A DNA stretch of 64,000 bases from an uncultured Oscillospiraceae bacterium (GTDB taxonomy: Bacteria > Bacillota > Clostridia > Oscillospirales > Oscillospiraceae), in the NCBI GenBank assembly GCA_944385665.1, contig CALWYB010000001.1:16046-80045 (forward strand). The letters run 5' to 3'. Below the pieces are notes generated by a model. That model ran no database searches and had not been told where the DNA came from. It worked only from the letters and a program-made list of their open reading frames with translations. Within the stretch, counting starts at the first letter, position 1; every line of letters begins with the position of its first letter. Shown here one piece after another: positions 1-64,000 of the stretch. A program made the position numbers and the translations under genes.

Positions 1-2531
1 ACCGCCCACTCCACGGAGTCCAGCGCCCAATTGGAGATGGACTTCACATCGGAGAAGCCGCTCACACTGCCCTGGGCGCTCACATCATAGCCCTTGTTCT
101 TGGCATAGCCATACAGGATCAGCGCCATCTGCTCCCGGGTTACGATGTCATCGGAGCCAAACTCGCTGGTGGAATAGCCGCTGACGATCCCCTTCTGAGT
201 CGCCCACAGCACCGCATTGCGGTACCAGGCATTGCTGGCCACATCCTGGAAGGACAGGCTGCCGGACACGGCGGGATTGCCCTCCATGCTGTACAGCACG
301 GTGACCAGCATGGCACGGGTCATCTGTGTGTCGGGGCTGAAGGTGGTGGCAGAGGTGCCGTTGAAGAGCTTGTTGGCATAGGCATAGCTCACCGCCTCAT
401 AGTACCAGGCAGTATCGCTGACATCCGTAAAGGGAATGGAAGAGAGCTCTCTGGGATTGTCGCCGATGTAGCGGTACAGGGGGAAGTTCATGGTTTCCTC
501 ATCGTAGTCCACCACACCGTACTGATAGAGGGTGCCGTCATAGCCCTTGGAATCGGTGACGTCGGGCTCCATCAGCATGGCGATCACGTCAGCTGCCACC
601 TGATCCATGGGGAACACATACGCTCCATTGGGGAAGGAGACCTTTTCCGCTTCCCGCAGATCCGCAATGCAGCTGTTGCTGCCGTCCTTTTCCACAAAGT
701 AATACTGCTGCAGCTCGATCTCAGTGTCGTTGCCTACTTTGTAGTACTCCGCGCCCTGGTTGTCCATGATGTAGAGGATCTTATCGATATTTTCCACATC
801 CGCAGGAATAACATAGGCAGTGGGCCGCACGCGGGTACGCGCGCCGGTATCGTTCAGATCCAGATAAACCTTCTCCTTGCGCTTCAAGGTACCGTCAAAA
901 TAGTACTGAGTGTTCAGCGCATAGTAATCCGTCTTGGTATTGCCCGAAGCCGTCTGATACAGATACAGCAGGTCATCCTCGTCATAGGTTTTGCCCTTTT
1001 CAATGGTCTCGGCCCGGGCATCGGCGACCGCCTTCTTGATCTCGTCGGCCCGCTGAGCAGTCTGCTCGATATAGGACATGATCGCGGTTTCCTGAGAGAA
1101 TACACGACGTTCAAAATTGGTCTTGCCGGCGCCGATTCCCCGGGTCTCGATCAGGAAGGAGACACAGTCATACAGGCCGAAATAGGCTCGGCCGATGGGG
1201 TTATTGACGGTAGTACCATAGTGATACACCCGCAGGCCGGCCTCTCTGGCATCCTCAAAGGCCTCACCGCACATTTCCAGTGCGATCTCAGTCACCTCAG
1301 GGTCATTATTCAGACTGGTGGCCGGAGTGGTCTCCAGATCGTACGCATTGTTCATGTATGCCTTGCCGGTCTCTTCCCCGGTGCTGGCTCCATAGAAGGT
1401 AAACTCGTGGCCGTCCAGCACCACCTCAGCCATAAACAGACGATACGCCGTATGCAGCTGGGCCAGCTCTGCCGCCTTCAGAGCCATATGATCCCGGTTC
1501 ATGTCAAATCCGTCATAGGTTGCCCGGCTGAACAGATAAGAGCCGTCGGGATTGATTCGGGGCACGATCACCACATTGATATCATCCAGCAGCGCTCTGG
1601 TCTCGGGGTCATTGACAAAGTTGTCCACGACTACCAGAGCACCCTCGCCGGAGGCAGGCTCATTGGGATGGATCTGGGTCTGGTACCAGACGGTGGTCTT
1701 CCCGTTGTCCGTTACCAGCTTGGCAGCCTCTTCCAGCGTAGCATTCTCAGGGATCTTGGTGTTGGTAAAGATGGCCAGAGGAATGTCGAAGTGGTAGTTG
1801 GGGGTCTCACCGGCGGAATAGAGGTACATATAGTCGCACTTCTCATCCCGATCCTGCATGAACTCTACCATCTCATCCTGCGTGGTGAACTCATGGGCCG
1901 CGTCCGTTCCGTCAAAGGCGGGGGTATTATACTCCTTATCGTGGGTGGTATTTTCCGTCGTAAAGTGCTCCAGGATCTCATCGGGCCAGATGCACAGCAT
2001 GGCATCCCGGGCGTCCATCACGTAGGAGTCGGGAGCATGGGAGGGCTTCACCGTGGGCTGATAGCCGTCCCCGAACTCGTCCTCATTTTCACCCAGGGGA
2101 CCGCCTACCACTTTGATGCTGATGCCCTGGTCTACGTCATTCTGGGTGATATTGACGATCTTGAGGATGTTGTAATATCCTTCGCCGGAGATGTGGTAGC
2201 TGTACACACCCGGCTCCGTGACCGTATAGTTTCCATCCTCATTTGCGTTGATCTCTTTCAGCTCTCCCCGGGAGATCATATCCTCCAGGGTCCGGCCGGA
2301 AGAGGCGGGAAAGCCGGAATAAAGTTCCAAATCGGTCTCTTCCGGGTCAATGTTCTCGGGGTAGGTAAAGGTTACATTGCTCTCCTCATTGACACGGAGA
2401 ACATCTGTATGACCTGCGGTTCCAGTTTCCGCGGCCTGGGCCGATACGCCCACCGTCAGCAAACTGAACAGCATGGCAAGTGCCAGGAGCATACTGATCC
2501 ATTTTGATGTCCGTTTACCAGCGACGTTCAT
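1..2531 (-). CDS. SLH-anchored M14 zinc carboxypeptidase, 3' end outside window
   Basis: The reading frame starts at ATG 2531 behind an AAAAGGAGG ribosome binding site and runs open to the window edge, so the C-terminus is missing (843 codons seen). Residues 1-29 form a signal peptide with a hydrophobic core ending in VSAQA. The middle has the M14 carboxypeptidase pattern: H288 and E291 in HPNEPASG are the expected zinc pair, H375 in LDGHE is a likely third ligand, RINPDG and MNRD are the usual substrate-pocket stretches, and E462 in FLIETRG is the expected catalytic glutamate. From about residue 697 there are SLH repeats (FTDVSDTAWY, FQDVASNAWY, and FSDVKSISNW, the last one cut). The product is probably exported, held on the cell wall through SLH repeats, and trims peptides or peptidoglycan stems. 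The substrate cannot be read from sequence. Confidence 0.85.
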   Translation of the reverse strand, partial: MNVAGKRTSKWISMLLALAMLFSLLTVGVSAQAAETGTAGHTDVLRVNEESNVTFTYPENIDPEETDLELYSGFPASSGRTLEDMISRGELKEINANEDGNYTVTEPGVYSYHISGEGYYNILKIVNITQNDVDQGISIKVVGGPLGENEDEFGDGYQPTVKPSHAPDSYVMDARDAMLCIWPDEILEHFTTENTTHDKEYNTPAFDGTDAAHEFTTQDEMVEFMQDRDEKCDYMYLYSAGETPNYHFDIPLAIFTNTKIPENATLEEAAKLVTDNGKTTVWYQTQIHPNEPASGEGALVVVDNFVNDPETRALLDDINVVIVPRINPDGSYLFSRATYDGFDMNRDHMALKAAELAQLHTAYRLFMAEVVLDGHEFTFYGASTGEETGKAYMNNAYDLETTPATSLNNDPEVTEIALEMCGEAFEDAREAGLRVYHYGTTVNNPIGRAYFGLYDCVSFLIETRGIGAGKTNFERRVFSQETAIMSYIEQTAQRADEIKKAVADARAETIEKGKTYDEDDLLYLYQTASGNTKTDYYALNTQYYFDGTLKRKEKVYLDLNDTGARTRVRPTAYVIPADVENIDKILYIMDNQGAEYYKVGNDTEIELQQYYFVEKDGSNSCIADLREAEKVSFPNGAYVFPMDQVAADVIAMLMEPDVTDSKGYDGTLYQYGVVDYDEETMNFPLYRYIGDNPRELSSIPFTDVSDTAWYYEAVSYAYANKLFNGTSATTFSPDTQMTRAMLVTVLYSMEGNPAVSGSLSFQDVASNAWYRNAVLWATQKGIVSGYSTSEFGSDDIVTREQMALILYGYAKNKGYDVSAQGSVSGFSDVKSISNWALDSVEWA

Positions 2532-2905
2532 GTTGAGACCTCCTTTTCTTTTCTTTCCAATCCCTCCAGGCGAAATTTTGTGCCTGCCATTCCGGCTCCC
2601 CCTGTGAAGCCAGCTTCTGTGCACAAGAATCTTTCGCTGGATCGTAAATTTATTATATCCGTCCTTTTCTTCAGATGTCAATCTTTTTGTGTATATCAAC
2701 AAAAGGCATATTATATTTTTAACTATTTTTATAAATGTTGACGTTTTCAGGTTATTTTAAGGAAATTTAGGGGCTTTGATATTGGATTGTTAAAAAATTT
2801 ATCGGGAAAAAACTCACTTCCTCTGTTTCCCCACTATTTTTTTATCTATTTTAGTGAAAAATGTCAGAAAAACGGCACGCTTCCTTTCGCCTGGCTTTTT
2901 GTCAT
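2532..2905. other. AT-rich intergenic region
   Basis: About 375 bases with no credible reading frame, much richer in A and T than the rest of the window. It holds the promoter of the M14 gene and a leader of roughly 115 bases before its ATG. The remaining 2700-2900 stretch contains oligo-T and oligo-A runs; I recognise no gene or RNA in it. Confidence 0.6.
2652..2681 (-). promoter_or_regulatory. Sigma-A type promoter of the M14 carboxypeptidase gene
   Basis: On the minus strand TTGACA (2676-2681) and TATAAT (2652-2657) are separated by 18 bases. Both hexamers match consensus exactly. Transcription would start near 2645. Confidence 0.7.
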
Positions 2906-2952
2906 AAAAAATCAGCCCCGACAGAGGGTCCTCTGTCGGGGCTGATTTTTTG
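2906..2952. terminator. Bidirectional intrinsic terminator
   Basis: A 17-bp inverted repeat (2911-2927 with 2930-2946) is flanked by A and T runs on both sides. It lies 15 bases beyond the stop of the M20 gene and is oriented to end that minus-strand transcript. Confidence 0.9.
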
Positions 2953-2966
2953 TAACTGTATTTCAA

Positions 2967-4136
2967 TTATGCGTTGGCCTTGGCCTGCTCAAAATCGGCC
3001 CAGAGTTCTTTCATCTTCTCGGGCTGACAGATGAGATCGCAGGCGGTACCAGCCAGGATCTTTGCCCCGTACAGGATGGCGTCGTGGGCCTGCTGGCTCT
3101 TGCCGGCGTCCACAAAGGCCTGGGTGTGGCTGGAGGTACCAGCGGGAACAAACTTCACCCGGATGCAGCAGCCGGGCATATGGTTGGTCACGTTGCCAAA
3201 GTCGGTGCTGCCCGTCTTCTTCCGGGCCGGCGCCAGACCGGGCGCGCCGCAGGCGGCCGCATTGTCCATGATGATCTGGTTCAGGGAGAGGCAGGGCACC
3301 TTGTTGTCCAGACTCTTCTCCTTGACGATCTCATAGTCCACGTCAGCCATCAGGGCTGCACCCTGGATGATCTTTTCAAACCGGTGACAGATCTCGTTGA
3401 GTACCTCCCGGGAGTAGCTGCGCAGGGAGAACTCTCCCACCGCCTTGGCAGGGACTACATTGCTGGGGCCGGGCAGCTCCTTGACGGTGTAGTGCATCCG
3501 GGTATCGTCCCGCACATGCTCCCGCAGGAACTCCACCCCCTGGAAGGCCAGCAGCAGAGCATCAAAGGCGCTGCGGCCCTTTTCGGGTGCCAGGGCGGCG
3601 TGGGCTCCCTGCCCCTTGAAGGTAACATAGTAATTGGTCAGAGCCAGACTTTTCTCGTCCACACAGGTATCCGGACCACCGTGCATCATCAGAGCCACGT
3701 CCATGTCCCGGAAGTACCCCAACTCCCACATGGACACTTTCGCACTGCTGGTCTCCTCAGCCGGGGTGCCGTACACCACCAGCTGGAAAGGCTGCTCAAA
3801 GCCGGCCTCTTTCAAGGCAATGGCCGTGGCACAGATACAGGGGCCCTGCATGTGGTGGCCGCAGCCGTGGCCCAGCCCCCGCAGGGCGTCATACTCACAC
3901 AACAGGCCAATGCGGGGGCCGCCCTCTCCCTGGCCCCAGGTGGCCCGGAAGGCAGTAGGCCAATTTTCCAGGCCCCGCTCCACCTGGAATCCATGTTGCT
4001 CCAGATAATCTTCCAGCAGAGCAGCAGCGTGATACTCCTCCCCGTCATACTCCGGGTCGTCGTGGATCTGGTCTGCCATAGCAAACAGGGTCTCCTGCTG
4101 CTTCTGGATCAATTCATACAGTTTCTCTTTCATCAT
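2967..4136 (-). CDS. M20-family metallo-amidohydrolase (peptidase M20)
   Basis: The 389-residue product has the M20 dinuclear zinc signature: E81 followed by YDAL, H90-GCGHH, and PAEE at 125-128 holding the catalytic glutamate pair. It is closest in style to the aminobenzoyl-glutamate/aminoacylase branch (AbgB, HipO), which removes acyl or aminobenzoyl groups from amino acids or splits dipeptide-like amides. No signal peptide is seen, so it acts in the cytoplasm. It lies 42 bases downstream of a YfcC-type carrier and is most likely cotranscribed with it, so the carrier probably imports the substrate. ATG 4136 or 4133 could start it; GAGG sits a few bases upstream. The exact substrate is unknown. 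Confidence 0.85.
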   Translation of the reverse strand: MMKEKLYELIQKQQETLFAMADQIHDDPEYDGEEYHAAALLEDYLEQHGFQVERGLENWPTAFRATWGQGEGGPRIGLLCEYDALRGLGHGCGHHMQGPCICATAIALKEAGFEQPFQLVVYGTPAEETSSAKVSMWELGYFRDMDVALMMHGGPDTCVDEKSLALTNYYVTFKGQGAHAALAPEKGRSAFDALLLAFQGVEFLREHVRDDTRMHYTVKELPGPSNVVPAKAVGEFSLRSYSREVLNEICHRFEKIIQGAALMADVDYEIVKEKSLDNKVPCLSLNQIIMDNAAACGAPGLAPARKKTGSTDFGNVTNHMPGCCIRVKFVPAGTSSHTQAFVDAGKSQQAHDAILYGAKILAGTACDLICQPEKMKELWADFEQAKANA

Positions 4137-4178
4137 TTCTTTACCTCATTGTTTCCTTCTGCAGCGAGGAAGTTCTCG

Positions 4179-5594
4179 TTACATGGGACCGTAGTTCATC
4201 AGCTGGGCGATAACGACCAGCACCGCACCCACGACAAACCAGATGAGGAACATCTTCCACATAAAGCGCATCCAGCGGTCATAGGGCACGTTGCCGGCGC
4301 TGAGGATGCCCATCAGGGCGGTGGAAGTGGGCAGGATGTAGTTACAGAAGCCGTCGCCGAAGTTGAAGCTGAGGATACAGGTCTGACGGGTGACGCCCAG
4401 CAGGTCGCTCAGGGGGATCATGATGGGCATGACCGCGGCGGCCTGGCCGGAACCGGAGGTCAGCACCACGTTGATGAGGGTGTTGGCCGCCAGCATGCCT
4501 ACACCGAGCAGCGCGGCAGGCAGACCGGTGAGCACTTCCGCCATGGCGTGCACGATGGTGTCGGTGATGAGGCCGGCGTTGAGCACACTGCCGATGGCCC
4601 GGGCAAACATGATGATGAAGGCGGCGCCCAGCATCTTCTTGGTGCCGTTGAGGAATTCCACGCAGATCTTGTTCATATCAAAGCCGGCGATGATACCCAC
4701 CACAACGGCCAGCACCAGGAACACGGCGCTCTGCTCGGCAAAGTCCCAGGCCAGGTTGATGCAGCCGTAGACGATGACCACCAGGGCCACCACCAGAGCC
4801 AAAATACACAGGCTCTTGCGGGTATCCAGATGGCCGAAGTCATCCAGAGAGCCGTTCTTGAACTCGCTGTTCTGGTCCAGATCGTACATGGGGCTCAGTT
4901 GGGGATTCTTCTTGATCTTCTTGGCGTAGCGCACCAGCCAGAAGCAGGTGACAATATAATACACCACGAAGCACACCCAGCGGTAGCCGATGCCGGAGTA
5001 GTTGGGCAGCTCGGCAATCTTCTGGGCTACCAGAGTGGTGCTCACGTTCAGGGTGCCGGTGGAGAAGCCCACGGCGCCGCCCAGCAGGATGATGCCGACA
5101 CCCACAATGGAGTCTAACCCTAGGCTTAGGGCCAGCATCACGGTTATGGGTGCAAATCCGATGAAGGTATTCACCGCCTGGGTGGTACAAATCAAAGCGA
5201 ACACCAGCATCAGCAGGGGGATAAAGACCTCCACCCGATTGCTGAACCGGCGCACGATCATAGCTACCAGGGCCTGCAGGGCTCCCGCAGCAGTCAGCAT
5301 GTAAATCGCGCCGCCGCTGAGGAGGATCAGAGTGATCAGGCCTCCGTTATCCGCAAAGGCCTGTACAATGATCATGGGCACCTGGAGTGGGTTGACGGTC
5401 ACATTCTCCACGTACTGGAAGGAGGTGGCGTCTACCACTGTGCTGCCCGAGACGGGATCCTCAATGCGGGCATACTCGCCGCTGGGGATGATCCAGGTCA
5501 GAACCACGGCAATGGCAATGATGATGATCAGGATCACGAAGGTGTGGGGCATGGTAAAGCCCTTCTTCTTTGCCGAGATTGCTTTTTCTGGCAT
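4179..5594 (-). CDS. YfcC-family membrane carrier
   Basis: The 471-residue protein has about a dozen long hydrophobic segments and the layout of the YfcC/DcuC-like carriers (Pfam C4-dicarboxylate anaerobic carrier), including the N-terminal PHTFVILIIIIAIAVV segment and WIIPSGEY. Members are annotated as dicarboxylate carriers or basic amino acid antiporters; substrates are mostly untested. It is the first gene of a two-gene unit with the M20 hydrolase and faces a LysR regulator. The pairing suggests uptake of an acylated or peptide-like compound that the hydrolase then cleaves. That role is inferred from context. Confidence 0.8.
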   Translation of the reverse strand: MPEKAISAKKKGFTMPHTFVILIIIIAIAVVLTWIIPSGEYARIEDPVSGSTVVDATSFQYVENVTVNPLQVPMIIVQAFADNGGLITLILLSGGAIYMLTAAGALQALVAMIVRRFSNRVEVFIPLLMLVFALICTTQAVNTFIGFAPITVMLALSLGLDSIVGVGIILLGGAVGFSTGTLNVSTTLVAQKIAELPNYSGIGYRWVCFVVYYIVTCFWLVRYAKKIKKNPQLSPMYDLDQNSEFKNGSLDDFGHLDTRKSLCILALVVALVVIVYGCINLAWDFAEQSAVFLVLAVVVGIIAGFDMNKICVEFLNGTKKMLGAAFIIMFARAIGSVLNAGLITDTIVHAMAEVLTGLPAALLGVGMLAANTLINVVLTSGSGQAAAVMPIMIPLSDLLGVTRQTCILSFNFGDGFCNYILPTSTALMGILSAGNVPYDRWMRFMWKMFLIWFVVGAVLVVIAQLMNYGPM

Positions 5595-5642
5595 GGTTTT
5601 CCTCTCCTCTTTATATGGATTTCAGAAGAAGCACTAGGGGTG

Positions 5643-5672
5643 TTGACTTCCTCCAAGTGAGTTTAGTATAAT
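5643..5672 (+). promoter_or_regulatory. Promoter of the LysR regulator gene
   Basis: TTGACT (5643-5648) and TATAAT (5667-5672) are separated by 18 bases. Its -10 box overlaps the -10 box of the opposing carrier promoter, so polymerase could not occupy both at once. Confidence 0.65.
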
Positions 5673-5693
5673 AAAGTCCCAAGCAAAAAACAA
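5665..5693 (-). promoter_or_regulatory. Promoter of the carrier/M20 operon
   Basis: On the minus strand TTGTTT (5688-5693) and TATACT (5665-5670) are separated by 17 bases. The predicted start is near 5658, about 65 bases from the centre of the dyad at 5713-5733. Confidence 0.6.
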
Positions 5694-5712
5694 ATTTATT
5701 ATTTTTATTCTT

Positions 5713-5733
5713 ATCATTGGCTTTTTCAATGAT
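5713..5733. promoter_or_regulatory. Candidate LysR-type operator (dyad with T-N11-A)
   Basis: ATCATTG and CAATGAT form a perfect 7-bp dyad around a 7-base spacer. It contains the T-N11-A pattern (T5717, A5729) known for LysR-type sites. Its centre is about -65 from the predicted start of the carrier transcript, the usual recognition position for LysR activators. Confidence 0.55.
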
Positions 5734-5748
5734 CTTGGGGGCGTTGTC

Positions 5749-6657
5749 ATGAATACCAGGGAGCAAGAATATATGCTGGCGCTGGACAAGACCCGCAGCA
5801 TCACCCGGGCTGCCGAGCAGCTCCACGTCACCCAGCCCACCCTCAGTCTGTTTCTCACCAATCTGGAAAAGCGGCTGGGTACCCCTCTGTTTCACCGGTT
5901 GGGCAAAAAATTGGTTCCTACCCAGGTGGGAGAGGCCTACCTGCGCCGTGCGCAGCAGATCGTAGCCCTGAAATATGACTTTGAGATGGAGATGAACGAT
6001 CTGATCAGCGGACGCCAGGGCAAGCTCTACGTGGGTGGTCTGCGGAAAGGAAACTTGTTTTTGATGCCCCGCCTGATCCGCCGCTTCCGGATGGACTATC
6101 CAGGCGTGGATATCATTTTGCACGAAGACAACGCAGAAAATTTAGAAGATGCGCTGTGCGCCGGTGAACTGGATCTTATCTATGTCAACCAGCCTCCCAC
6201 CCACAGCGGGCTGCATGTGGAGCAGGTACGTCAGGACCATATGCTCATGGTGCTGCCCGCCGATCATCCCGCCGCCAAGCGGAGCCGCTGGCTGAAGGGA
6301 TGTCACTACCCCTACCTGGACCTCCATTACGTGGAGCAGGAGGCCTTTTACATGATGGAGGAGGGCCGCACCGTACGCACGGTGGCCGATGAGGCACTGC
6401 ACTATGCCGGAGTGACTCCCCGCAAAATTTATCTCATCAGCAACATCGAGCTGGGCTGCCAGATGGCCGCGGAGGGCCTTGGCGTGGCCTTTACCATGGA
6501 GAGCTACCGCCGGGAATTTGACTACCCCCACCCGGTGAGCTACTTCCGGGTGGGAGACCCGAAGTTCTCCCTGTCCTGGTATCTCATGTGGCGGAAGGAT
6601 GCCTTCCGCTCCACTTATATGGATGAATTTATCCAGCTGCTCAAGCAATTTGCCTGA
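5749..6657 (+). CDS. LysR-family transcriptional regulator
   Basis: The 302-residue product has a LysR winged helix-turn-helix at residues 1-60 (SITRAAEQLHVTQPTLSLFL, then LEKRLGTPLFHR) and a two-lobed effector domain behind it (VGGLRKGN start, VLPADHPA in the middle). It is divergent from the carrier/M20 operon over 154 bases that hold both promoters and a good LysR-type dyad. The natural reading is that it controls that operon in response to the transported compound or its cleavage product, and possibly itself. The effector is unknown. The gene ends at a shared terminator before the MerR gene. Confidence 0.88.
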   Translation: MNTREQEYMLALDKTRSITRAAEQLHVTQPTLSLFLTNLEKRLGTPLFHRLGKKLVPTQVGEAYLRRAQQIVALKYDFEMEMNDLISGRQGKLYVGGLRKGNLFLMPRLIRRFRMDYPGVDIILHEDNAENLEDALCAGELDLIYVNQPPTHSGLHVEQVRQDHMLMVLPADHPAAKRSRWLKGCHYPYLDLHYVEQEAFYMMEEGRTVRTVADEALHYAGVTPRKIYLISNIELGCQMAAEGLGVAFTMESYRREFDYPHPVSYFRVGDPKFSLSWYLMWRKDAFRSTYMDEFIQLLKQFA

Positions 6658-6676
6658 GACGGAACATACTCTGCTC

Positions 6677-6724
6677 AAAAGCGCCCCGCTTCGGACCATT
6701 CAGTCCGAAGCGGGGCGCTTTTTA
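6677..6724. terminator. Bidirectional intrinsic terminator
   Basis: A perfect 16-bp stem (6681-6696 with 6703-6718), loop of six, with A and T runs outside. It serves the converging LysR and MerR genes; the MerR stop at 6722 lies inside its T run. Confidence 0.9.
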
Positions 6725-7483
6725 TATACCTAAGATCTGGATCTGCAGCTCGGTCACATAGCGGTCCACGTTATTTTCCACAAATTGATCGATGATGTTG
6801 AAGGTAACGGTAAGCGAGCTGAGCCGCAGCTCTGCATTCTCCTGTCGGATTTTGGTGATATGGGCCGGGATCTCGTCGTAGCTGCCCCGGTGAAAGCACA
6901 CCAGATACTCTCCCGCCGGGATCGATTCCGTGGCCTCGGGCACCTCGGGCAGGTCCTCCCCCATGTCCGGCCCGGACACATAGGCGCCGAAATACTTCAG
7001 ATTTTCCTCATAGAAGGCGATGGTGGGATAGAAGTAGAAGGAGTCCTTCATATACAGGATCTCCTCGCTGCCGATGGGGATGTAACGCCGCTCCGGAAAG
7101 GTCACCCGGCTTACTCCGTCCCAGTGGATCTGCCCCTGCTTCTTCTCCATAAACTGAAGCTTGCGCAGGATGGCCTCGTCAATGCGCATAAGCTCCTGCC
7201 ACTGAGCCCGCAGGGCCGCCGAGCGCTCCTTGAGCAGCTCCATGGTGTGCGCCGGGGAACGGGAGTTGAGGTAAATCCGCACATCCTCCAGAGGATAGCC
7301 CATCTTCCGCAGGTAACGGATGGTGGCCAGCTGATACACCTGGTCAAATTTATATTTGCGCCGCCCGGTGACCTGATCCCGGAGCTGAGGGCAGAAGAGC
7401 CCGATTTTGTCGTAGTAATGGAGTGTCTGTACATTCAGGCCGAACAGGCTCCCCATCTCACCCACGGTGAGGTATGCTTTCAT
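6722..7483 (-). CDS. MerR-family regulator with GyrI-like effector domain
   Basis: The 253-residue protein starts with a MerR winged helix (LTVGEMGSLFGLNVQTLHYY, then DKIGLFCP), followed by a long dimerisation helix around residues 80-115 and a C-terminal domain of the GyrI/BmrR effector-binding kind. MerR regulators of this class bind small molecules and activate promoters with an over-long 19-bp spacer by untwisting them. It lies directly downstream of the BMP-transporter operon on the same strand, separated by a terminator. The promoter of that operon (13696-13726) has exactly such a 19-bp spacer with an internal dyad, so it is the likely target. The inducer may be a purine or related ligand; this is inference. 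Confidence 0.85.
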   Translation of the reverse strand: MKAYLTVGEMGSLFGLNVQTLHYYDKIGLFCPQLRDQVTGRRKYKFDQVYQLATIRYLRKMGYPLEDVRIYLNSRSPAHTMELLKERSAALRAQWQELMRIDEAILRKLQFMEKKQGQIHWDGVSRVTFPERRYIPIGSEEILYMKDSFYFYPTIAFYEENLKYFGAYVSGPDMGEDLPEVPEATESIPAGEYLVCFHRGSYDEIPAHITKIRQENAELRLSSLTVTFNIIDQFVENNVDRYVTELQIQILGI

Positions 7484-7556
7484 GGCGCTCCCTCCTGTCA
7501 GGACCCATCATATCATAGTTTTCCCGCTGCGCAAAGAGCCGCCTGCCCGGATGCAG

Positions 7557-7591
7557 AAATCCCCGCACAGGAATATCCTGTACGGGGATTT
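7557..7591 (-). terminator. Intrinsic terminator of the transporter operon
   Basis: Two stacked stems (AATCCCCG with CGGGGATT, and ACAGGA with TCCTGT) around one mismatch and a three-base loop, followed by a short T run on the minus strand. It lies ten bases beyond the stop of the second permease. Confidence 0.75.
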
Positions 7592-7600
7592 TGTCTGCGC

Positions 7601-8542
7601 TCAGCGCATGCCCTTGATGTAGGGCTTGCTCAGCCCTTCGGGCTGGCTGTTCTTGCCGATGGCCCCCAGCATGGCCGCCAGGGTGATGACATAGGGCAGC
7701 ATGGCCAGCAGGTAGGGAGAGATCTCCACGCCGATGGTCTGCAACCGAATCTGCAGGGCGTTGGCCGCGCCGAACAGCAGGGCCGCGCCAAACACCCCAA
7801 AGGAGGTGTACCGGCCCAAAATCACCGCCGCCAGGGCGATATAGCCCCGGCCGGAGATCATGTTCTCGGTAAACACGCCCAGCTGCACCAGCACCAGATA
7901 GGCCCCGCCGATGCCGCCCAGGGCGCCGTTGAGGACCATGGCGATCCAGCGGTACCGGTTCACCGGGATGCCCGCCGACTCCGCCGCCCGGGGATGTTCG
8001 CCCACGGCGATGAAATTAAGGCCCCAGTTGGTGCTGCGGTAGAAGAAAAAGGCCGCGATAATCAGCACATACAGCAGATAGGTGAGAATGTCCCGGTTAA
8101 AGAAAGCCTCGCCGATCACCGGGATGGCGGACAGACCGGGGATGGCCAGAGAGGGCAGGGTCTCTACCTGCTGGTAGCTCTGGCCGGCGGACATAAGCTT
8201 ATAGAGAAAACTGGTCACGCCCAGCATGAGCATATTCAGGGCCAGACCGCTCACCGACTGGTCCTTGGCCAGGCGGATGCTCAAAAGGCCGTGGAGCAGG
8301 CTGACCACCATGCCCCCCAGAATGCCGCACAGCAAGCCCATGGGGATACTGTGGAAGTACCAGGCGCCGGCAAAGGAGAAGAAGGCGCCCGAGAGCATGA
8401 CGCCCTCCATGCCGATGTTCAGGATACCGGCCCGCTCGGCGATCATCTCACCCAGGCCGCCGTACATCAGGGGCATAGCCAGACGCACCGCCGCGGACAA
8501 AAAGGCGGTCAAAAATCCCACCGTCAAAATTTCCTGCACCAT
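7601..8542 (-). CDS. ABC transporter permease, nucleoside type (NupQ-like)
   Basis: The 313-residue protein is a multi-spanning permease of the BPD_transp_2 family, with the characteristic GLGEMIAERAGILNIGMEG stretch near residue 30, which marks the BMP/nucleoside transporter branch. It pairs with the permease just upstream; the two overlap by one base, which suggests coupled translation. In Bacillus subtilis the equivalent NupNOPQ system imports nucleosides. It is the last gene of the operon and is followed by a terminator. Confidence 0.85.
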   Translation of the reverse strand: MVQEILTVGFLTAFLSAAVRLAMPLMYGGLGEMIAERAGILNIGMEGVMLSGAFFSFAGAWYFHSIPMGLLCGILGGMVVSLLHGLLSIRLAKDQSVSGLALNMLMLGVTSFLYKLMSAGQSYQQVETLPSLAIPGLSAIPVIGEAFFNRDILTYLLYVLIIAAFFFYRSTNWGLNFIAVGEHPRAAESAGIPVNRYRWIAMVLNGALGGIGGAYLVLVQLGVFTENMISGRGYIALAAVILGRYTSFGVFGAALLFGAANALQIRLQTIGVEISPYLLAMLPYVITLAAMLGAIGKNSQPEGLSKPYIKGMR

Positions 8543-9588
8543 CAGGCTCCCTCCTTCCCATTCTTCTTGCCGTACCAGCGCAGCAGCTCCTTGCCCAGAA
8601 TGAGCACTACCACCACGCCGATGATAATGCTCACAATGGCAGAGGGGACGCCCAGCTGGCGCTGCATGGAGCTGGCCCCCACCTCCATGGCCGCATAGAG
8701 GATGGCCACCAGGACCACACCCAGGGGCCGGTTGAAGGCCACCAGGGCGATAAGCACCGCGGTGTAGCCGCAGTCGCCGGAGATGCCCTCCATCAGCTTT
8801 TTCTGGATGGCCAGCACCTCAATGCCGCCGGCGATGGCGGCCAGGCCGCCGCTGAGGAAAGCGGAAGAGATGATGCTGCGCACCACCGGCACGCCGTTGC
8901 AGGCGGCGGCCCGCTGGTTGAGGCCCACCGCCTTGAGCTCATAGCCCACGGTGGTCTTTTCCATCAGGAACCACACCGCCGCCGCCAGCACAAAGGCCAG
9001 AACAATGCCGGCATGGAAGCGGGTGGAGGTGATGAGGTTGGGCAGCTGGGCTGCCGTGTCAATCTTGGCCGACTGGGGCACGTTGCCGGCGGGGTCCATG
9101 AGGAAGGAGCGCACCGCATAGCCCAGGAAGTTGATGACGATGTAATTGAGCATGATGGTGACGATGATCTCGGAGATGTTGAAGCGGGTCTTGAATACCG
9201 CCGCGATCAGCGCCCAGATACCGCCGCACACAAAGGCGGCCACAAAGCACAGAATGATGCGCACCACGCCGGGCACCTGGGGCAGGCCCAGGGCCACCAT
9301 GGCGGCGGCGATGGAACCCACGTAGAACTGTCCCTCCGCACCGATGTTGAAAAAGCCGGTGCGGAAGGCCACCGCACAGCCAAGGCCGGTGAGGATCAGG
9401 GGACAGGCCTTGACAAAGATCTCGGCAAAGCTGGCCTTGGTGCCGAAGATGCCCTTGACAAACAGGCTTGCCGCCTCCACAGGGCTGGCTCCGCAGGCCA
9501 GGATGAGCAAGGCGCTGATGACCACCGTGAGCAGGCAGATGGTCACCACGTCCAGCAGGGTCTGTTTCCGATGGGTCATGGCAGTCAT
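8542..9588 (-). CDS. ABC transporter permease, nucleoside type (NupP-like)
   Basis: The 348-residue protein has about nine to ten hydrophobic segments and the family stretch AFRTGFFNIGAEGQFYVGS near residue 75. It forms the membrane channel with the downstream permease and the double ATPase upstream. Its ATG at 9588 overlaps the ATPase stop in an ATGA arrangement. A second ATG three codons in is possible but lies further from the GGAGGAGG site. Likely substrate: nucleosides or free purines, given the deaminase at the head of the operon. Confidence 0.85.
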   Translation of the reverse strand: MTAMTHRKQTLLDVVTICLLTVVISALLILACGASPVEAASLFVKGIFGTKASFAEIFVKACPLILTGLGCAVAFRTGFFNIGAEGQFYVGSIAAAMVALGLPQVPGVVRIILCFVAAFVCGGIWALIAAVFKTRFNISEIIVTIMLNYIVINFLGYAVRSFLMDPAGNVPQSAKIDTAAQLPNLITSTRFHAGIVLAFVLAAAVWFLMEKTTVGYELKAVGLNQRAAACNGVPVVRSIISSAFLSGGLAAIAGGIEVLAIQKKLMEGISGDCGYTAVLIALVAFNRPLGVVLVAILYAAMEVGASSMQRQLGVPSAIVSIIIGVVVVLILGKELLRWYGKKNGKEGA

Positions 9589-11111
9589 CCCACCTCCTCC
9601 TTTCCTGTCACACCGCCCATGAGAAGGCCGATCTGTTCCACCGTGGCCTCCTGACGGTTCAATACACCCACAATTCTTCCCCCGAATAGCACCGCAATGC
9701 GGTCGCTCAGGGCCATGATCTCCTCCAGGTCGGCGGAGATAAGCAGCACGCCCTTTCCGGCGTTGCGCTGCTCCACCAGCCGGTCCCGGACAAAGTGGGT
9801 GGCGCCGATGTCCAGGCCGCGGGTGGGCTGGCTGGCCACCACCACCTGGGCCCGGTCACTGATCTCCCGGGCCACGATCAGCTTCTGCTGGTTGCCGCCG
9901 GACAGCAGCCGCACCGGGGTGGCCTCCCCGGAGGTGCCGGAGGAGCGCACCTGGTAGCGCTGGATCTTCTCTTTGGCCGCCTGCAGCATGGCCTTCCGGT
10001 CCAGCAGCCCCCTGTGGGAGAAGGGGGGACGGCAGTAGTCCCGGAGCATCAGGTTTTCCGTCAGATCCATGTCAGTGACCAGACTGTCGTTGAGGCGGTC
10101 ATCGGAGATGTAAACCACACCCCGCTCATACCGCTGCCGGACAGTCTCCCGCTGGATGTCGGCGCCGTCCAGCATCACACGGCCTGCCGAGGGGCGCTGG
10201 ATGCCGGTGATGATCTCGGCCAGCTCCTTCTGGCCGTTGCCCTCCACTCCGGCCACGCCCAGGATCTCTCCCCGGCGCAGCTCCAGGGTGATATCGTGGA
10301 GAGGATGGCCCTTTTTCTTCCGGGGCAGGGAGACGCCTTCCAGGGACAGCAGAGGCTCCGTTCCAGGCGGGGTATCCACGTCATAGGTCTCCTTCAGCTC
10401 CCGGCCGATCATATACCGGGAGAGCTCATCGGGCTGGGTCTGGGCGGTGACCAGCTGGGCCACCTTCTTGCCGTCCCGCAGGATGGTAACTCGGTCGCTG
10501 ATGGCCATGATCTCACTCATACGGTGGGTGATAATGATGATGCCATAGCCCTCCTTCTGCAGCGCCCGGAGCACCTCAAAAAACTGGGCCGTCTCCTGGG
10601 GAGTGAGTACGCCGGTGGGCTCGTCCAGGATGAGCAGCTCCACATCCCGGTAGAGGGCCTTCAGGATCTCCACCCGCTGCTGCTCACCCACCGACAGGCT
10701 GTCCACCTGGGCATCCGGGTCCACCGTGAGACCGTACTTCTCCGCCAGAGCCCGCACCCGCTGCCGGGCCTGCTTGCGGTCCAGCACAAAGCGGTTGTCC
10801 CGCAGATTCAGGATGATGTTGTCCAGCACCGTCATCTTGCGCACCAGGGAGAAGTGCTGCTGCACCATCCCAATGCCGGCGGCGATGGCGTCCTTGGGGG
10901 AGGCAAACCGCACCGGCTGGCCCTTCCACAGGATCTGGCCGCTGTCGGCGGAATAGATCCCGAAGAGGATGTTCATGAGGGTGGTTTTGCCTGCGCCGTT
11001 TTCTCCCAGCAGCGCGTGGATCTCGCCCTTTTCCACCGTCAGGTCCACGTGATCATTGGCGTAAACCCCGGAAAAGGCCTTGCAGATCTGGTTCATTTCA
11101 AGCAGGGCCAT
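9585..11111 (-). CDS. ABC transporter ATPase with two nucleotide-binding domains (NupO-like)
   Basis: The 508-residue protein contains two ABC cassettes in tandem. The first has Walker A GENGAGKTT at 36-44, signature LSVGEQQR and Walker B LLILDEPTG. The second has the degenerate Walker A EGNGQKE, signature LSGGNQQK and QPTRGLDIG, as usual in sugar and nucleoside importers. It powers the two permeases downstream. The gene lies 75 bases after the binding protein gene, and that gap holds a long hairpin which may lower expression of the ATPase relative to the binding protein. Confidence 0.9.
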   Translation of the reverse strand: MALLEMNQICKAFSGVYANDHVDLTVEKGEIHALLGENGAGKTTLMNILFGIYSADSGQILWKGQPVRFASPKDAIAAGIGMVQQHFSLVRKMTVLDNIILNLRDNRFVLDRKQARQRVRALAEKYGLTVDPDAQVDSLSVGEQQRVEILKALYRDVELLILDEPTGVLTPQETAQFFEVLRALQKEGYGIIIITHRMSEIMAISDRVTILRDGKKVAQLVTAQTQPDELSRYMIGRELKETYDVDTPPGTEPLLSLEGVSLPRKKKGHPLHDITLELRRGEILGVAGVEGNGQKELAEIITGIQRPSAGRVMLDGADIQRETVRQRYERGVVYISDDRLNDSLVTDMDLTENLMLRDYCRPPFSHRGLLDRKAMLQAAKEKIQRYQVRSSGTSGEATPVRLLSGGNQQKLIVAREISDRAQVVVASQPTRGLDIGATHFVRDRLVEQRNAGKGVLLISADLEEIMALSDRIAVLFGGRIVGVLNRQEATVEQIGLLMGGVTGKEEVG

Positions 11112-11130
11112 ATCATCTCTCCTATCCCGT

Positions 11131-11165
11131 ACAGCGCCGCAGTACAGAGTGTACCGCGGCGCTGT
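11131..11165 (-). other. Intercistronic hairpin
   Basis: ACAGCGCCGC (11131-11140) pairs with GCGGCGCTGT (11156-11165), with an inner GTAC/GTAC pair. There is no T run behind it, so it is more likely a 3'-end stabiliser or partial block for the binding-protein transcript than a full terminator. Confidence 0.6.
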
Positions 11166-11186
11166 GGATGTTTGTTGGAATCAAAT

Positions 11187-12206
11187 TTACTCTACGGTGA
11201 AGTTGGGGGTGATGACCAGCTCGCCGGAGACAATGGAGTCAATGGCGGCCTGAGCCTTGTCGGCCACCTCCTGAGGCACGTTGTCGGAGATCAGCACCTC
11301 CACGGCGCCGTCGGCCATGCCCAGGTTGTACACACCGCCCTTGAAGCTGCCGTCCGCCACGGTGCCCAGCGCGATGTCCAGCACCACATCCAGGTTGTAC
11401 AGAGCGGAGTCCAGGATGTTGTCGGGAGCCAGAGAGCTCTGGTCGTAGGAGTCGCCCTGGCACCACACGCCGGCGTCCACCGCGGCGCTGATGGCGCCGT
11501 TGCCGCAGGCATTGGCACAGTGCTTGATGACGTCGGCGCCGCTCTCGATCATAGCGGAAGCGGCCTCCTGGGCCAGCTGGGTGTCCACATAGGAGTTGGT
11601 CCAGGCGGTCTGGACTTCAATGCTGGGGTTGACAGACTTGGCGCCCTCGGCATAGCCGTTGACGATCTTCACCAGGGAGTCGCCCTGGATGGGGCCGATG
11701 GCACCGATCTTGCCGGACTGGCTCATGCTGGCGGCAATGATGCCCTCCACATAGGCGGTCTGCTCACAGGCCATCACATAGGAGGCCACATTGTCGGCGG
11801 AGGCGTTGGCCTCGGTGCAGATGAAGGTGACGTCGGGGTAAGTAGAGGCAACCTCCAGAGCGGGATCACCGAACTCAAAGCCGTGGCCGATGATCACATC
11901 GTAGCCGGCAGCGGCATACTCGGAAAAGGCGGAAGCGATGTCGGCAGCGCCCAGGTTCTCGCTGTAAGTCAGCTCGTAGCCGTACTTGTCGCAGGCGGCC
12001 TTGGCACCGTCATAGGCAGACTGGTTCCAGCCCTGGTCGTTGACCGCGCCGGACAGGCACAGGGCCACCTTCAGAGCGCCCTCCTGGGAGCCGCTCTGGC
12101 TGTTGGATCCGGAATTGGAAGCCGCGTTGGAAGAGGAATCCCCGCCGCAGGCGGTGAGGGACAGGGCCATTGCCATGGCCAGTACAAGAGTGATCAGCTT
12201 TTTCAT
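11187..12206 (-). CDS. BMP-family substrate-binding lipoprotein of the nucleoside ABC importer
   Basis: The 339-residue product begins with a lipoprotein signal peptide ending in LTAC (C20), followed by a serine/asparagine/glycine linker to about residue 42, then a BMP/PnrA-type periplasmic-binding fold with VALCLSGAVNDQGWNQSA, GHGFEFGDPALEVA and KIGAIGP. The BMP family binds purine nucleosides. It sits between the amidohydrolase gene and the ATPase gene, and a hairpin follows it, the usual arrangement for making more binding protein than membrane parts. It captures substrate outside the membrane and delivers it to the two permeases. Confidence 0.9.
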   Translation of the reverse strand: MKKLITLVLAMAMALSLTACGGDSSSNAASNSGSNSQSGSQEGALKVALCLSGAVNDQGWNQSAYDGAKAACDKYGYELTYSENLGAADIASAFSEYAAAGYDVIIGHGFEFGDPALEVASTYPDVTFICTEANASADNVASYVMACEQTAYVEGIIAASMSQSGKIGAIGPIQGDSLVKIVNGYAEGAKSVNPSIEVQTAWTNSYVDTQLAQEAASAMIESGADVIKHCANACGNGAISAAVDAGVWCQGDSYDQSSLAPDNILDSALYNLDVVLDIALGTVADGSFKGGVYNLGMADGAVEVLISDNVPQEVADKAQAAIDSIVSGELVITPNFTVE

Positions 12207-12254
12207 CTTATCTTTTCTTCTCCTTTTTCAATATCAATCGGGCGGCCGCAGGGG

Positions 12255-13649
12255 TCAGCCCAGATTGTGGAAGGCCTCGCAGGGCTCCCGCAGCACCTTG
12301 GTGCATACGGCCTCGCCCTCCCGGGCCAATTTCCCTTCGTCTACCCGGGTCAGATGCCCGTCCTGGAACACCACCTGGCCGTTGACCATGGTCAGCCACA
12401 CGTTTCCGGTGACGCCGGTGCGGGCCAGCAGGTTTCTGGGGTCGTGGAGGGTGCCGGTGAGCTCCAGCACCTGGGTATCCACCATAAACAGGTCGGCGCC
12501 CTTCTCCGGCTCCAGAGAGCCCAAGTCATTGCGGCCCAGGGTCTTGGCCCCGTTGACGGTGGCGATCTTCAGCATCTCGTAGGGGGAGATGCAGCCGCCC
12601 CGCTGCTTGCTGTGCCAGGCCTGCATCATCCAGGCGGTGCGCATGGAGTCCAGCAGGCTGGAGCTGTCGTTGGTAGCCGAGCCGTCGCAGCCCAGGCTGA
12701 CACACACCCCCATCTCCTGCATCTGGCCGATGGGGAGGATGGGGAAGCCGCCCAGAATGGCGGGGCCGGGACAGTGGGACACGCCGGTGCCCTCCTTGGC
12801 CAGAACCTCATACTCCTTGGGGGTCAGCTCCCAGCCGTGGGCGATCCACACGTCGGGACCCAGGAAACCAATTTCGCCGCACCAGTCCAGAGTGCGCTTG
12901 CCCCAGCGCTCCACCATGATCTCGTTTTCCCCCTCGCCCAGATGGGTGTGCATCCGCACGCCCTTCTCCCGGGCAAAGGTCACGGTTTCGATAAAGGTCT
13001 CGGGGTAGCTGTTGATGGGCTGGCAGGGGGCCATGACGATCTGGGACATGGAGTAGGGCTTGGGGTCGTGGTAGAGCTTGATGATGCGCTCACAGTCCTT
13101 CAGGTACTCGTCGGTGGTCTCCAGCATATTTTCCGGGATGGTGCTGCCCTTCTCCCGGGGCAGGGTGTTGACGCCCCGGCCGGCGTGGTAGCGGATACCC
13201 AGCTGGGCGGCCGCCTCCATCTGCCGGTCCACCGGAGCCTTGCCGGTGGCCTTGGTGTAGCAGTACTGGTGGTCAAAGGCACAGGTACAGCCGTGCTTGA
13301 GCAGGTCAGCCATGGCGGTGAGGGAGGAGTAGTAGATCACCTGGTCGTCAATGACCTGGAAGATGCGGTAGATCTTGTCCAGCCACTGGGGTACCGTCAT
13401 GTTGGGGTAGTCGATGGTTTTGAGATTGCGTACAAAGGTCTGGAAAAAGTGGTGATGGGTATTGATGAGGCCGGGATAGACAAACTTGCCGGTGGCGTCG
13501 ATCTCCTGATCGTGGGGGTCCGTGAGATTCTTGCCGATCTTGACGATCTTGGGGCCCTGGATCAGCATGTCCGCGTCGTAGTACACCCGGTCCTGCCCGT
13601 CGCAGGTCACGATGGCCCGCGCGTTGCGGATCAAAGTCGTGGATTCCAT
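12255..13649 (-). CDS. Amidohydrolase, 8-oxoguanine deaminase-like
   Basis: The 464-residue product is a metal-dependent amidohydrolase: THHHFFQ after the first strands, HTHLGEGENE in the middle, then AHGWELT and GCDGSATND with the final metal aspartate. This combination is typical of the branch with guanine, 8-oxoguanine and hydroxyatrazine deaminases, which strip an amino or alkylamino group from a purine or triazine ring. I chose ATG 13649, which has AAGGAGG upstream; the open frame extends 40 codons further but through the promoter. It is the first gene of an operon with a complete BMP nucleoside importer, so uptake and deamination of purines is the likely job. The precise ring substrate is not proven. 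Confidence 0.82.
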   Translation of the reverse strand: MESTTLIRNARAIVTCDGQDRVYYDADMLIQGPKIVKIGKNLTDPHDQEIDATGKFVYPGLINTHHHFFQTFVRNLKTIDYPNMTVPQWLDKIYRIFQVIDDQVIYYSSLTAMADLLKHGCTCAFDHQYCYTKATGKAPVDRQMEAAAQLGIRYHAGRGVNTLPREKGSTIPENMLETTDEYLKDCERIIKLYHDPKPYSMSQIVMAPCQPINSYPETFIETVTFAREKGVRMHTHLGEGENEIMVERWGKRTLDWCGEIGFLGPDVWIAHGWELTPKEYEVLAKEGTGVSHCPGPAILGGFPILPIGQMQEMGVCVSLGCDGSATNDSSSLLDSMRTAWMMQAWHSKQRGGCISPYEMLKIATVNGAKTLGRNDLGSLEPEKGADLFMVDTQVLELTGTLHDPRNLLARTGVTGNVWLTMVNGQVVFQDGHLTRVDEGKLAREGEAVCTKVLREPCEAFHNLG

Positions 13650-13695
13650 ACTGCTTCCTCCTTGCACTCCACGTTCTCGCGTTTCGGATGGCTTT

Positions 13696-13726
13696 ATCAT
13701 AATAGCTATAGTAACTATAGGTTCAA
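13696..13726 (-). promoter_or_regulatory. MerR-type promoter/operator of the purine operon
   Basis: On the minus strand TTGAAC (13721-13726) and TATGAT (13696-13701) are 19 bases apart, two more than the sigma-A optimum. The spacer holds two CTATAG blocks (13706-13711 and 13715-13720) around TAA, forming a perfect dyad. A lengthened spacer with a dyad inside is the hallmark of promoters activated by MerR regulators. Confidence 0.65.
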
Positions 13727-13855
13727 CCCCCATTTTCCCCTTTTTTCGCAATTTAAGCGAAAACGACAAAATGTTCCCTTATTTCCCCGTGTCTTTTGCC
13801 TGTTTTTGCAGCATTTTCACATACCAAGATGGAAATAACTTATCCCCGGCCGCAT

Positions 13856-13885
13856 AAAAAACGGGCGGTTCCCAAGAACCGCCCG
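13856..13885 (-). terminator. Intrinsic terminator of birA
   Basis: CGGGCGGTTC (13862-13871) pairs with GAACCGCCCG (13876-13885) around CCAA; six T follow on the minus strand. It lies 14 bases beyond the birA stop. Confidence 0.9.
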
Positions 13886-13899
13886 GCTGAACTGCCAAG

Positions 13900-14892
13900 T
13901 TACACATATCCATACATGCCCCGCACCGAAACCTCGCCGGCGGACAGAGCCTCCCGGCTGCCGTCCGGAAACTCCACCACCAGACGGAACTCGTCGTCAA
14001 TAGCCACCGCCTTGGCCTCCCGGCGGGAGACAGGGGTAATGAGCTGCACCTGGTTGCCCGGGGTAAGGCAATCGGCCCGGTACTTGTCCAGATACTCCTG
14101 CTTTCCCTGGGGGAAGGCAGCGTACATCCGGTCTAACGCCCGGATCACCTGGACGGCCAGTTCGGAGCGGCGCACCGGGTGGCCCAGCTCCTGAGCCAGA
14201 GAGGTGGCCATGGTGCGCACATCAGGGCTGAAATCCTCGGGGGCGTGGTTGGCGTTGATGCCGATGCCGGGGATGAGGTATTGCAGGGCGTTGCTCTCGC
14301 TCTCCAGTCCCATCTCGGTGAGGATGCCGCACACCTTTTTCCCATTTAAGATGATGTCGTTGGTCCACTTGATCTGGGGTCGCAGGCCGCAGGCGGCCTC
14401 AATGCCGTCGCATACCGCCACCGCCACCCATGCGGTGAAGTCGGTCACCTCGGCAGGGGGCAGCTGGGGGCGAAGCAGAGCGGACACATACAGTCCCCGG
14501 CCCTTGGGGGACTGGAAGGTGCGGCCCAGCCGTCCCCGGCCGCCGGTCTGCTCCTCACTGATGACCACCAGTCCGTCGGGAGCGCCCGCCATGGCCTGAC
14601 GCTTGCACTCGGTGTTGGTGGAATCCACCGTGTCCAGGCACAAAAGCTTGCTGCCCACATGGCACCCGGCCAGCGGTCCGGTGAGCTCCCCCTCCCGCAC
14701 CCGGTCCGGGGCACTCTCCAGACGATACCCTCGGTTGGGGGCGGACTGGATGGTATATCCCTCCTGCCGCAGGGCCTCGATGGCCTTCCACACCGCCGCC
14801 CGGCTGATTCCCAGGGTACGGCTCATGGCCTCCCCGGATACATATTGATTGTCCTGCTGCAGCAGCAGAGAGAGCACCTGTTCCCGGCTCAT
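13900..14892 (-). CDS. birA: Bifunctional biotin operon repressor / biotin-protein ligase
   Basis: The 330-residue protein has an N-terminal winged helix (residues about 1-60, YVSGEAMSRTLGISRAAVWK) and a biotin ligase domain with GGRGRLGRTF (adenylate-binding loop), KWTNDI and GIGINAN, then a small C-terminal SH3-like domain. It activates biotin and attaches it to carboxylase subunits; class II members also repress biotin genes. ATG 14892 is preferred because GGAGG lies nine bases upstream; the longer frame to 15000 would read through the hpf terminator. No biotin synthesis gene is in the window. Confidence 0.93.
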   Translation of the reverse strand: MSREQVLSLLLQQDNQYVSGEAMSRTLGISRAAVWKAIEALRQEGYTIQSAPNRGYRLESAPDRVREGELTGPLAGCHVGSKLLCLDTVDSTNTECKRQAMAGAPDGLVVISEEQTGGRGRLGRTFQSPKGRGLYVSALLRPQLPPAEVTDFTAWVAVAVCDGIEAACGLRPQIKWTNDIILNGKKVCGILTEMGLESESNALQYLIPGIGINANHAPEDFSPDVRTMATSLAQELGHPVRRSELAVQVIRALDRMYAAFPQGKQEYLDKYRADCLTPGNQVQLITPVSRREAKAVAIDDEFRLVVEFPDGSREALSAGEVSVRGMYGYV

Positions 14893-14958
14893 CCGTTTGT
14901 CCTCCAAATACGTTGATTTTTCTTCATTATACCCATCTCTTGCCCTGGCCGCAAGGGC

Positions 14959-14992
14959 AAAAACGCCCGCCCCGCTTTGGGCGGGGCGGGCG
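14959..14992 (-). terminator. Intrinsic terminator of hpf
   Basis: A 12-bp GC stem (14964-14975 with 14981-14992) with a five-base loop and five T on the minus strand, starting 15 bases after the hpf stop. Confidence 0.9.
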
Positions 14993-15006
14993 TAAAGCAA
15001 ATCCGG

Positions 15007-15555
15007 TCAGGTCTCATCCTCGATGATGCCGTAGTCGCCGTCGTTGCGGCGGTACACCACGGCGAAGGAGCCGTCGGCATCCTCGTTCTTAAAGGCAAAG
15101 AAGCTGTGGCCCAGCAGATTCATCTGCAAAATGGCTTCCTCCTGGGTCATGGGCTTGATGGGGAAGGTCTTGGTGCGCACGATCTTATATTCACCCTCCT
15201 CCGGTCCGTCGGGAACGAAGGAAGCCACTTCCGCCTCGTCCACGGTGCGCTCAAACGCGCCCTGGCGCAGCCGTTTCTCCAGGCGGGACTTATTTTTCCG
15301 GAACTGGCGCTCCAGAGAGGCCACAGCGGCGTCGATGGAGGCGCGCATATCAGAGGAGCTTTCAGACACACGGAAGATGGTGCCGCTGGACCGAATGGTG
15401 ACCTCCACCTGGTTGCGGTCCTTCTCGATGCTGAACGTGATTGCGGCGGTGGCATCCTCCTTAAAATAACGGTCGAGCTTACCCACTTTCTTCTCCGCAT
15501 AGTTGTGGATGTAGTTGGGTATGTTCACCTTTTTGTCTGTAAACACAAACTTCAT
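15007..15555 (-). CDS. hpf: Ribosome hibernation promoting factor, long form
   Basis: The 182-residue product matches long HPF: an N-terminal S30AE domain (MKFVFTDKKVNIPNYIHNYA, then KVGKLDRYF) that enters the ribosomal decoding channel, a charged linker, and a C-terminal dimerisation domain from about residue 125 (NLLGHSFFAFKNEDADGSFA, VVYRRNDGDYG). Long HPF joins two 70S ribosomes into inactive 100S dimers in stationary phase. It stands alone, with a TATAAT box on the minus strand at 15628-15633, an AAAGGAGC ribosome binding site and its own terminator. Confidence 0.95.
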   Translation of the reverse strand: MKFVFTDKKVNIPNYIHNYAEKKVGKLDRYFKEDATAAITFSIEKDRNQVEVTIRSSGTIFRVSESSSDMRASIDAAVASLERQFRKNKSRLEKRLRQGAFERTVDEAEVASFVPDGPEEGEYKIVRTKTFPIKPMTQEEAILQMNLLGHSFFAFKNEDADGSFAVVYRRNDGDYGIIEDET

Positions 15556-15662
15556 ACTTGTCCGCTCCTTTCACCCCCCGAAGGGGATTCTGTGTGACAG
15601 GGGAGAGGAGTCCCTCCCTATGTGGGCATTATACCATAGATAGGGAAAAATATCACTGGTTT

Positions 15663-15684
15663 TTATGAAATATTTATGAAATAT
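15663..15684. repeat. Tandem duplication of an 11-bp unit
   Basis: TTATGAAATAT occurs twice, head to tail and without mismatch, between the hpf promoter and the stop codon of the upstream amidohydrolase gene. Confidence 0.8.
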
Positions 15685-15697
15685 TTTTGTCTGCGTT

Positions 15698-16867
15698 TTA
15701 CAGGCCCGCATTTTTGATGATTTTGCCGTCCATAATGACCAGCCGAACCCGGCTCAGCCAGTTGAGCGGATGGGCGCTGGTAACCACCACGTCGGCATCT
15801 TTGCCTGGGGTAAGGGAGCCCACCCGGTGGTCGATGCCCGCCAGCTGAGCGGCGTTGATGGTGATGCAGGCCAGGGCGCTCTCCGGGTCCATGCCTCCCC
15901 GGATGGCCATGGCGGCACACAGGGGCAGGTACTGGATGGGGGTCTCAGGGTGATCGGTGCACACCGCCGTCTTCACCCCGAAGCGCTGCAGAATGGCGGG
16001 GGTCTCAATGGTCATGTTCACCAGCTCGGGCTTGGAGCGGTCTCCCAGACAGGGGCCGGTGATGACGCCAGCCCCCTCCTGCGCCAGCAGCTCGGGAATC
16101 AGATGGCCCTCGGTACCGTGGACGATGACGTACTTGAGGCCAAACTCCTTGCAGATCCGGATGCCGGTGGCAATGTCATCCGCCCGGTGGGCGTGGATCT
16201 GGACGGGGAGCTCCCCGTTGATGACTGGCAGCAGAGCCTCCAGCTTGGCGTCGTAGTCCGGCTTGTCCTCGTCCTCATCCTGGGCCGCCCGCTCCAGCTT
16301 CTCCCGATACTCCACCGCCTTGGCCAGGTTCTCCCGGATGATGGCGGCGGTGGCCATGCGGGTGGAAGGGGTCTCGTGGCGCTCGTTATAGGTGAGTTTA
16401 GGATTCTCCCCCAGGGCCATCTTCATGGCGGCAGGGGCGCGGAGCACCATGGCATCCACCCACTTGCCGTTGGTCTTCAGGGCGGCAAACTGACCGCTGA
16501 TGGGGTTGGCGGAACCGGGACCGGTGAGCACCGTGGTCACCCCGGCCTCCCGGGCCTCCTGAAAGCAGCGGTCCAGAGGATTCACCGCGTCCACCGCCCG
16601 GAGATGAGGAGTACAGGGATCGGTGGCCTCGTTGCCGTCGTCCCCCTCCACCCCTACGCCGTCGCCGAACATGCCCAGGTGACAGTGGGCGTCGATAAAG
16701 CCGGGCTGGATGTGGCCTCCGTGGGCATCAAACACCTGCCCCTCCCAGTTTTGAGGGCACTCCTCCATGGGGCCCACCTGGGCGATCTTGTCTCCCCGGA
16801 TGGCCACATATCCTCCGGGGATGGTCAGTCCGTCCATGGTGTGGACGGTTCCGTTGATAATCAGCAT
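15698..16867 (-). CDS. Amidohydrolase, imidazolonepropionase-like
   Basis: The 389-residue protein has the amidohydrolase barrel pattern: GFIDAHCHLG with the first metal histidines, VQIHAHRADD and VIVHGTEGH for the following ligands, and CTDHPETP with the metal aspartate. The ending GSLTPGKDADVVV is typical of this superfamily. It belongs to the imidazolonepropionase/prolidase-like group, which opens ring amides or cuts dipeptides; substrates vary. An acidic insertion (AQDEDEDKPDYD, near residue 195) is unusual. It is monocistronic between hpf and the S1-protein gene. No partner gene points to a substrate. Confidence 0.8.
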   Translation of the reverse strand: MLIINGTVHTMDGLTIPGGYVAIRGDKIAQVGPMEECPQNWEGQVFDAHGGHIQPGFIDAHCHLGMFGDGVGVEGDDGNEATDPCTPHLRAVDAVNPLDRCFQEAREAGVTTVLTGPGSANPISGQFAALKTNGKWVDAMVLRAPAAMKMALGENPKLTYNERHETPSTRMATAAIIRENLAKAVEYREKLERAAQDEDEDKPDYDAKLEALLPVINGELPVQIHAHRADDIATGIRICKEFGLKYVIVHGTEGHLIPELLAQEGAGVITGPCLGDRSKPELVNMTIETPAILQRFGVKTAVCTDHPETPIQYLPLCAAMAIRGGMDPESALACITINAAQLAGIDHRVGSLTPGKDADVVVTSAHPLNWLSRVRLVIMDGKIIKNAGL

Positions 16868-16983
16868 AGATTTCCTTTCCCGGGCGGCGGGATTCGACCC
16901 CCTTCCCGTTGACTGAACTGGAATATTGTGGTACCTTTTGCTTGCAGCTCACCAATCTGCACATTTCTCCCCCGCACACTGAA

Positions 16984-17002
16984 GCGTCTCCTCCGGAGAC
17001 GC
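16984..17002. other. Hairpin upstream of the amidohydrolase gene
   Basis: GCGTCTCC and GGAGACGC pair around TCC, with TTTTT following on the plus strand. No plus-strand gene precedes it. On the minus strand it would lie in the 5' leader region of the amidohydrolase gene without a T run. Function unclear. Confidence 0.4.
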
Positions 17003-17017
17003 TTTTTCTATGGGAAA

Positions 17018-17051
17018 CAAAAAACCGTGCGGAGGATCGCTCCGCACGGTT
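17018..17051 (-). terminator. Intrinsic terminator of the yabP-yabQ-divIC-S1 cluster
   Basis: AACCGTGCGGA (17023-17033) pairs with TCCGCACGGTT (17041-17051), and a T run follows on the minus strand. It begins 11 bases after the stop of the S1-protein gene. Confidence 0.88.
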
Positions 17052-17061
17052 GGATGTACGA

Positions 17062-17529
17062 TTACCGGCGGCCGCCGCCACGGCGGTTTCCGCCCTTCTT
17101 CTCCAGATAGCGCAGCTCAGAGAGTTTGCTGTCGGAGGCCTGCATAAACTGTCTCAGCCGGTCCTCAAAGTCTGTGGGCTCCTTGGGCGCGGAAGGACGG
17201 GGCACATATCCGCCGGAACGGGGTCCGTTCTGACGGGGTCCGCCCTGACGGTGGGGACGGTTCCCCTGGAATCCGCCGGAAGCGCGCTGAGGCGGATCAT
17301 TCACCTTCTTAATGGACAGATTGATCCGGTTGGCCTGGTCGATGCCGATGACCTTGACCTTGACCTCCTGCCCCTCCTTGAGGTAGTCGCTGACCTCGTT
17401 GACGTAGGTATAGGCGATTTCGGAGATGTGGACCAGACCGGAGCGGCCCTCCGGCAGCGCCACAAATGCACCAAACTTCGTAATTCCCGTTACCTTGCCG
17501 TCCAAAATGGACCCAACTCCAAACTCCAT
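17062..17529 (-). CDS. S1-domain RNA-binding protein (YabR-like)
   Basis: The 155-residue protein has one S1 domain at residues 1-76 (GSILDGKVTGITKFGAFVAL, GLVHISEIA, QEVKVKVIGID) and then a basic, glycine/arginine/proline-rich tail ending in GGNRRGGGRR. It resembles YabR of Bacillus subtilis, which lies next to divIC there too, and related polynucleotide phosphorylase-like S1 proteins. Such proteins bind RNA or ribosomes. The disordered RGG-like tail adds further RNA-binding capacity. It is the last gene of the yabP-yabQ-divIC cluster, 89 bases after divIC. Confidence 0.85.
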   Translation of the reverse strand: MEFGVGSILDGKVTGITKFGAFVALPEGRSGLVHISEIAYTYVNEVSDYLKEGQEVKVKVIGIDQANRINLSIKKVNDPPQRASGGFQGNRPHRQGGPRQNGPRSGGYVPRPSAPKEPTDFEDRLRQFMQASDSKLSELRYLEKKGGNRRGGGRR

Positions 17530-17618
17530 ACTGACTGAAATATCCTCCTTGTAAATTTCCCCCTGAAACTGTGCACCGGCCCGGCAAAAGTCCGCACCTC
17601 CGCCTGCCGTTTGGCCTG

Positions 17619-17894
17619 TCAGCCGGCTACGTCACTGTACAGGGTCTCCCCCTGCTTGACATAGCCCCGCTCCCGGGCCACCCGCTCCAGCGTGTCGGGG
17701 TCATCGCTGTTGTCGATGGCCTCCTGCAGCTGCTGGTTGGCCAGCTTCTGTTCCTCCACTTGCTGGCTCACCGTCTGCTGCTGCTGTTTGGTGTCCTGGA
17801 TCCGCCCCCGCAGATCCAAAAGAGAGGTGGCCAGATAGACCAGCAGCACCACGATCACTACCTTGGTCAAAATCCCGGTTCGTTTCAGGCGCAT
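17619..17894 (-). CDS. divIC: Septum formation initiator, FtsB/DivIC family
   Basis: The 91-residue protein has a short cytoplasmic N-terminus, one membrane helix (about residues 10-27, LTKVVIVVLLVYLATSL), a coiled coil rich in glutamine and leucine (30-62), and the family ending RVARERGYVKQGETLY. DivIC joins DivIB and FtsL outside the membrane to activate septal cell wall synthesis. Its order after yabP and yabQ and before the S1-protein gene matches Bacillus. A good GGAGGAGGAG ribosome binding site precedes ATG 17894. The whole 5' two thirds overlaps the yabQ frame (see there). Confidence 0.9.
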   Translation of the reverse strand: MRLKRTGILTKVVIVVLLVYLATSLLDLRGRIQDTKQQQQTVSQQVEEQKLANQQLQEAIDNSDDPDTLERVARERGYVKQGETLYSDVAG

Positions 17895-18387
17895 GGTCTT
17901 CTCCTCCTCCCTCCCGGTCCCGCCTCCGGCGGGCCGAGCGCTCCATTTCCTGAGTTATCTGATTTATTCTATACCATTTTCCCCCGGAAAGGAAGATATT
18001 TTTTGCAAGTTTTTTGATTTTTTTCTGGAGATGATTTAGTGCAATCAACGGGAGAACCAGAATTTTCAAGATCCAGGTGACCAGATCTGCCGCCCGGTAC
18101 CCCACCCAGAGCACTCCGGAGCTGAAGAGCCAAAAATACGCACAGCCGCCAAAGAACAAAAACACCGCTCCGTACAGCCGCACCATCCCGCCCCAGGCCC
18201 ACTGGGACCAGACAAACAGCGCCGCCGTCAGGGTCACCCAGAACAGCAGGTCCAGGAAGGGACCCAGAAGGGGCAGATGGACCCGCACCCGTAAGATTCG
18301 GAACAGGTCATACAGCAGCCCGGCGGCCAGGCCCAATCCCACCGCCTGAACGATGGCCCAGGCCTGGGCTGTGACATCCGCCGTCAT
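17701..18387 (-). CDS. yabQ: Spore cortex biosynthesis protein YabQ
   Basis: The 228-residue frame begins with membrane helices at about 12-30, 38-63, 68-90 and 95-115 (LGLAAGLLYDLFRILRVR is the conserved start of YabQ), then a basic stretch (KKIKKLAKN, RSARRRRDRE). YabQ is needed for cortex formation in Bacillus subtilis. The frame runs 194 bases into divIC in another phase. Its last 65 residues are low-complexity (GASG, TAAADGE), as a shadow frame would be. Either YabQ really has this long overlap, or its C-terminus ends differently in the living genome. It overlaps yabP by four bases (ATGA). Confidence 0.82.
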   Translation of the reverse strand: MTADVTAQAWAIVQAVGLGLAAGLLYDLFRILRVRVHLPLLGPFLDLLFWVTLTAALFVWSQWAWGGMVRLYGAVFLFFGGCAYFWLFSSGVLWVGYRAADLVTWILKILVLPLIALNHLQKKIKKLAKNIFLSGGKWYRINQITQEMERSARRRRDREGGGEDHAPETNRDFDQGSDRGAAGLSGHLSFGSAGADPGHQTAAADGEPASGGTEAGQPAAAGGHRQQR

Positions 18388-18677
18388 CCGCCCAGCAGCC
18401 GGGCGAACAGGCCCACCCGCTCCCGGCCCCCGTCCTCATAGGACAGGGAATCCACGGTCCCCTCCACCTTCAGGTCGCCTCCGTCCAGAGACAGCTTTTC
18501 AATGTGCAGGTCCTCTCCCCGCACCACCAGCGTCCCCTTTACCGTGAGCATGACGATGGTGTTCTCGTCAAAGCTCTCCACTTCCTCCACCCCGGAGACG
18601 GTCAGCTGCTCCCGCCCCTCCAGAAGGATGTGGTGGGCCGCCTGGCTGGGCAGTCCACTATATTCCATATGCGCCAC
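18384..18677 (-). CDS. yabP: Sporulation protein YabP
   Basis: The 97-residue product matches YabP: HHILLEGREQLTVSGVEEVE, SFDENTIVML and GTLVVRGEDLHIEKL in order. YabP belongs to the YabP/YqfC family made in the mother cell under sigma-E. It is first in the cluster yabP-yabQ-divIC-S1. The gene lies 105 bases from the end of ilvD, with a hairpin between them. Its presence supports a spore-forming host. The upstream neighbours hup and yabO (rqcP) found in Bacillus are not in this window. Confidence 0.9.
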   Translation of the reverse strand: MAHMEYSGLPSQAAHHILLEGREQLTVSGVEEVESFDENTIVMLTVKGTLVVRGEDLHIEKLSLDGGDLKVEGTVDSLSYEDGGRERVGLFARLLGG

Positions 18678-18746
18678 CTCATTTCCTTTTTTCCAGTATA
18701 CGAGGTGGCTTCCGCCCTTATGACAGGCCGTCCCAAGGTGCGGGAA

Positions 18747-18777
18747 AGCCCCGCCGCCCAGAACAGGCAGCGGGGCT
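18747..18777 (-). terminator. Possible terminator between ilvD and yabP
   Basis: AGCCCCGC (18747-18754) pairs with GCGGGGCT (18770-18777). Only a short T-poor tail follows on the minus strand, so termination may be incomplete. Confidence 0.5.
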
Positions 18778-18782
18778 GTGGA

Positions 18783-20444
18783 TCACTCCAGAATGGCGCC
18801 CTTATCGGCCGAGGAGACCAGCTTGGCATACCGGGCCAGGTAACCGGTCTTGATCTTGGGCTCGGGGCAGACCCACTTGGCCTTCCGGGCGGCCAGAGTG
18901 GCCTCGTCCACCTTCAGGGTGATGGTGTGGGCGGGGATGTCGATGGCAATGAGGTCGCCCTCCTCCACCAGGCCGATGGGGCCGCCGGAAGCCGCCTCGG
19001 GGGAGATGTGGCCGATGGAGGCGCCCCGGGTGGCGCCGGAGAAGCGGCCGTCGGTGATGAGGGCCACGTCCTTGTCCAGACCCATGCCCGCAATGGCGGA
19101 GGTGGGGTTGAGCATCTCCCGCATGCCGGGGCCGCCCTTGGGGCCTTCATAGCGGATGACCACCACGTCGCCGGCCACGATCTTGCCGGCGTAGATGGCC
19201 TGGATGGCATCCTCCTCGGAGTCAAACACCCGGGCGGGACCCTCATGCTGCATCATCTCGGGGGCCACGGCGGACTGCTTCACCACGCAGCCGTCGGGAG
19301 CCAGGTTGCCTTTCAGCACCGCGATGCCGCCGGTCTTGGAGTAGGGGTTGTCGATGGGACGGATGAGTTCGGGGTCCCGGTTCACCACACCCTCCAGATT
19401 TTCCGCGATGGTCTTGCCGGTGCAGGTCATCAGGCTGGTGTCCAGCAGGCCCGCCTTGGCCAGCTCGGCCATGACAGCGTACACGCCGCCGGCCCGCTCC
19501 AGGTCCTCCATGTAGGTGTTGCCGGCGGGAGCCAGGTGGCACAGGTTGGGGGTCTTTTCCGAGATCTCATTGGCCATGTCGAAGGAGAGCTCAATGCCGC
19601 ACTCGTGGGCGATGGCGGGCAGGTGGAGCATGGTGTTGGTAGAGCAGCCCAGAGCCATGTCGATGGTCTCGGCGTTGTGGAAGGCGGCCTCGGTCATAAT
19701 GTCCCGGGGACGGATGTCCTTCTTCACCAGCTCCATGATCTGCATACCGGCGTGCTTGGCCAGACGGAGCCGGGCGGAGTAGACGGCGGGGATGGTGCCG
19801 TTCCCCCGTAAGCCCATGCCGATGGCCTCGGTGAGGCAGTTCATGGAGTTGGCGGTATACATACCGGAGCAGGAGCCGCAGGTGGGGCAGGCGTTGTTCT
19901 CGTACTCCTCCAGGCCCTCCTCGTCCAGCTTGCCGGCGTAGTAGGAGCCCACCGCCTCGAACATGTGGCTCAGGCAGGTGCGGCGGCCGTCGTTCATGGT
20001 GCCGGCCATCATGGGCCCGCCAGAGACGAAGATAGTGGGGATGTTCACCCGGGCGGCAGCCATCAGCAGGCCGGGCACGTTCTTGTCGCAGTTGGGGATC
20101 ATCACCAGGCCGTCAAACTGGTGGGCCATGGCCATGGCCTCGGTGGAGTCGGCGATCAGGTCCCGGGTGACCAGGGAGTACTTCATGCCCACATGGCCCA
20201 TGGCGATGCCGTCGCACACGGCGATGGCGGGGAACTCCACGGGGGTGCCGCCGGCGGCCCGGATGCCGGCCTTGACCGCCTCGGCGATCTTGTCCAGGTT
20301 CATGTGGCCGGGAACGATCTCATTAAAGGAACAGACCACGCCGATGAGAGGCCGCTCCAGCTCCTCCTTGGTGTAGCCCAGGGCGTAGAGCAGGGAACGG
20401 TTGGGGGCGGCGGGGGCCCCCTTTTTGATGACATCCGAGCGCAT
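18783..20444 (-). CDS. ilvD: Dihydroxy-acid dehydratase
   Basis: The 553-residue enzyme carries the IlvD/Edd cluster-binding cysteines (PNCDKN and [17 protein letters not shown]) and the C-terminal [14 protein letters not shown] signature. It removes water from dihydroxy-isovalerate and dihydroxy-methylvalerate to give the keto acids for valine, leucine and isoleucine, using an oxygen-sensitive iron-sulfur cluster and magnesium. ATG 20444 is preferred: GAGGAGG lies at the right distance upstream, and residues from MRSDVIKKG match the family start. It is divergent from a GntR/FCD regulator and apart from the ilvBN-ilvC run, so it is probably controlled separately. Confidence 0.95.
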
Positions 20445-20474
20445 AATAAAGTACCTCCTCAAAAGCAAAATCAG

Positions 20475-20501
20475 TTGTCTGATTTCTATTGCATTGTCTG
20501 A
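20475..20501. promoter_or_regulatory. Pair of candidate GntR operator sites
   Basis: TTGTCTGA occurs at 20475-20482 and again at 20494-20501, 19 bases apart in the same orientation. Both lie just downstream of the ilvD -10 box, where a bound repressor would block the start of ilvD transcription. Confidence 0.5.
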
Positions 20502-20505
20502 CTAT

Positions 20506-20534
20506 ATAGTATAAGATAGAGGTACGAATGTCAA
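20506..20534 (-). promoter_or_regulatory. Promoter of ilvD
   Basis: On the minus strand TTGACA (20529-20534) and TACTAT (20506-20511) are separated by 17 bases. Confidence 0.65.
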
Positions 20535-20561
20535 GGACCATTTTGCACTCAGGAGGGCCCC

Positions 20562-21239
20562 ATGGAACGAAAAAACCGCTGGCAGCAGGCCGCTGCCACC
20601 CTGTATGACCAGATCGTGGCGGAAAAGCGCCTTCAGCCCGGGGACAAGCTGCCCAATGAGGTGGATCTGTCCCAGGAGCTGGGGGTGAGCCGGGCCACCC
20701 TCCGGGAGGCCATCCGCTCTCTGTGCACTCAGGGGGTGTTGGAGGTGCGCCGGGGCAAGGGCACCTTTGTCTCCCCCCAGGTGGAGGACATTGAGGACTT
20801 TGGGTTTGACCGCCTGAACGGCGTGAAGGGCCGCCTGCGGGATCTGTTTGAGCTGCGGGCCATCTTTGAGCCCCAGGCCGCCGCTCTGGCCTGCCGCCGG
20901 GCCACCGAGGAGGAGCGTCAGGACATCCTAACAAAGGGGGAAGCAGTGGCTGCCTGCATCCAGTCCGGCGCCGACCGCACCCGGGCCGACCGGGCCTTCC
21001 ACACCGCCATCGTACGCTCCACCCACAACGAGTTCATGGTGCGGCTGCTGCCCATCATCAACCAGGCGGTGGAGGAGGCCATCGCCGACGGAGAGCACGC
21101 CGAGGAGCTGGCCCAGGTCACCTTGCAGGACCACGCCCTGCTCATGGACTTTTTCCGCAAGGGGGACGCCCAGGGCGCGGAGTACGCCATGGCTATCCAC
21201 ATGCGCCACGCCATGGATGAGATGGAGTTGGAGGGGTAA
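20562..21239 (+). CDS. GntR-family regulator, FadR/FCD subgroup
   Basis: The 225-residue protein has a GntR winged helix at about 8-75 (LYDQIVAEKRLQPGDKLPNE, LGVSRATLREAIRSL, RRGKGTFV) and an FCD all-helical ligand domain from about 88 (LFELRAIFEPQAA, DRAFHTAIVRSTHNE with metal- or ligand-binding histidine, HALLMDFF). FCD regulators usually sense small organic acids. It is divergent from ilvD across 117 bases that contain the ilvD promoter and two TTGTCTGA repeats, so ilvD is the obvious target. The ligand could be a branched-chain intermediate; this is inference. AGGAGG precedes the ATG. Confidence 0.88.
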   Translation: MERKNRWQQAAATLYDQIVAEKRLQPGDKLPNEVDLSQELGVSRATLREAIRSLCTQGVLEVRRGKGTFVSPQVEDIEDFGFDRLNGVKGRLRDLFELRAIFEPQAAALACRRATEEERQDILTKGEAVAACIQSGADRTRADRAFHTAIVRSTHNEFMVRLLPIINQAVEEAIADGEHAEELAQVTLQDHALLMDFFRKGDAQGAEYAMAIHMRHAMDEMELEG

Positions 21240-21280
21240 AAAGAGAAAAGACGCAGTATTGGGCTGCCTCTCATCAACAA

Positions 21281-21311
21281 AAACAGGGCCCTCGGCAAAT
21301 GCCGAGGGCCC
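21281..21311 (-). terminator. Intrinsic terminator of the ilv operon
   Basis: GGGCCCTCGGC (21286-21296) pairs with GCCGAGGGCCC (21301-21311) around AAAT; TGTTTTTG follows on the minus strand. It lies 20 bases after the ilvC stop. Confidence 0.9.
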
Positions 21312-21330
21312 ATTCTTGTGCTGAATTAAA

Positions 21331-22350
21331 TTAGTTGGAAGCGGTGTCCAGGTCGGTGTCGCCGCCCCAGATCATGTTCTTACGCAGCTCCTCGCCCACG
21401 ATCTCCATCTGGTGCTTGGCCAGCTGGGCGCGCTTGGAGTTGAAGAAGGTACGGCCGTTCTTGTTCTCGGCGATCCACTTGCCGGCGAAGGTGCCGTCCT
21501 GGATGTCGGAGAGAACCGCCTTCATGTTCTTCTTGGTCTCCTCGTAAGGCAGGACACGGGGACCGGAGACATACTCGCCGTACTCGGCGGTGTCGGAGAT
21601 GGAGTAGTTCATAGCAGCCACGCCGCCCTTGTTGATCAGGTCGATGATCAGCTTCATCTCATGGATGCACTCGAAATAGGCGTTCTCGGGCTCATAACCG
21701 GCCTCAACCAGGGTCTCGAAGCCGCACTTCATCAGGTCGACTACGCCGCCGCACAGCACGCACTGCTCGCCGAACAGGTCGGTCTCGGTCTCGTCGTGGA
21801 AGGTGGTCTCCATGATACCGGCACGGGCGCCGCCGATGCCGGCGATGTAGGCCAGAGCGATCTTATAGGCATCCCCAGTGGCGTTCTGCTCCACAGCCAC
21901 CAGGCAGGGCACGCCCTTGCCGTTGACATAGGTGGAACGGACAGTGTGGCCGGGGCCCTTGGGGGCAGCCATGAACACGTCCACGCCCTTGGGAGGTACG
22001 ATCTGCTGATAGCGGATGTTGAAGCCGTGAGCGAAAGCCAGAGCGTTGCCCTCCTCCAGGTTGGGGGCGATGTCCTTCTTGTACACGTCAGCCTGGACCT
22101 CGTCGTTGATCAGCATCATCACGATGTCGCCCCACTTGGCAGCCTCGGGAATGGTCATGACCTTCAGGCCGGCCTCCTCAGCCTTCTTCCAGTTCTTGGA
22201 GCCGGCGCGCAGGCCCACGCACACGTCGCAGCCGGAATCCTTCAGGTTCAGGGCATGAGCGTGACCCTGGGAACCATAGCCGATAATGGCGATCTTCTTC
22301 CCATTCAGATAGTTGATGTCACAGTCCTTGGCATAATACATCTTAGCCAT
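21331..22350 (-). CDS. ilvC: Ketol-acid reductoisomerase, class I
   Basis: The 339-residue enzyme has the Rossmann start [20 protein letters not shown], the cofactor loop [11 protein letters not shown], and the knotted C-terminal domain with the magnesium residues in [10 protein letters not shown] and ECIHEMKLI. It isomerises and reduces acetolactate or acetohydroxybutyrate, the second common step to valine, leucine and isoleucine. It is the last gene of the T-box-led ilvB2-N2-B1-N1-C run, 75 bases after ilvN1, and a terminator follows. Length is normal for class I. Confidence 0.96.
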
Positions 22351-22425
22351 GATCGTACACTCCTTTTGTTCTAAAATAAAATATATTCCAATTTCAAACA
22401 GGCCGCTTGGCCCGTGGAATTGACG

Positions 22426-22992
22426 TTACAGTACGTTCTTTCCGTAATTGTACTCTTCCCGCAGCTTGTTGTCGTCATAGATGGAGCTGCGGCCCCGCTC
22501 AATAGCCAGGGTGCCGGTCTTCGCCATCTCCAGGATACCGAAGTCATCCAGCAGGTCGATGAGGGCGGTGGTTTTGCTCTTGTCGCCGAAAATGGCCACG
22601 GTCAAGGTCTCCCGGCTCACGTCGATGATGTTGGCCCGGAAAATATTGGCCATCTGAATCACCTCGTCCCGGGCGTTGCGGTCCACCGCCTTGACCTTGA
22701 TCATGGCGAATTCCCGCTGGATAGAGGTCTCCTCGTCCAGAATCTTCACCACCATCACGGGGATCAGTTTGCGGCACTGGGCGGCAATTTGATTGACCAT
22801 CAGCTCGTCCCCCAGGATCACGATGGTAATCCGGGTGACGCCGGGCTGGCTGGTCTCGCCGGAGACGATGGACTCGATATTATAGCCCTTGCGGGAAAAC
22901 AGCCGGGCTACCTGGCTGAGTACGCCGGGAATATCCTGAACCAGCAGGGACAGGGTATAGAGCTTCTTTTCCGTATCAAAGGTCTTTTTCAT
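22426..22992 (-). CDS. ilvN: Acetolactate synthase small subunit (copy 1)
   Basis: The 188-residue product has an N-terminal ACT domain at about 10-85 (LYTLSLLVQDIPGVLSQVAR, LFSRKGYNIESI) and a C-terminal activating domain (FGDKSKTTALIDLLDDFGIL). It binds the large subunit, raises its activity and confers feedback inhibition by valine or another branched-chain amino acid. It is somewhat longer than copy 2 (161 residues), with an extra basic tail ending in YGKNVL. It follows ilvB1 by 12 bases, so the two form a matched pair. Confidence 0.92.
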   Translation of the reverse strand: MKKTFDTEKKLYTLSLLVQDIPGVLSQVARLFSRKGYNIESIVSGETSQPGVTRITIVILGDELMVNQIAAQCRKLIPVMVVKILDEETSIQREFAMIKVKAVDRNARDEVIQMANIFRANIIDVSRETLTVAIFGDKSKTTALIDLLDDFGILEMAKTGTLAIERGRSSIYDDNKLREEYNYGKNVL

Positions 22993-23004
22993 GTCCCCGC
23001 CCCC

Positions 23005-24708
23005 TTACTTCAGCAAAAAGTCGGTGATATGGGCGCCGCCCGCCACCATGGGACGGACCATCTCGTCCATGTCGATCTGCGCGTCGATGACGTAGCCGCA
23101 GCCGCAGGAGAGAGCCTCCTGGAGGGCCGCCTCCATCTCCGCCCGGTTGGTGACCCGCTTGCCCTTGAGGCCGTAAGCCTGGGCCAGCTTGACAAAGTCG
23201 GGGCCGCGGTCCAGGGTGGTCTGAGAGTAATGCTCGTGATAGATGAGGTGCTGCCACTGGCGGACCATACCCAGGGTGCCGTTATTAAAGACCACGGTGA
23301 TGATGGGCAGGTGGTAATACTGCACGGTGGCCAGCTCGTGGCAGTTCATCCGGAAGCAGCCGTCGCCGGTGGTGTGAACCACCACCTTGTCCGGGTTGCC
23401 CATCTTGGCGCCGATGGCAGCGCCCAGGCCGAAGCCCATAGTGCCAAAGCCGCCGGAGGTGAGCAGCTGTCCGGGATACTCAAAGTGGAAATGCTGGATG
23501 GACCACATCTGATGCTGGCCCACATCGGTGGCCACAATGGTATCGTGGGGAACCGCCTTCTGGATGGCGTCCAGGACCTGGCCGGGGGTGAGCTTGTCGC
23601 CGCCCTCCACCGGCTGCTCCGCCCGCAGGGGAAGGATGTGCTCCTTCCACTCCTTGTGGCTGTACTGGGGCAGACGGTCGTTGAGCAGCTCCAGCACCCG
23701 CTTGGCGGACCCGATGATATGGTGGTCGGTGAGCACGTTCTTGTCGATCTCCGAGCGGTCAATGTCGATATGTACGATCTTGGCCTGGCTGGCGAAGGTG
23801 TCGGGCTGGAGGGCCACCCGGTCGGAGAACCGGCAGCCCACCGCGATGAGCAGGTCGCACTCGTTACAGGCCACGTTGCTGGCCTGGGAGCCGTGCATAC
23901 CGATCATGCCGGTGGTAAGAGGGTGGGCGCCGGGGAAGCCGCCGCCGCCCATGACGGTGATGGCCACCGGGGCATCCAGCTTTTCGGCAAATTCCCGGAA
24001 CTGCTGATCCGCCCGGCCGCGAACCACACCGCCGCCGCAGATGAGCAGAGGCCGCTCCGACTGGGCGATCATATCCACCAGCTTGTTGATGTCCCCAATG
24101 TCCGGCTCGGGGGCCTTCAGGCCGTGGTTGATGGCCAGCTCCCGGATGCTGTTGGTGGACCGGTTCTGGGTCCAGGGGATGAACTCGTAGTCGATCATGG
24201 TATTGAGGGCGGTGACATTCTTCAAAAAGTCGATGAGCACCGGGCCGGGCCGGCCGGTGGCCGCCACAGCAAAGGCCTGACGCATAATGTCCGGAATGGT
24301 CTGAGGGTCCCGGACCAGATAGGTGGCCTTGGTGATGGGCATGGCGATGCCGGTGATGTCCACCTCCTGGAATGAGTCCTTGCCCAGCAGGTCCTCACTG
24401 ACATTGCAGGTGATGAACACCACAGGGGAGGAGTCCATATAGGCGGTGGCGATGCCGGTAGTCAAATTGGTGGCACCCGGTCCGCTGGTGGCGAAGCACA
24501 CCCCAACCTTTCCGGTGGAACGGGCGTAGCCGTCGGCGGCGTGGGAGGCACCCTGCTCGTGGGCCGTCAATACATGTCGTATTTTATCTTTATAATTATA
24601 CAGTTCATCATAGAGATTCAGGATGGTACCGCCGGGATAGCCAAAGACGGTGTCCACCTCCTGCTCCAACAGGCACTCCATGATGGCTTGGGTGGCACGA
24701 ACTTTCAA
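23005..24708 (-). CDS. ilvB: Acetolactate synthase large subunit (copy 1)
   Basis: The 567-residue enzyme is a full-length thiamine diphosphate decarboxylase: catalytic E51 in AHEQGA, QEVDITG near 110, and the cofactor motif GDGCFRMN...FNNGTLG ending with N475-N476. W485 in VRQWQ is the tryptophan that in characterised enzymes favours 2-ketobutyrate as second substrate and is a herbicide-resistance position. It condenses pyruvate with pyruvate or 2-ketobutyrate, starting valine/leucine or isoleucine synthesis. It lies downstream of the second synthase, separated by 121 bases that hold a heptamer array. Confidence 0.94.
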   Translation of the reverse strand: MKVRATQAIMECLLEQEVDTVFGYPGGTILNLYDELYNYKDKIRHVLTAHEQGASHAADGYARSTGKVGVCFATSGPGATNLTTGIATAYMDSSPVVFITCNVSEDLLGKDSFQEVDITGIAMPITKATYLVRDPQTIPDIMRQAFAVAATGRPGPVLIDFLKNVTALNTMIDYEFIPWTQNRSTNSIRELAINHGLKAPEPDIGDINKLVDMIAQSERPLLICGGGVVRGRADQQFREFAEKLDAPVAITVMGGGGFPGAHPLTTGMIGMHGSQASNVACNECDLLIAVGCRFSDRVALQPDTFASQAKIVHIDIDRSEIDKNVLTDHHIIGSAKRVLELLNDRLPQYSHKEWKEHILPLRAEQPVEGGDKLTPGQVLDAIQKAVPHDTIVATDVGQHQMWSIQHFHFEYPGQLLTSGGFGTMGFGLGAAIGAKMGNPDKVVVHTTGDGCFRMNCHELATVQYYHLPIITVVFNNGTLGMVRQWQHLIYHEHYSQTTLDRGPDFVKLAQAYGLKGKRVTNRAEMEAALQEALSCGCGYVIDAQIDMDEMVRPMVAGGAHITDFLLK

Positions 24709-24742
24709 ATTGCTGCCTCCTTATGGTTCAGATCGGAGTGAT

Positions 24743-24824
24743 GAGATAGGAGATCGGAGTTGATGCCTCCGTGGCGCATACCGTTATCGCTATCTTCTAT
24801 CTCTTATCTCCTATCTTCTATCTC
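24743..24824. repeat. Heptamer tandem array with inverted partner
   Basis: Five head-to-tail 7-bp units of the form YTATCTY fill 24790-24824 (CTATCTT, CTATCTC, TTATCTC, CTATCTT, CTATCTC). GAGATAG and a near copy stand in opposite orientation at 24743-24756, so AGATAGGAGAT (24744-24754) can pair with ATCTCCTATCT (24806-24816). The element fills the gap between ilvN2 and ilvB1. Confidence 0.85.
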
Positions 24825-24829
24825 AAAAT

Positions 24830-25315
24830 TCAGATTTTGCCCCCGCCCTTCTGCACCGCGATGACGCCGGTGCGGGCCACCTCCAGGATGGAGAAGGGGC
24901 GCATCATGGACTGGAAGGTGTCCAGCCGGTCCGGGGTATCGGACAGCTCCATGGTCAGGGAGGTGGGGGAGATGTCCGCCACCTTGGCTCCCATGATCTC
25001 ACAGATGGTCATGATGTCCTGGCGGGTCTTGTTGTTGGCGTTTACCTTTAATATCATCAGCTCCCGGCCAATGAGGTTGTTCTCCTCCAGAGTACGCACC
25101 TTAATGACCTCAATGAGCTTATTGAGCTGTTTTTCCACCTGTTCCACCACGTTGTTTCCGCTGTCCACAATGATGGTGATGCGGGAGACGGTGGGGTCAT
25201 CCGTGACTCCCACGGCCAGGGAGTCGATATTGAACGCCCGGCGGGAAAACAGCCCGGTAATTCGGTTCAGTACACCCGCCCGGTTTTCCACCAGGACAGA
25301 AATGGTCTGTTTCAT
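24830..25315 (-). CDS. ilvN: Acetolactate synthase small subunit (copy 2)
   Basis: The 161-residue protein has the standard IlvH length and domains: ACT at 1-75 (TISVLVENRAGVLNRITGLF, FSRRAFNIDSLAVG) and a C-terminal regulatory part (FQSMMRPFSILEVARTGVIA). It regulates the large subunit encoded 15 bases upstream. Together they make a second, complete acetolactate synthase beside copy 1. The two small subunits differ clearly in sequence and length, so the enzymes may respond to different end products. Confidence 0.92.
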   Translation of the reverse strand: MKQTISVLVENRAGVLNRITGLFSRRAFNIDSLAVGVTDDPTVSRITIIVDSGNNVVEQVEKQLNKLIEVIKVRTLEENNLIGRELMILKVNANNKTRQDIMTICEIMGAKVADISPTSLTMELSDTPDRLDTFQSMMRPFSILEVARTGVIAVQKGGGKI

Positions 25316-25330
25316 ATCCTCTCCCCCTCC

Positions 25331-26959
25331 TTAGTCGTTGGTACCCACGTCGGGGTGGACCTCACAGATGAGCAGGCAGCAGCCCTTGGTATGCAGGAAC
25401 TGATCCACCGTCTCGTCCAGCGTATCCTCGTTGTTGGCCACCAGGCTGGGAATCCCGTAGGCGGCGGCGATGGTCTCAAAGTCCGGGGAACCGTCCAGAG
25501 CCACCCCAAAGGAGCCGTGGTAGGGCGGGCGGCACTGGATCTGACGCACCAGGCCCAGCATATGGTTGCGGAACAGGACGATCTTCACGTCCATGTCGGC
25601 ACAGCGGATGGCGGACAGCTCATTCATAGCCATCTGGAAGGAGCCGTCGCCGCAGATGACCACGGTCTGCTTCTCCGGAGCGGCGATCTTGGCGCCGATG
25701 GCGGCGGGCAGGGAGTAACCCATGGTGCCCAGACCGCCGCTGGTGAGCAAACGGCCCTTCTTCTGAGGCAGGTACTTGCAGGCGAAGATCTGATTCTGGC
25801 CCACGTCCACGCAGACAATGGCGTCCTCGTCCAGCTGCCGGCCCAGCTTGCGCATGACGGTGCCGGGGAACACATAGCCCTCTCTCCGGGGGAAGACCCG
25901 GCTCAGCTCCGCCTTGCGGTAGTCCTTCAGCTCCTCCAGCCAGGCGGCGGAATCGGTCACCGGAGCGCCCCGCTCCAGGATCTGCTGCAAAATCACCTTC
26001 ACATCGCCCACCAGAGGGACGGCGGCTTGCATGTTCTTGCCGATCTCCGCCGGGTCCACGTCAATGTGAATGGTGGCCATGCGGCGCTGAATCTCCCGGG
26101 GGTCCACCATGGCCCGGTCAGCGGCACGGGTGCCTACCATAATGAGCAGGTCGGCCCGGGCCAGGGCCTGGTTGGCACAGTGGTTGCCGTGGGCGCCGAT
26201 CATGCCCATATTCAGGGGATGGTCGGTGGGCATCAGGCCAATGCCCATCATGGTCTTAACCACGGGGATGGCGCAGCTCTCGGCCAGCTCCAGCAGTTCC
26301 GCCTGAGCGTTGGCCAACCACACGCCGCCGCCGGCACAGATGAGAGGCTGGCGGGAGCGGGCAATGGCGTCCACGACCTTTTTGATTTGCAGGTCGTTGC
26401 CCTTGACGCTGGGTTTATAGCCCCGGATCTCCACCTTCTCAGGGTAGTGGAAGCTCTTGAGCTGCTGCTCCTGCACGTCGATGGGAATATCGATCAAAAC
26501 CGGTCCGGGACGGCCGGTGGAGGCGATATGGAAGGCCTCCTTCACCACCCGGGGGATGTCGTTAGCGTTTTTCACCAGGTAGCTGTGCTTGGAGAAGGGC
26601 GCCACCGCGCCGGTGATATCCACCTCCTGGAAGATGTCCCGGCCCAGCAGGTTGCTGGGCACCTGGCCGGTGATGGCCACCATGGGGATGGAGTCCATGT
26701 AGGCGGTGGCGATACCGGTGATCAGGTTGGTGGCCCCCGGGCCGCTGGTCACCATGCACACGCCTACCTTGCCGCTGATGCGGGCATAGCCGGAGGCCAT
26801 GTGGCCCGCGTTCTGCTCGGTGCGTACCAGGGTATACGCAATCTCCGGGTGTTCCTTCAGGGCGTCTACCGCCGGGCAGATCGTCGCTCCGGCGTAACCG
26901 AACATGTGGGTCACGCCCTCCTGCAGCAAGCTCTCAATCAGCGCATGTGCTCCATTCAT
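25331..26959 (-). CDS. ilvB: Acetolactate synthase large subunit (copy 2)
   Basis: The 542-residue protein has the thiamine diphosphate enzyme layout: catalytic E48 in RTEQNAGH, QEVDITGAVAP, and GDGSFQMAMNE before the cofactor loop. It differs from copy 1 at two telling places. The usual NN pair of the cofactor motif is R464-N465, and the tryptophan that favours 2-ketobutyrate is I474 in VRQIQ. Catalysis is still likely, but substrate preference should differ, as in Escherichia coli AHAS I, which has glutamine there. It is the first gene behind the T-box leader. A related catabolic or glyoxylate-type enzyme is a less likely alternative given the paired ilvN. Confidence 0.9.
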   Translation of the reverse strand: MNGAHALIESLLQEGVTHMFGYAGATICPAVDALKEHPEIAYTLVRTEQNAGHMASGYARISGKVGVCMVTSGPGATNLITGIATAYMDSIPMVAITGQVPSNLLGRDIFQEVDITGAVAPFSKHSYLVKNANDIPRVVKEAFHIASTGRPGPVLIDIPIDVQEQQLKSFHYPEKVEIRGYKPSVKGNDLQIKKVVDAIARSRQPLICAGGGVWLANAQAELLELAESCAIPVVKTMMGIGLMPTDHPLNMGMIGAHGNHCANQALARADLLIMVGTRAADRAMVDPREIQRRMATIHIDVDPAEIGKNMQAAVPLVGDVKVILQQILERGAPVTDSAAWLEELKDYRKAELSRVFPRREGYVFPGTVMRKLGRQLDEDAIVCVDVGQNQIFACKYLPQKKGRLLTSGGLGTMGYSLPAAIGAKIAAPEKQTVVICGDGSFQMAMNELSAIRCADMDVKIVLFRNHMLGLVRQIQCRPPYHGSFGVALDGSPDFETIAAAYGIPSLVANNEDTLDETVDQFLHTKGCCLLICEVHPDVGTND

Positions 26960-26989
26960 TTCACCGTCACCTCCGCATTCCTTTCCAAA

Positions 26990-27285
26990 AACAAAAGCGG
27001 CCGCATCCTATCGAACCGATAGGACGAAGCCGCTGCAACTCCGTGGTACCACCTAACTTCGCGCCGTTTCCGTGTCTGGCGCGCACTCAAACCCCTGATA
27101 ACGGTGGGCCTCCGACCCCGCCTACTGAAGCGCATTGCCGTTCAGCGGGATAGCTCACGGGCGAGATTCGGACTTGAGTCCTCCCTGGGAGCTTACACCA
27201 ACCGCTCTCTCTCTGCGCGTTTTGGACTCGCCTACTAACCCGGTCATTGCCGTATTTCCTTCATCACTTTAACTTGTGATTCTGT
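26990..27285 (-). promoter_or_regulatory. T-box leader controlling the ilv operon
   Basis: The minus-strand leader carries the T-box AGGTGGTACCACGG (27041-27054), whose TGGT can pair with a tRNA ACCA end. Just downstream is a terminator hairpin with AGCGGC and GGCCGCTTTT arms (about 26994-27034). Upstream are the stem I hallmarks: an AGAGAG stretch, GGTTGGTG, and an AGTA side of the specifier loop. Uncharged tRNA would stabilise the antiterminator and allow ilv expression. A leucine, isoleucine or valine specifier is expected; two triplets near the loop (CTC, ATC) are possible and I could not decide by hand. Confidence 0.88.
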
Positions 27286-27298
27286 GTAAGTGCCTATC

Positions 27299-27327
27299 AT
27301 ATTAACTCCATTCCCTTCGTTTGTCAA
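27299..27327 (-). promoter_or_regulatory. Promoter of the T-box/ilv operon
   Basis: On the minus strand TTGACA (27322-27327) and TAATAT (27299-27304) are 17 bases apart. Its -35 box overlaps the -35 box of the opposing promoter. Confidence 0.65.
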
Positions 27328-27349
27328 TTCTTTTTTTCCGTGGTATACT
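27321..27349 (+). promoter_or_regulatory. Promoter of the reductase-Nudix-mutarotase operon
   Basis: TTGTCA (27321-27326) and TATACT (27344-27349) are 17 bases apart. The two divergent promoters share five bases of -35 sequence. Confidence 0.65.
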
Positions 27350-27382
27350 GAAACGGACAATACCACTGCTTTGGAGGGTTCT

Positions 27383-28300
27383 ATGAAGTATCTTGTATAT
27401 GGCGCAGGCGGCACCGGAGGCTGCCTGGCCGCCTATTTGGCTATGGGCGGGAAGGATGTATCCCTCATCGCCCGGGGCGCCCACCGGGACGCCATCGAAA
27501 AAAACGGTCTGGTGCTGGAGACCAGCCACGGCACCTTTGCCGTACCCATTCCCGCCTGGGAACAGGAGCGCTATGACCAGCAGCCCGACGTGATCTTCGT
27601 GTGTGTGAAGGGCTACTCCCTGGAGAGCACCCTTCCCACCCTGGAGCGTCTGTGCCAGCCGGAGACCATCGTGATCCCCATTTTAAATGTGGTGGGCACC
27701 GGCGGGGTCATACAGCCCCGGCTGCCCCAATCTCTGGTCACCGACGGCTGCATGTACATTGCCGCCGAGATCAAGGCCCCCGGCGTCATCCACATGAGCG
27801 GCGACATCTTCCGGGTGGTCTTTGGCCCCCGCTCCCCTCTGGAGTACCGCCCGGAGCTGGAGCAAGTGGCCTTGGATTTGAAGGATTGCGGTGTGGAAGC
27901 TGTGTTGTCCAGCAACATCCAGCGGGACGCCTGGATGAAATTCTCGGTGGTCTCTCCCATGGCCGCCTGCGGCATCTTCCACGATATAAAGGTGGGGGCC
28001 ATGCAGCATCCGGGCCCTGTCCGGGACGACTTTGCCGCCTTTGTCAATGAGATCGGCGCTCTGGCCGCTGCCATGGGCTTCCCCCTGGGAGACGACCTGG
28101 CCCAGCGCAGCCTGGCCATCCAGGACGCCCTGGACCCCGACGCCTCCACCTCCCTGAAGCGGGATCTGGACGCGGGCAAGCCCTCGGAGGTGGACGGCCT
28201 CATCTTCCAGGTGGTGCGTCTGGGCCGGCAGTTTGGGGTTCCCACCCCCCGGTATGACGCGGTGGCCGCCAAGCTGGGCTACTCGGAGGCCGGAAAATGA
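27383..28300 (+). CDS. Ketopantoate reductase-family oxidoreductase
   Basis: The 305-residue protein has the ApbA/PanE layout: Rossmann start YLVYGAGGTGGCLAAYLA at the N-terminus, VCVKGYSLEST, ILNVVGTGG, and a helical C-terminal domain (RDAWMKFSVVSPMAACG, SLKRDLDAGKPSEVDG). PanE reduces 2-dehydropantoate with NADPH for pantothenate synthesis; many paralogues act on other 2-keto acids. No panB or panC is nearby, so the panE role is unproven. ATG 27383 follows GGAGGG; an upstream ATG would lie before the promoter. The gene overlaps the Nudix gene by four bases. Confidence 0.82.
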   Translation: MKYLVYGAGGTGGCLAAYLAMGGKDVSLIARGAHRDAIEKNGLVLETSHGTFAVPIPAWEQERYDQQPDVIFVCVKGYSLESTLPTLERLCQPETIVIPILNVVGTGGVIQPRLPQSLVTDGCMYIAAEIKAPGVIHMSGDIFRVVFGPRSPLEYRPELEQVALDLKDCGVEAVLSSNIQRDAWMKFSVVSPMAACGIFHDIKVGAMQHPGPVRDDFAAFVNEIGALAAAMGFPLGDDLAQRSLAIQDALDPDASTSLKRDLDAGKPSEVDGLIFQVVRLGRQFGVPTPRYDAVAAKLGYSEAGK

Positions 28301-28782
28301 TCAACACCACCCTGTGCTACATCGCCCGGGGAGAGGACTATCTGATGCTCCACCGGGTGAAAAAGGAAAACGACCTCAACCACGACAAATGGATCGGCAT
28401 CGGCGGCAAGTTTGAGGACAAGGAGAGCCCGGAGGACTGCGTGCTGCGTGAGGTATGGGAGGAGACGGGACTGACCCTCACCTCCTACCGCTACCGGGGT
28501 CTGGTCACCTTCGTCTCCGACCGCTGGCCCACCGAATACATGCACCTGTTCACCGCCGACGGCTTTACCGGCACCTTAAAAGAGTGCGACGAGGGCGTGC
28601 TGGAGTGGATTCCCCGCCGCCGTCTTCTGGAGCTGCCCCACTGGGAGGGAGACGCCATTTTTCTGGATCTCATCGCCCGGGAGGACACCCCCTTCTTCTC
28701 CCTGAAGCTGTGCTACCGGGGAGAGGAGCTGACCCAAGCAGTCCTGAACGGAACTACTATCAAAGGAGGACCATCCCTATGA
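28297..28782 (+). CDS. Nudix hydrolase, 8-oxo-dGTPase-like
   Basis: The 161-residue protein has a complete Nudix box (GGKFEDKESPED followed by REVWEETGL) with the REVWEE metal-binding core, preceded by KWIGIGG. The first strand (TLCYIARGEDYLMLHRVKKE) and overall length resemble MutT/YtkD-type nucleotide pyrophosphatases that destroy oxidised dGTP. The fit is by family resemblance; other nucleoside diphosphate derivatives are possible. It overlaps the reductase gene and the mutarotase gene by four bases each (ATGA), which suggests translational coupling. Confidence 0.85.
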   Translation: MINTTLCYIARGEDYLMLHRVKKENDLNHDKWIGIGGKFEDKESPEDCVLREVWEETGLTLTSYRYRGLVTFVSDRWPTEYMHLFTADGFTGTLKECDEGVLEWIPRRRLLELPHWEGDAIFLDLIAREDTPFFSLKLCYRGEELTQAVLNGTTIKGGPSL

Positions 28783-29657
28783 TCGTTACCATTCACAACG
28801 AGTGCCTCACCGTGGACATTGAGGACCTGGGGGCCCAGCTTGCCTCGGTGCGCAGCCACCAGGGCACAGAGTACCTGTGGCAGGGGGACGCGGACATCTG
28901 GGCACGCCGGGCGCCCATTCTTTTCCCTGTCCTGGGCCGGCTCAAGGACAACACCTATTTGCTGGACGGCGTGCCCCACAAGATCGGCCAGCACGGCTTT
29001 GCCCGGGACTGCATCTTCGAGCTGGTGGAGCAGACCGACACCCAGGCGGTCTTTCGTCTCACCGACAACGCCGAGACCCGGCGGCTCTACCCCTTCTCCT
29101 TCTCCCTCACCATCACCTACACCCTGGAAGGCAACCGGCTCACCAAGTGCCACCTGGTAAAGAACCGCTCGGAGCAGGTGATGTACTACGAACTGGGGGT
29201 CCACGACGGCTTCCGGGCTCCCCTGGAGGAGCATGAGACCATGTCCCAGTATGCCATCCGCCTGCCCGGCCTGGACGCCATCACCCCCTACGGCATGGAT
29301 GAGAAGGCTATGGTCACCCCCAAGGGCGAGACCATCCCTCTGGAAAACGGTCGGCTCAGCCTCACCCCGTCCACCTATCACCTGGACACCGTCATTCTGG
29401 ACCAGCCGCCCCAGGCCAAGGCCGTGCTGGTGGACGGCCAGGACCGTCCCCGTGTCACCGTGGACTTTCCCCAGTTCCCCTATCTGGGCATCTGGACCCA
29501 AGATAAGCCCTTTGACACCAACTACGTGTGCATCGAGCCCTGGAGCACCCTGCCCGACGCCACCTTTGTGGGCCGGGAGCTGAGCGAGAAGGCGGGCATC
29601 CGCTCCCTCCAGCCCGGCCAGGCGGAGGAGCTCTCCTACACCACTACGTTTTCTTGA
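28779..29657 (+). CDS. Aldose 1-epimerase family protein (LacX-like)
   Basis: The 292-residue product is a galactose mutarotase-like beta-sandwich protein: DLGAQLASVRSHQGTEYLWQ at the start, ILFPVLGRL, the histidine of IGQHGFARD, and the second histidine in YELGVHDGF, both expected to act in ring opening. Such proteins interconvert alpha and beta sugar anomers. The branch (LacX/YihR-like) is poorly characterised. ATG 28779 follows AAAGGAGGA and overlaps the Nudix stop. What joins it to a reductase and a Nudix hydrolase in one operon is unclear. Confidence 0.85.
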   Translation: MIVTIHNECLTVDIEDLGAQLASVRSHQGTEYLWQGDADIWARRAPILFPVLGRLKDNTYLLDGVPHKIGQHGFARDCIFELVEQTDTQAVFRLTDNAETRRLYPFSFSLTITYTLEGNRLTKCHLVKNRSEQVMYYELGVHDGFRAPLEEHETMSQYAIRLPGLDAITPYGMDEKAMVTPKGETIPLENGRLSLTPSTYHLDTVILDQPPQAKAVLVDGQDRPRVTVDFPQFPYLGIWTQDKPFDTNYVCIEPWSTLPDATFVGRELSEKAGIRSLQPGQAEELSYTTTFS

Positions 29658-29679
29658 CTGGAAAGGAGGTTCCGAACAG

Positions 29680-29922
29680 ATGAAACCGCAATACGTAAAT
29701 ACCTTCGGCCTGCGCAAGGTCAGCGACAAGCAGGGGGAGATCCTGGAGATCACCCTGGACGCCTCCTATAAATATATGGAAAATACCGTCACTGTGACCT
29801 CCAACGGTCTGGAGAATATTGCAACTCCCAACATGGAGCAGGTGGCTTCCATCGTCATGAACCGGCAAAGCGCCATCTCGCTGCGCAATCTGCTCATTCA
29901 GACTCTGGATGGAGAAAACTGA
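29680..29922 (+). CDS. Small protein of unknown function
   Basis: I do not recognise this 80-residue product. It starts with ATG after a strong AAAGGAGG and uses ordinary codons, so it is probably real. It has no signal peptide, membrane helix or cysteine. A mixed beta-looking first half (EILEITLDASYKYMENTVTV) is followed by a helical second half (MEQVASIVMNRQSAISLRNL). It lies 22 bases after the mutarotase gene and is the last gene before a terminator, so it is probably part of that operon. Confidence 0.65.
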   Translation: MKPQYVNTFGLRKVSDKQGEILEITLDASYKYMENTVTVTSNGLENIATPNMEQVASIVMNRQSAISLRNLLIQTLDGEN

Positions 29923-29953
29923 AAAAAGGGACCGCACAAGCGGTCCCTTTTTT
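29922..29953. terminator. Bidirectional intrinsic terminator
   Basis: GGGACCGC (29928-29935) pairs with GCGGTCCC (29940-29947) around ACAA, with six A before and six T after. It serves the operon ending at 29922 and the converging MATE gene. Confidence 0.9.
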
Positions 29954-29955
29954 GT

Positions 29956-31323
29956 TTATTGGTCTTTTTCCGTGGGCAGCAGTTTTTTCCGCCGGCTAAA
30001 AAACAGGGTCAGAGTGGTCGCGCTGGCCAGGAAGTCCGCAATGGGTTCCGCCACATAGATACCCATAACACTCCCGGTGATCCGGGGCAGGACAATGGCC
30101 AGAGGCACCAACAGGATCACCTTCCGCAGCAGGGCCAAAAACAAACTGGTTCTGGCCTGTCCCAGCGCCACAAAGGTAGTCTGGCAGCCCATCTGGGCAC
30201 CCAACGCCCATACGCCGCCAAAGAAGATAGGCATCACCCGGCCCACCAGGGCAATGAGTTCCTGATCAGGGGTAAAGATCCGGGCCAGCATACTGGGAAA
30301 CAGGGCCACTACCACAAACGAAGTGCAGGTGATAATCAGAGTCACCGTCAGCAGGCGTTTGAAGGTCTGGCGCACCCGCAGGTAGTTGCCCGCCCCGTAG
30401 TTGTAGCTCATGATAGGCTGAGTTCCCTGTGTGACACCCTGAGTAGGCAGAACCACCATCTGCATGATGGACTGCATAATGGTAATGGTGCCCACATACA
30501 GGTCGCCGCCGTAGGTCTGCATACCGGTGTTGAGGACAATGGTGACCAGGCTCTCGGTGGACTGCATAATAAAGGGGGCCACACCCAGACCGGCCACTCG
30601 TCCTACCACTCTGCCTTGAAGGCGCATATTCTTGGGCCGGATGCGCAGGCCGCTGCGGCGGCTGCACAAAAAGCCCACCACCCAGGCCGCGCTCACCGCC
30701 TGGGAGAGGATGGTGGCCAGGGCCGCTCCCTTCACCCCCATGTTCAGTCCGAAGATGAACACCGGGTCCAGGCAGATGTTCAAAATCGCGCCGATGAGCA
30801 CGCTGAGCATAGCCACCAGAGCCTTGCCCTGGGCACTGATAAAGGTATTTAGTCCTAATGCCAGCTGGACAAATACAGTCCCCACAAGGTAGATGCTGAT
30901 GTAGTCCACGGCGTAGCCGATGGTGTGTTCCGAGGCACCGAAGGCGTAGAGGATGGGCACTTTGAACACGCTGAAGCCCACCGTCAGTGCTACGGCGGCA
31001 ATCAGCAGCATGGTCAGGGAGTTGCCCAAAATCTTCTCCGCACCCTCCCGGTCCCCCGCCCCCAGGCGGATGGAGGCCAGGGGCGCACCTCCCTGACCGG
31101 CGAAGGCGGCAAAGGCGGACACCAGCGTAATAATAGGGAAGGTGATCCCCACGCCGGTGAGAGCCACGTCCCCTACCTCCGGAATGTGTCCGATATAGAT
31201 CCGGTCCACAATGTTATACAGCATATTGATGACCTGAGCCGCCACCGAAGGCACCGCCAACTTGAGCATCAGCGGGCCGATGGGGGCGTTGGCCAGGCGT
31301 TCTTCATCTCGGGTCCGTGTCAA
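29956..31323 (-). CDS. MATE-family multidrug/sodium antiporter
   Basis: The product (about 455 residues) has the twelve hydrophobic segments of MATE exporters and conserved stretches: LMLKLAVPSVAAQVINMLYN, VDRIYIGH, GGAPLASIRLGAGD near the first half, and QGTQPIMSYNYGAG in the second. MATE proteins expel cationic drugs or dyes in exchange for sodium or protons. I place the start at TTG 31323, because AAAGGAG lies eight bases upstream; ATG 31350 would add nine residues but has no such site. It is monocistronic and ends three bases from the shared terminator. Confidence 0.88.
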   Translation of the reverse strand: MTRTRDEERLANAPIGPLMLKLAVPSVAAQVINMLYNIVDRIYIGHIPEVGDVALTGVGITFPIITLVSAFAAFAGQGGAPLASIRLGAGDREGAEKILGNSLTMLLIAAVALTVGFSVFKVPILYAFGASEHTIGYAVDYISIYLVGTVFVQLALGLNTFISAQGKALVAMLSVLIGAILNICLDPVFIFGLNMGVKGAALATILSQAVSAAWVVGFLCSRRSGLRIRPKNMRLQGRVVGRVAGLGVAPFIMQSTESLVTIVLNTGMQTYGGDLYVGTITIMQSIMQMVVLPTQGVTQGTQPIMSYNYGAGNYLRVRQTFKRLLTVTLIITCTSFVVVALFPSMLARIFTPDQELIALVGRVMPIFFGGVWALGAQMGCQTTFVALGQARTSLFLALLRKVILLVPLAIVLPRITGSVMGIYVAEPIADFLASATTLTLFFSRRKKLLPTEKDQ

Positions 31324-31516
31324 ACCACTCACTCCTTTTATTTGGTTCATTATAGCACAAAGAGAATTATGTGAAAAGATACGGGTTATTTTTTCTCTTA
31401 GCATCCTTCCGATCCCTTTAATTTTTTGTTAAACCCTATCTCAGGGCTTGCAAGTGGCGTATAATTGTGAAATAATGTGGGCACAGCCCAGTTTTGTGCT
31501 GGAAGGAGGATCTGAA

Positions 31517-33508
31517 ATGAAGCAAAAAAAGTCATTTTCTCAGGAAGAGCTGCGTTATTTGAAATTGTTGGCCCAGCAGTACCCTACCGTACAGGCCGCC
31601 AGCAGCGAGATCATCAACCTTCAGGCCATTCTGAACCTGCCCAAGGGCACCGAGCACTTCATCTCCGACGTCCACGGGGAGCATGAGGCCTTTTTACATA
31701 TTCTCAACTCCTGCTCCGGCGTCATCCGGGAAAAGGTGGACGACCTGTTCGCCTCCACCATTTCCAAGGGGGAGCGGGACGAGCTGGCCACCCTCATTTA
31801 CTATCCCGAGGAGAAGCTGGAGCAGCTCCACCAGCAGGTGGAGGATATGAACGAGTGGTACCGCATCACCCTCCACCGCCTCATTGAGGTGTGCCGCTTC
31901 GTTACCTCCAAGTACACTCGCTCCAAGGTGCGCAAGGCCCTGCCCAAGGACTACGCCTACATTATCGACGAGCTCATCCACACCAACTACGCCGAGGCCG
32001 ACAAGCGGGACTACTTTGAAAACATCATCTCCACCATCATCGACCTGGAGCAGGCCGACGGTTTTATCCAGGCGGTCTCCGCCGTCATCAAGCGTATGGC
32101 CGTGGACCACATGCACATTGTAGGCGATATTTTCGACCGGGGACCCCGGGCAGACATCATCATGGACTCTCTGCTGGACTACCATAGCGTGGACATCCAG
32201 TGGGGCAACCACGACATTCTCTGGATGGGCGCCGCCTCCGGCTCCCGCACTCTGGTGGCCACCGTGCTGGCCAACTCCATCCACTACAACAACCTGGAAG
32301 TCATCGAGACGGGCTACGGCATCTCCCTGCGCCCCCTGTCCGTCTTTGCCAACGAGATCTACAAGGACTGTGACGTCCACCGCTTCGCCGTCAAGCTCAC
32401 CGGCCCCGACGCCGACCAGTACAGCGAGAAGGACAAGCTGCTCTCCGCCCGGATGCACAAGGCCATCACCATCATCCTCTTCAAGCTGGAGGGGCAGAAG
32501 CTGCTGCGCCACCCGGAGTACGGCATGAGCGACCGGCTGCTGCTGGACAAGATCGACTACGCGAACAAGTGCATCACCATCGGGGACACCACCTACCCCT
32601 TGGAAGACGTGGACTTCCCCACCGTGGACCCCAAGGACCCCTATACCCTCACACCCGAAGAGGACGCGGTCATCAACCAGCTCACCGCCTCCTTCCTGCG
32701 CAGTGAGAAGCTGCAAAAGCACATCCGTTTCCTCTACTCCAAGGGCAGCCTCTACAAGGTCTTCAACGGCAACCTTCTCTTCCACGGCTGCATCCCCATG
32801 ACTGCGGACGGGGAGCTGCTCGCCTTCCAGATTGGCGGCAAGGAGCGGAAGGGCCGGGAGTTCCTGGACTACGCCGACACCGCCGCCCGCCAGGCCTACT
32901 ACTATAAGCTGGGCACCCCGGAGCGGCAGCTGGGCATGGACTTTCTCTGGTTCCTCTGGGCCGGGCGCAACAGCCCCATCTTCGGCCGGGACCGGATGAC
33001 CACCTTTGAGCGCCGTCTCACCAAGGACGAGAGCGCCTGGACCGAGCCCAAGAACCCCTACTACACTTACTATCAGGACCCCGCCGTGTGCGATATGCTC
33101 CTCAAGGAGTTTGGCCTGGAGGGGCCCCACTGCCACATCATCAACGGCCACATCCCGGTGAAATCCAAAAAGGGGGAAAGCCCCATCAAGGGGGGCGGCA
33201 AGCTTATCGTCATCGACGGCGGCTTCTGCAAGGCCTACCAGCCCACCACCGGCATCGCCGGCTACACCCTCATCTACAACTCCTGGGTACTGCGCATTGT
33301 CTCCCACCAGCCCTTCTGCGGCCGCAAGACCGCCATTGAGGAAAACAAGGACATCGCCAACAGCTCCCGGGTCTTTGAGCGCATGGACACCCGCATCAAG
33401 ATCGCCCAGACCGACATCGGCGCCAAACTCCAGGCCCAGGCCAATGCCCTGCGGGATCTGCTGTGCGCCTACAAGGCGGGCGCCGTGCCAGAGGACCACC
33501 GGGAATAA
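31517..33508 (+). CDS. fbp: Fructose-1,6-bisphosphatase, class III
   Basis: The 663-residue protein is the large Firmicutes-type fructose bisphosphatase. The calcineurin-like metal motifs are visible: D51 and H53 in FISDVHGEHE, HIVGDIFDRGPRAD, WGNHDILWMG, and later HIINGHIPV and LIVIDGGFCKAY. It removes the 1-phosphate from fructose 1,6-bisphosphate for gluconeogenesis. ATG 31517 follows GGAAGGAGG. It is monocistronic; a possible promoter with TTGCAA and AATAAT boxes 17 bases apart lies shortly upstream. Length agrees with the family. Confidence 0.95.
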   Translation: MKQKKSFSQEELRYLKLLAQQYPTVQAASSEIINLQAILNLPKGTEHFISDVHGEHEAFLHILNSCSGVIREKVDDLFASTISKGERDELATLIYYPEEKLEQLHQQVEDMNEWYRITLHRLIEVCRFVTSKYTRSKVRKALPKDYAYIIDELIHTNYAEADKRDYFENIISTIIDLEQADGFIQAVSAVIKRMAVDHMHIVGDIFDRGPRADIIMDSLLDYHSVDIQWGNHDILWMGAASGSRTLVATVLANSIHYNNLEVIETGYGISLRPLSVFANEIYKDCDVHRFAVKLTGPDADQYSEKDKLLSARMHKAITIILFKLEGQKLLRHPEYGMSDRLLLDKIDYANKCITIGDTTYPLEDVDFPTVDPKDPYTLTPEEDAVINQLTASFLRSEKLQKHIRFLYSKGSLYKVFNGNLLFHGCIPMTADGELLAFQIGGKERKGREFLDYADTAARQAYYYKLGTPERQLGMDFLWFLWAGRNSPIFGRDRMTTFERRLTKDESAWTEPKNPYYTYYQDPAVCDMLLKEFGLEGPHCHIINGHIPVKSKKGESPIKGGGKLIVIDGGFCKAYQPTTGIAGYTLIYNSWVLRIVSHQPFCGRKTAIEENKDIANSSRVFERMDTRIKIAQTDIGAKLQAQANALRDLLCAYKAGAVPEDHRE

Positions 33509-33511
33509 CGC

Positions 33512-33540
33512 TTTACTTTGTCCGCCGGGTCTGCTATGCT
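33512..33540 (+). promoter_or_regulatory. Candidate promoter of dat
   Basis: TTTACT (33512-33517) and TATGCT (33535-33540) are 17 bases apart, starting just after the fbp stop. Confidence 0.45.
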
Positions 33541-33622
33541 AGGCACAGAAGGAACTGGCCGCATTCTGCCCCGTAAAATCTGTCCATTTTTATCGGGACA
33601 ACTTGGAAAGGATCGAGAAACC

Positions 33623-34474
33623 ATGTGGAAAAATGTAGGATACTATAATGGAACCATCGGCCCCCTGGAGGAGATGACCGTCCCCATGGGCGACCGCGCC
33701 CTCTACTTCGGCGACGGCATCTACGAGGCCACCTGCGTGGCCAACCGGGTGCCCTTTGCCCTGGATGACCATCTGGACCGGATGTACAACAGCCTGCGTC
33801 TGCTGGAGATTCCCTTCACCATGGAGCGGGACCAGGTGAAGGCGGAGCTGCAAAAGGTCATCGACGCCGCGGAGGACTCCCCCATCCACTTCCTGTACTG
33901 GCAGATCTCCCGGGGTGTGGCTATGCGCAACCACCCCTTCCCCAAGGACGCCGAGCCCACCCTGCTCATCTACGTCAAGCCCCACACCATGAAGTCCATG
34001 GACAAACCCTACAAGCTCATCTCCATGGAGGACATCCGCTTTAAGCTGTGCAACATCAAGACCCTCAACCTCATTCCCAGCGTGCTGGCCAACCAGCGGG
34101 CTGTGGAGCGGGGCTGTGACGAGGCCGTCCTCCACCGGGGCAGCCGGGTCACTGAGTGTGCCCACAGCAACATCTCCATTCTGAAGGACGGAGTGCTCCA
34201 GACCGCCCCCACCGACGAGCTCATCCTCCCCGGCATCACCCGCAAGCACCTGCTGGCCCTGGCCAAGGAGCACGGCATCCCCGTGGTGGAGAAGCCCTTC
34301 TCCATGGTGGAGCTGATGAACGCCGACGAGGTCATTGTCACCAGCTCCAGTGCCCTGTGCATGAAGGCGGAGTCCATCGACGGCATCCCTGTGGGCGGTA
34401 AGGACCCCCAGCGCCTCAAGCTCCTCCAGGACGCCTACCTAGAGAAGTTCCAGCGGGAGACCCAGCCCAAGTAA
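33623..34474 (+). CDS. dat: D-amino acid transaminase
   Basis: The 283-residue protein is a fold-type IV aminotransferase. K146 in CNIKTLNLIP is the expected pyridoxal-phosphate lysine, and FGDGIYEATCV and RVTECAHSNI are family motifs. SRGVAMRNH holds the arginine and histidine that bind the carboxylate in D-amino acid transaminases and are not found in the branched-chain enzymes. It makes D-glutamate and D-alanine for the cell wall. ATG 33623 follows GGAAAGGA. It is monocistronic and has its own terminator before the cobalamin leader. Confidence 0.88.
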   Translation: MWKNVGYYNGTIGPLEEMTVPMGDRALYFGDGIYEATCVANRVPFALDDHLDRMYNSLRLLEIPFTMERDQVKAELQKVIDAAEDSPIHFLYWQISRGVAMRNHPFPKDAEPTLLIYVKPHTMKSMDKPYKLISMEDIRFKLCNIKTLNLIPSVLANQRAVERGCDEAVLHRGSRVTECAHSNISILKDGVLQTAPTDELILPGITRKHLLALAKEHGIPVVEKPFSMVELMNADEVIVTSSSALCMKAESIDGIPVGGKDPQRLKLLQDAYLEKFQRETQPK

Positions 34475-34486
34475 TCGTTTCTGTTT

Positions 34487-34516
34487 GGCCCGGTGTGGAA
34501 ACACGCCGGGCCTTTT
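34487..34516 (+). terminator. Intrinsic terminator of dat
   Basis: GGCCCGG (34487-34493) pairs with CCGGGCC (34506-34512), with an inner GTG/CAC stem, followed by TTTT. Confidence 0.85.
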
Positions 34517-34518
34517 CG

Positions 34519-34547
34519 TTGACAGAGGGGCCAAGGTTAGGTACAAT
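34519..34547 (+). promoter_or_regulatory. Promoter of the cobalamin operon
   Basis: TTGACA (34519-34524) and TACAAT (34542-34547) are 17 bases apart. The transcript would begin just before the riboswitch. Confidence 0.75.
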
Positions 34548-34560
34548 AGTAGCAAAATTG

Positions 34561-34718
34561 CCAGCGGGTGCCCGGAGACAAGGCCGGGAGAATAGGGAAG
34601 CGGGTGCAACTCCCGCGCGGGACCGCCGCCGTAACGGGGAGGACCGCTCCAGCGCCACTGCAAGCTTGCGGGAAGGGGGAGCGGCCCGGAGAACCGGAGC
34701 CGGAAGACCTGCCCACTG
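34561..34718 (+). ncRNA. Cobalamin riboswitch
   Basis: The leader has the conserved elements of the adenosylcobalamin class in order: CGGGTGCCCGGAG, GGGAAGCGGGTGCAACTCC, a GCGG...CCGC arm, the B12-box core GCGCCACTG (34653-34661), and the closing GCCGGAAGACCTGCC (34699-34713). It precedes nine cobalamin genes, so it should shut the operon off when the coenzyme is plentiful. Confidence 0.92.
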
Positions 34719-34737
34719 ACCCACACTGCCTGAGATC

Positions 34738-34855
34738 GGGGCAGGGCCTGCCCCTCCGGACGGACGAAACGGAGGGGCAGAAGACGACGGACCGCACCGC
34801 GGCCCGTGTTTTGTGTTGTCTTCTGCGCCCCTCCTCCCCTCAGGAGGAGGGGCGC
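34738..34855 (+). promoter_or_regulatory. Expression platform with competing hairpins
   Basis: Three pairings are possible. A: CTGCCCCTCC (34748-34757) with GGAGGGGCAG (34771-34780). B: 34771-34785 with 34818-34834, 15 bp around a 2-base bulge. C: 34825-34837 with 34843-34855, a perfect 13-bp stem ending 12 bases before the AAGGAGG site. B excludes both A and C. No U run follows C, so a plain intrinsic terminator is not evident. Confidence 0.65.
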
Positions 34856-34882
34856 GCTGGCTGTTCCAAGGAGGACATGACC

Positions 34883-35668
34883 ATGAAAGAAGCGCTGCTG
34901 ACTGTGAGCTTCGGCACCGCGGTGGAGCAGGCCCGGCAGGCGGACATCTGCGCCGTGGAGCGCTCCGTTGCCCGGGCTCTTCCCCACCTGCCCGCCTATC
35001 AGGCCTACACCAGTCCCACCATCCGCCGCATTCTGGCGCGCCGCGGCATTGACATGCCCGGCTTTGTGCCCGCCCTGGAGCAGCTGGCCCAGGAGGGGGC
35101 GGAGCGGGTCTATGTACTGCCCACCCATGTACTCCCCGGCTATGAGTATGATGACCTGCTGGAGGCGGCAGGGCAGATGCGCCCCCGCTTTGCCCTGCTC
35201 CGGATGGCACTTCCCCTGCTGGGAGATACCTGGGGCGTGCGGACCCTGGCCCAAATCCTATGTGACCGTTTTCCCCGCCGGGAAGGGCAGGCCGTGGTGC
35301 TCCTGGGCCACGGCACCGAGCATCCGGGCAACCTGGTCTATCCCGCCCTCCAGGGGGTGCTGGACTGGCTGGGCCGGGCGGACATCCTCATCGGCACGGT
35401 GGAGGGCTGGCCCCAGGCGGAGGACGTGCTGGAACAGCTCCGTCGCCAGGACTGCCGTCGGGTACTGCTGGCTCCCCTCATGCTGGTGGCGGGCACTCAC
35501 GCCGCCGAGGACATGGCCGGTCCGGAGCCGGAGAGCTGGAAGAACCGGCTGGAGGCCGGCGGCTATGAAGTGACCCCTGTTTTTGAGGGGCTGGGCCGTC
35601 TGCCCCAGGTACAGGAGATGTACGTACACCGTCTCAAGACCCTTGTGGAGGCAGACCATGTCCTTTGA
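34883..35668 (+). CDS. cbiK: Sirohydrochlorin cobaltochelatase
   Basis: The 261-residue enzyme is the CbiK type. H143 in LGHGTEHPGN, E174 in GTVEGWP and H206 in VAGTHAAED match the metal-binding triad H145/E175/H207 of the Salmonella enzyme almost in number. It inserts cobalt into sirohydrochlorin, committing it to the anaerobic cobalamin route. ATG 34883 lies eight bases after AAGGAGG; ATG 34877 is too close to that site. First gene of a nine-gene operon under the cobalamin riboswitch. No signal peptide is present, unlike some exported CbiK proteins. Confidence 0.93.
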   Translation: MKEALLTVSFGTAVEQARQADICAVERSVARALPHLPAYQAYTSPTIRRILARRGIDMPGFVPALEQLAQEGAERVYVLPTHVLPGYEYDDLLEAAGQMRPRFALLRMALPLLGDTWGVRTLAQILCDRFPRREGQAVVLLGHGTEHPGNLVYPALQGVLDWLGRADILIGTVEGWPQAEDVLEQLRRQDCRRVLLAPLMLVAGTHAAEDMAGPEPESWKNRLEAGGYEVTPVFEGLGRLPQVQEMYVHRLKTLVEADHVL

Positions 35669-36800
35669 GCACTATGTCACCGCCGGCGGCAAGCGCCTGC
35701 GCTGCGGCTACACCACCGGCACCTGCGCCGCCCTGGCCGCCGCCGGAGCGGTGCGGCTACTGCTCACCGGACGGGTGCCGGACCTGGTAGCCATGGACAC
35801 CCCCAAGGGCTGGCGGGTGGAGGTGTCTCTCACCCAGCCTCAGCAGGGGGAGGGCTGGGCCCAGTGCGCCGTCGTCAAGGACGGCGGGGACGACATCGAC
35901 GCCACCCACGGCCTGCCCATTGTGGCCCGGGTGGAGCGCCAGCCGGGGGAAGCCGTCACCATCCGGGGAGGTCAGGGCGTGGGCCGGGTGACCCGGCCCG
36001 GTCTGGATCAGCCGGTGGGCGAGTGGGCCATCAACCGGGTCCCCCGGCAGATGATCACTCAGGCGGTGGACCGAGAGCGGAAGGCCCTGGACTGCACCGA
36101 TGGATTTCTGGTGACCATCTCGGTCCCCGGCGGGGAGGAGGTGGCCCAGCGCACCTTCAACCCCCAGTTGGGCATTGAGGGTGGCATCTCTATTTTAGGC
36201 ACCTCCGGCATTGTGGAGCCCATGAGCGTGCAGGCTCTGGTGGACACCATGGCCCTGGAGCTGCGGCAGGCGGCGCTTCACAGCGACGGCCGTCTGGTGC
36301 TGGTGCCCGGCAACTACGGGCTGGAGTTTCTGGCCCAACATTCTCTGGTCCCTGACAACATCCCGGTGGTTCGGTGCTCCAACTTTATTGGCGAGGCCCT
36401 GGATCAGGCCCGGCTGGAGGGCTTTCGGGAAGTTCTGCTGGTGGGCCACATGGGCAAGCTGGTGAAGCTGGCCGGAGGCATTATGAACACCCATTCCCGC
36501 TGGGCGGACGGCCGCCGGGAGCTGTTCTGTGCCCACGCCGCGCTTGCGGGAGCCGATCAGAAAACCGCCCAGGCCCTCATGGACTGCCCCACCACCGACG
36601 GCTGTCTGGCCGTCTTGGATGAGGCGGGGCTGCGGGAGCCGGTACTGGCCTCCCTGCTGTATGCGATCCAGGAACACTTGGACCGGCGCTTTGGCCCGGA
36701 GGGGACGGTGGGCGCCGTCCTGTTCAGCAATCAATACGGCCTTCTGGGCCTGACCCCCAAGGGGAAGGAGTTAACCGATACATGGAACAACAGAACTTAG
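35658..36800 (+). CDS. cbiD: Cobalt-precorrin-5B C1-methyltransferase
   Basis: The 380-residue protein shows the CbiD start LRCGYTTGTCAALAAAGAVR and the later GTSGIVEPMS and VGHMGKLVKLAGG stretches. CbiD methylates C-1 of the ring in the anaerobic pathway after CbiG has opened the lactone. It overlaps cbiK by 11 bases and cbiL by 19 bases, which points to coupled translation. ATG 35658 is chosen because the conserved family start follows directly. Confidence 0.94.
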   Translation: MSFEHYVTAGGKRLRCGYTTGTCAALAAAGAVRLLLTGRVPDLVAMDTPKGWRVEVSLTQPQQGEGWAQCAVVKDGGDDIDATHGLPIVARVERQPGEAVTIRGGQGVGRVTRPGLDQPVGEWAINRVPRQMITQAVDRERKALDCTDGFLVTISVPGGEEVAQRTFNPQLGIEGGISILGTSGIVEPMSVQALVDTMALELRQAALHSDGRLVLVPGNYGLEFLAQHSLVPDNIPVVRCSNFIGEALDQARLEGFREVLLVGHMGKLVKLAGGIMNTHSRWADGRRELFCAHAALAGADQKTAQALMDCPTTDGCLAVLDEAGLREPVLASLLYAIQEHLDRRFGPEGTVGAVLFSNQYGLLGLTPKGKELTDTWNNRT

Positions 36801-37474
36801 GAACCTTTTACGGGGTGGGCGTTGGTCCCGGAGACCCGGAGCTGCTCACGGTGAAGGCCATTCGAACCTTAGAGAGCTGCCCCGTACTGGCCGCCCCTCA
36901 GACGGTCTCCGGGGAGATGACCGCCCTGAACATTGCCAAGCAGGCGGCCAATCTGGAGGGCAAGATCCTCCTGCCCCTCCACTTCACCATGTCCCGGGAC
37001 AAAGCCAAGCAGCACCAGGCCCACGTGGAGGCCGCTCAGGCGGTGCGGGCCTACCTGGAGCAGGGCCAAGATGTGGCTATGGCGGTGCTGGGGGACGTGT
37101 CGGTGTACTCTACCTACTGCTACCTGATGGACTTGTTAAAGGATGAGTTCCCCTGCGTCATGGTGCCGGGGGTGCCCGCCTTCTGCGCGGTGGCCGCCCG
37201 GCTGGGCCGGAGCCTGACCACCATGAACAGCCCCCTGCACATCCTGCCCGGAGGCGGCGCAGGTCCGGGAGAAACGTTGGACCTGCCCGGAGCCAAGGTG
37301 CTGATGAAGTCGGGGCGCAACTTTTCTCAGGTACTGGACGCGCTGGAGGAGCGGGGCCTGCTGGAGCAGGCGGCCATGGTGGAAAACTGCGGCCTGCCCG
37401 GAGAGCGGGTCTGCCCCTCGCTGGAGGAAAAGCCTCAATCCAGCGGGTATTTTACCACCATTATTATACCGTAA
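36782..37474 (+). CDS. cbiL: Cobalt-precorrin-2 C20-methyltransferase
   Basis: The 230-residue enzyme has the corrin methyltransferase fold: YGVGVGPGDPELLTVKAIR at the N-terminus, GDVSVYSTYCYLMDLL (CbiL-type second motif) and VPGVPAFCAVAARLG. It uses S-adenosylmethionine to methylate C-20, the first methylation after cobalt insertion. It overlaps the end of cbiD. Length is normal. Confidence 0.93.
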   Translation: MEQQNLGTFYGVGVGPGDPELLTVKAIRTLESCPVLAAPQTVSGEMTALNIAKQAANLEGKILLPLHFTMSRDKAKQHQAHVEAAQAVRAYLEQGQDVAMAVLGDVSVYSTYCYLMDLLKDEFPCVMVPGVPAFCAVAARLGRSLTTMNSPLHILPGGGAGPGETLDLPGAKVLMKSGRNFSQVLDALEERGLLEQAAMVENCGLPGERVCPSLEEKPQSSGYFTTIIIP

Positions 37475-37486
37475 GGAGGGAAATTC

Positions 37487-38263
37487 ATGGTCCATTTTGT
37501 GGGAGCCGGCCCCGGAGGGCCCGATCTCATCACCCTGCGGGGGGCGCAGCTGCTGAGCGAGGCCGACTGTGTCATCTACGCGGGCAGCCTGGTAAACCCT
37601 GCCCTGCTGGCCATGACCCGAGAGGGCGCCTCCATCTATAACAGCGCCCAGATGACCTTAGAGCAGGTGCTGGCAGTCATTGAAGAGATGGAGCAAAACG
37701 GCAAGACCACCGTCCGGCTCCATACCGGCGACCCCTGTCTGTACGGGGCCATCCAGGAGCAGATGGACCAGCTGGATGCGCTGGGCGTCCCCTGGGATGT
37801 GACCCCCGGGGTGTCCTCCTTCTGCGGCGCGGCGGCGGCGGTAGGGACAGAGTATACCCTGCCCGGGGTGAGCCAGAGCGTGATTATCACCCGGATGGCG
37901 GGACGCACTCCGGTGCCCGAGGGGGAGTCCATCGCCGCCCTGGCCTCCCACGGGGCCACCATGGTGATTTTCCTGTCCGCCGGCATGCTGGAGGGGCTGT
38001 CCGCGGAGCTTCTGAAAGGGGCCTATACCCCGGACACCCCCGCCGCCCTGGTCTATAAAGCCACCTGGCCGGAGGAGAAGGTGGTGCGGTGCACGGTAGG
38101 CACCCTGGCCCAGGCGGGGCGGGAGCACCAGATCTCCAAAACCGCCCTGGTGCTGGTGGGGGACTTCCTGTCCCACAGCTACCAGCGCAGCCTCCTCTAC
38201 CATCCCGGCTTTACCACCGAATTCCGGCAGGGAGACGGCTCTCTGGATGGAGAAAAGCCATGA
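37487..38263 (+). CDS. cbiF: Cobalt-precorrin-4 C11-methyltransferase
   Basis: The 258-residue enzyme begins with VHFVGAGPGGPDLITLRGAQ and contains CVIYAGSLVNP, LHTGDPCLYGAI and TPGVSSFCGAAAA, the CbiF/CobM set of motifs. It methylates C-11. TAAGGAGGG precedes its ATG, 12 bases after cbiL; its stop overlaps the start of cbiG in an ATGA arrangement. Confidence 0.94.
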   Translation: MVHFVGAGPGGPDLITLRGAQLLSEADCVIYAGSLVNPALLAMTREGASIYNSAQMTLEQVLAVIEEMEQNGKTTVRLHTGDPCLYGAIQEQMDQLDALGVPWDVTPGVSSFCGAAAAVGTEYTLPGVSQSVIITRMAGRTPVPEGESIAALASHGATMVIFLSAGMLEGLSAELLKGAYTPDTPAALVYKATWPEEKVVRCTVGTLAQAGREHQISKTALVLVGDFLSHSYQRSLLYHPGFTTEFRQGDGSLDGEKP

Positions 38264-39258
38264 AGCTGGAGCTCATCGCCTTTACCCAGCGGGGAAATGA
38301 CCTGGCCCTGCGTCTGGCTGACACTCTGTCCTGTCACGGCCACCAGGCCGCCTGTACCCGGGATGGGCTGAAGGCGGAGGAATGGGCGGGGCGTGCCTTC
38401 TCCCGCTGCGACGGGCTCATCTTCGTGGGGGCCGCGGGCATTGCCGTGCGGGCCATCGCCCCCTATCTCCGCCACAAGAGCACCGACCCGGCGGTGGTGG
38501 TGGTGGACGAGAGAGTGCAATTTGTCATCCCCATTCTCTCCGGCCACCTGGGTGGCGCCAACGACCTGGCCCGGGAAATTGCCGCTCTTACTGGCGCTGT
38601 CCCGGTCATCACCACGGCCACCGATGTAAACGGGGTGTTTGCCGTGGACCAGTGGGCCCGGCGGCAGGAGCTGATGGTGTGCAATCCAGAGCGTATCTTG
38701 CCCGTCTCCTCCCGGCTGCTGGCTGGAGAGACCGTGTGGTTCTTCTCGGCCTGGCCCATCGCCGGGGAGCTGCCCCGGGGGCTGCGTCCGGCCTCCCGGG
38801 AAGAGGCCCAAGTGGTGCTGGACCTGCGCCCCCCAGAAGGGGACGCCCTGTGGCTGTGCCCCAAGGGGATGCGTGTGGGGATGGGCTGCCGGAGAGGGAC
38901 TCCGGCGGCTGCCCTCCGTTCTCTGCTGGAGGACGTGCTCACCGAAGAAGCCATCCCGAAAAACGCCGTGTGCGCCCTGTGTACCATTGATTTGAAGAAG
39001 GACGAGGCGGGGCTCCGGGAGCTGGCCCAGGAGCTGGGCGTTCCTCTGCTCACCTACTCCGCTCAGGAGCTGGCGCAGGTCCCCGGAACCTTCACCCCCT
39101 CCCCCTTTGTGGAGCAGGTCACCGGGGTGGACAATGTGTGTGAGCGGGCAGCTCTGGTTTCCGGCGGAACTCTGCTGCGAAGGAAAACAGCCCGGGAAGG
39201 GGCCACGGTGGCGTTGGCTATGGAAAAACTGTACTTGACTTGGGAGGAACACGGATGA
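38260..39258 (+). CDS. cbiG: Cobalt-precorrin-5A hydrolase
   Basis: The 332-residue protein has the CbiG N-terminal and central domains (GLIFVGAAGIAVRAIAPYL, HKSTDPAVVVVDERVQFVIP, LSGHLGGANDLARE) and the CobE/CbiG C-terminal domain (GMRVGMGCRRGTP, FTPSPFVEQVTGVDNVCERA). It opens the delta-lactone and releases the C-20 fragment as acetaldehyde, the step that marks the anaerobic ring contraction. ATG 38260 overlaps the cbiF stop. Confidence 0.93.
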   Translation: MKLELIAFTQRGNDLALRLADTLSCHGHQAACTRDGLKAEEWAGRAFSRCDGLIFVGAAGIAVRAIAPYLRHKSTDPAVVVVDERVQFVIPILSGHLGGANDLAREIAALTGAVPVITTATDVNGVFAVDQWARRQELMVCNPERILPVSSRLLAGETVWFFSAWPIAGELPRGLRPASREEAQVVLDLRPPEGDALWLCPKGMRVGMGCRRGTPAAALRSLLEDVLTEEAIPKNAVCALCTIDLKKDEAGLRELAQELGVPLLTYSAQELAQVPGTFTPSPFVEQVTGVDNVCERAALVSGGTLLRRKTAREGATVALAMEKLYLTWEEHG

Positions 39259-39998
39259 AACGGTTGTATGTGGTTGGACTTGGCCCCGGCGGGGCGGACT
39301 ATCTCACCCCCCAGGCCCGAAACGCCCTGGAGAACTGCGAGGTCCTGTGCGGCTACACCACTTATATGGATCTGGCGGGGGACTTTACCGCCGGGAAAGA
39401 GCTGGTCACCACCCCCATGACCCGGGAGCTGGAGCGGTGCCGTCTGGCCCTGGAGAAGGCCAGTGAGGGGAAAACCACCGCTATGATTTGCAGCGGCGAC
39501 GCGGGGGTGTACGGCATGGCTGGGCCGGTGCTGGAGCTGTCGGTCCAGTTCCCGGAAGTGGAGATCGAGGTCATTCCCGGTGTGACAGCGGCTCTGTCCG
39601 GGGCGGCGGTACTGGGCGCCCCCCTGATGCACGACTTTGCTGTCATCTCCCTGTCCGACCTGCTCACCCCCTGGGAGGTCATCGCAAAACGGCTGGACTG
39701 CGCCGGGGCGGGAGACTTTTCCGTGTGCCTCTATAACCCCATGAGCAAAAAGCGGCGAGACCACTTACAGCGGGCCTGCGACATTCTCCTGAAATACCGC
39801 GCTCCCGACACCCCCTGCGGCTGGGTGCGGAACATTGGCCGGGACGGGCAGGAGAAGCAGCTGCTCACCCTGTCCCAGCTGCGTGAGGCGGAGGTAGACA
39901 TGTTCACCACCGTATTTATTGGTTCCACCTCCACCCGGCAGATTGGGGAAAACCTGGTGACCCCCCGGGGCTACGAGGGAAAACAATGCAGATCCTGA
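39255..39998 (+). CDS. cbiH: Cobalt-precorrin-3 C17-methyltransferase
   Basis: The 247-residue enzyme starts RLYVVGLGPGGADYLTPQAR and has CSGDAGVYGMAGPVLEL, IPGVTAALSGAAVLGAPL, DFAVISLSDLLTPWEVI and YNPMSKKR, all typical of CbiH/CobJ. It methylates C-17 and drives ring contraction. ATG 39255 follows GGGAGG and overlaps the cbiG stop; the next gene begins inside its last 13 bases. Confidence 0.94.
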   Translation: MKRLYVVGLGPGGADYLTPQARNALENCEVLCGYTTYMDLAGDFTAGKELVTTPMTRELERCRLALEKASEGKTTAMICSGDAGVYGMAGPVLELSVQFPEVEIEVIPGVTAALSGAAVLGAPLMHDFAVISLSDLLTPWEVIAKRLDCAGAGDFSVCLYNPMSKKRRDHLQRACDILLKYRAPDTPCGWVRNIGRDGQEKQLLTLSQLREAEVDMFTTVFIGSTSTRQIGENLVTPRGYEGKQCRS

Positions 39999-40714
39999 TT
40001 TTCGGCGGCACCACCGAGGGGCGGCTACTGGCCCAGGCTCTCTCCCAGCGGGGACTGCCATCCACGGTGAGCGTAGCCACCCCCCTTGGCGCCCAGGAGC
40101 TCTCCGGTCTGCCCGGCGTCACTCCCTTGGTGGGGCGCAAGACGGCGGAGGAGATGGCGGAGCTTCTCCAAGACTTTGACCGCTGCGTGGACGCCACCCA
40201 CCCCTATGCGGTGGAGGCCTCCCAAAACATCCGCACCGCCTGCCAACAGGCCGGAGTCCCCCTGGCGCGGCTTCTCCGGGGGGAGAGTTCCCACCAGGAG
40301 GGCCACTGGGTGGACAGTCCGGAGAAAGCCGCCCGGTGGCTGGCGGAGCGCAGCGGCAATGTGCTGCTGGCCATTGGAGCCAAAGGGCTGGGGGCCTTTG
40401 AAGCTCTGGACCGGGAGCGGCTCTACCCCCGGGTGCTTCCGGTGGTGGAAAGTATTCTGGCCTGTCAGGCGGCTGGCATCCCCACCCGGAACATCATCGC
40501 CCTCCATGGCCCGTTTTCCCGGGAGCTGAACCGGGCCATGTTGGAGCAGTACCACATCCGGTATCTGGTGACCAAGGACGGGGGCCGAGCCGGCGGTTTT
40601 GAGGAAAAAGCCGCTGCCGCCCGGGAGGCCGGAGCGGAACTGGTTGTCATTGGCCGTCCGCCGGAGACGGGCCAAACCTTGGAAGAAATCTTGTCCTGGC
40701 TGGCCCAGGATTGA
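39986..40714 (+). CDS. cbiJ: Cobalt-precorrin-6A reductase
   Basis: The 242-residue protein begins ILIFGGTTEGRLLAQALSQR and contains CVDATHPYAVEASQNIRTAC, RLLRGES and LVTKDGGRAGGFEEK, the CbiJ/CobK pattern. It reduces the precorrin-6A macrocycle with a pyridine nucleotide. It overlaps cbiH by 13 bases and is followed 20 bases later by the fused cbiE-cbiT gene. Confidence 0.92.
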   Translation: MQILIFGGTTEGRLLAQALSQRGLPSTVSVATPLGAQELSGLPGVTPLVGRKTAEEMAELLQDFDRCVDATHPYAVEASQNIRTACQQAGVPLARLLRGESSHQEGHWVDSPEKAARWLAERSGNVLLAIGAKGLGAFEALDRERLYPRVLPVVESILACQAAGIPTRNIIALHGPFSRELNRAMLEQYHIRYLVTKDGGRAGGFEEKAAAAREAGAELVVIGRPPETGQTLEEILSWLAQD

Positions 40715-40734
40715 GTGGAAGGAGTCAGTGTGCC

Positions 40735-41952
40735 ATGGAAGTGACCCTGGTAGGGGTGGGGCTGGGCAATCCCACCACCCTGACGGCGGCGGCCGCCGCC
40801 GCCTTACAGCAGGCCGACGGGCTGATCGGCTCCCGGCGGCTGCTGGAGGAGTGCCCCCTGCCCCAGTCGGTGCCCCGGAAGTTTTCCACCAAGTCGGCGG
40901 AAATTGTGGAAATTTTGCAGGCGCAAACCTGGCAGAACCCCTGTGTGCTGTACAGCGGTGACACCGGGTTTTACTCCGGGGCCCGGACCCTCATTCCCCT
41001 GCTGGAGGAGGCACGCATCCCCTTCCAGGTGCTGCCGGGCATCTCCAGCCTGCAATACTTTGCCGCCCGGCTGGGCCGGTCCTGGCAGGAGTGGTCCGTG
41101 GTGTCCGCCCATGGGCTCAACTGCGACCCGGTGGGCGAGGTGCTCTCCGCCCACGGAAAGCCGGTGTTTTTCCTGACCAGCGGGTCGGAGGGAGCCGGGT
41201 CCCTGTGTGAACGGCTCTCCCAGGCGGGACTGGGCCATCTGAGCGCCACGGTGGGGCAGTCCCTCTCCTACCCCCAGGAGGAGATTTTGTCCGACTCGGT
41301 CTCTCACTTTGCCGGGCGGGCCTTTGCCCCCCTCACCGTCCTGCTGGTGGAGGGGTACACCTCCTGCCGTCCGGCGGGCTCCCAGGGTCTGCCCGACGAG
41401 GCCTTTCTCCGGGGCGACGTGCCCATGACCAAGCAGGAGGTTCGGGCCGCCGCCATCGGCAAGCTGGCGGTGCGGGACGGGGAGACCTACTGGGACGTGG
41501 GAGCCGGCACCGGTTCGGTGTCGGTGGAGTTGGCTCTGCTGGCCCCCCACAGCAAGGTGTGTGCCGTGGAGTACAAAGGCGAGGCCTGCTCCCTCATTCG
41601 CGCCAACCGAGAGAAATTCGGCGTTTACAACCTGGAGCTGACCCAGGGACGCGCCCCCGATGTCCTCTCCCAGCTGCCCGCCCCGGACGCGGTCTTTATC
41701 GGGGGCAGCGGCGGGGAGCTGCCCGCTATCTTAGAAACAGCTCTGCGGAAAAATCCCGCCGCCCGGTTCTGCATCACCGCCATTGCGGTGGAGACCCTGG
41801 GCACAGCGGTGGCCGCCATGACCCAGCTGGGCATGGAACCCCAAATCAGCCAGATCACGGTGGCCCGGAGCCGTGAGGTGGGCGAACTGCATTTGATGAT
41901 GGGACAAAACCCGGTGTGGATTATCACCGGGCGAAAGGAGGCCCTGGTATGA
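40735..41952 (+). CDS. cbiET: Fused precorrin-7 C5- and precorrin-6B C15-methyltransferase (CbiE-CbiT)
   Basis: The 405-residue protein joins two enzymes. Residues 1 to about 200 are CbiE (VTLVGVGLGNPTTLTAAAAA, YSGDTGFYSGARTL, LPGISSLQYFAARLG). From about 225 is CbiT, with the S-adenosylmethionine loop YWDVGAGTGSVSVELALL and FIGGSGGELP. Together they methylate C-5 and C-15 and remove the C-12 acetate carboxyl, as CobL does. ATG 40735 follows GGAAGGAG; a TTG at 40711 would precede that site. The stop overlaps cbiC. Confidence 0.93.
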   Translation: MEVTLVGVGLGNPTTLTAAAAAALQQADGLIGSRRLLEECPLPQSVPRKFSTKSAEIVEILQAQTWQNPCVLYSGDTGFYSGARTLIPLLEEARIPFQVLPGISSLQYFAARLGRSWQEWSVVSAHGLNCDPVGEVLSAHGKPVFFLTSGSEGAGSLCERLSQAGLGHLSATVGQSLSYPQEEILSDSVSHFAGRAFAPLTVLLVEGYTSCRPAGSQGLPDEAFLRGDVPMTKQEVRAAAIGKLAVRDGETYWDVGAGTGSVSVELALLAPHSKVCAVEYKGEACSLIRANREKFGVYNLELTQGRAPDVLSQLPAPDAVFIGGSGGELPAILETALRKNPAARFCITAIAVETLGTAVAAMTQLGMEPQISQITVARSREVGELHLMMGQNPVWIITGRKEALV

Positions 41953-42596
41953 ACCTGACCTTTCACACCCCCGGCGGCATTGAGGGGGAGAGTATGCGGA
42001 TCATCCAGCAGGAGCTGGAGGACATGGGCATTACCCTGGAGCCCGACTGTGCCGACGTGGTGCGGCGGGCCATCCACACCACCGCCGACTTTGACTACGC
42101 CAAAAACCTGGTGTTCACCCCCGGCGCTGCCGCAGCCGGCGCGTCCGCCCTGCGTACCGGGACCCCCATCGTCACCGACACCAACATGGCCCGCTCCGGC
42201 ATCAACCAGAAAGCCTGCGCCCAACTCGGTGTAGAGCGCTTTTGCTATATGGCCGACCCGGAGGTGGCCCGGGCCGCCAAGGAGCACGGCACCACCCGGG
42301 CTGTGGCGGCGGTGGACCGGTGGGCTCAGGAGCACCCCAACGCCATCTTTGCAGTGGGCAACGCCCCCACGGCGCTGCTGCGGATGTGCGAACTGATGGA
42401 GGCGGGCAAGCTTCGCCCCGCCCTGGTGATTGCCGTCCCGGTTGGCTTTGTCAATGTGGTGGAGAGCAAGGAGGCCATGCTGGCGCTGTGCCGGAAGCAA
42501 AATGTGCCCGCCATTGTGGCGATGGGCCGGAAGGGCGGCTCCACGGTGGCGGCGGCTATCTGCAACGCCCTTCTCTACCGAACCTTCCAGCGATAA
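41949..42596 (+). CDS. cbiC: Precorrin-8X methylmutase
   Basis: The 215-residue enzyme has the CbiC/CobH pattern: VVRRAIHTTADFDYAKNLVF with catalytic H43, TDTNMARSGI, and AVGNAPTALLRMCEL. It moves a methyl group from C-11 to C-12, giving cobyrinate or hydrogenobyrinate. It closes the operon. The later genes (cbiA, cbiP, cobalamin side-chain genes) and the siroheme-forming enzymes are not in the window. ATG 41949 overlaps the cbiET stop by four bases. Confidence 0.94.
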   Translation: MNLTFHTPGGIEGESMRIIQQELEDMGITLEPDCADVVRRAIHTTADFDYAKNLVFTPGAAAAGASALRTGTPIVTDTNMARSGINQKACAQLGVERFCYMADPEVARAAKEHGTTRAVAAVDRWAQEHPNAIFAVGNAPTALLRMCELMEAGKLRPALVIAVPVGFVNVVESKEAMLALCRKQNVPAIVAMGRKGGSTVAAAICNALLYRTFQR

Positions 42597-42608
42597 AAAA
42601 AGAGCAAT

Positions 42609-42647
42609 AAAAAACGCGAAGTCTGATTTTTCAGACTTCGCGTTTTT
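42609..42647 (+). terminator. Intrinsic terminator of the cobalamin operon
   Basis: ACGCGAAGTCTGA (42614-42626) pairs with TCAGACTTCGCGT (42631-42643), flanked by A and T runs, 17 bases after the cbiC stop. Confidence 0.93.
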
Positions 42648-42734
42648 CTATTGGCTCAGAGGGATGGCGTGGCGCCATTCTGATTCATTCACTCCGCTCC
42701 AGGGCGGGCGAGAGGCGAAGCGGAGCTTCGCAGG

Positions 42735-42805
42735 AAGTTCTTTGCCAAGCTTTCTTTCAAGAAAGCGGCAGAAAGTTCTTTGGTGAGCTTTCTTAAAAGA
42801 AAGCT
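42735..42805. repeat. Two-copy repeat with internal hairpins
   Basis: AAGTTCTTTG, three variable bases, then AGCTTTCTT-NN-AAGAAAGC occurs at 42735-42766 and again at 42773-42805. Each copy can fold on its AGCTTTCTT/AAGAAAGC arms. The second copy touches the stop codon of the nuclease gene. Confidence 0.75.
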
Positions 42806-43725
42806 CAAGGCTTGCAGGTGCCGCAGGGGGAATAGCCCTGGTCGATGAGGGACTGGCGGGTGCCGGTGTAGTCCTGGCGGTTGGCCTGGTTCATGCTGTC
42901 CACACCGGAGCAGTCAGGCCGGTGGAACTTCTTGGAACTGGTGTTCAGCACGTAGCTCTCCTCCTGCTCTGCCGCCGACGCGTCACCGCCGGACGTTCCC
43001 TGCTGCACAGAACTGCTGCCACCCACACCGGCGGGGGCGTCCTCCTCCAGCCAGCTGTCGCCGGTGGCGTAGTCGATGACCACCCCGGGCTGGACGTTGT
43101 AGCAATAGACGTTAAAGCAGACGCCCTCGCCGCTGTCCTCCACGGACATGGCCTCCATCTGCACGCCGCGGGCCACCAGGTTGTTCCCCTCAAAGATGGG
43201 AGTGACCCGGTAGAGGACGTGGTTGCCTGTCTCCTTCACGTAGTCGGCCACCAGATTTTCAAAGGGAAGCATGCCATCCACATTCAAATACCGGGTGCCG
43301 GTGATCAAATTCTCCTTGTTGGCGTTCTCGGCGGTGAGCTGATAGCCGATGAGGTGACAGCGGTTATAGAGGTACTTCCCATCCACGCAGTCGTACTTCA
43401 CCGTCTGCCAGCCGGAGGGCTTCACCTGGCCGATGCTGCCCCGCTCCTCGGTGGGCATGGTATCCTGGCCCACGTTGGCGTAGGCCACGCCGCAGCGGCC
43501 CAGGCTGTCCAAGGGACTATATTTCTCAAAGCTCTCGGTGACCAGCTCATCCTTGGTAAACGACGGCTGGTTGCCGCTGAGCTCCACATAGGGCTCTCCG
43601 GAGTAGGCGGGAATGCTGTCCAGGGTGGCGCTGCCGCCGCCGCTCTGGGGAACGGCTCCGCAGGCGGAGAGCAGCATACAAATCAGCAGGAACAGGGAAA
43701 ACAGAGCTGTATTCAGGCGTTTCAT
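42805..43725 (-). CDS. Secreted lipoprotein DNA/RNA non-specific endonuclease
   Basis: The 306-residue product has a lipoprotein signal peptide ending in LLSAC (C22). The middle matches the NucA/DNA-entry nuclease fold: RCGVAYANVG, WQTVKYDCVDGKYLYNRCHL with the catalytic histidine, and ENLITGTRYLN. A serine/glycine linker leads to a C-terminal module (KKFHRPDCSGVDSM, YSPCGTCKP) with H and three C residues, suited to bind zinc and often seen behind such nucleases. It is probably held on the outer membrane face and degrades DNA for nutrition or uptake. It overlaps the small gene upstream by four bases. Confidence 0.85.
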   Translation of the reverse strand: MKRLNTALFSLFLLICMLLSACGAVPQSGGGSATLDSIPAYSGEPYVELSGNQPSFTKDELVTESFEKYSPLDSLGRCGVAYANVGQDTMPTEERGSIGQVKPSGWQTVKYDCVDGKYLYNRCHLIGYQLTAENANKENLITGTRYLNVDGMLPFENLVADYVKETGNHVLYRVTPIFEGNNLVARGVQMEAMSVEDSGEGVCFNVYCYNVQPGVVIDYATGDSWLEEDAPAGVGGSSSVQQGTSGGDASAAEQEESYVLNTSSKKFHRPDCSGVDSMNQANRQDYTGTRQSLIDQGYSPCGTCKP

Positions 43726-44111
43726 CGGGTATAGACCTCTCTTGTAATCTTCTCATGGGAATAGCCGGGAAATTCCGTCTGCTCCTCCAGCCTCCAACCC
43801 TGAGGCGGCAGGACAATACGGACGTCTCCGGGGTACGCCCGGTTCCAGTGGTACAATACAAGCTTTTTTGCCCGCTCCAGGAAGGGCTGCGGGGGCAGGT
43901 CCTCCAGGAAGAAGATATCCTCCTCCCCCGGTGTCTCGGTCACTTTCACGTGATCCTCCCCTTCAAACTGGCGGGCAGTGTATGGGCTGACCGCCAGGGG
44001 ACGCCCCCCGCACAGGCGGAGCATGTCCTGACGCACCAGGCGATCCTGGCTCTGACGGCGGCGGTTGAACATGAGGCCGCCCCGGTCATCCACACATAAG
44101 ATCAGCGTCAC
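43722..44111 (-). CDS. Conserved protein of unknown function next to the nuclease
   Basis: The 129-residue product has no signal peptide or membrane helix. It starts LILCVDDRGGLMFNRRRQSQ, a pattern I associate with uncharacterised Clostridia proteins (some mislabelled as ribonucleases). The C-terminal half has ERAKKLVLYHWNRAYPGD. Its stop overlaps the nuclease start (ATGA), so the two are probably made together. No catalytic motif is evident, and I do not assign a function. Confidence 0.7.
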   Translation of the reverse strand: MTLILCVDDRGGLMFNRRRQSQDRLVRQDMLRLCGGRPLAVSPYTARQFEGEDHVKVTETPGEEDIFFLEDLPPQPFLERAKKLVLYHWNRAYPGDVRIVLPPQGWRLEEQTEFPGYSHEKITREVYTR

Positions 44112-44256
44112 GGTCCATCCCTCCTGTCTGTCAGCCGCCGAAAATCATGTATTAGATAAGATTATACCACACGTTTCTCCTAGTTTCCAGTAGGTAACTG
44201 AGCACAATTTTCTCTCTCCAAATTCCTCCAAATGGTAAAAATATGTCCCAATTCCC

Positions 44257-44285
44257 TTGAAAACTCCCCCTATGTTCGGTAGAAT
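44257..44285 (+). promoter_or_regulatory. Promoter of the feoAB gene
   Basis: TTGAAA (44257-44262) and TAGAAT (44280-44285) are 17 bases apart, about 50 bases before the ATG. Confidence 0.6.
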
Positions 44286-44336
44286 AGATGGTCGAAATGG
44301 ATATCTTTTTGTTGTAAGCAGAGAGGATCGAACAAT

Positions 44337-46745
44337 ATGGAAGAAAAGACAAAAGCCCCACGCACCTTGCAGGAGCTCTCCCCCGGGGAGAGCGGTATGA
44401 TCCTGTCGGTGGGCAACCAGTCCGGCGCGGTAAAGCGGCGGCTGGTGGACATGGGCCTGACCCCCGGAACCACGGTAAAAGTCACCAAAATCGCCCCCTT
44501 GGGCGACCCCCTGGAGGTGTCTCTCAGAGGCTATGAGCTGTCACTGCGAAAGGACGACGCCGCTCAGATCGAGATCGGCACGCCCCGGAGCATCAAACAG
44601 CCCACCACCTCCCGCCAGGTCCAGGACCCGGAGGCCATCCGCCGCCAGCTGCGGGACCATGTCCACGAGCTGGAGCACCACGGCCGGGACTACGACCACA
44701 ACGCCCACGACAGCCGCCCCATGAAGGTAGCTCTGGCGGGCAACCCCAACTGCGGCAAAACCACCCTCTTTAACGCCCTCACCGGCTCCAACCAGTACGT
44801 AGGCAACTGGCCCGGCGTCACCGTGGAGAAAAAGGAGGGCATCGCCCATCTGGGCGACCGGGAACTCACCGTGGTGGATCTGCCCGGCATCTACTCCCTG
44901 TCCCCCTACTCCATGGAGGAGATCGTGGCCCGGGACTTCATCATCGGGGAGAGCCCCGACGCCATCATCGACATCGTGGACGCCACCAACCTGGAACGCA
45001 ACCTGTACCTTACCGTCCAGCTGCTGGAGCTGGAGCGGCCCCTGGTGCTGGCCCTGAACTTCATGGACGAGGTCCAGGCCCACGGAGACCACATCGATAT
45101 GGAGGAGCTCTCTCGCCAGCTGGGCGTGCCGGTGGTGCCCATCACCGCCCGCACCGGCGAGGGACTGGACGACCTGCTGGAGGTGGCCCACCGGCAGATG
45201 CACCTGGGCTACACCTTTGAGCCCGACGACCTGTACGACGACTTTACCCACGACATCCACCACCGGATGGGCGAGCTGATCCACGACGCGGCCTACGCCG
45301 CCAACATTCCCGCCCACTGGGCGTCCATCAAGCTGCTGGAGGGGGATGAGATCGTGGCCAAGGCCCTGAACCTCCCCCAGGAGACCCAGAAAAAGCTGGA
45401 CAAGATCATCGCTGAGTATGAGGCCTCCAGCGACCTGGGCGACCGGGAGACCCTCATTGCCGACAGCCGCTACCAGTACATCGAGCGGGTGGTGAAGGCC
45501 TCGGTGGTCAAGGGCCGGGGCAGCGACCAGCCTACCCTCAGCCAGCGCATCGACCGCATCGTCACCGGCAAGTACACCGCCCTGCCCCTGTTTTTGTGCG
45601 CCATGCTGGTGATGTTTGTCATCACCTTCGGCCCCTTCGGCTCCTGGCTTCAGGACGGAGTCAGCGCCCTCATCGACCTGTTCTCCAACGTTCTGCGCGA
45701 CGCCATGACCGCCGGAAACGTCTCCCCCGTCCTCATCAGCCTGGTGTGCGACGGCATCATCGCGGGCGTGGGCGGCGTGCTGTCCTTCCTGCCCCAGATC
45801 GCCCTGCTGTTCTTCTTCCTCAGCTTCCTGGAGGACTCGGGCTATATGTCCCGAGCCGCCTTCATCATGGACCGGCTGCTGCGGCGCTTCGGTCTGAGCG
45901 GCAAGGCCTTTATCCCAATGCTCATGGGCTTTGGCTGCTCGGTGCCCGCCATTATGGGCGCCCGGACCATGGAAAATGAGAAGGATCGGCGCATGACCAT
46001 CCTGCTCATTCCCTTCATGTCCTGTTCGGCCAAGCTGCCGGTATACGGCATGATCGCCGGGGCCTTCTTCGGGGCCTGGGCCGGTCTGGTCATTTTCGGC
46101 CTGTACGTCATCGGCATGTGCATCGGCATTCTCTCCGGTCTGTTCTTCAAGCACACTCTCTTTGCCGGAGAGCCCGCTCCCTTTGTGCTGGAGCTGCCTC
46201 CCTACCGCCTGCCTTCCATGGAGAACATCGCCACCCACGTGTGGCAGAAGGTAAAGGGCTTCCTGGTCAAGGCGGGCACTCTCATTCTGCTGATGAGCAT
46301 CATCCTTTGGCTCCTCCAGTCCTTTGACTTCTCCCTGCACATGGTGGATGACGCCTCCACCTCCATGCTGGGCACCATCGGCGGATGGATCGCCCCCATC
46401 TTCGCCCCCATGGGCTTCGGCTTCTGGCAGGCAGCGGTGGCTCTGCTCACAGGCCTCATTGCCAAGGAGATGGTGGTCTCCTCCCTGTCCATGTTCTACG
46501 GCTTTGCCCTCACCGCTACCAGCGCTCAGGTGGCCGCGGCCATGACCGGCTTTACCCCCCTGGCCGCCTTCTCCATGCTGGTGTTCATCCTGCTGTATGT
46601 CCCCTGTGTGGCCGCCACCTCTACCCTGGCCCGGGAGATCCAGAGCACCAAGTGGACCCTCTTCTCCATCTGCTGGCAGCTGGGTGTGGCCTATGTGGCC
46701 TCCCTGCTGGTGCACACCATCGGCCTGCTGCTGGGGTTGGGCTAA
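44337..46745 (+). CDS. feoB: FeoA-FeoB fusion, ferrous iron transporter
   Basis: The 802-residue protein has an FeoA SH3-like domain at residues 11-82 (LSPGESGMILSVGN, VKRRLVDMGLTPGTTVKV), a linker, then FeoB. G-protein motifs are G1 GNPNCGKTT at 135-143, VDLPGIYSL (G3) and NFMDE (G4). The membrane part carries both Gate repeats (GVLSFLPQIALLFFFLSFLE, FGCSVPAIMGART and IPFMSCSAKLPVYG with cysteines). It imports ferrous iron. The linker at 106-126 is unusually rich in histidine and aspartate (H108, H110, H114, H115, H121, H124). The gene stands first in an operon with a HAD phosphatase; the ribosome binding site is weak. Confidence 0.94.
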   Translation: MEEKTKAPRTLQELSPGESGMILSVGNQSGAVKRRLVDMGLTPGTTVKVTKIAPLGDPLEVSLRGYELSLRKDDAAQIEIGTPRSIKQPTTSRQVQDPEAIRRQLRDHVHELEHHGRDYDHNAHDSRPMKVALAGNPNCGKTTLFNALTGSNQYVGNWPGVTVEKKEGIAHLGDRELTVVDLPGIYSLSPYSMEEIVARDFIIGESPDAIIDIVDATNLERNLYLTVQLLELERPLVLALNFMDEVQAHGDHIDMEELSRQLGVPVVPITARTGEGLDDLLEVAHRQMHLGYTFEPDDLYDDFTHDIHHRMGELIHDAAYAANIPAHWASIKLLEGDEIVAKALNLPQETQKKLDKIIAEYEASSDLGDRETLIADSRYQYIERVVKASVVKGRGSDQPTLSQRIDRIVTGKYTALPLFLCAMLVMFVITFGPFGSWLQDGVSALIDLFSNVLRDAMTAGNVSPVLISLVCDGIIAGVGGVLSFLPQIALLFFFLSFLEDSGYMSRAAFIMDRLLRRFGLSGKAFIPMLMGFGCSVPAIMGARTMENEKDRRMTILLIPFMSCSAKLPVYGMIAGAFFGAWAGLVIFGLYVIGMCIGILSGLFFKHTLFAGEPAPFVLELPPYRLPSMENIATHVWQKVKGFLVKAGTLILLMSIILWLLQSFDFSLHMVDDASTSMLGTIGGWIAPIFAPMGFGFWQAAVALLTGLIAKEMVVSSLSMFYGFALTATSAQVAAAMTGFTPLAAFSMLVFILLYVPCVAATSTLAREIQSTKWTLFSICWQLGVAYVASLLVHTIGLLLGLG

Positions 46746-46770
46746 GATTTTCGCCTAAGGAGGACCGAAT

Positions 46771-47574
46771 ATGATCCGACTCATTGCCCTGGACCTGGAC
46801 GGGACCCTGCTGGACCCCGCCGGTCAAATTACTGACGAGACCAAGGCCGCCATCGCCCAGGCCCGAAAGGCCGGCATTAAGGTAGTGCTGTCCACCGGCC
46901 GAGCCGTCCCTGAGGCGGCGGACTTTGCCGCCCGGGCGGGATGCGATCCCCTGTCCGTATGCCTGGGAGGCGCGGCCCTGTCTGACAACCGCACTCTGGA
47001 GCACCTGCGCCGGTGGGACATGCCTCCCGCCACCGCCAAACAGGCTCTGGAGCTGTGCCTCAACCGGGAGATCGAGCTGATGCTCTTTGCCGGGGAACAG
47101 ATTGTGCTGGACCCCTTCTCCCACTGCTCCCTGTCCAAGACCTACCCCTACCCCGTCTTTCACGAGGCGGCGGTGGTCACCGAGGATCCCATCGCCTACC
47201 TGGCGGAGCACAACCTGCCCCTGACCAAGATCCACGGGGACTGGAACCGCCCTGCCTATCCCCTGGAGGAGCTCTCCCGGCTGGAGGGCGTGGAGCTCAC
47301 CTCCTCCAACAACCACGACTTTGAACTGGTCCCAAAAGGCGTCAACAAGGGCCGCACTCTGGCCCTGCTGACCCTGCTTCTGGGCATCCCCCTGGACCAG
47401 TGCGCCGGGGTGGGCGACAGCGAAAACGACCTGGCCATGCTCCAGGCAGTGGGCTGCCCCATTGCCATGGGCAACGGCTGTGAGCTGGTAAAATTAGCCG
47501 CCTGCCATATCGCCCCGGACAACGCCCACGAGGGCGTCGCCCAGGCCATCCGCTGGGCGATGGAACAACCCTGA
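46771..47574 (+). CDS. HAD-superfamily hydrolase, Cof subfamily
   Basis: The 267-residue protein has the HAD motifs: LIALDLDGTLLDPAG at the N-terminus with the nucleophilic aspartate, VVLSTGRAVPEA, KGVNKGRTLALLTLLLGIP and GVGDSENDLAMLQAVG. It is a Cof/type IIB phosphatase of the kind that removes phosphate from sugar phosphates, flavin mononucleotide or similar. Substrate unknown. AAGGAGG precedes its ATG, 25 bases after feoAB, so it is probably cotranscribed, although a link to iron is not known. Confidence 0.87.
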   Translation: MIRLIALDLDGTLLDPAGQITDETKAAIAQARKAGIKVVLSTGRAVPEAADFAARAGCDPLSVCLGGAALSDNRTLEHLRRWDMPPATAKQALELCLNREIELMLFAGEQIVLDPFSHCSLSKTYPYPVFHEAAVVTEDPIAYLAEHNLPLTKIHGDWNRPAYPLEELSRLEGVELTSSNNHDFELVPKGVNKGRTLALLTLLLGIPLDQCAGVGDSENDLAMLQAVGCPIAMGNGCELVKLAACHIAPDNAHEGVAQAIRWAMEQP

Positions 47575-47598
47575 CCGCGCTCAAAATTTTAAATTATA

Positions 47599-47646
47599 AA
47601 ATCCAGCAAGAAACGAGGTTCTCTCGCTTCTTGCTGGATTTTTCTC
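47599..47646 (+). terminator. Intrinsic terminator after the HAD gene
   Basis: ATCCAGCAAGAA with CGAG pairs with CTCG and TTCTTGCTGGAT across a five-base loop, then a T run. Confidence 0.88.
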
Positions 47647-47704
47647 TTTTCACCCAAACCCACGGCTCTTTGGTCCGAATTTTCCGGTGCTGTCGTTCAG
47701 ACCA

Positions 47705-49012
47705 TTAATCGGGAAACTGCGCCAGATCAACAGAATATATTTTGGCCGGACGCCCACGCAAATTCAATTGTCGGTTGTACTCCACCTTGGCTACCCCCGC
47801 TGTCTCCAGTTTATTAAGAATCCGGGACGCACTGCGGGTCGTTACATTTAAGAAAAACGCCAGCTCCTCTGAGGAGAGTGTACAGGCCCCCTTCTGGCGG
47901 AGAACTGCGCGGATGCGGCTTAGATAGAGGGGAGAGATCCCCACCTTTTCGCTCAGCTGATAGAGAGCCGGATCGGGAGAATCACTATACACGATGCGCC
48001 GCTCACTGGAGAGCGGTCCGATGAGCTGATTGTCATCCGTCACAATGAACGTTGCTGTCGTGCCAAGCTGCTCCGCCTGCTTTAGAGCCCGGTGCCCGTT
48101 GCGGTGCGCCTCCATCACGCTGCTGGAGCACCCCCAGCCGATACACACGGGAAACGGCAGCCGCTCAGAGAGAAACGCCGCCATGGGGCTGACCGTATAC
48201 TGCTGCGTGAGCTCCTTCAGCACGGAGATATTTGTGGTCAATTCGCACCAATTCTCCTGGTGATAAAGCAAAAACGGCATCCCACACTGCTTGTTATATG
48301 CCTGAAGCGCATCCCATAATTGCTCTCGCTGCGGTCCTGAGAGTTTCTCCGGCGATTGAATGAAGCCAATGCACGCCGCTGTCTCCCGAATGGAGCGGGT
48401 ATCCAGCTGCAACAGGAGGTTTTGATAGGTCTCCAGCATAGTCTCCCGTGAGGGGGCAAGATAGTAGTGCCGGATCTGGTGTGCGTCAAAAAACTCCGTC
48501 ATACTGGCAAACCGGGTGACCAGCAAATCTACCGTTCCGCTGTCCCACAATTGCTTGTAGTAGGTCTGTAGGGGCTGGTACCAATCCAGAACATCAACAT
48601 TCTTCCAATCAATGGAGGCTGTTCCCAGCATGGGCGCATCGCTGCGCAAAAAGATGGATTCAAAATCCACAGGAACCTGGGGACGGTCAAAATAAACCCT
48701 TGAAAAATCGAGCTGGGGCTGCTGGACCGCCAGATAGGCAATTACTTTATAGTAGTCTAACGGGGAGAGATCAAAATAAGCGTGGGGGGTCTCCTCCACA
48801 TCCGGAAAAAACTTTCGTATCACATTGTAGGGATAGGACCCGCTGAACAGCAGTCCGTCAAATTGATTCTGGTTCTGTTCATATAGGAATTGCAGGTGCT
48901 GGGGCGATGTATAAGGCAAATACGTAATTTGGTTTTTCTTCCCGATCTCCTGGTCCAATTTTAAAATCCTGGCCAGGGACAATTCATTTGTAAAAATGCC
49001 GATTGAGTACAT
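47705..49012 (-). CDS. Probable transcriptional regulator with C-terminal winged helix
   Basis: I do not know this 435-residue family by name. The first 300 residues have the look of a sensor domain (SIGIFTNELSLARILKLDQE, QFDGLLFSGSYPYNVIRKFF), reminiscent of the PrpR N-terminal type, but no enzyme motif. Residues from about 345 look like a helix-turn-helix: TLSSEELAFFLNVTTRSASR, ILNKLETAGV, RGRPAKIY. It faces the M20/carrier operon and has its own consensus promoter, so it is the likely regulator of that operon. ATG 49012 is preferred; an ATG three codons earlier overlaps the AAAGGATGG site. The effector is unknown. Confidence 0.7.
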   Translation of the reverse strand: MYSIGIFTNELSLARILKLDQEIGKKNQITYLPYTSPQHLQFLYEQNQNQFDGLLFSGSYPYNVIRKFFPDVEETPHAYFDLSPLDYYKVIAYLAVQQPQLDFSRVYFDRPQVPVDFESIFLRSDAPMLGTASIDWKNVDVLDWYQPLQTYYKQLWDSGTVDLLVTRFASMTEFFDAHQIRHYYLAPSRETMLETYQNLLLQLDTRSIRETAACIGFIQSPEKLSGPQREQLWDALQAYNKQCGMPFLLYHQENWCELTTNISVLKELTQQYTVSPMAAFLSERLPFPVCIGWGCSSSVMEAHRNGHRALKQAEQLGTTATFIVTDDNQLIGPLSSERRIVYSDSPDPALYQLSEKVGISPLYLSRIRAVLRQKGACTLSSEELAFFLNVTTRSASRILNKLETAGVAKVEYNRQLNLRGRPAKIYSVDLAQFPD

Positions 49013-49046
49013 AGCTTCCATCCTTTTTTATTCCATTCTCACAAGT

Positions 49047-49075
49047 ATTATAGAATAATTGCGTTTGATCAGCAA
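49047..49075 (-). promoter_or_regulatory. Promoter of the regulator gene
   Basis: On the minus strand TTGCTG (49070-49075) and TATAAT (49047-49052) are 17 bases apart. Confidence 0.65.
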
Positions 49076-49250
49076 CAGATTTCTTATTTTTTCCACTTTC
49101 CGTGTTCTATTTTTCATCTCAAATCTTTTGGTTTTGCCATTAAACAGAAAGTATTGATCACAATATGCAATAAATTCATTTGCTTTATACAGTTTTGGCC
49201 ATTTACCTTTGTAAAAAACAGAGAAAACCTCTCCATTCTGCAAGTTGTGG

Positions 49251-49280
49251 TTGACACCTCTTTCATTGTGTCTGTATACT
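49251..49280 (+). promoter_or_regulatory. Promoter of the second M20/carrier operon
   Basis: TTGACA (49251-49256) and TATACT (49275-49280) are 18 bases apart. The leader to ATG 49368 is about 80 bases. Confidence 0.65.
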
Positions 49281-49367
49281 ATCTTTAGTATTTCCGAAAC
49301 ATGTCTTTAATTGTCTTGAATGTTCTGTAACATGAGGGCAACGAATTTGCAGAAAGGAGTGGGGAGC

Positions 49368-50804
49368 ATGAATGCTCAAAAGGCACAGGCATTAACTGCT
49401 GTGGATCGGTATCAAGATCTGCTGTGCGAAGTAAGCGACAAGCTGTGGGATCATCCGGAGATCGGATTTCATGAGAGCTATGCCGCCGAACTGTATTGTT
49501 CTACGTTGAACGAGCTTGGCTTTCAGGTAGAGAAAAACTTGGCCGGAATTCCGACCGCCTTTTCCGGAAGCTATGGAGAGGGAGGGCCTGTCATCGGGTT
49601 TCTGGGCGAATTTGATGCCCTGCCTGAACTGAGCCAACAAGACGGTGCTTTGAGCCGCTGCCCGGTACAGGAAGGCGCCCCCGGCCACGGGTGCGGTCAT
49701 AACCTGCTGGGCGTGGGTTCTCTGGCTGCCGCACTGGCGGTCAAGGAGTACCTTCAGAACAACAACCTTCCCGGTACGGTAAAATTCTTCGGCTGTCCCG
49801 CGGAAGAGGGCGGGTCCGGCAAGGGATTTATGGCCCGAAGCGGAGTATTTCAGAATGTGGACATTGCGTTCAGCTGGCATCCCGGCGAGGTAAACAGCGT
49901 CTCCACGGAAGGAACCATGTCCAATTACCAGATCTGCTATCATTTTCACGGCATCTCCTCCCACGCCGCTATGGCTCCTGAACTGGGACGCAGCGCCCTG
50001 GACGCCCTGGAGCTGATGAACATCGGCGTCCAATTCCTTCGCGAGCATGTCCCTACCGATACACGAATTCACTACGCTATCACCAACACCGGCGGCAGCG
50101 CGCCCGGTACCGTTCAGCCCTATGCCGAGGCCGTATATCTGCTGCGCGCCGTACATCCCGAACAGCTTATTGACCTGTATGAGCGGGTTAACCAGATCGC
50201 CAAGGGCGCAGCCATGATGACCGGCACCACGGTGGAAATCGAGTTTATCAAAGCCTGCTCCAATGTGCTGATCAACAGCGAACTGAATTGCGTGATGCAG
50301 AAGAATCTGGAGGAAGTTCCTCCCACTGAGTTTGATGAGGCCGATCTTCAGCTGGCCCGTGAGTATCAGAAGACATTTTCCAAGGGGAAAACCTATTACG
50401 ACACGTTGGTGGACGAGGTAACCAACTCGAACTTGAAGACGGAATTGCAGGCCAAAGCGGACGAGCCCATCCACGCAGGCGTCATGCCTCTGGCCCAGGA
50501 GCGGCAGGGCTTTGTCTCTTCCGATGTGGGCGACGTCAGCTGGAACTGTCCGGTGGCACAGATCAACGGCGCCACCATGCCTGCCGGTGTGGCTATGCAC
50601 TCCTGGCAAATGGTGGCGGTAGGCAAAACTCCCATGGCCAAAAAGGGCATGCTCCATGCCGCAAAGGTCATGGCCGCATCCGCGATTGATGCTTTGGAAG
50701 ATCCCAGCGTGGTACAGCGTGCCAAGGAAGAATTGCAGCGCCGCACCGGCGGAAAACCCTATCGCTCCCCCATTCCCCCCGAGGTCCAGCCTAAGCTTCC
50801 CTAA
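49368..50804 (+). CDS. M20-family amidohydrolase, AbgB-like
   Basis: The 478-residue protein carries E81-FDAL, H107-GCGH111 and PAEE at 144-147, the M20 zinc and catalytic residues. The long form with EGAPGHGCGHNLLG and the C-terminal VGDVSWNCPVAQ resembles AbgB, which cleaves p-aminobenzoyl-glutamate. Other substrates of the same shape (acyl amino acids, indole-acetyl conjugates) are possible. It is longer than the M20 enzyme at 2967 (389 residues) and clearly a different branch. ATG 49368 follows AAAGGAG. It is first in an operon with an SLC13-like carrier. Confidence 0.87.
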   Translation: MNAQKAQALTAVDRYQDLLCEVSDKLWDHPEIGFHESYAAELYCSTLNELGFQVEKNLAGIPTAFSGSYGEGGPVIGFLGEFDALPELSQQDGALSRCPVQEGAPGHGCGHNLLGVGSLAAALAVKEYLQNNNLPGTVKFFGCPAEEGGSGKGFMARSGVFQNVDIAFSWHPGEVNSVSTEGTMSNYQICYHFHGISSHAAMAPELGRSALDALELMNIGVQFLREHVPTDTRIHYAITNTGGSAPGTVQPYAEAVYLLRAVHPEQLIDLYERVNQIAKGAAMMTGTTVEIEFIKACSNVLINSELNCVMQKNLEEVPPTEFDEADLQLAREYQKTFSKGKTYYDTLVDEVTNSNLKTELQAKADEPIHAGVMPLAQERQGFVSSDVGDVSWNCPVAQINGATMPAGVAMHSWQMVAVGKTPMAKKGMLHAAKVMAASAIDALEDPSVVQRAKEELQRRTGGKPYRSPIPPEVQPKLP

Positions 50805-50897
50805 TCAACGGCTTCTTCCCCTCGTTTCCACGATTCAGAGAGAAAATTTCCCTTTGTAGACTGCGCTTACTTGAAATAACTAACAGGAGGAACGACG

Positions 50898-52175
50898 ATG
50901 TCTCAGATTACAATTTGCCTTATCATCTTCGTGGCAATGATCGTACTCTTCTTCATGAACAAGATCCCCATGTCCTTTACCGCCATCGGAGCTATGATGC
51001 TCCTGGTACTGACTGGATGCTTGGATGGAAGCAGCGCCATTGCGACCTTCGGCAGCTCTACCGTCATTACCATGGCGGCTATGTTCGTGGTTGCCGCCGG
51101 ACTCAGCCGCACCCAGATGATCAACCACATCACCAAACTGCTCTATCGGATCACCGATGGTTCCTTTACCAAGGTGCTGGCTTGCTACGTTCTGGTCACC
51201 TGCCTGCTGGGCCAGTTCGTCCCCAGCATTGTGGCCCTGTTCGCTCTAGTACACCCCTTGGTCCAGAACATGTGTGACCGAATGAATATCAGCCCTTCCA
51301 AGATGATGTTCCCTATCGCGATGGCCACTGTTTCTACCAGCTTCATCATTGAGCCCATCGGTCCTTATGCCGCCTGGTATGTCACCCAGAACGGCTTTAT
51401 GGAATCCTATGGCTGGACCGGAACCCACCTGAATATGTGGAGCGAAACCAGCGTATTTCTCCCGGTTGGTATTCTGACCCTCCTGTGGGCTATCTTCGTT
51501 CTGCCCCGCATGCTGCCTGACACCCCGGAGCGCCCAATCGCCGCGATTGGCGGCCGCTCTCTGCAGGAGAAAGAACCCCTGAGCCCTGTGCGTGAGTTCC
51601 TTGGCTATGGCGTTTTTGTTGTGGTCATCATTTGCCTGATGCTGGGCTTCTCCTCCTGGAAAGTCACTCTGACCGGCGCGGTCATTCTGGTTGCCTCCGG
51701 TGTGCTCACTGAGCGGGAGGCCATTGACAATCTGAATCTGAGCACTGTGCTGCTCTACGTAGGCGTATCTGCCTTTGGCGAGGGTCTGGCTCAGACCGGC
51801 GCTGCGGAAATGATCGGTGACGGCATTGCCCATCTGCTGCAGGGCGTGACCAACGGCTACATTGTCGGCTTCGTGTTCTACATGGTCAGCTTCCTGATGA
51901 CCTCCCTGCTGTACAACCGGGCCGTCAGTACGGTTCTGACCCCTGTGGCTGTGATTACCTGCAGCTCCATCGGCTGCGATCCCCGCGGTCCTGTCATCCT
52001 GTGCGCCCTGGCCACTATGTCCTCTCTGATCACCCCCATGGCCACCGCCGTGGTGCCCATGGCCATGAACGCCGGCGGATACAGTGCAAAGACCATCCTC
52101 AAGGCCGGTATTCTCCCCGGTATCCTGCGTGGTGTCGTTGGCACCTTGATTGCCATGACCCTCTTCCCCATGTAA
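50898..52175 (+). CDS. SLC13/citrate-type anion carrier
   Basis: The 425-residue protein has ten to twelve hydrophobic segments in the arrangement of the DASS/ion-transporter superfamily (CitMHS, SLC13 and ArsB relatives): FATFGSSTVITMAAMFVVAA-like start of the first inverted repeat, PSKMMFPIAMATVSTSFIIE, and VSTVLTPVAVITCSSIG in the second. Such carriers move di- and tricarboxylates or related anions. AGGAGG precedes the ATG, 94 bases after the M20 gene. By context it probably brings in an anionic amide that the M20 enzyme then splits. Confidence 0.82.
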   Translation: MSQITICLIIFVAMIVLFFMNKIPMSFTAIGAMMLLVLTGCLDGSSAIATFGSSTVITMAAMFVVAAGLSRTQMINHITKLLYRITDGSFTKVLACYVLVTCLLGQFVPSIVALFALVHPLVQNMCDRMNISPSKMMFPIAMATVSTSFIIEPIGPYAAWYVTQNGFMESYGWTGTHLNMWSETSVFLPVGILTLLWAIFVLPRMLPDTPERPIAAIGGRSLQEKEPLSPVREFLGYGVFVVVIICLMLGFSSWKVTLTGAVILVASGVLTEREAIDNLNLSTVLLYVGVSAFGEGLAQTGAAEMIGDGIAHLLQGVTNGYIVGFVFYMVSFLMTSLLYNRAVSTVLTPVAVITCSSIGCDPRGPVILCALATMSSLITPMATAVVPMAMNAGGYSAKTILKAGILPGILRGVVGTLIAMTLFPM

Positions 52176-52556
52176 GTCAAAGGGATTTGACTTTCAGCTC
52201 CCTGTCATCCCCAGTTTGCAGTCTCCTTTTCTCCACCTATATTTAAAGGGAAACCCAACGGATTCTTCTCTCTGTTTTGGAATATGAGCGCACTGAGCAG
52301 TTCCCCTCTTCTGTACAGTGAATGCTCAGATCAGACGATTCCATCCCGTCTGCATATCACTCACACCGATCGGATCGCATTATCCGATCGGTGTGAGTTT
52401 TTTTGCCTTGGTACGCTGTTTTGCTTGACCTTCCCCCCGGGGGAAGGTGTATGCTTCCAGCTGTTCCAGGAAAATCTAACAAGGTCCCATCCGTCCCCGC
52501 TCCCCCGCCTGTTTTGCCCGGAGAAGAAAAAATTCTTTGAATGGGAGGCCAGCCTC
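52176..52556. other. Intergenic region before the TetR promoter
   Basis: It contains the terminator listed next and a purine/pyrimidine-mixed stretch (about 52410-52556) in which I see no gene. Confidence 0.5.
52360..52404 (+). terminator. Strong intrinsic terminator
   Basis: A perfect 16-bp stem (52360-52375 with 52382-52397), loop CGCATT, followed by seven T. It closes the M20/carrier operon. Confidence 0.92.
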
Positions 52557-52585
52557 TTGACCGGAAAAACCGGGGCGATTATACT
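52557..52585 (+). promoter_or_regulatory. Promoter of the TetR/efflux operon
   Basis: TTGACC (52557-52562) and TATACT (52580-52585) are 17 bases apart. Confidence 0.75.
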
Positions 52586-52604
52586 ATATGACAACTTGTC
52601 ATAT
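52586..52604. promoter_or_regulatory. TetR-type operator, 19-bp perfect palindrome
   Basis: ATATGACAACTTGTCATAT is a perfect palindrome (9+1+9) that begins directly after the -10 box and covers the predicted transcription start, the usual place for autorepression by a TetR dimer. Confidence 0.8.
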
Positions 52605-52609
52605 TTTTT

Positions 52610-52617
52610 GGGAGGTG
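52610..52617 (+). promoter_or_regulatory. Ribosome binding site of the AUA-start TetR gene
   Basis: GGGAGGTG lies nine bases before ATA 52625. No ATG, GTG or TTG in the TetR frame lies within reach of it. Confidence 0.7.
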
Positions 52618-52624
52618 AACCGCC

Positions 52625-53251
52625 ATACCTAGTCCAACCTTTTTCCATCTGCCCCAGGCCAAGCGGGAACGGCTTCTCCAGTGTGCCCGGGAAGAATTCT
52701 CCCGGGTCTCCTTTGACGAGTCCTCCATCAACCGCATCGTCCGCCAGGCGGAAATATCCCGGGGCAGCTTCTACATGTACTTTACCGACAAGGAGGATCT
52801 GTTCCGCTATCTGCTGCAATGCTATCTGGATGAGCTGACCCGGATGCTTCAAACGCTGCTGGACCGGGAGCAGGGAGACCTGTTTGCCGCCTTCGGCGCC
52901 CTGTTCCAGCAGCTGTTGGAGCAGCGGGACAGCCCCTCTGCCCAGCAGTTTCAGGCCATTCTCCACCGCAATGCGGGAGTGCAGCAGGGGGCGCTGCTGC
53001 GCTCGGCGGGAACCCACTCCCTCTTTGCCGCCCTCTCCGGTCACATCGACCGCTCCCGCCTGTCCATCCGCCGGGAGGAGGATCTGGAGGATATGTTCCA
53101 CATTTTGACCAGCGTCACCGCCCCCGCCCTGTGCGCCGCCCTGTCCCACGCCGACCCCCAGATCGCTTGGAACCGCCTCCAGGCACAGCTGGACATTCTC
53201 CGGCGGGGCATGGAGGCCCGGCACGAACCAGCCCCATCCCATCACGAGTAA
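52625..53251 (+). CDS. TetR-family regulator with apparent AUA start codon
   Basis: Read from ATA 52625 the product has 208 residues and starts with the typical PSPTFFHLPQAKRERLL, then the helix-turn-helix DESSINRIVRQAEISRGSFY and MYFTDKEDLF. Such TetR proteins normally begin M-P-S-P-T-F-F, so the start ATG seems to have become ATA. The first in-frame ATG (52775) would delete the whole DNA-binding domain, and the frame is closed upstream by TGA at 52616-52618. A strong promoter, operator and ribosome binding site are in place. The gene leads the efflux operon and probably represses it. It may be translated weakly from AUA, or be newly inactivated. Confidence 0.75.
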   Translation: MPSPTFFHLPQAKRERLLQCAREEFSRVSFDESSINRIVRQAEISRGSFYMYFTDKEDLFRYLLQCYLDELTRMLQTLLDREQGDLFAAFGALFQQLLEQRDSPSAQQFQAILHRNAGVQQGALLRSAGTHSLFAALSGHIDRSRLSIRREEDLEDMFHILTSVTAPALCAALSHADPQIAWNRLQAQLDILRRGMEARHEPAPSHHE

Positions 53252-53267
53252 ACAAGGAGTCACTGCC

Positions 53268-54923
53268 ATGGAAACAAAAGAACAACTGCAAACCGTCCCT
53301 GTGTCCTCCGCGCCCGCCCAGGCGCCCCAGCAGGACAGCGCCCCCACCTGGAAGGCGCCCAAGAAGAAACGCCGCTGGCCCAAGATCGTCCTGCTGGTGG
53401 CCGTCATCCTGGCCGCCTTGATCTTCTTCGTGGTGCGTTCCATGCTGGGAGCCGGGAAAAACCTGCTGGCCGGAGCCTATCTCACCGCCACCGCGCAGAT
53501 GCAGGAGATGACCGTCTCCGTATCCAGCACCGGCACCATCCAGCCCATCGACTCCTACAATGTCAGCGGCATGGTCACCGGTGAGGTGCTGGAGGCCCCC
53601 TTTGAGGTGGGCGACCAGGTGGAGAAGGGGGACGTGCTCTACCGCATTGACCCCGGCAGCGCTCAGACCACAGTGCAGCAGGCCCAGCTTGCGGTCCAGC
53701 AGGCCCAGCTGAGCTACGACTCCATTGCCGACGGTCTGGCCCCCAAGGCCTCCGGCGCCGGTGTGGTCCAGCAGCTGCACGTAAAGAAGGGCGACCTGGT
53801 GACCGCCGGCTCTCCCATTGCGGACATCTCCGACACCTCTACCATGACCCTCACCCTTCCCTTCCAGTCTGCCGACGCCGCCCGCATCTCGGTGGGCGAG
53901 GCCGCCACGGTAACCCTGGCCGGCACCCTGGAGACCCTGTCCGGCACGGTGGAGTCGGTGGCTGCCGCCGACCTGGTGGGCAACGGCGGCGCTCTGGTGC
54001 GCCAGGTGAAGATCCGGGTGCAGAACCCCGGCGCTCTCACCACCGCCACCACCGCTACCGCTAAGGTGGGCGACATCGCCTGCGCCGGCAGCGGCACCTT
54101 TGAGGCCAACCTCAGCCAGACCATCACCGCCGCCGGAAGCGGCGAGGTGGTTTCGGTAAACACCTCTGTGGGCAGCCGGGTCTCCCCGGGACAGGTGCTG
54201 GTCAACCTGGGCGGCTCCTCCGCCGAGACCTCCCTGGAAAACGCCGCCCTCTCCCTGCAAAATGCCCAGCTCTCCCTCCAGAATGCCCAGGACGCCCTGG
54301 AGAACTACACCATCACGGCTCCCATCTCGGGCACTGTGATCGAGAAGAACTTCAAGGCCGGGGACACCATTGACAACAACAGCCTCACCGCCGCCGGGGG
54401 GACTCTGGCCGTCCTCTACGACATGTCCACCCTCACCTTTGAGATGAAGATTGACGAGAAGGACATCAACAAGATCCAGGTGGGCCAGGAGGTCACCATC
54501 ACCGCCGACGCGGTGGAGGGCGTCACCTTCTCCGGCGTGGTGGACACGGTGAACATCAACGGCACCACCGTCAGCGGCCAGACCAACTACCCTGTCACGG
54601 TGGTCATCAACGATCCTCAGGACCTGAAGCCTGGGATGAACGTCTCCGCCGACATCATCGTGGAACGGGCGGGCACGGTGCTGTGCGTCCCCGTGGACGC
54701 GGTAAACCGGGGCAGCGATAAGCCCACCGTCCAAGTGGCCGGAGAGGGCGCCCTGGATGAGGAGGGCAATGTGATCGACCCCTCCAAGCTGGAGACCCGG
54801 GAGGTCACCCTGGGCCGCAACGACAACGACAACATTGAGATCACCAGCGGCCTGACAGAAGGCGATGTGGTGGTTTGGGCCAACGAGGTCTCCAATCCTC
54901 TGGCCTCCATGATGGGGATGTAA
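53268..54923 (+). CDS. Efflux periplasmic-adaptor-like protein (MacA/HlyD family)
   Basis: The 551-residue protein has a basic cytoplasmic start (APKKKRRW), one membrane helix at about 40-58, then the membrane-fusion layout: a barrel part (VSVSSTGTIQPIDSYNVSG, GDQVEKGDVLYRIDPGS), helical hairpins rich in glutamine and alanine, a second lipoyl-like motif (VGSRVSPGQVL) and a C-terminal beta-barrel (DLKPGMNVSADI). Gram-positive members work with a MacB-like ABC pair to export peptides or drugs. It has two hairpin regions and is longer than usual. It follows the TetR gene by 16 bases. Confidence 0.88.
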   Translation: METKEQLQTVPVSSAPAQAPQQDSAPTWKAPKKKRRWPKIVLLVAVILAALIFFVVRSMLGAGKNLLAGAYLTATAQMQEMTVSVSSTGTIQPIDSYNVSGMVTGEVLEAPFEVGDQVEKGDVLYRIDPGSAQTTVQQAQLAVQQAQLSYDSIADGLAPKASGAGVVQQLHVKKGDLVTAGSPIADISDTSTMTLTLPFQSADAARISVGEAATVTLAGTLETLSGTVESVAAADLVGNGGALVRQVKIRVQNPGALTTATTATAKVGDIACAGSGTFEANLSQTITAAGSGEVVSVNTSVGSRVSPGQVLVNLGGSSAETSLENAALSLQNAQLSLQNAQDALENYTITAPISGTVIEKNFKAGDTIDNNSLTAAGGTLAVLYDMSTLTFEMKIDEKDINKIQVGQEVTITADAVEGVTFSGVVDTVNINGTTVSGQTNYPVTVVINDPQDLKPGMNVSADIIVERAGTVLCVPVDAVNRGSDKPTVQVAGEGALDEEGNVIDPSKLETREVTLGRNDNDNIEITSGLTEGDVVVWANEVSNPLASMMGM

Positions 54924-54926
54924 GCT

Positions 54927-55685
54927 ATGGGACACCTCATTGAATTTCAGCAGGTCTATAAGATCTATCAGATGGGCGACACCCAGGTCCACGCCCTGGA
55001 CGGAGTGAACTTCGCCATCGACAAGGGGGAATTTGTAGCCATTGTGGGCCAGTCCGGCTCGGGCAAGTCCACCGCCATGAACATCATCGGCTGTCTGGAC
55101 GTGCCCACCAGCGGGCGCTACTTTCTGGGGGGCGTGGATGTGTCCACCATGGATGACGACCAGCAGGCGGTGATCCGCAACAAGATGCTGGGCTTTATCT
55201 TCCAGCAGTACAACCTGATTCCCAAGCTCAATGTGCTGGAAAATGTGGAGCTGCCCCTGCTCTACGGCGGTGTGCCCCAGCGGGAGCGGCGGGAGCGGGC
55301 CCTCAGCGCCCTGGACCGGGTGGGTCTGGCCGACAAGTACAAAAACCGCCCCAACCAGCTCTCCGGCGGCCAGCAGCAGCGGGTATCCATCGCCCGGGCG
55401 CTGGCGGGCAACCCCTCCGTCATCCTGGCCGACGAGCCCACCGGCGCCCTGGACTCCCACACCAGCCGGGAGGTCCTCTCCTTTTTGAAAAAACTCAACC
55501 GGGAGGGGGACACCGTGGTGCTCATCACCCACGACAACTCCATCGCCGTACGGGCCAGACGGATCATCCGCCTTCAGGACGGGCAGATCATCTACGACGG
55601 CGACGCCAGCGATCCCCAGGCCGTGGTCCAGCCCAGAATGGATGACGACGAGGACGACGATCTGTGTGGGGAGGTGGGAGACTGA
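54927..55685 (+). CDS. MacB-type ABC transporter ATPase
   Basis: The 252-residue protein has Walker A GQSGSGKST at 41-49, Q-loop FIFQQYNLIPKL, signature LSGGQQQRVSIARAL, Walker B VILADEPTGALDS and the H-loop VLITHDN. It is of the MacB/LolD/FtsE type that powers export or mechanotransmission through FtsX-like permeases. It lies three bases after the adaptor gene; its stop shares one base with the permease start, so translation is coupled. The acidic tail (DDDEDDDLCGE) is unusual for the family. Confidence 0.93.
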   Translation: MGHLIEFQQVYKIYQMGDTQVHALDGVNFAIDKGEFVAIVGQSGSGKSTAMNIIGCLDVPTSGRYFLGGVDVSTMDDDQQAVIRNKMLGFIFQQYNLIPKLNVLENVELPLLYGGVPQRERRERALSALDRVGLADKYKNRPNQLSGGQQQRVSIARALAGNPSVILADEPTGALDSHTSREVLSFLKKLNREGDTVVLITHDNSIAVRARRIIRLQDGQIIYDGDASDPQAVVQPRMDDDEDDDLCGEVGD

Positions 55686-56947
55686 TGGGTGTGAAGCAAT
55701 CCTTCTTTCTGGCCCTCAAGTCCCTGGCCACCAGCAAGGTCCGTGCCCTGCTGACCATGCTGGGCATTATCATCGGCGTGGCCGCCGTCATTATCATCAT
55801 CTCCCTGGGCGACGGCATGCAAAAGCTGATGAGCGACTCCTTTGAGGAGCTGGGGGCCAATCTCATCCAGGTATCGGTCCAGTCCAGCGGCTCCTCCCGG
55901 GAGGTGTCCATGGACGATATGTACGACCTGGTGGAGAAAAACCCCAAGTATCTCTCCGCCGTCAGTCCCTATATCACGGTCTCCTCCGCCTCTGCCCGTA
56001 CCCCCGGCGACACCTTCACCCCCTACAGCGTGGTGGGCGTCAGCGAGGCCTACGATGAGATCCGCGCCCTCACCGTGGAGCAGGGCCGCTTCCTCCAGTA
56101 CGTGGATGTGCTCCGCTCCCAGAAGGTGTGCGTGGTGGGCTCCTATATCAGCAAGGAGTACTATAACGGCAGCGCCCTGGGCAAGACCCTGGGGCTCAGC
56201 GGCTACAACTACACCATCGTAGGGGTGCTCTCCGAGAGCGCGGAGTCCCGGAAAGGCTCGGCCGATGACCTGGTCATCATCCCCTACACCAACGCCCAGC
56301 AGCTCAACAGCGCTCTGGGCAGCTCCGGCTCTCCCTCCAGCACCATGATGAGCGGCGGCATCCTCACCGGCGTGGGCATGGACACCTATATGTTCAGCGG
56401 CACCAGCAAGGACACCGCCTCCACCTCCCGGGGCGTCATTGAGAACTTCCTGGACAAGGTGTACGGCGACGACCAGAAATATATGGTCATCACCTCGGCG
56501 GAGATGCTGGACATGATGAACACCATGATGGACACCATGATGGTGGTACTGGTGGCCATTGCCGGCATCTCCCTGCTGGTGGGCGGCATCGGCATCATGA
56601 ATATCATGCTGGTCTCGGTCTCGGAGCGCACCCGGGAGATCGGCATCCGCAAGTCCCTGGGCGCCAAACGCCGGGACATCCGGGGGCAGTTTATCATCGA
56701 GGCGGGCACCACCTCCGCCATTGGAGGCGTCATCGGCATCGTGTTGGGCATTGCCCTGGCCAAGGTGGCCGGCACCCTCATCGACGGGCTGATGAACTCC
56801 GGGTCCACCCAATTTACTGCGGTGGTCTCCATTCAATCGGTTGCCCTGGCCTTCGGCGTATCGGTGGGCGTTGGCATTCTCTTCGGCTATCTGCCCGCCA
56901 ACAAGGCCGCCAAGCTCAACCCCATCGACGCGCTGCGCTACGAATAA
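55685..56947 (+). CDS. MacB-type ABC transporter permease
   Basis: The 420-residue protein has the MacB/FtsX topology: one helix near residues 20-45 (TMLGIIIGVAAVIIIISL), a large external domain (about 60-275), then three helices at the C-terminus with GGIGIMNIMLVSVSERTREI and the final FGYLPANKAAKLNPIDALRYE. ATG 55685 is preferred to a start seven codons earlier because it follows the GGGGAGG site. It completes the tripartite efflux system with the adaptor and ATPase. Confidence 0.92.
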   Translation: MGVKQSFFLALKSLATSKVRALLTMLGIIIGVAAVIIIISLGDGMQKLMSDSFEELGANLIQVSVQSSGSSREVSMDDMYDLVEKNPKYLSAVSPYITVSSASARTPGDTFTPYSVVGVSEAYDEIRALTVEQGRFLQYVDVLRSQKVCVVGSYISKEYYNGSALGKTLGLSGYNYTIVGVLSESAESRKGSADDLVIIPYTNAQQLNSALGSSGSPSSTMMSGGILTGVGMDTYMFSGTSKDTASTSRGVIENFLDKVYGDDQKYMVITSAEMLDMMNTMMDTMMVVLVAIAGISLLVGGIGIMNIMLVSVSERTREIGIRKSLGAKRRDIRGQFIIEAGTTSAIGGVIGIVLGIALAKVAGTLIDGLMNSGSTQFTAVVSIQSVALAFGVSVGVGILFGYLPANKAAKLNPIDALRYE

Positions 56948-56966
56948 AAAAGGAGGCGTTCCCCTT

Positions 56967-58838
56967 ATGAAATTAAAATCCATTCTGGCCGCCGGCACTG
57001 CCGCCGCCCTCACCGTGGGGCTGCTGGTTCTTCCCGCCGGCGCCCGCTCCACCACGGTGCCTGCCCAGCAGGAGGTGACCCAGGTGGTCAACGCCCTGGG
57101 CATCATGGTGGGCGACGAACAGGGCAACATGCAGCTGGACCGCACCGTCACCCGGGCGGAGTTTATCACCATGGCGGTAAAGGCCTCCCCCAACGGGGAT
57201 CAGGTGGGCGAGGCCTCTACCTCCCCCTACCCCGATGTGCCCTACACCCACTGGGCCGCCGGCTTTGTGGAGGCCGGTGTGGCGGCCGGCCTCATCACCG
57301 GCTACTCCGATGGTACTTTCCGTCCCTCCAACCAGATCACCCTGGCCGAGGGTGTGACCATCGTCCTCCAGCTGCTGGACTACGGCAGCGAGGGCTTCTC
57401 CGGTGCTTATCCCTCCCCCCAGATGGCCCTGTGCCGCAGTCTGAAGCTGGATCGGGGACTCAGCGCCCAGAACAGCGGCGACCTGCTCACCCGCCGGGAT
57501 GCCATGTACCTCTTCTACAACATGCTCTCCACCAACAACCAGTCGGGCACGCCCTACATAACTTCCCTGGGCCATTCCCTCAACGCCGCCGGCGAGGTGG
57601 ACCTGCTCGCTCTCATCAATGACGTGATGGACGGACCTCTGGTGGCCGCGGGCGACTGGCAGAGCTCCATCCCCTTCTCCCTCTCCGGCGTCACGGTCAC
57701 CCGGAACGGAGATCCCTCCTCTCTGAGCAAGATCCAGGAGAATGACGTCATCTACTGGTGCCAGCCCATGCGCACCCTGTGGGTCTACTCGGACAAGGTG
57801 GTGGGGACCATCCAGTCCATCACCCCGGATACCTCCTCTCCCACGGCGGTGACCATCGGCGGACACTCCTATGAGCTGGACAGCGCCTCTGCTGCCTATG
57901 CCCTGTCCGATCTGGGCAGCTATGATCTGGGCGACACGGTCACCCTGCTGCTGGGCCGCCAGGGCAAGGTGGCCGCCGTCACGGAACCCATGGAGACCAC
58001 CTCGGAGCGCTGCGGCGTGGTCACCCAGGTCACCCGGGAGACCTACTCCGACGGCACCCACTCCTCCTACACCGCCGACACCATCACCCTGATGGCCACC
58101 GACGGTCAGACCTACCGCTACGAGTGTACCACCCAGACCTACGAGCCGGGCGATCTGGTGGGCGTAAACATCGCCGCCGACGGCACCGTCTCCCTCAAGC
58201 GGCTTCCCTCCGTCAAGCTCTCCGGCAAGGTAAACAGCAGCGCCACCAAGCTGGGCTCCATCCCCCTGGCCTCCGACGTGGAGATCCTGGATGTCTATGA
58301 AAACGTAGGCGTGCGGGTTTTTGCCAGCCGTGTGGCCGGACTCAACCTGACCCAGGACATGATCAGCTACTACACCATGAACGGCAGCGGCGAGATCGAC
58401 CGGCTGATTCTCAAGGACGTCACCGGGGACACCTACAACTACGGCATGCTCACCGAGATGGTTGTGATGCCCACCGGCACCGTCACCACCTACTATACCT
58501 ACGTCTACGACGTGGGCGGCACCACCTACACCCTGCCCAATATCACCACCGGCTTCCCGGTGAGCACCGGCGGCGTCATGATCAAGGGTGATCTCTCCAA
58601 TCCGGACAAGATCTACAACCTCACCAGAGTCAACGCCACCAGCATCAGCGGCAACCAGCTCATCGCCCTCAACCGCTCCTACACCATGGCGGACAATGTG
58701 GTGATCTACGAGTACCGCAACGGCTCCTACTATCTCTCCTCCGCCCAGCGGGTCCAGGAGAAGGGGCTGTCCCTCACCGGCTGGTACGATAAGAGTGAAA
58801 ACAACGGCGGCCGCATCCGCATTGTGGTTGCCAAATAA
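56967..58838 (+). CDS. SLH-domain surface protein
   Basis: The 623-residue product has a signal peptide (about 1-27, ending PAGARS), then SLH repeats at about 30-160 (YPDVPYTHWAAGFVEAGVAA, GLITGYSDGTFRPSN), and a long beta-rich part without enzyme motifs, with repeated turns of the type VTIGGHSYELD and ITLMATDGQTYRYE. SLH repeats bind pyruvylated wall polysaccharide and hold the protein on the cell surface. It lies 19 bases after the permease behind AAAAAGGAGG, so it may be part of the efflux operon. Function of the rest is unknown. Confidence 0.83.
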   Translation: MKLKSILAAGTAAALTVGLLVLPAGARSTTVPAQQEVTQVVNALGIMVGDEQGNMQLDRTVTRAEFITMAVKASPNGDQVGEASTSPYPDVPYTHWAAGFVEAGVAAGLITGYSDGTFRPSNQITLAEGVTIVLQLLDYGSEGFSGAYPSPQMALCRSLKLDRGLSAQNSGDLLTRRDAMYLFYNMLSTNNQSGTPYITSLGHSLNAAGEVDLLALINDVMDGPLVAAGDWQSSIPFSLSGVTVTRNGDPSSLSKIQENDVIYWCQPMRTLWVYSDKVVGTIQSITPDTSSPTAVTIGGHSYELDSASAAYALSDLGSYDLGDTVTLLLGRQGKVAAVTEPMETTSERCGVVTQVTRETYSDGTHSSYTADTITLMATDGQTYRYECTTQTYEPGDLVGVNIAADGTVSLKRLPSVKLSGKVNSSATKLGSIPLASDVEILDVYENVGVRVFASRVAGLNLTQDMISYYTMNGSGEIDRLILKDVTGDTYNYGMLTEMVVMPTGTVTTYYTYVYDVGGTTYTLPNITTGFPVSTGGVMIKGDLSNPDKIYNLTRVNATSISGNQLIALNRSYTMADNVVIYEYRNGSYYLSSAQRVQEKGLSLTGWYDKSENNGGRIRIVVAK

Positions 58839-58841
58839 GAA

Positions 58842-58877
58842 AAAAATGGAGGAAACCGGTTGGTTTCCTCCATTTTT
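58842..58877. terminator. Bidirectional intrinsic terminator
   Basis: AAAAATGGAGGAAACC (58842-58857) pairs with GGTTTCCTCCATTTTT (58862-58877). It lies between the converging SLH and C26 genes. Confidence 0.92.
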
Positions 58878-59547
58878 ATGTTCTTGCACTTGCAATGAGC
58901 CAGTCAAACAGGACGCTGCCCCTTCCCAGGCCCGGTCCGGACAGCCGCTCCGGGTGAAACTGCACGCCAAGCACCGGCAGGAAGCGGTGCACCAAGCCCT
59001 CCGCGAATCCCTCCGGCGCCCAGGCGGTCGCCTCCAGCTCCCGGCCCAGCCGGTCCACCGCCTGGTGATGGGCGCTGTTGACCACGGGAGAAGGCCCCAG
59101 CAGCCTCTCCAAAAGGCTCCCAGAGCGGCATTGGACCATGTGGTATACATCCTCCTCCCCCTGGTGAAGAGCCCGCCAGTCGGGTCGCAGATTCTGGATC
59201 AGGGTGCCGCCCAGAAACACGTTCAGCACCTGCATCCCCCGGCAAATCCCCAGCACCGGCTTGCCCCAGGTGAGGTAGGCTTCTGACAACATCAGCTCTG
59301 CCCGGTCCCGCTCCCGGTTGGGCGGATGGGACCCCCGGTCCTCCTGCCCAAACAAAGCCGGGTCCAGATCTCCTCCGCCGCACAGCACCAGAGCATCACA
59401 GCCCGAGTCCGGCTCAGGGCAGACGCCCGGCACCGGGATGCCTCCGGCTCGCTCCACCGCACGGATGTAGCGCTCCAGCCCGCCCGGTTCCCCGGAGAGC
59501 TGGACCCTGGGGGCGGAATGGTTTCTTTTGCAGCCGGAGACGGTCAC
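58876..59547 (-). CDS. Class I glutamine amidotransferase-like peptidase C26
   Basis: The 223-residue protein has the C26 pattern: LVLCGGGDLDPALFGQED, nucleophilic cysteine in LGICRGMQVLNVFLGG, and the histidine/glutamate pair in VLGVQFHPE. The family includes PuuD, which hydrolyses gamma-glutamyl-GABA, and gamma-glutamyl peptidases. The protein is somewhat short at the N-terminus. It overlaps the kinase-like gene by four bases and is last in a two-gene unit. Substrate not determinable from sequence. Confidence 0.85.
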   Translation of the reverse strand: MTVSGCKRNHSAPRVQLSGEPGGLERYIRAVERAGGIPVPGVCPEPDSGCDALVLCGGGDLDPALFGQEDRGSHPPNRERDRAELMLSEAYLTWGKPVLGICRGMQVLNVFLGGTLIQNLRPDWRALHQGEEDVYHMVQCRSGSLLERLLGPSPVVNSAHHQAVDRLGRELEATAWAPEGFAEGLVHRFLPVLGVQFHPERLSGPGLGRGSVLFDWLIASART

Positions 59548-60176
59548 TCCGCCATCTCCGCCTGGGCAGTGCGCAGACGCACCATGGCGGCGATGATTTC
59601 CACGGCACCCTCGATCCCGGTCACGCTGGAATTCAGGGTCAGGTCATACCGGCGCATCTCGCCCCAGGTGTGGCCGGTGTAGTAGTTATAATAGTTGGCG
59701 CGGCCCCGATCCATCTCCCGGATTCGGTCAGACATATTGCTGGTGGGGATGTGGTACTCCTCCACACACCGCACCACCCGGTCCTCCAGAGGCGCATGGA
59801 CAAACACCTTCAGGCATTCCGGCCGCTCACCCAGCACATAGTCGCTGCAGCGGCCTACAATGACACAGGGACCCTGATCCGCCAGTTCCCGGATCACTTC
59901 CGCCTGGGCAAAGAAGGCCTGGAGACTCACCGGAACGCCCTGCTGAGTATAGGTAGGGATGCCGATGCCAATGGGAGTAAAGGTCAGGTGAAAACGACTT
60001 CTGGCCCGCTCCTCCGCCCGGGCAATGAATTCCGGGGACAGGCCGCTCTTTTCCGAGGTCTTCTGGATCAAGGTACGGTCATAACACGGGATTCCCAACC
60101 GGGCGGCCAGCCTTTTCCCGATCAATCTGCCGCCGCTTCCAAATTCACGGCTGATGGAAATGACATAATTGCTCAT
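59544..60176 (-). CDS. Cytidylate kinase-like protein
   Basis: The 210-residue protein belongs to the cytidylate kinase-like family: ISISREFGSGGRLIGKRLAA carries the P-loop variant GSGGRLIGK, and CVIVGRCSDYVL and LKVFVHAPLEDRV are family stretches. It differs from true Cmk in the variable P-loop and in the tyrosine-rich HIPTSNMSDRI part. The family is common in gut Clostridia and its substrate is mostly unknown. A strong promoter lies 78 bases upstream. It is cotranscribed with the C26 gene. Confidence 0.83.
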   Translation of the reverse strand: MSNYVISISREFGSGGRLIGKRLAARLGIPCYDRTLIQKTSEKSGLSPEFIARAEERARSRFHLTFTPIGIGIPTYTQQGVPVSLQAFFAQAEVIRELADQGPCVIVGRCSDYVLGERPECLKVFVHAPLEDRVVRCVEEYHIPTSNMSDRIREMDRGRANYYNYYTGHTWGEMRRYDLTLNSSVTGIEGAVEIIAAMVRLRTAQAEMAE

Positions 60177-60253
60177 ATGGCGCGCCTCCTGTCTGGACTG
60201 TTTCCTCGCTTGGGACCGGCTGGGACCGGCCCTTCATACAGGTTATATTTTAT

Positions 60254-60282
60254 ATTATAGCGGCTCTACCGAAAAATGACAA
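60254..60282 (-). promoter_or_regulatory. Promoter of the kinase-like/C26 unit
   Basis: On the minus strand TTGTCA (60277-60282) and TATAAT (60254-60259) are 17 bases apart. Confidence 0.65.
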
Positions 60283-60298
60283 CGAAAACCTGTACGCC

Positions 60299-61141
60299 TT
60301 ACACCTGGGAAATTCCCGCTTTTTCCCTCTCCCGGCGATACTGGGAGGGAGTGACGCCCAGGGTACGTTTAAAGGCCTTGGAGAAGGTCAGGGGGTCCGG
60401 ATAGCCGCAGGAACGAGCGATCTCTCCCACCGTCAGGTCCCCCTCCTGGAGCATCTGCGCGGCCCGCTCCATGCGGAAGCGCATGAGATACTGTTGGGGA
60501 GACATATGGACCGTATTTTGAAACACAGTGGTGAGGTAGCTGCGGTTCAGACCCACATACCGGGCCAGCTTGGCCACCGTCAAATCCTCCTGGAAGTGGT
60601 TGCGGATATACTCCGCCGCCATCTCCACATACTCGGCCCCGGTCTCCCGGCTGCGTCTGGCCGGGCTCCGGGCCGACTGGGCAACCCACCCCAGGAAAGT
60701 ATACAGCGCGCCCAGCAGCAGCAGTTCATTGCCCGCTCCCGCCGTATCAAGGCGCATCATGTCATCTACACAGGCCTCCAGCTGCTGTGGCTGGGCGCAC
60801 TGGTAGATGCGGTGCTCCGGATCCAGCCCGCAGCACCGGAGATAATCTGCCGTCTTTGTGCCGGTAAATCCCACCCAGATGTGACTCCAGGGCTCCTCCG
60901 CATCCGCCTGGTACGAACTGAGCTCACCCGGCAGGATCAGAAACCCCTCTCCAGGGCCAATCTCATAGCTCATTCCCTGAGCCCGATACACGCCCCGGCC
61001 AGCCAAACAGTAGTGCATCAGATAATGCTCCCGCACTGCGGGACCTACCGCTTCTCCTGGATGACAATTCCGGCGGCCGCAAAACAAGAACGACAATTCG
61101 TCGGATCCCTTGGACCCGTGTGCGAACCAGGACTGTACCAT
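60299..61141 (-). CDS. AraC-family transcriptional regulator
   Basis: The 280-residue protein has a cupin-like sensor domain at about 25-110 (YLMHYCLAGRGVYRAQGMSY, FLILPGELSSYQ) and two AraC helix-turn-helix motifs at the C-terminus (LTVAKLARYVGLNRSYLTTV and LTVGEIARSCGYPDPLTFSK, then FKRTLGVTPSQYR). Such regulators respond to sugars. A likely promoter with TGGAAA and TATAAT (61210-61238) lies upstream. Targets are unknown; the divergent small gene is one candidate, and the intergenic region has suitable repeats. Confidence 0.88.
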   Translation of the reverse strand: MVQSWFAHGSKGSDELSFLFCGRRNCHPGEAVGPAVREHYLMHYCLAGRGVYRAQGMSYEIGPGEGFLILPGELSSYQADAEEPWSHIWVGFTGTKTADYLRCCGLDPEHRIYQCAQPQQLEACVDDMMRLDTAGAGNELLLLGALYTFLGWVAQSARSPARRSRETGAEYVEMAAEYIRNHFQEDLTVAKLARYVGLNRSYLTTVFQNTVHMSPQQYLMRFRMERAAQMLQEGDLTVGEIARSCGYPDPLTFSKAFKRTLGVTPSQYRREREKAGISQV

Positions 61142-61446
61142 CCTACGTCCCTCCTTTGTGAACCATCAGCAAATGTGTTAAGATGCCCCTCTTCCATCTT
61201 GTTGGTGACATTATATCATATTGACTATAAACTTTCCATATTGTTTTCCCTAATTTTATTGCATTTGCACAATTTTGCACATAACAAGGTAATTTGTCGG
61301 TTATCTTTATGTTTTTCCCGGACACAACCGCGCCCCGCGGAGCCGAACAGGCATGGCGGGGCGAAATTTCCATTATCTGTATGTTTTTGTCCACTTCCAG
61401 GCCGATTTCCTCCATAGGTGAAAGACTTCATAAGGAGGATGATCCT
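61142..61446. other. Divergent intergenic region with repeats
   Basis: About 305 AT-rich bases. TTTGCACA occurs at 61264-61271 and 61274-61281, ten bases apart. TTATCT-N-TATGTTTTT occurs at 61301-61316 and 61373-61388. Between the latter lies a hairpin CGCCCCGC (61331-61338) with GCGGGGCG (61356-61363). No gene is seen. Confidence 0.65.
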
Positions 61447-61914
61447 ATGGCAAGCAATTATACGGAACACTACGGCCTGTGCCAGTGGGAGCCCACGGAC
61501 CAGGTGCTGCGCACCGAGTTCAATCAGGACAACGCCAAAGTAGACGCCGCTCTGGACACCCTGGAACAGACGCTGACCCAGCACAGCGAGGAATTGGAAT
61601 CCATCGCCAAGCTGGGCAACTGCACCGTCTATCACACCACCTATACAGGGAAAAATCAATATTCCAAAAGCCTGACTTTTCCCGGAAAACCTATGGTGGT
61701 CATGGTAGCTGACACAGAGGTGGGAAACGGCTTTATCGCCTGGCGAGGGATGACGGTGGCCATACCCTTCCATCAGGAATATGGCATTGTTAGGCTCTCC
61801 TTGAGCTGGGAAACCAATTCCCTCTCCTGGTCCTATGAGGATGACTTCGATTGGGCAATGAATGCGTCGGGAACATCCTATCAGGTGATCGGACTGCTGG
61901 ACATGAGCGTATAA
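61447..61914 (+). CDS. Small protein of unknown function, phage-tail-fibre-like N-terminus
   Basis: The 155-residue product starts ASNYTEHYGLCQWEPTDQVL, then RTEFNQDNAKVDAALDTLEQ, a start I associate with phage tail-fibre-type and other uncharacterised gut Clostridia proteins, in which it forms a coiled helix. The rest is beta-rich (VYHTTYTGKNQYSKSLTFPG, NGFIAWRGMTV) and ends in LLDMSV. No signal peptide or enzyme motif. ATG 61447 follows AAGGAGG. No other phage genes are nearby, so it may be a stand-alone relic or a domesticated gene. Confidence 0.7.
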   Translation: MASNYTEHYGLCQWEPTDQVLRTEFNQDNAKVDAALDTLEQTLTQHSEELESIAKLGNCTVYHTTYTGKNQYSKSLTFPGKPMVVMVADTEVGNGFIAWRGMTVAIPFHQEYGIVRLSLSWETNSLSWSYEDDFDWAMNASGTSYQVIGLLDMSV

Positions 61915-61918
61915 AAGA

Positions 61919-61949
61919 AGACCCTGGGCAGTTGCCCAGGGTCTCTTTT
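61919..61949 (+). terminator. Intrinsic terminator
   Basis: AGACCCTGGGCA (61919-61930) pairs with TGCCCAGGGTCT (61933-61944), followed by CTTTTC. It begins a few bases after the stop of the small gene. Confidence 0.8.
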
Positions 61950-61978
61950 CATCTCCTCATAAGCTCAGATGAATCAGA

Positions 61979-64000
61979 TTAGTGGAAAACCACATCTACA
62001 TTCACCGTGAACTCCAGGTCACGGCCAGTCTCATCAGTCACGATGATCTGGCGGCCATGGATGATGAAGGAAGAATAGTTGCCCCAAGAGGAGACAACGC
62101 AATTGTTCTGAGCCAGCTCAGCGGAAACGGCCTCACGCACGCCGTTCTCGCTGTATCTGACACCGGAAGCGGGGTTATACTCTACAGCGATAGTGTTGGC
62201 GCCATAGTTGACCTCCACAGTGTAGGCATCCCGCTCGCCATTGTCGGTCTCAGCATAAGCAGGAATCGCGCTGTTCAGAACCACGTACTCAGCAGTACCC
62301 TTGTCGTTCAGCACGGCAGCGATCTGGCCCTTGAACGCAGCACCGGCAGCCAGGGTGTCAAAGGCCTCGTTGAAGCTGTCGCATTTCACAACCTCGGTCT
62401 CCACGACAGACCCATGCCAAGAATTAGCCTTCACATTCTGAATCACATAGATGGGAGCGCCGTTGGCGATGGTCAGGCCATAGTCGTCACCGGTGATCCA
62501 CAGGGTGTTGCCAGTGGCAGACAGCTCAGTCTTACCAATGCTAGCGCCATTGACACCCACATTGACCTGATAGATCTCATTGTTATCGGTGTACGCATAG
62601 TGCTTATCAAACTCATCATTGCCGTAGATGAAGTCCTCGAACCAGTTGTCCTTCCACATACCGTCCTTCAGGACAACAGCACCGATTACAAAGCCGTCCT
62701 CGTCATAGGTCAGCTCCAGCATAGAACCCTCGCCAACCGCAACAGCGGAGCAAATGGTATTCTGCAGAGTGTCGAACACGTCCTCATACTCAGCCTTTAC
62801 GGTCAGGACCTCTTCCTCGCCGTCCACAATGGCCTTGAAGTCCCAGAACAGATAGCCGTCCTCGGTGTACTCATTGCTGGCTTCGGTATCAATGCCGTAG
62901 GCATAACCGGTGGCATTGACGTCATCGCCGATCACGATAGCGCCGATCACATAGTGATCCTCATCGTACACGACGAACACGCTCTCAGCGATCTTATATT
63001 TGCTATCGCTGGTATCCTTGCCAATCTTGAGATCCACATTCTGCACGCCGGTGTAGACCTTATCCACCCCGTTGATGATGGAGCTATCATAGTCGTTGGT
63101 GCCCAGGCCGACGGTGATATAGATGGAATCATCGTTGCCATAAGCAATATTCTTTTTATCGTTCAGCTTGTTAGAGCCGTCGCCCTCCAGGCGGACGCTG
63201 GCGCTGTTGATGGTGTTGCGATCACCATACTGCTTGGTGTAGTCCAGCCAGTTGTCCGCAGGAGTCAGGGTGTACACGCCGTCGGAGTCCACGGTGTAGG
63301 TGAACCACTTGTTGTAGTGGGACATGCTACCGGTGTAATCATAAGCTTTCAGATCGGTATAGCCATTACCCTCAACGATGTTGTCGTTGGTGGCATCCAC
63401 ATTGACCTCGATTTTGGTCATGGTGCCGTCCAGGAAGATGGCAGCGGCCTCAGCGGTCTCAGTACCCAGGTGGGTCATGGGACGGTCATAGCCGGTCAGG
63501 AACAGATACTGGTCAGCGCTGTCCACAATCTCGGTGCCGATGACATAGCCATAGGCATCCAGATACAGGTTGTAGGTGTTGTCCAGAGCGCCCTTATTAT
63601 AGGTCTCCAGGCACTTCTCACCGTAGTAACCAATATTAGTCATCTTGCCCATCATGGCGTAGTCGTACTGGGTGCCGTCAGCAACCAGGTACTTCTGAGC
63701 GGAGTACTTGGTCAGCTCCACATTGGAAAGGACCTCGGGCTCGCTGATGACAGCGACCTCGTACTTGCCCTTGCTGTTCTCAGCCACGTTGACCAGAAGC
63801 ATGTCGCCGTCCTTCACGTCGGCGGCCTCCTCCACGTCAGCGGCCTTCACAGTACCAACAATGTTCTTGTTAGTATAGTAATGCAGAGACAGCTCGTCAC
63901 GCTTGGCATTATAGTCAGCGTCAGCCTTGGCCATGTAGGTGTTGATGGTGGTGATGACGATCTCCTCGTCCACGTTGTCCACGAACACCTGAGTCAGAGC
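61979..64000 (-). CDS. Large acidic surface protein, 5' part outside window
   Basis: The frame is open from the stop at 61979 to the window edge (674 codons) and no start is visible. The product is rich in aspartate, tyrosine and glycine with few cysteines, has no membrane helix, and shows repeated stretches of the type YVIGAIVIGDD, FVIGAVVLKDG and YVIGTEIVDS, as in repetitive beta-structured surface proteins. SLH repeats are not in the visible part; they would have to lie in the missing N-terminus. Base use is more even and the codons look strongly biased, as in an abundantly made S-layer protein. I assign it as a probable S-layer or surface protein without a known activity. Confidence 0.7.
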   Translation of the reverse strand, partial: ALTQVFVDNVDEEIVITTINTYMAKADADYNAKRDELSLHYYTNKNIVGTVKAADVEEAADVKDGDMLLVNVAENSKGKYEVAVISEPEVLSNVELTKYSAQKYLVADGTQYDYAMMGKMTNIGYYGEKCLETYNKGALDNTYNLYLDAYGYVIGTEIVDSADQYLFLTGYDRPMTHLGTETAEAAAIFLDGTMTKIEVNVDATNDNIVEGNGYTDLKAYDYTGSMSHYNKWFTYTVDSDGVYTLTPADNWLDYTKQYGDRNTINSASVRLEGDGSNKLNDKKNIAYGNDDSIYITVGLGTNDYDSSIINGVDKVYTGVQNVDLKIGKDTSDSKYKIAESVFVVYDEDHYVIGAIVIGDDVNATGYAYGIDTEASNEYTEDGYLFWDFKAIVDGEEEVLTVKAEYEDVFDTLQNTICSAVAVGEGSMLELTYDEDGFVIGAVVLKDGMWKDNWFEDFIYGNDEFDKHYAYTDNNEIYQVNVGVNGASIGKTELSATGNTLWITGDDYGLTIANGAPIYVIQNVKANSWHGSVVETEVVKCDSFNEAFDTLAAGAAFKGQIAAVLNDKGTAEYVVLNSAIPAYAETDNGERDAYTVEVNYGANTIAVEYNPASGVRYSENGVREAVSAELAQNNCVVSSWGNYSSFIIHGRQIIVTDETGRDLEFTVNVDVVFH

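Follow-up and report, generated by a model that had tools for sequence, protein, structure and literature searches.

A TetR-family repressor gene in the window (the whole stretch of 64,000 nucleotides analyzed here, from an uncultured Oscillospiraceae bacterium) carries ATA at its family's start position, at 52625 to 52627 on the + strand. This codon is unique among the 52 family loci compared, and the frame behind it is under purifying selection. We posit, with modest confidence, that the AUA most likely does work as a start, though a weak one, and so holds down the amount of an autorepressor. Based on anatomy and conservation, the TetR protein would bind a palindrome overlapping its own promoter and thereby repress a tetR-macA-ABC-macB operon. 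The initiator tRNA would start at the AUA at 52625, enabled by the extended Shine-Dalgarno sequence GGAGGUGA at good spacing, an arrangement that appears to be the same as that at the AUC start of infC in the window genome. Weak initiation would then yield less repressor than an AUG would give, and the scarce repressor would be expected to leave the efflux-type operon leaky and easily induced. If the AUA is used, the known regulators tuned by near-cognate starts would gain a TetR repressor that controls an efflux-type operon and belongs to a lineage of gut Clostridia, and the case suggests that a single start-codon base could set pump expression.

The repressor gene, its control region, and its operon

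The tetR frame (52625 to 53251, + strand) is open for 208 codons up to a TAA at 53249 to 53251, with no stop or frameshift inside. An in-frame TGA (52616 to 52618, + strand) shuts it upstream, and just ACC GCC lies between this TGA and the ATA, which is itself one base away from ATG. The usual start codons are absent nearby in frame: the next ATG, GTG, or TTG is the ATG at 52775 to 52777 (+ strand), codon 51, which has no Shine-Dalgarno sequence and lies inside the DNA-binding HTH domain. Because TetR_N covers residues 17 to 61 (in a query beginning at codon 2), a start at codon 51 would lose most of the DNA-binding domain, and an annotation limited to ATG, GTG, and TTG would yield a 158-residue protein of just this kind; the gene is an example of what homology-based start checking can find. 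If codon 1 starts translation, the protein matches TetR_N (PF00440) at 6.7e-12 and 45.4 bits against a cutoff of 24; the C-terminal ligand domain matches TetR_C_19 (PF17924) at 5.8e-9 and 36.8 bits against a cutoff of 26.8, and the best solved relative is 3nrg (8.5e-18, residues 1 to 91). An earlier note on this DNA had described a normal TetR frame with ATA in place of the family's start methionine and a first in-frame ATG 50 codons on, at the cost of the DNA-binding domain, and our reading of the sequence agrees with it on each point.

The same note had spoken of a good promoter and a perfect operator, and both descriptions hold. A sigma-70-type promoter, TTGACC-N17-TATACT, lies at 52557 to 52585 (+ strand) and matches the consensus at 10 of 12 positions; a scan of 1.15 kb returned 2 promoter-like sites against a shuffle mean of 0.6. 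The operator, TATGACAACTTGTCATA, lies over the expected transcription start (52587 to 52603, + strand) and forms a perfect 17-base palindrome about one center base. An operator of the type TGACANNNTGTCA is found at most 150 bases upstream in 47 of the 52 family members, and a looser form is found in all 52. The closest relative, genome G012, has the same two promoter hexamers and the same operator, and the sequence farther upstream barely aligns. By this anatomy, the TetR protein would be a local autorepressor, with binding to the operator predicted. The genome holds a single exact copy of the 17-mer. The operator matches closest to it carry 3 mismatches, and their number resembles that of the reversed control (6 rows in all, against 5), so a regulon outside the protein's own operon was rejected at that sensitivity. 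A terminator-like hairpin at 52359 to 52398 (+ strand), made of a 17-pair stem and a T run behind it, stands after the upstream gene and separates it from the tetR operon; the terminator scan gave 1 site where shuffles gave 1.3 on average, and the count by itself is thus no evidence.

Behind tetR follow, consecutively and on the + strand, genes for a MacA/HlyD-type adaptor protein (53268 to 54923; Pfam HlyD_3 and HlyD_D23, with TIGR01730 above its cutoff), a MacB-type ABC ATPase (54927 to 55685; Pfam ABC_tran, with MacB the best NCBIfam match, under its cutoff), and a MacB/FtsX-type permease (55664 to 56947; Pfam MacB_PCD and FtsX), whose first start in the list of open reading frames is GTG. 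This is the layout of a MacAB-like operon, and the earlier designation of the operon as efflux type holds. The named equivalogs were not reached, either for MacB (NF007826, 286.9 and 179.5 bits against 966, in a model of a fused ATPase-permease) or for MacA (NF008606, 67.1 against 342). In its TetR_N domain, in its palindromic operator over its own promoter, and in the order of its genes (tetR, then adaptor, ATPase, and permease), the system resembles TetR regulators of MacAB-like efflux operons; it differs from them in that the start codon of tetR is ATA. Searches of plasmid records with blastn and of viral contigs found no relative.

The start position and its surroundings in related genomes

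The earlier note had proposed comparing the start codon in related genomes. The TetR protein was used to retrieve 64 loci (L001 to L064), of which 52 matched from the N terminus and were scored, and the codon at the tetR start position is ATG in 33, GTG in 15, TTG in 3, and ATA in the window genome alone; some scored loci may be near-duplicates, for example, L045 and L047. The unscored loci were distant, with a match that did not begin at the N terminus (L002 to L005, L031 to L034, L060, and L061), had their upstream sequence cut off (L058), or shared a contig with L062 (L035). A usual start therefore stands in 51 of the 51 other loci, and the loci fetched included no second strain of the species. 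The tetR of G012 (L006; 83% identical) has GTG at the start position, the next two full-length relatives (about 55%) have TTG and GTG, and L059, which is 61% identical over 64 residues only, has ATG. The G012 gene also holds an in-frame ATG 3 codons and a GTG 8 codons upstream of its GTG, together with a weak Shine-Dalgarno sequence, and its own start is therefore uncertain.

How common is a missing start in this genome? A survey of 464 kb of the window genome (the window and 20 further stretches) against 1.34 Mb of G012 gave 171 pairs of frames that align over 100 codons or more, a set that includes some antisense shadow frames, so that the true genes are fewer. A usual start missing in the window genome and present in G012 was flagged in 2 pairs, tetR and L092, and the latter was discarded since its 35%-identity match comes from deep inside both frames and is not a start. 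The reverse case, a start missing in G012, occurred in 0 of the 171 pairs. A missing start is rare in the compared part of the genome, and tetR is the sole real case. Non-AUG starts are not significantly more frequent in the repressor family than in the sampled genes: they stand at 18 of the 51 other repressor loci and in 40 of the 171 genes (Fisher P = 0.10, with loci that are not independent).

Judged by its substitutions, the gene looks alive. The dN/dS of tetR against G012 is 0.13, next to 0.126 for macA, 0.045 for the ATPase gene, and 0.106 for the permease gene, which points to purifying selection, and the promoter and operator have been kept. In relative-rate tests with four outgroups, 5 to 6 amino acid changes were private to the window branch, against 6 to 11 on the branch of G012, so the window branch is not accelerated.

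The extended Shine-Dalgarno sequence GGAGGTGA (52611 to 52618, + strand) stands 6 bases ahead of the ATA, at the right distance, as had been noted before; it has an 8-base match and a duplex of -16.1 kcal/mol, computed for the leader against the consensus 16S rRNA end. A duplex at least this strong was found in 12 of the 171 sampled genes, a contiguous match of 8 bases or longer in 20, and GGAGGTG 5 to 9 bases ahead of the shared start in 5. Each sampled gene was represented by the best of its shared starts among aligned codons 1 to 60, a choice that biases the comparison in favor of ordinary genes rather than against them. Among the 52 family loci, the tetR Shine-Dalgarno sequence ranks 7th in strength. 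The other in-frame candidates tested, up to codon 51, all lack one: the duplexes come to -0.7 kcal/mol for CTG at codon 9, -2.5 for AAG at codon 13, -4.1 and -2.5 for ATC at codons 35 and 38, -5.8 for ATA at codon 44, and -5.0 for ATG at codon 51.

Two candidate features of the leader were considered and rejected. The first, a hairpin that would cover the ribosome-binding site (52608 to 52637), is nothing special, given that the leader folds no better than its shuffles (z of +1.19, with 179 of 200 shuffles folding equally well or better) and that its fold energy of -9.2 is the 7th weakest among the 52 loci; the predicted fold pairs most of the Shine-Dalgarno sequence (unpaired 0.26), which is also the case at many other family loci. 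A leader peptide or reinitiation frame, running from the ATG at 52588 or the GTG at 52615 to a TAG at 52630 to 52632, has no stop at that place in G012, where the frame continues to 37 codons.

Near-cognate starts and competing readings of the ATA

The arrangement at tetR has a counterpart elsewhere in the same genome. In a genome-wide search, GGAGGTG-N7-AT(A/C/T), a pattern picked after the tetR site had been seen, occurred at 14 places against 32 in the reversed control and is not enriched. Just two of the 14, tetR (208 codons) and infC (176 codons), head frames of more than 100 codons that lack a usual start both upstream and in the next 25 codons; two further places, L195 and L202, open shorter frames (59 and 57 codons) in which no usual start occurs at all. 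The infC gene of the window genome (L160, G000:C4:40803 onward) has ATC behind GGAGGTG-CTTTCCC, that is, the same layout as at tetR. Of 59 congeneric infC matches listed, 30 loci were read (L160 to L189), and all 30 have ATC behind GGAGGTG, with a spacing of 7 bases in 26 and 6 bases in 4. In 10 of the 30, the window genome and G012 included, the open frame upstream holds no ATG, GTG, or TTG; in the other 20, usual codons lie upstream at varying places. Counting the ATC as 0, the first usual codon downstream is codon 29 in 29 loci and codon 18 in one. Based on the constancy of the ATC in the loci read and on the 10 loci without a usual upstream start, it is very probable that infC translation in this genus is initiated at a near-cognate codon in just such a GGAGGTG setting. 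By analogy, the use of AUC at infC would carry over to the use of AUA at tetR, with the distinction that the ATC is conserved across the loci read and the ATA is not. In E. coli, near-cognate infC starts serve IF3 autoregulation. For S. aureus, the same role is called likely (PMC13009471).

Our repressor is operon-local and has its ATA in one genome only, in contrast to the repressor gene ccpN, whose product is not a TetR protein. The two are alike in encoding a DNA-binding repressor from an AUA behind a strong extended Shine-Dalgarno sequence, and the non-canonical start of ccpN is reported to be conserved between S. aureus and B. subtilis (PMC13009471). In the same study, ribosome profiling of S. 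aureus pointed to AUA starts in infC, ccpN, and citZ, extended Shine-Dalgarno motifs were predicted at infC, cvfC1, and ccpN, and reporters with the starts of ccpN (AUA), citZ (AUA), and cvfC1 (AUU) reached about 10% of AUG in poor medium, with the ccpN AUA reporter reaching up to 30% in rich medium. The tetR gene would work like such known near-cognate-start regulators, minus the conservation that infC and ccpN show.

The statement in the earlier note that AUA is one of the weakest starts proves to be bound to context. For E. coli, PMC12864459 cites Hecht et al. 2017 for an ATA start that reaches 1% of AUG at most, to be set against the roughly 10 to 30% seen in S. aureus behind a strong Shine-Dalgarno sequence. 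According to further reports, an ATG-to-ATA change in E. coli rpoS, arising in laboratory culture without selection, lowered the protein up to 5-fold (PMC12864459), and suboptimal GUG and UUG starts tend toward compensation by stronger Shine-Dalgarno sequences (PMC5622118). In acid-selected ATG-to-ATA mutants of Listeria rsbW, translation persists at a reduced level; as proposed for tetR, the AUA means less of a negative regulator and more of the output that it restrains, with the differences that rsbW encodes an anti-sigma factor, not a DNA-binding repressor, and that the selection took place in the laboratory (PMC13068326). A weak repressor start likewise leads to higher basal operon expression in E. 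coli gut commensals whose lacI starts with GTG, where mouse-gut fitness also rises; that start is GTG and not AUA, the repressor belongs to the LacI family, and the effect was tested experimentally (PMC11445065). An AUA-started TetR gene was not found in the accessible parts of the open-access literature searched, which is weak evidence of absence.

In total, weak use of the AUA is the best-supported reading, since it is consistent with purifying selection, an unaccelerated branch, a strong extended Shine-Dalgarno sequence, and an infC ATC in the same setting; the earlier proposal that the start keeps repressor levels low may stand in this conditional form. Counting against it are the facts that the ATA is private and known from one draft genome, that the Shine-Dalgarno sequence is strong but not unique and mostly paired in the predicted fold, and that the gut study of weak repressor starts saw non-ATG starts less often in regulators unrelated to carbohydrates (PMC11445065). 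Given its absence from the 51 other family loci, unlike the ATC of infC, the ATA is young on any view. Could it then be a recent lesion or polymorphism of this strain or lineage, owed to drift or to an advantage of derepressing the pump, with the repressor nearly absent and decay beginning? We regard this reading, which takes up the earlier suggestion of a gene that has just lost its start, as possible but on the unlikely side. The codon is one base from ATG and private among the loci compared, and ATG-to-ATA changes do arise in regulators, as rsbW (PMC13068326) and rpoS (PMC12864459) attest. The signs of decay that this suggestion would lead one to look for are absent, however: relaxed selection is not seen in either dN/dS or relative rate, the 208 codons hold no stop or frameshift, operator and promoter are intact, and the Shine-Dalgarno sequence is unusually good. 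These objections are weakened by the consideration that a very young lesion would carry none of such defects.

A sequence or assembly error, with ATG or another usual start as the true codon, strikes us as rather improbable. The codon comes from a single draft assembly (2.63 Mb in 132 contigs, 95.5% complete and 2% contaminated), and the usual starts in the 51 other family loci fit an error as well; yet among the 171 frame pairs the tetR start alone is missing, apparent split frames are no commoner in this assembly than in G012 (2 against 4), and a random error has little reason to strike a gene with GGAGGTG at 5 to 9 bases, an arrangement shared by so few of the sampled genes. It is highly improbable that translation begins elsewhere, at the CTG of codon 9, at the ATG of codon 51 or beyond, or through ribosomes that reinitiate once they have read a short upstream frame. 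Alternative start codons do exist in the sequence, and the CTG at codon 59 has a Shine-Dalgarno-like AAGGAGG just 2 bases ahead (-12.0 kcal/mol). However, codon 1 is the start position of the homologues, codons 9 and 51 lack a Shine-Dalgarno sequence, starts at codons 51 and 59, within or at the end of TetR_N, would remove most of that domain, and the ATG at 52588 precedes the expected transcript start, with the equivalent frame of G012 running to its 37 codons.

Returning to the weak-start reading, we speculate on one extension of it, which we hold to be decidedly doubtful. An infC-type start (GGAGGUG-N7-AUA) might tie repressor synthesis to IF3 stringency and to the state of the ribosome, so that the pump operon would respond via translation initiation besides ligand binding. 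Were IF3 or initiation disturbed, e.g., by ribosome-targeting compounds, the repressor level would shift and the pump operon would respond.

Neighboring DNA in the nearest relative

The stretch of the window from 47577 to 52551, about 5 kb, goes unmatched at the corresponding place in G012, where synteny is otherwise kept; it contains genes for an amidohydrolase (49320 to 50804) and a DASS-type symporter (50898 to 52175). Near the end of the window, a Pfam search of the minus-strand open reading frames at 61225 to 61773 and 61979 to 63988 gave no hit. The segments 61334 to 61583 and 63399 to 64000 match several places between 530 and 670 kb of G012 that lie about 4.1 kb, or twice that, apart, which suggests that this part of G012 is a tandem array of 4-kb units.
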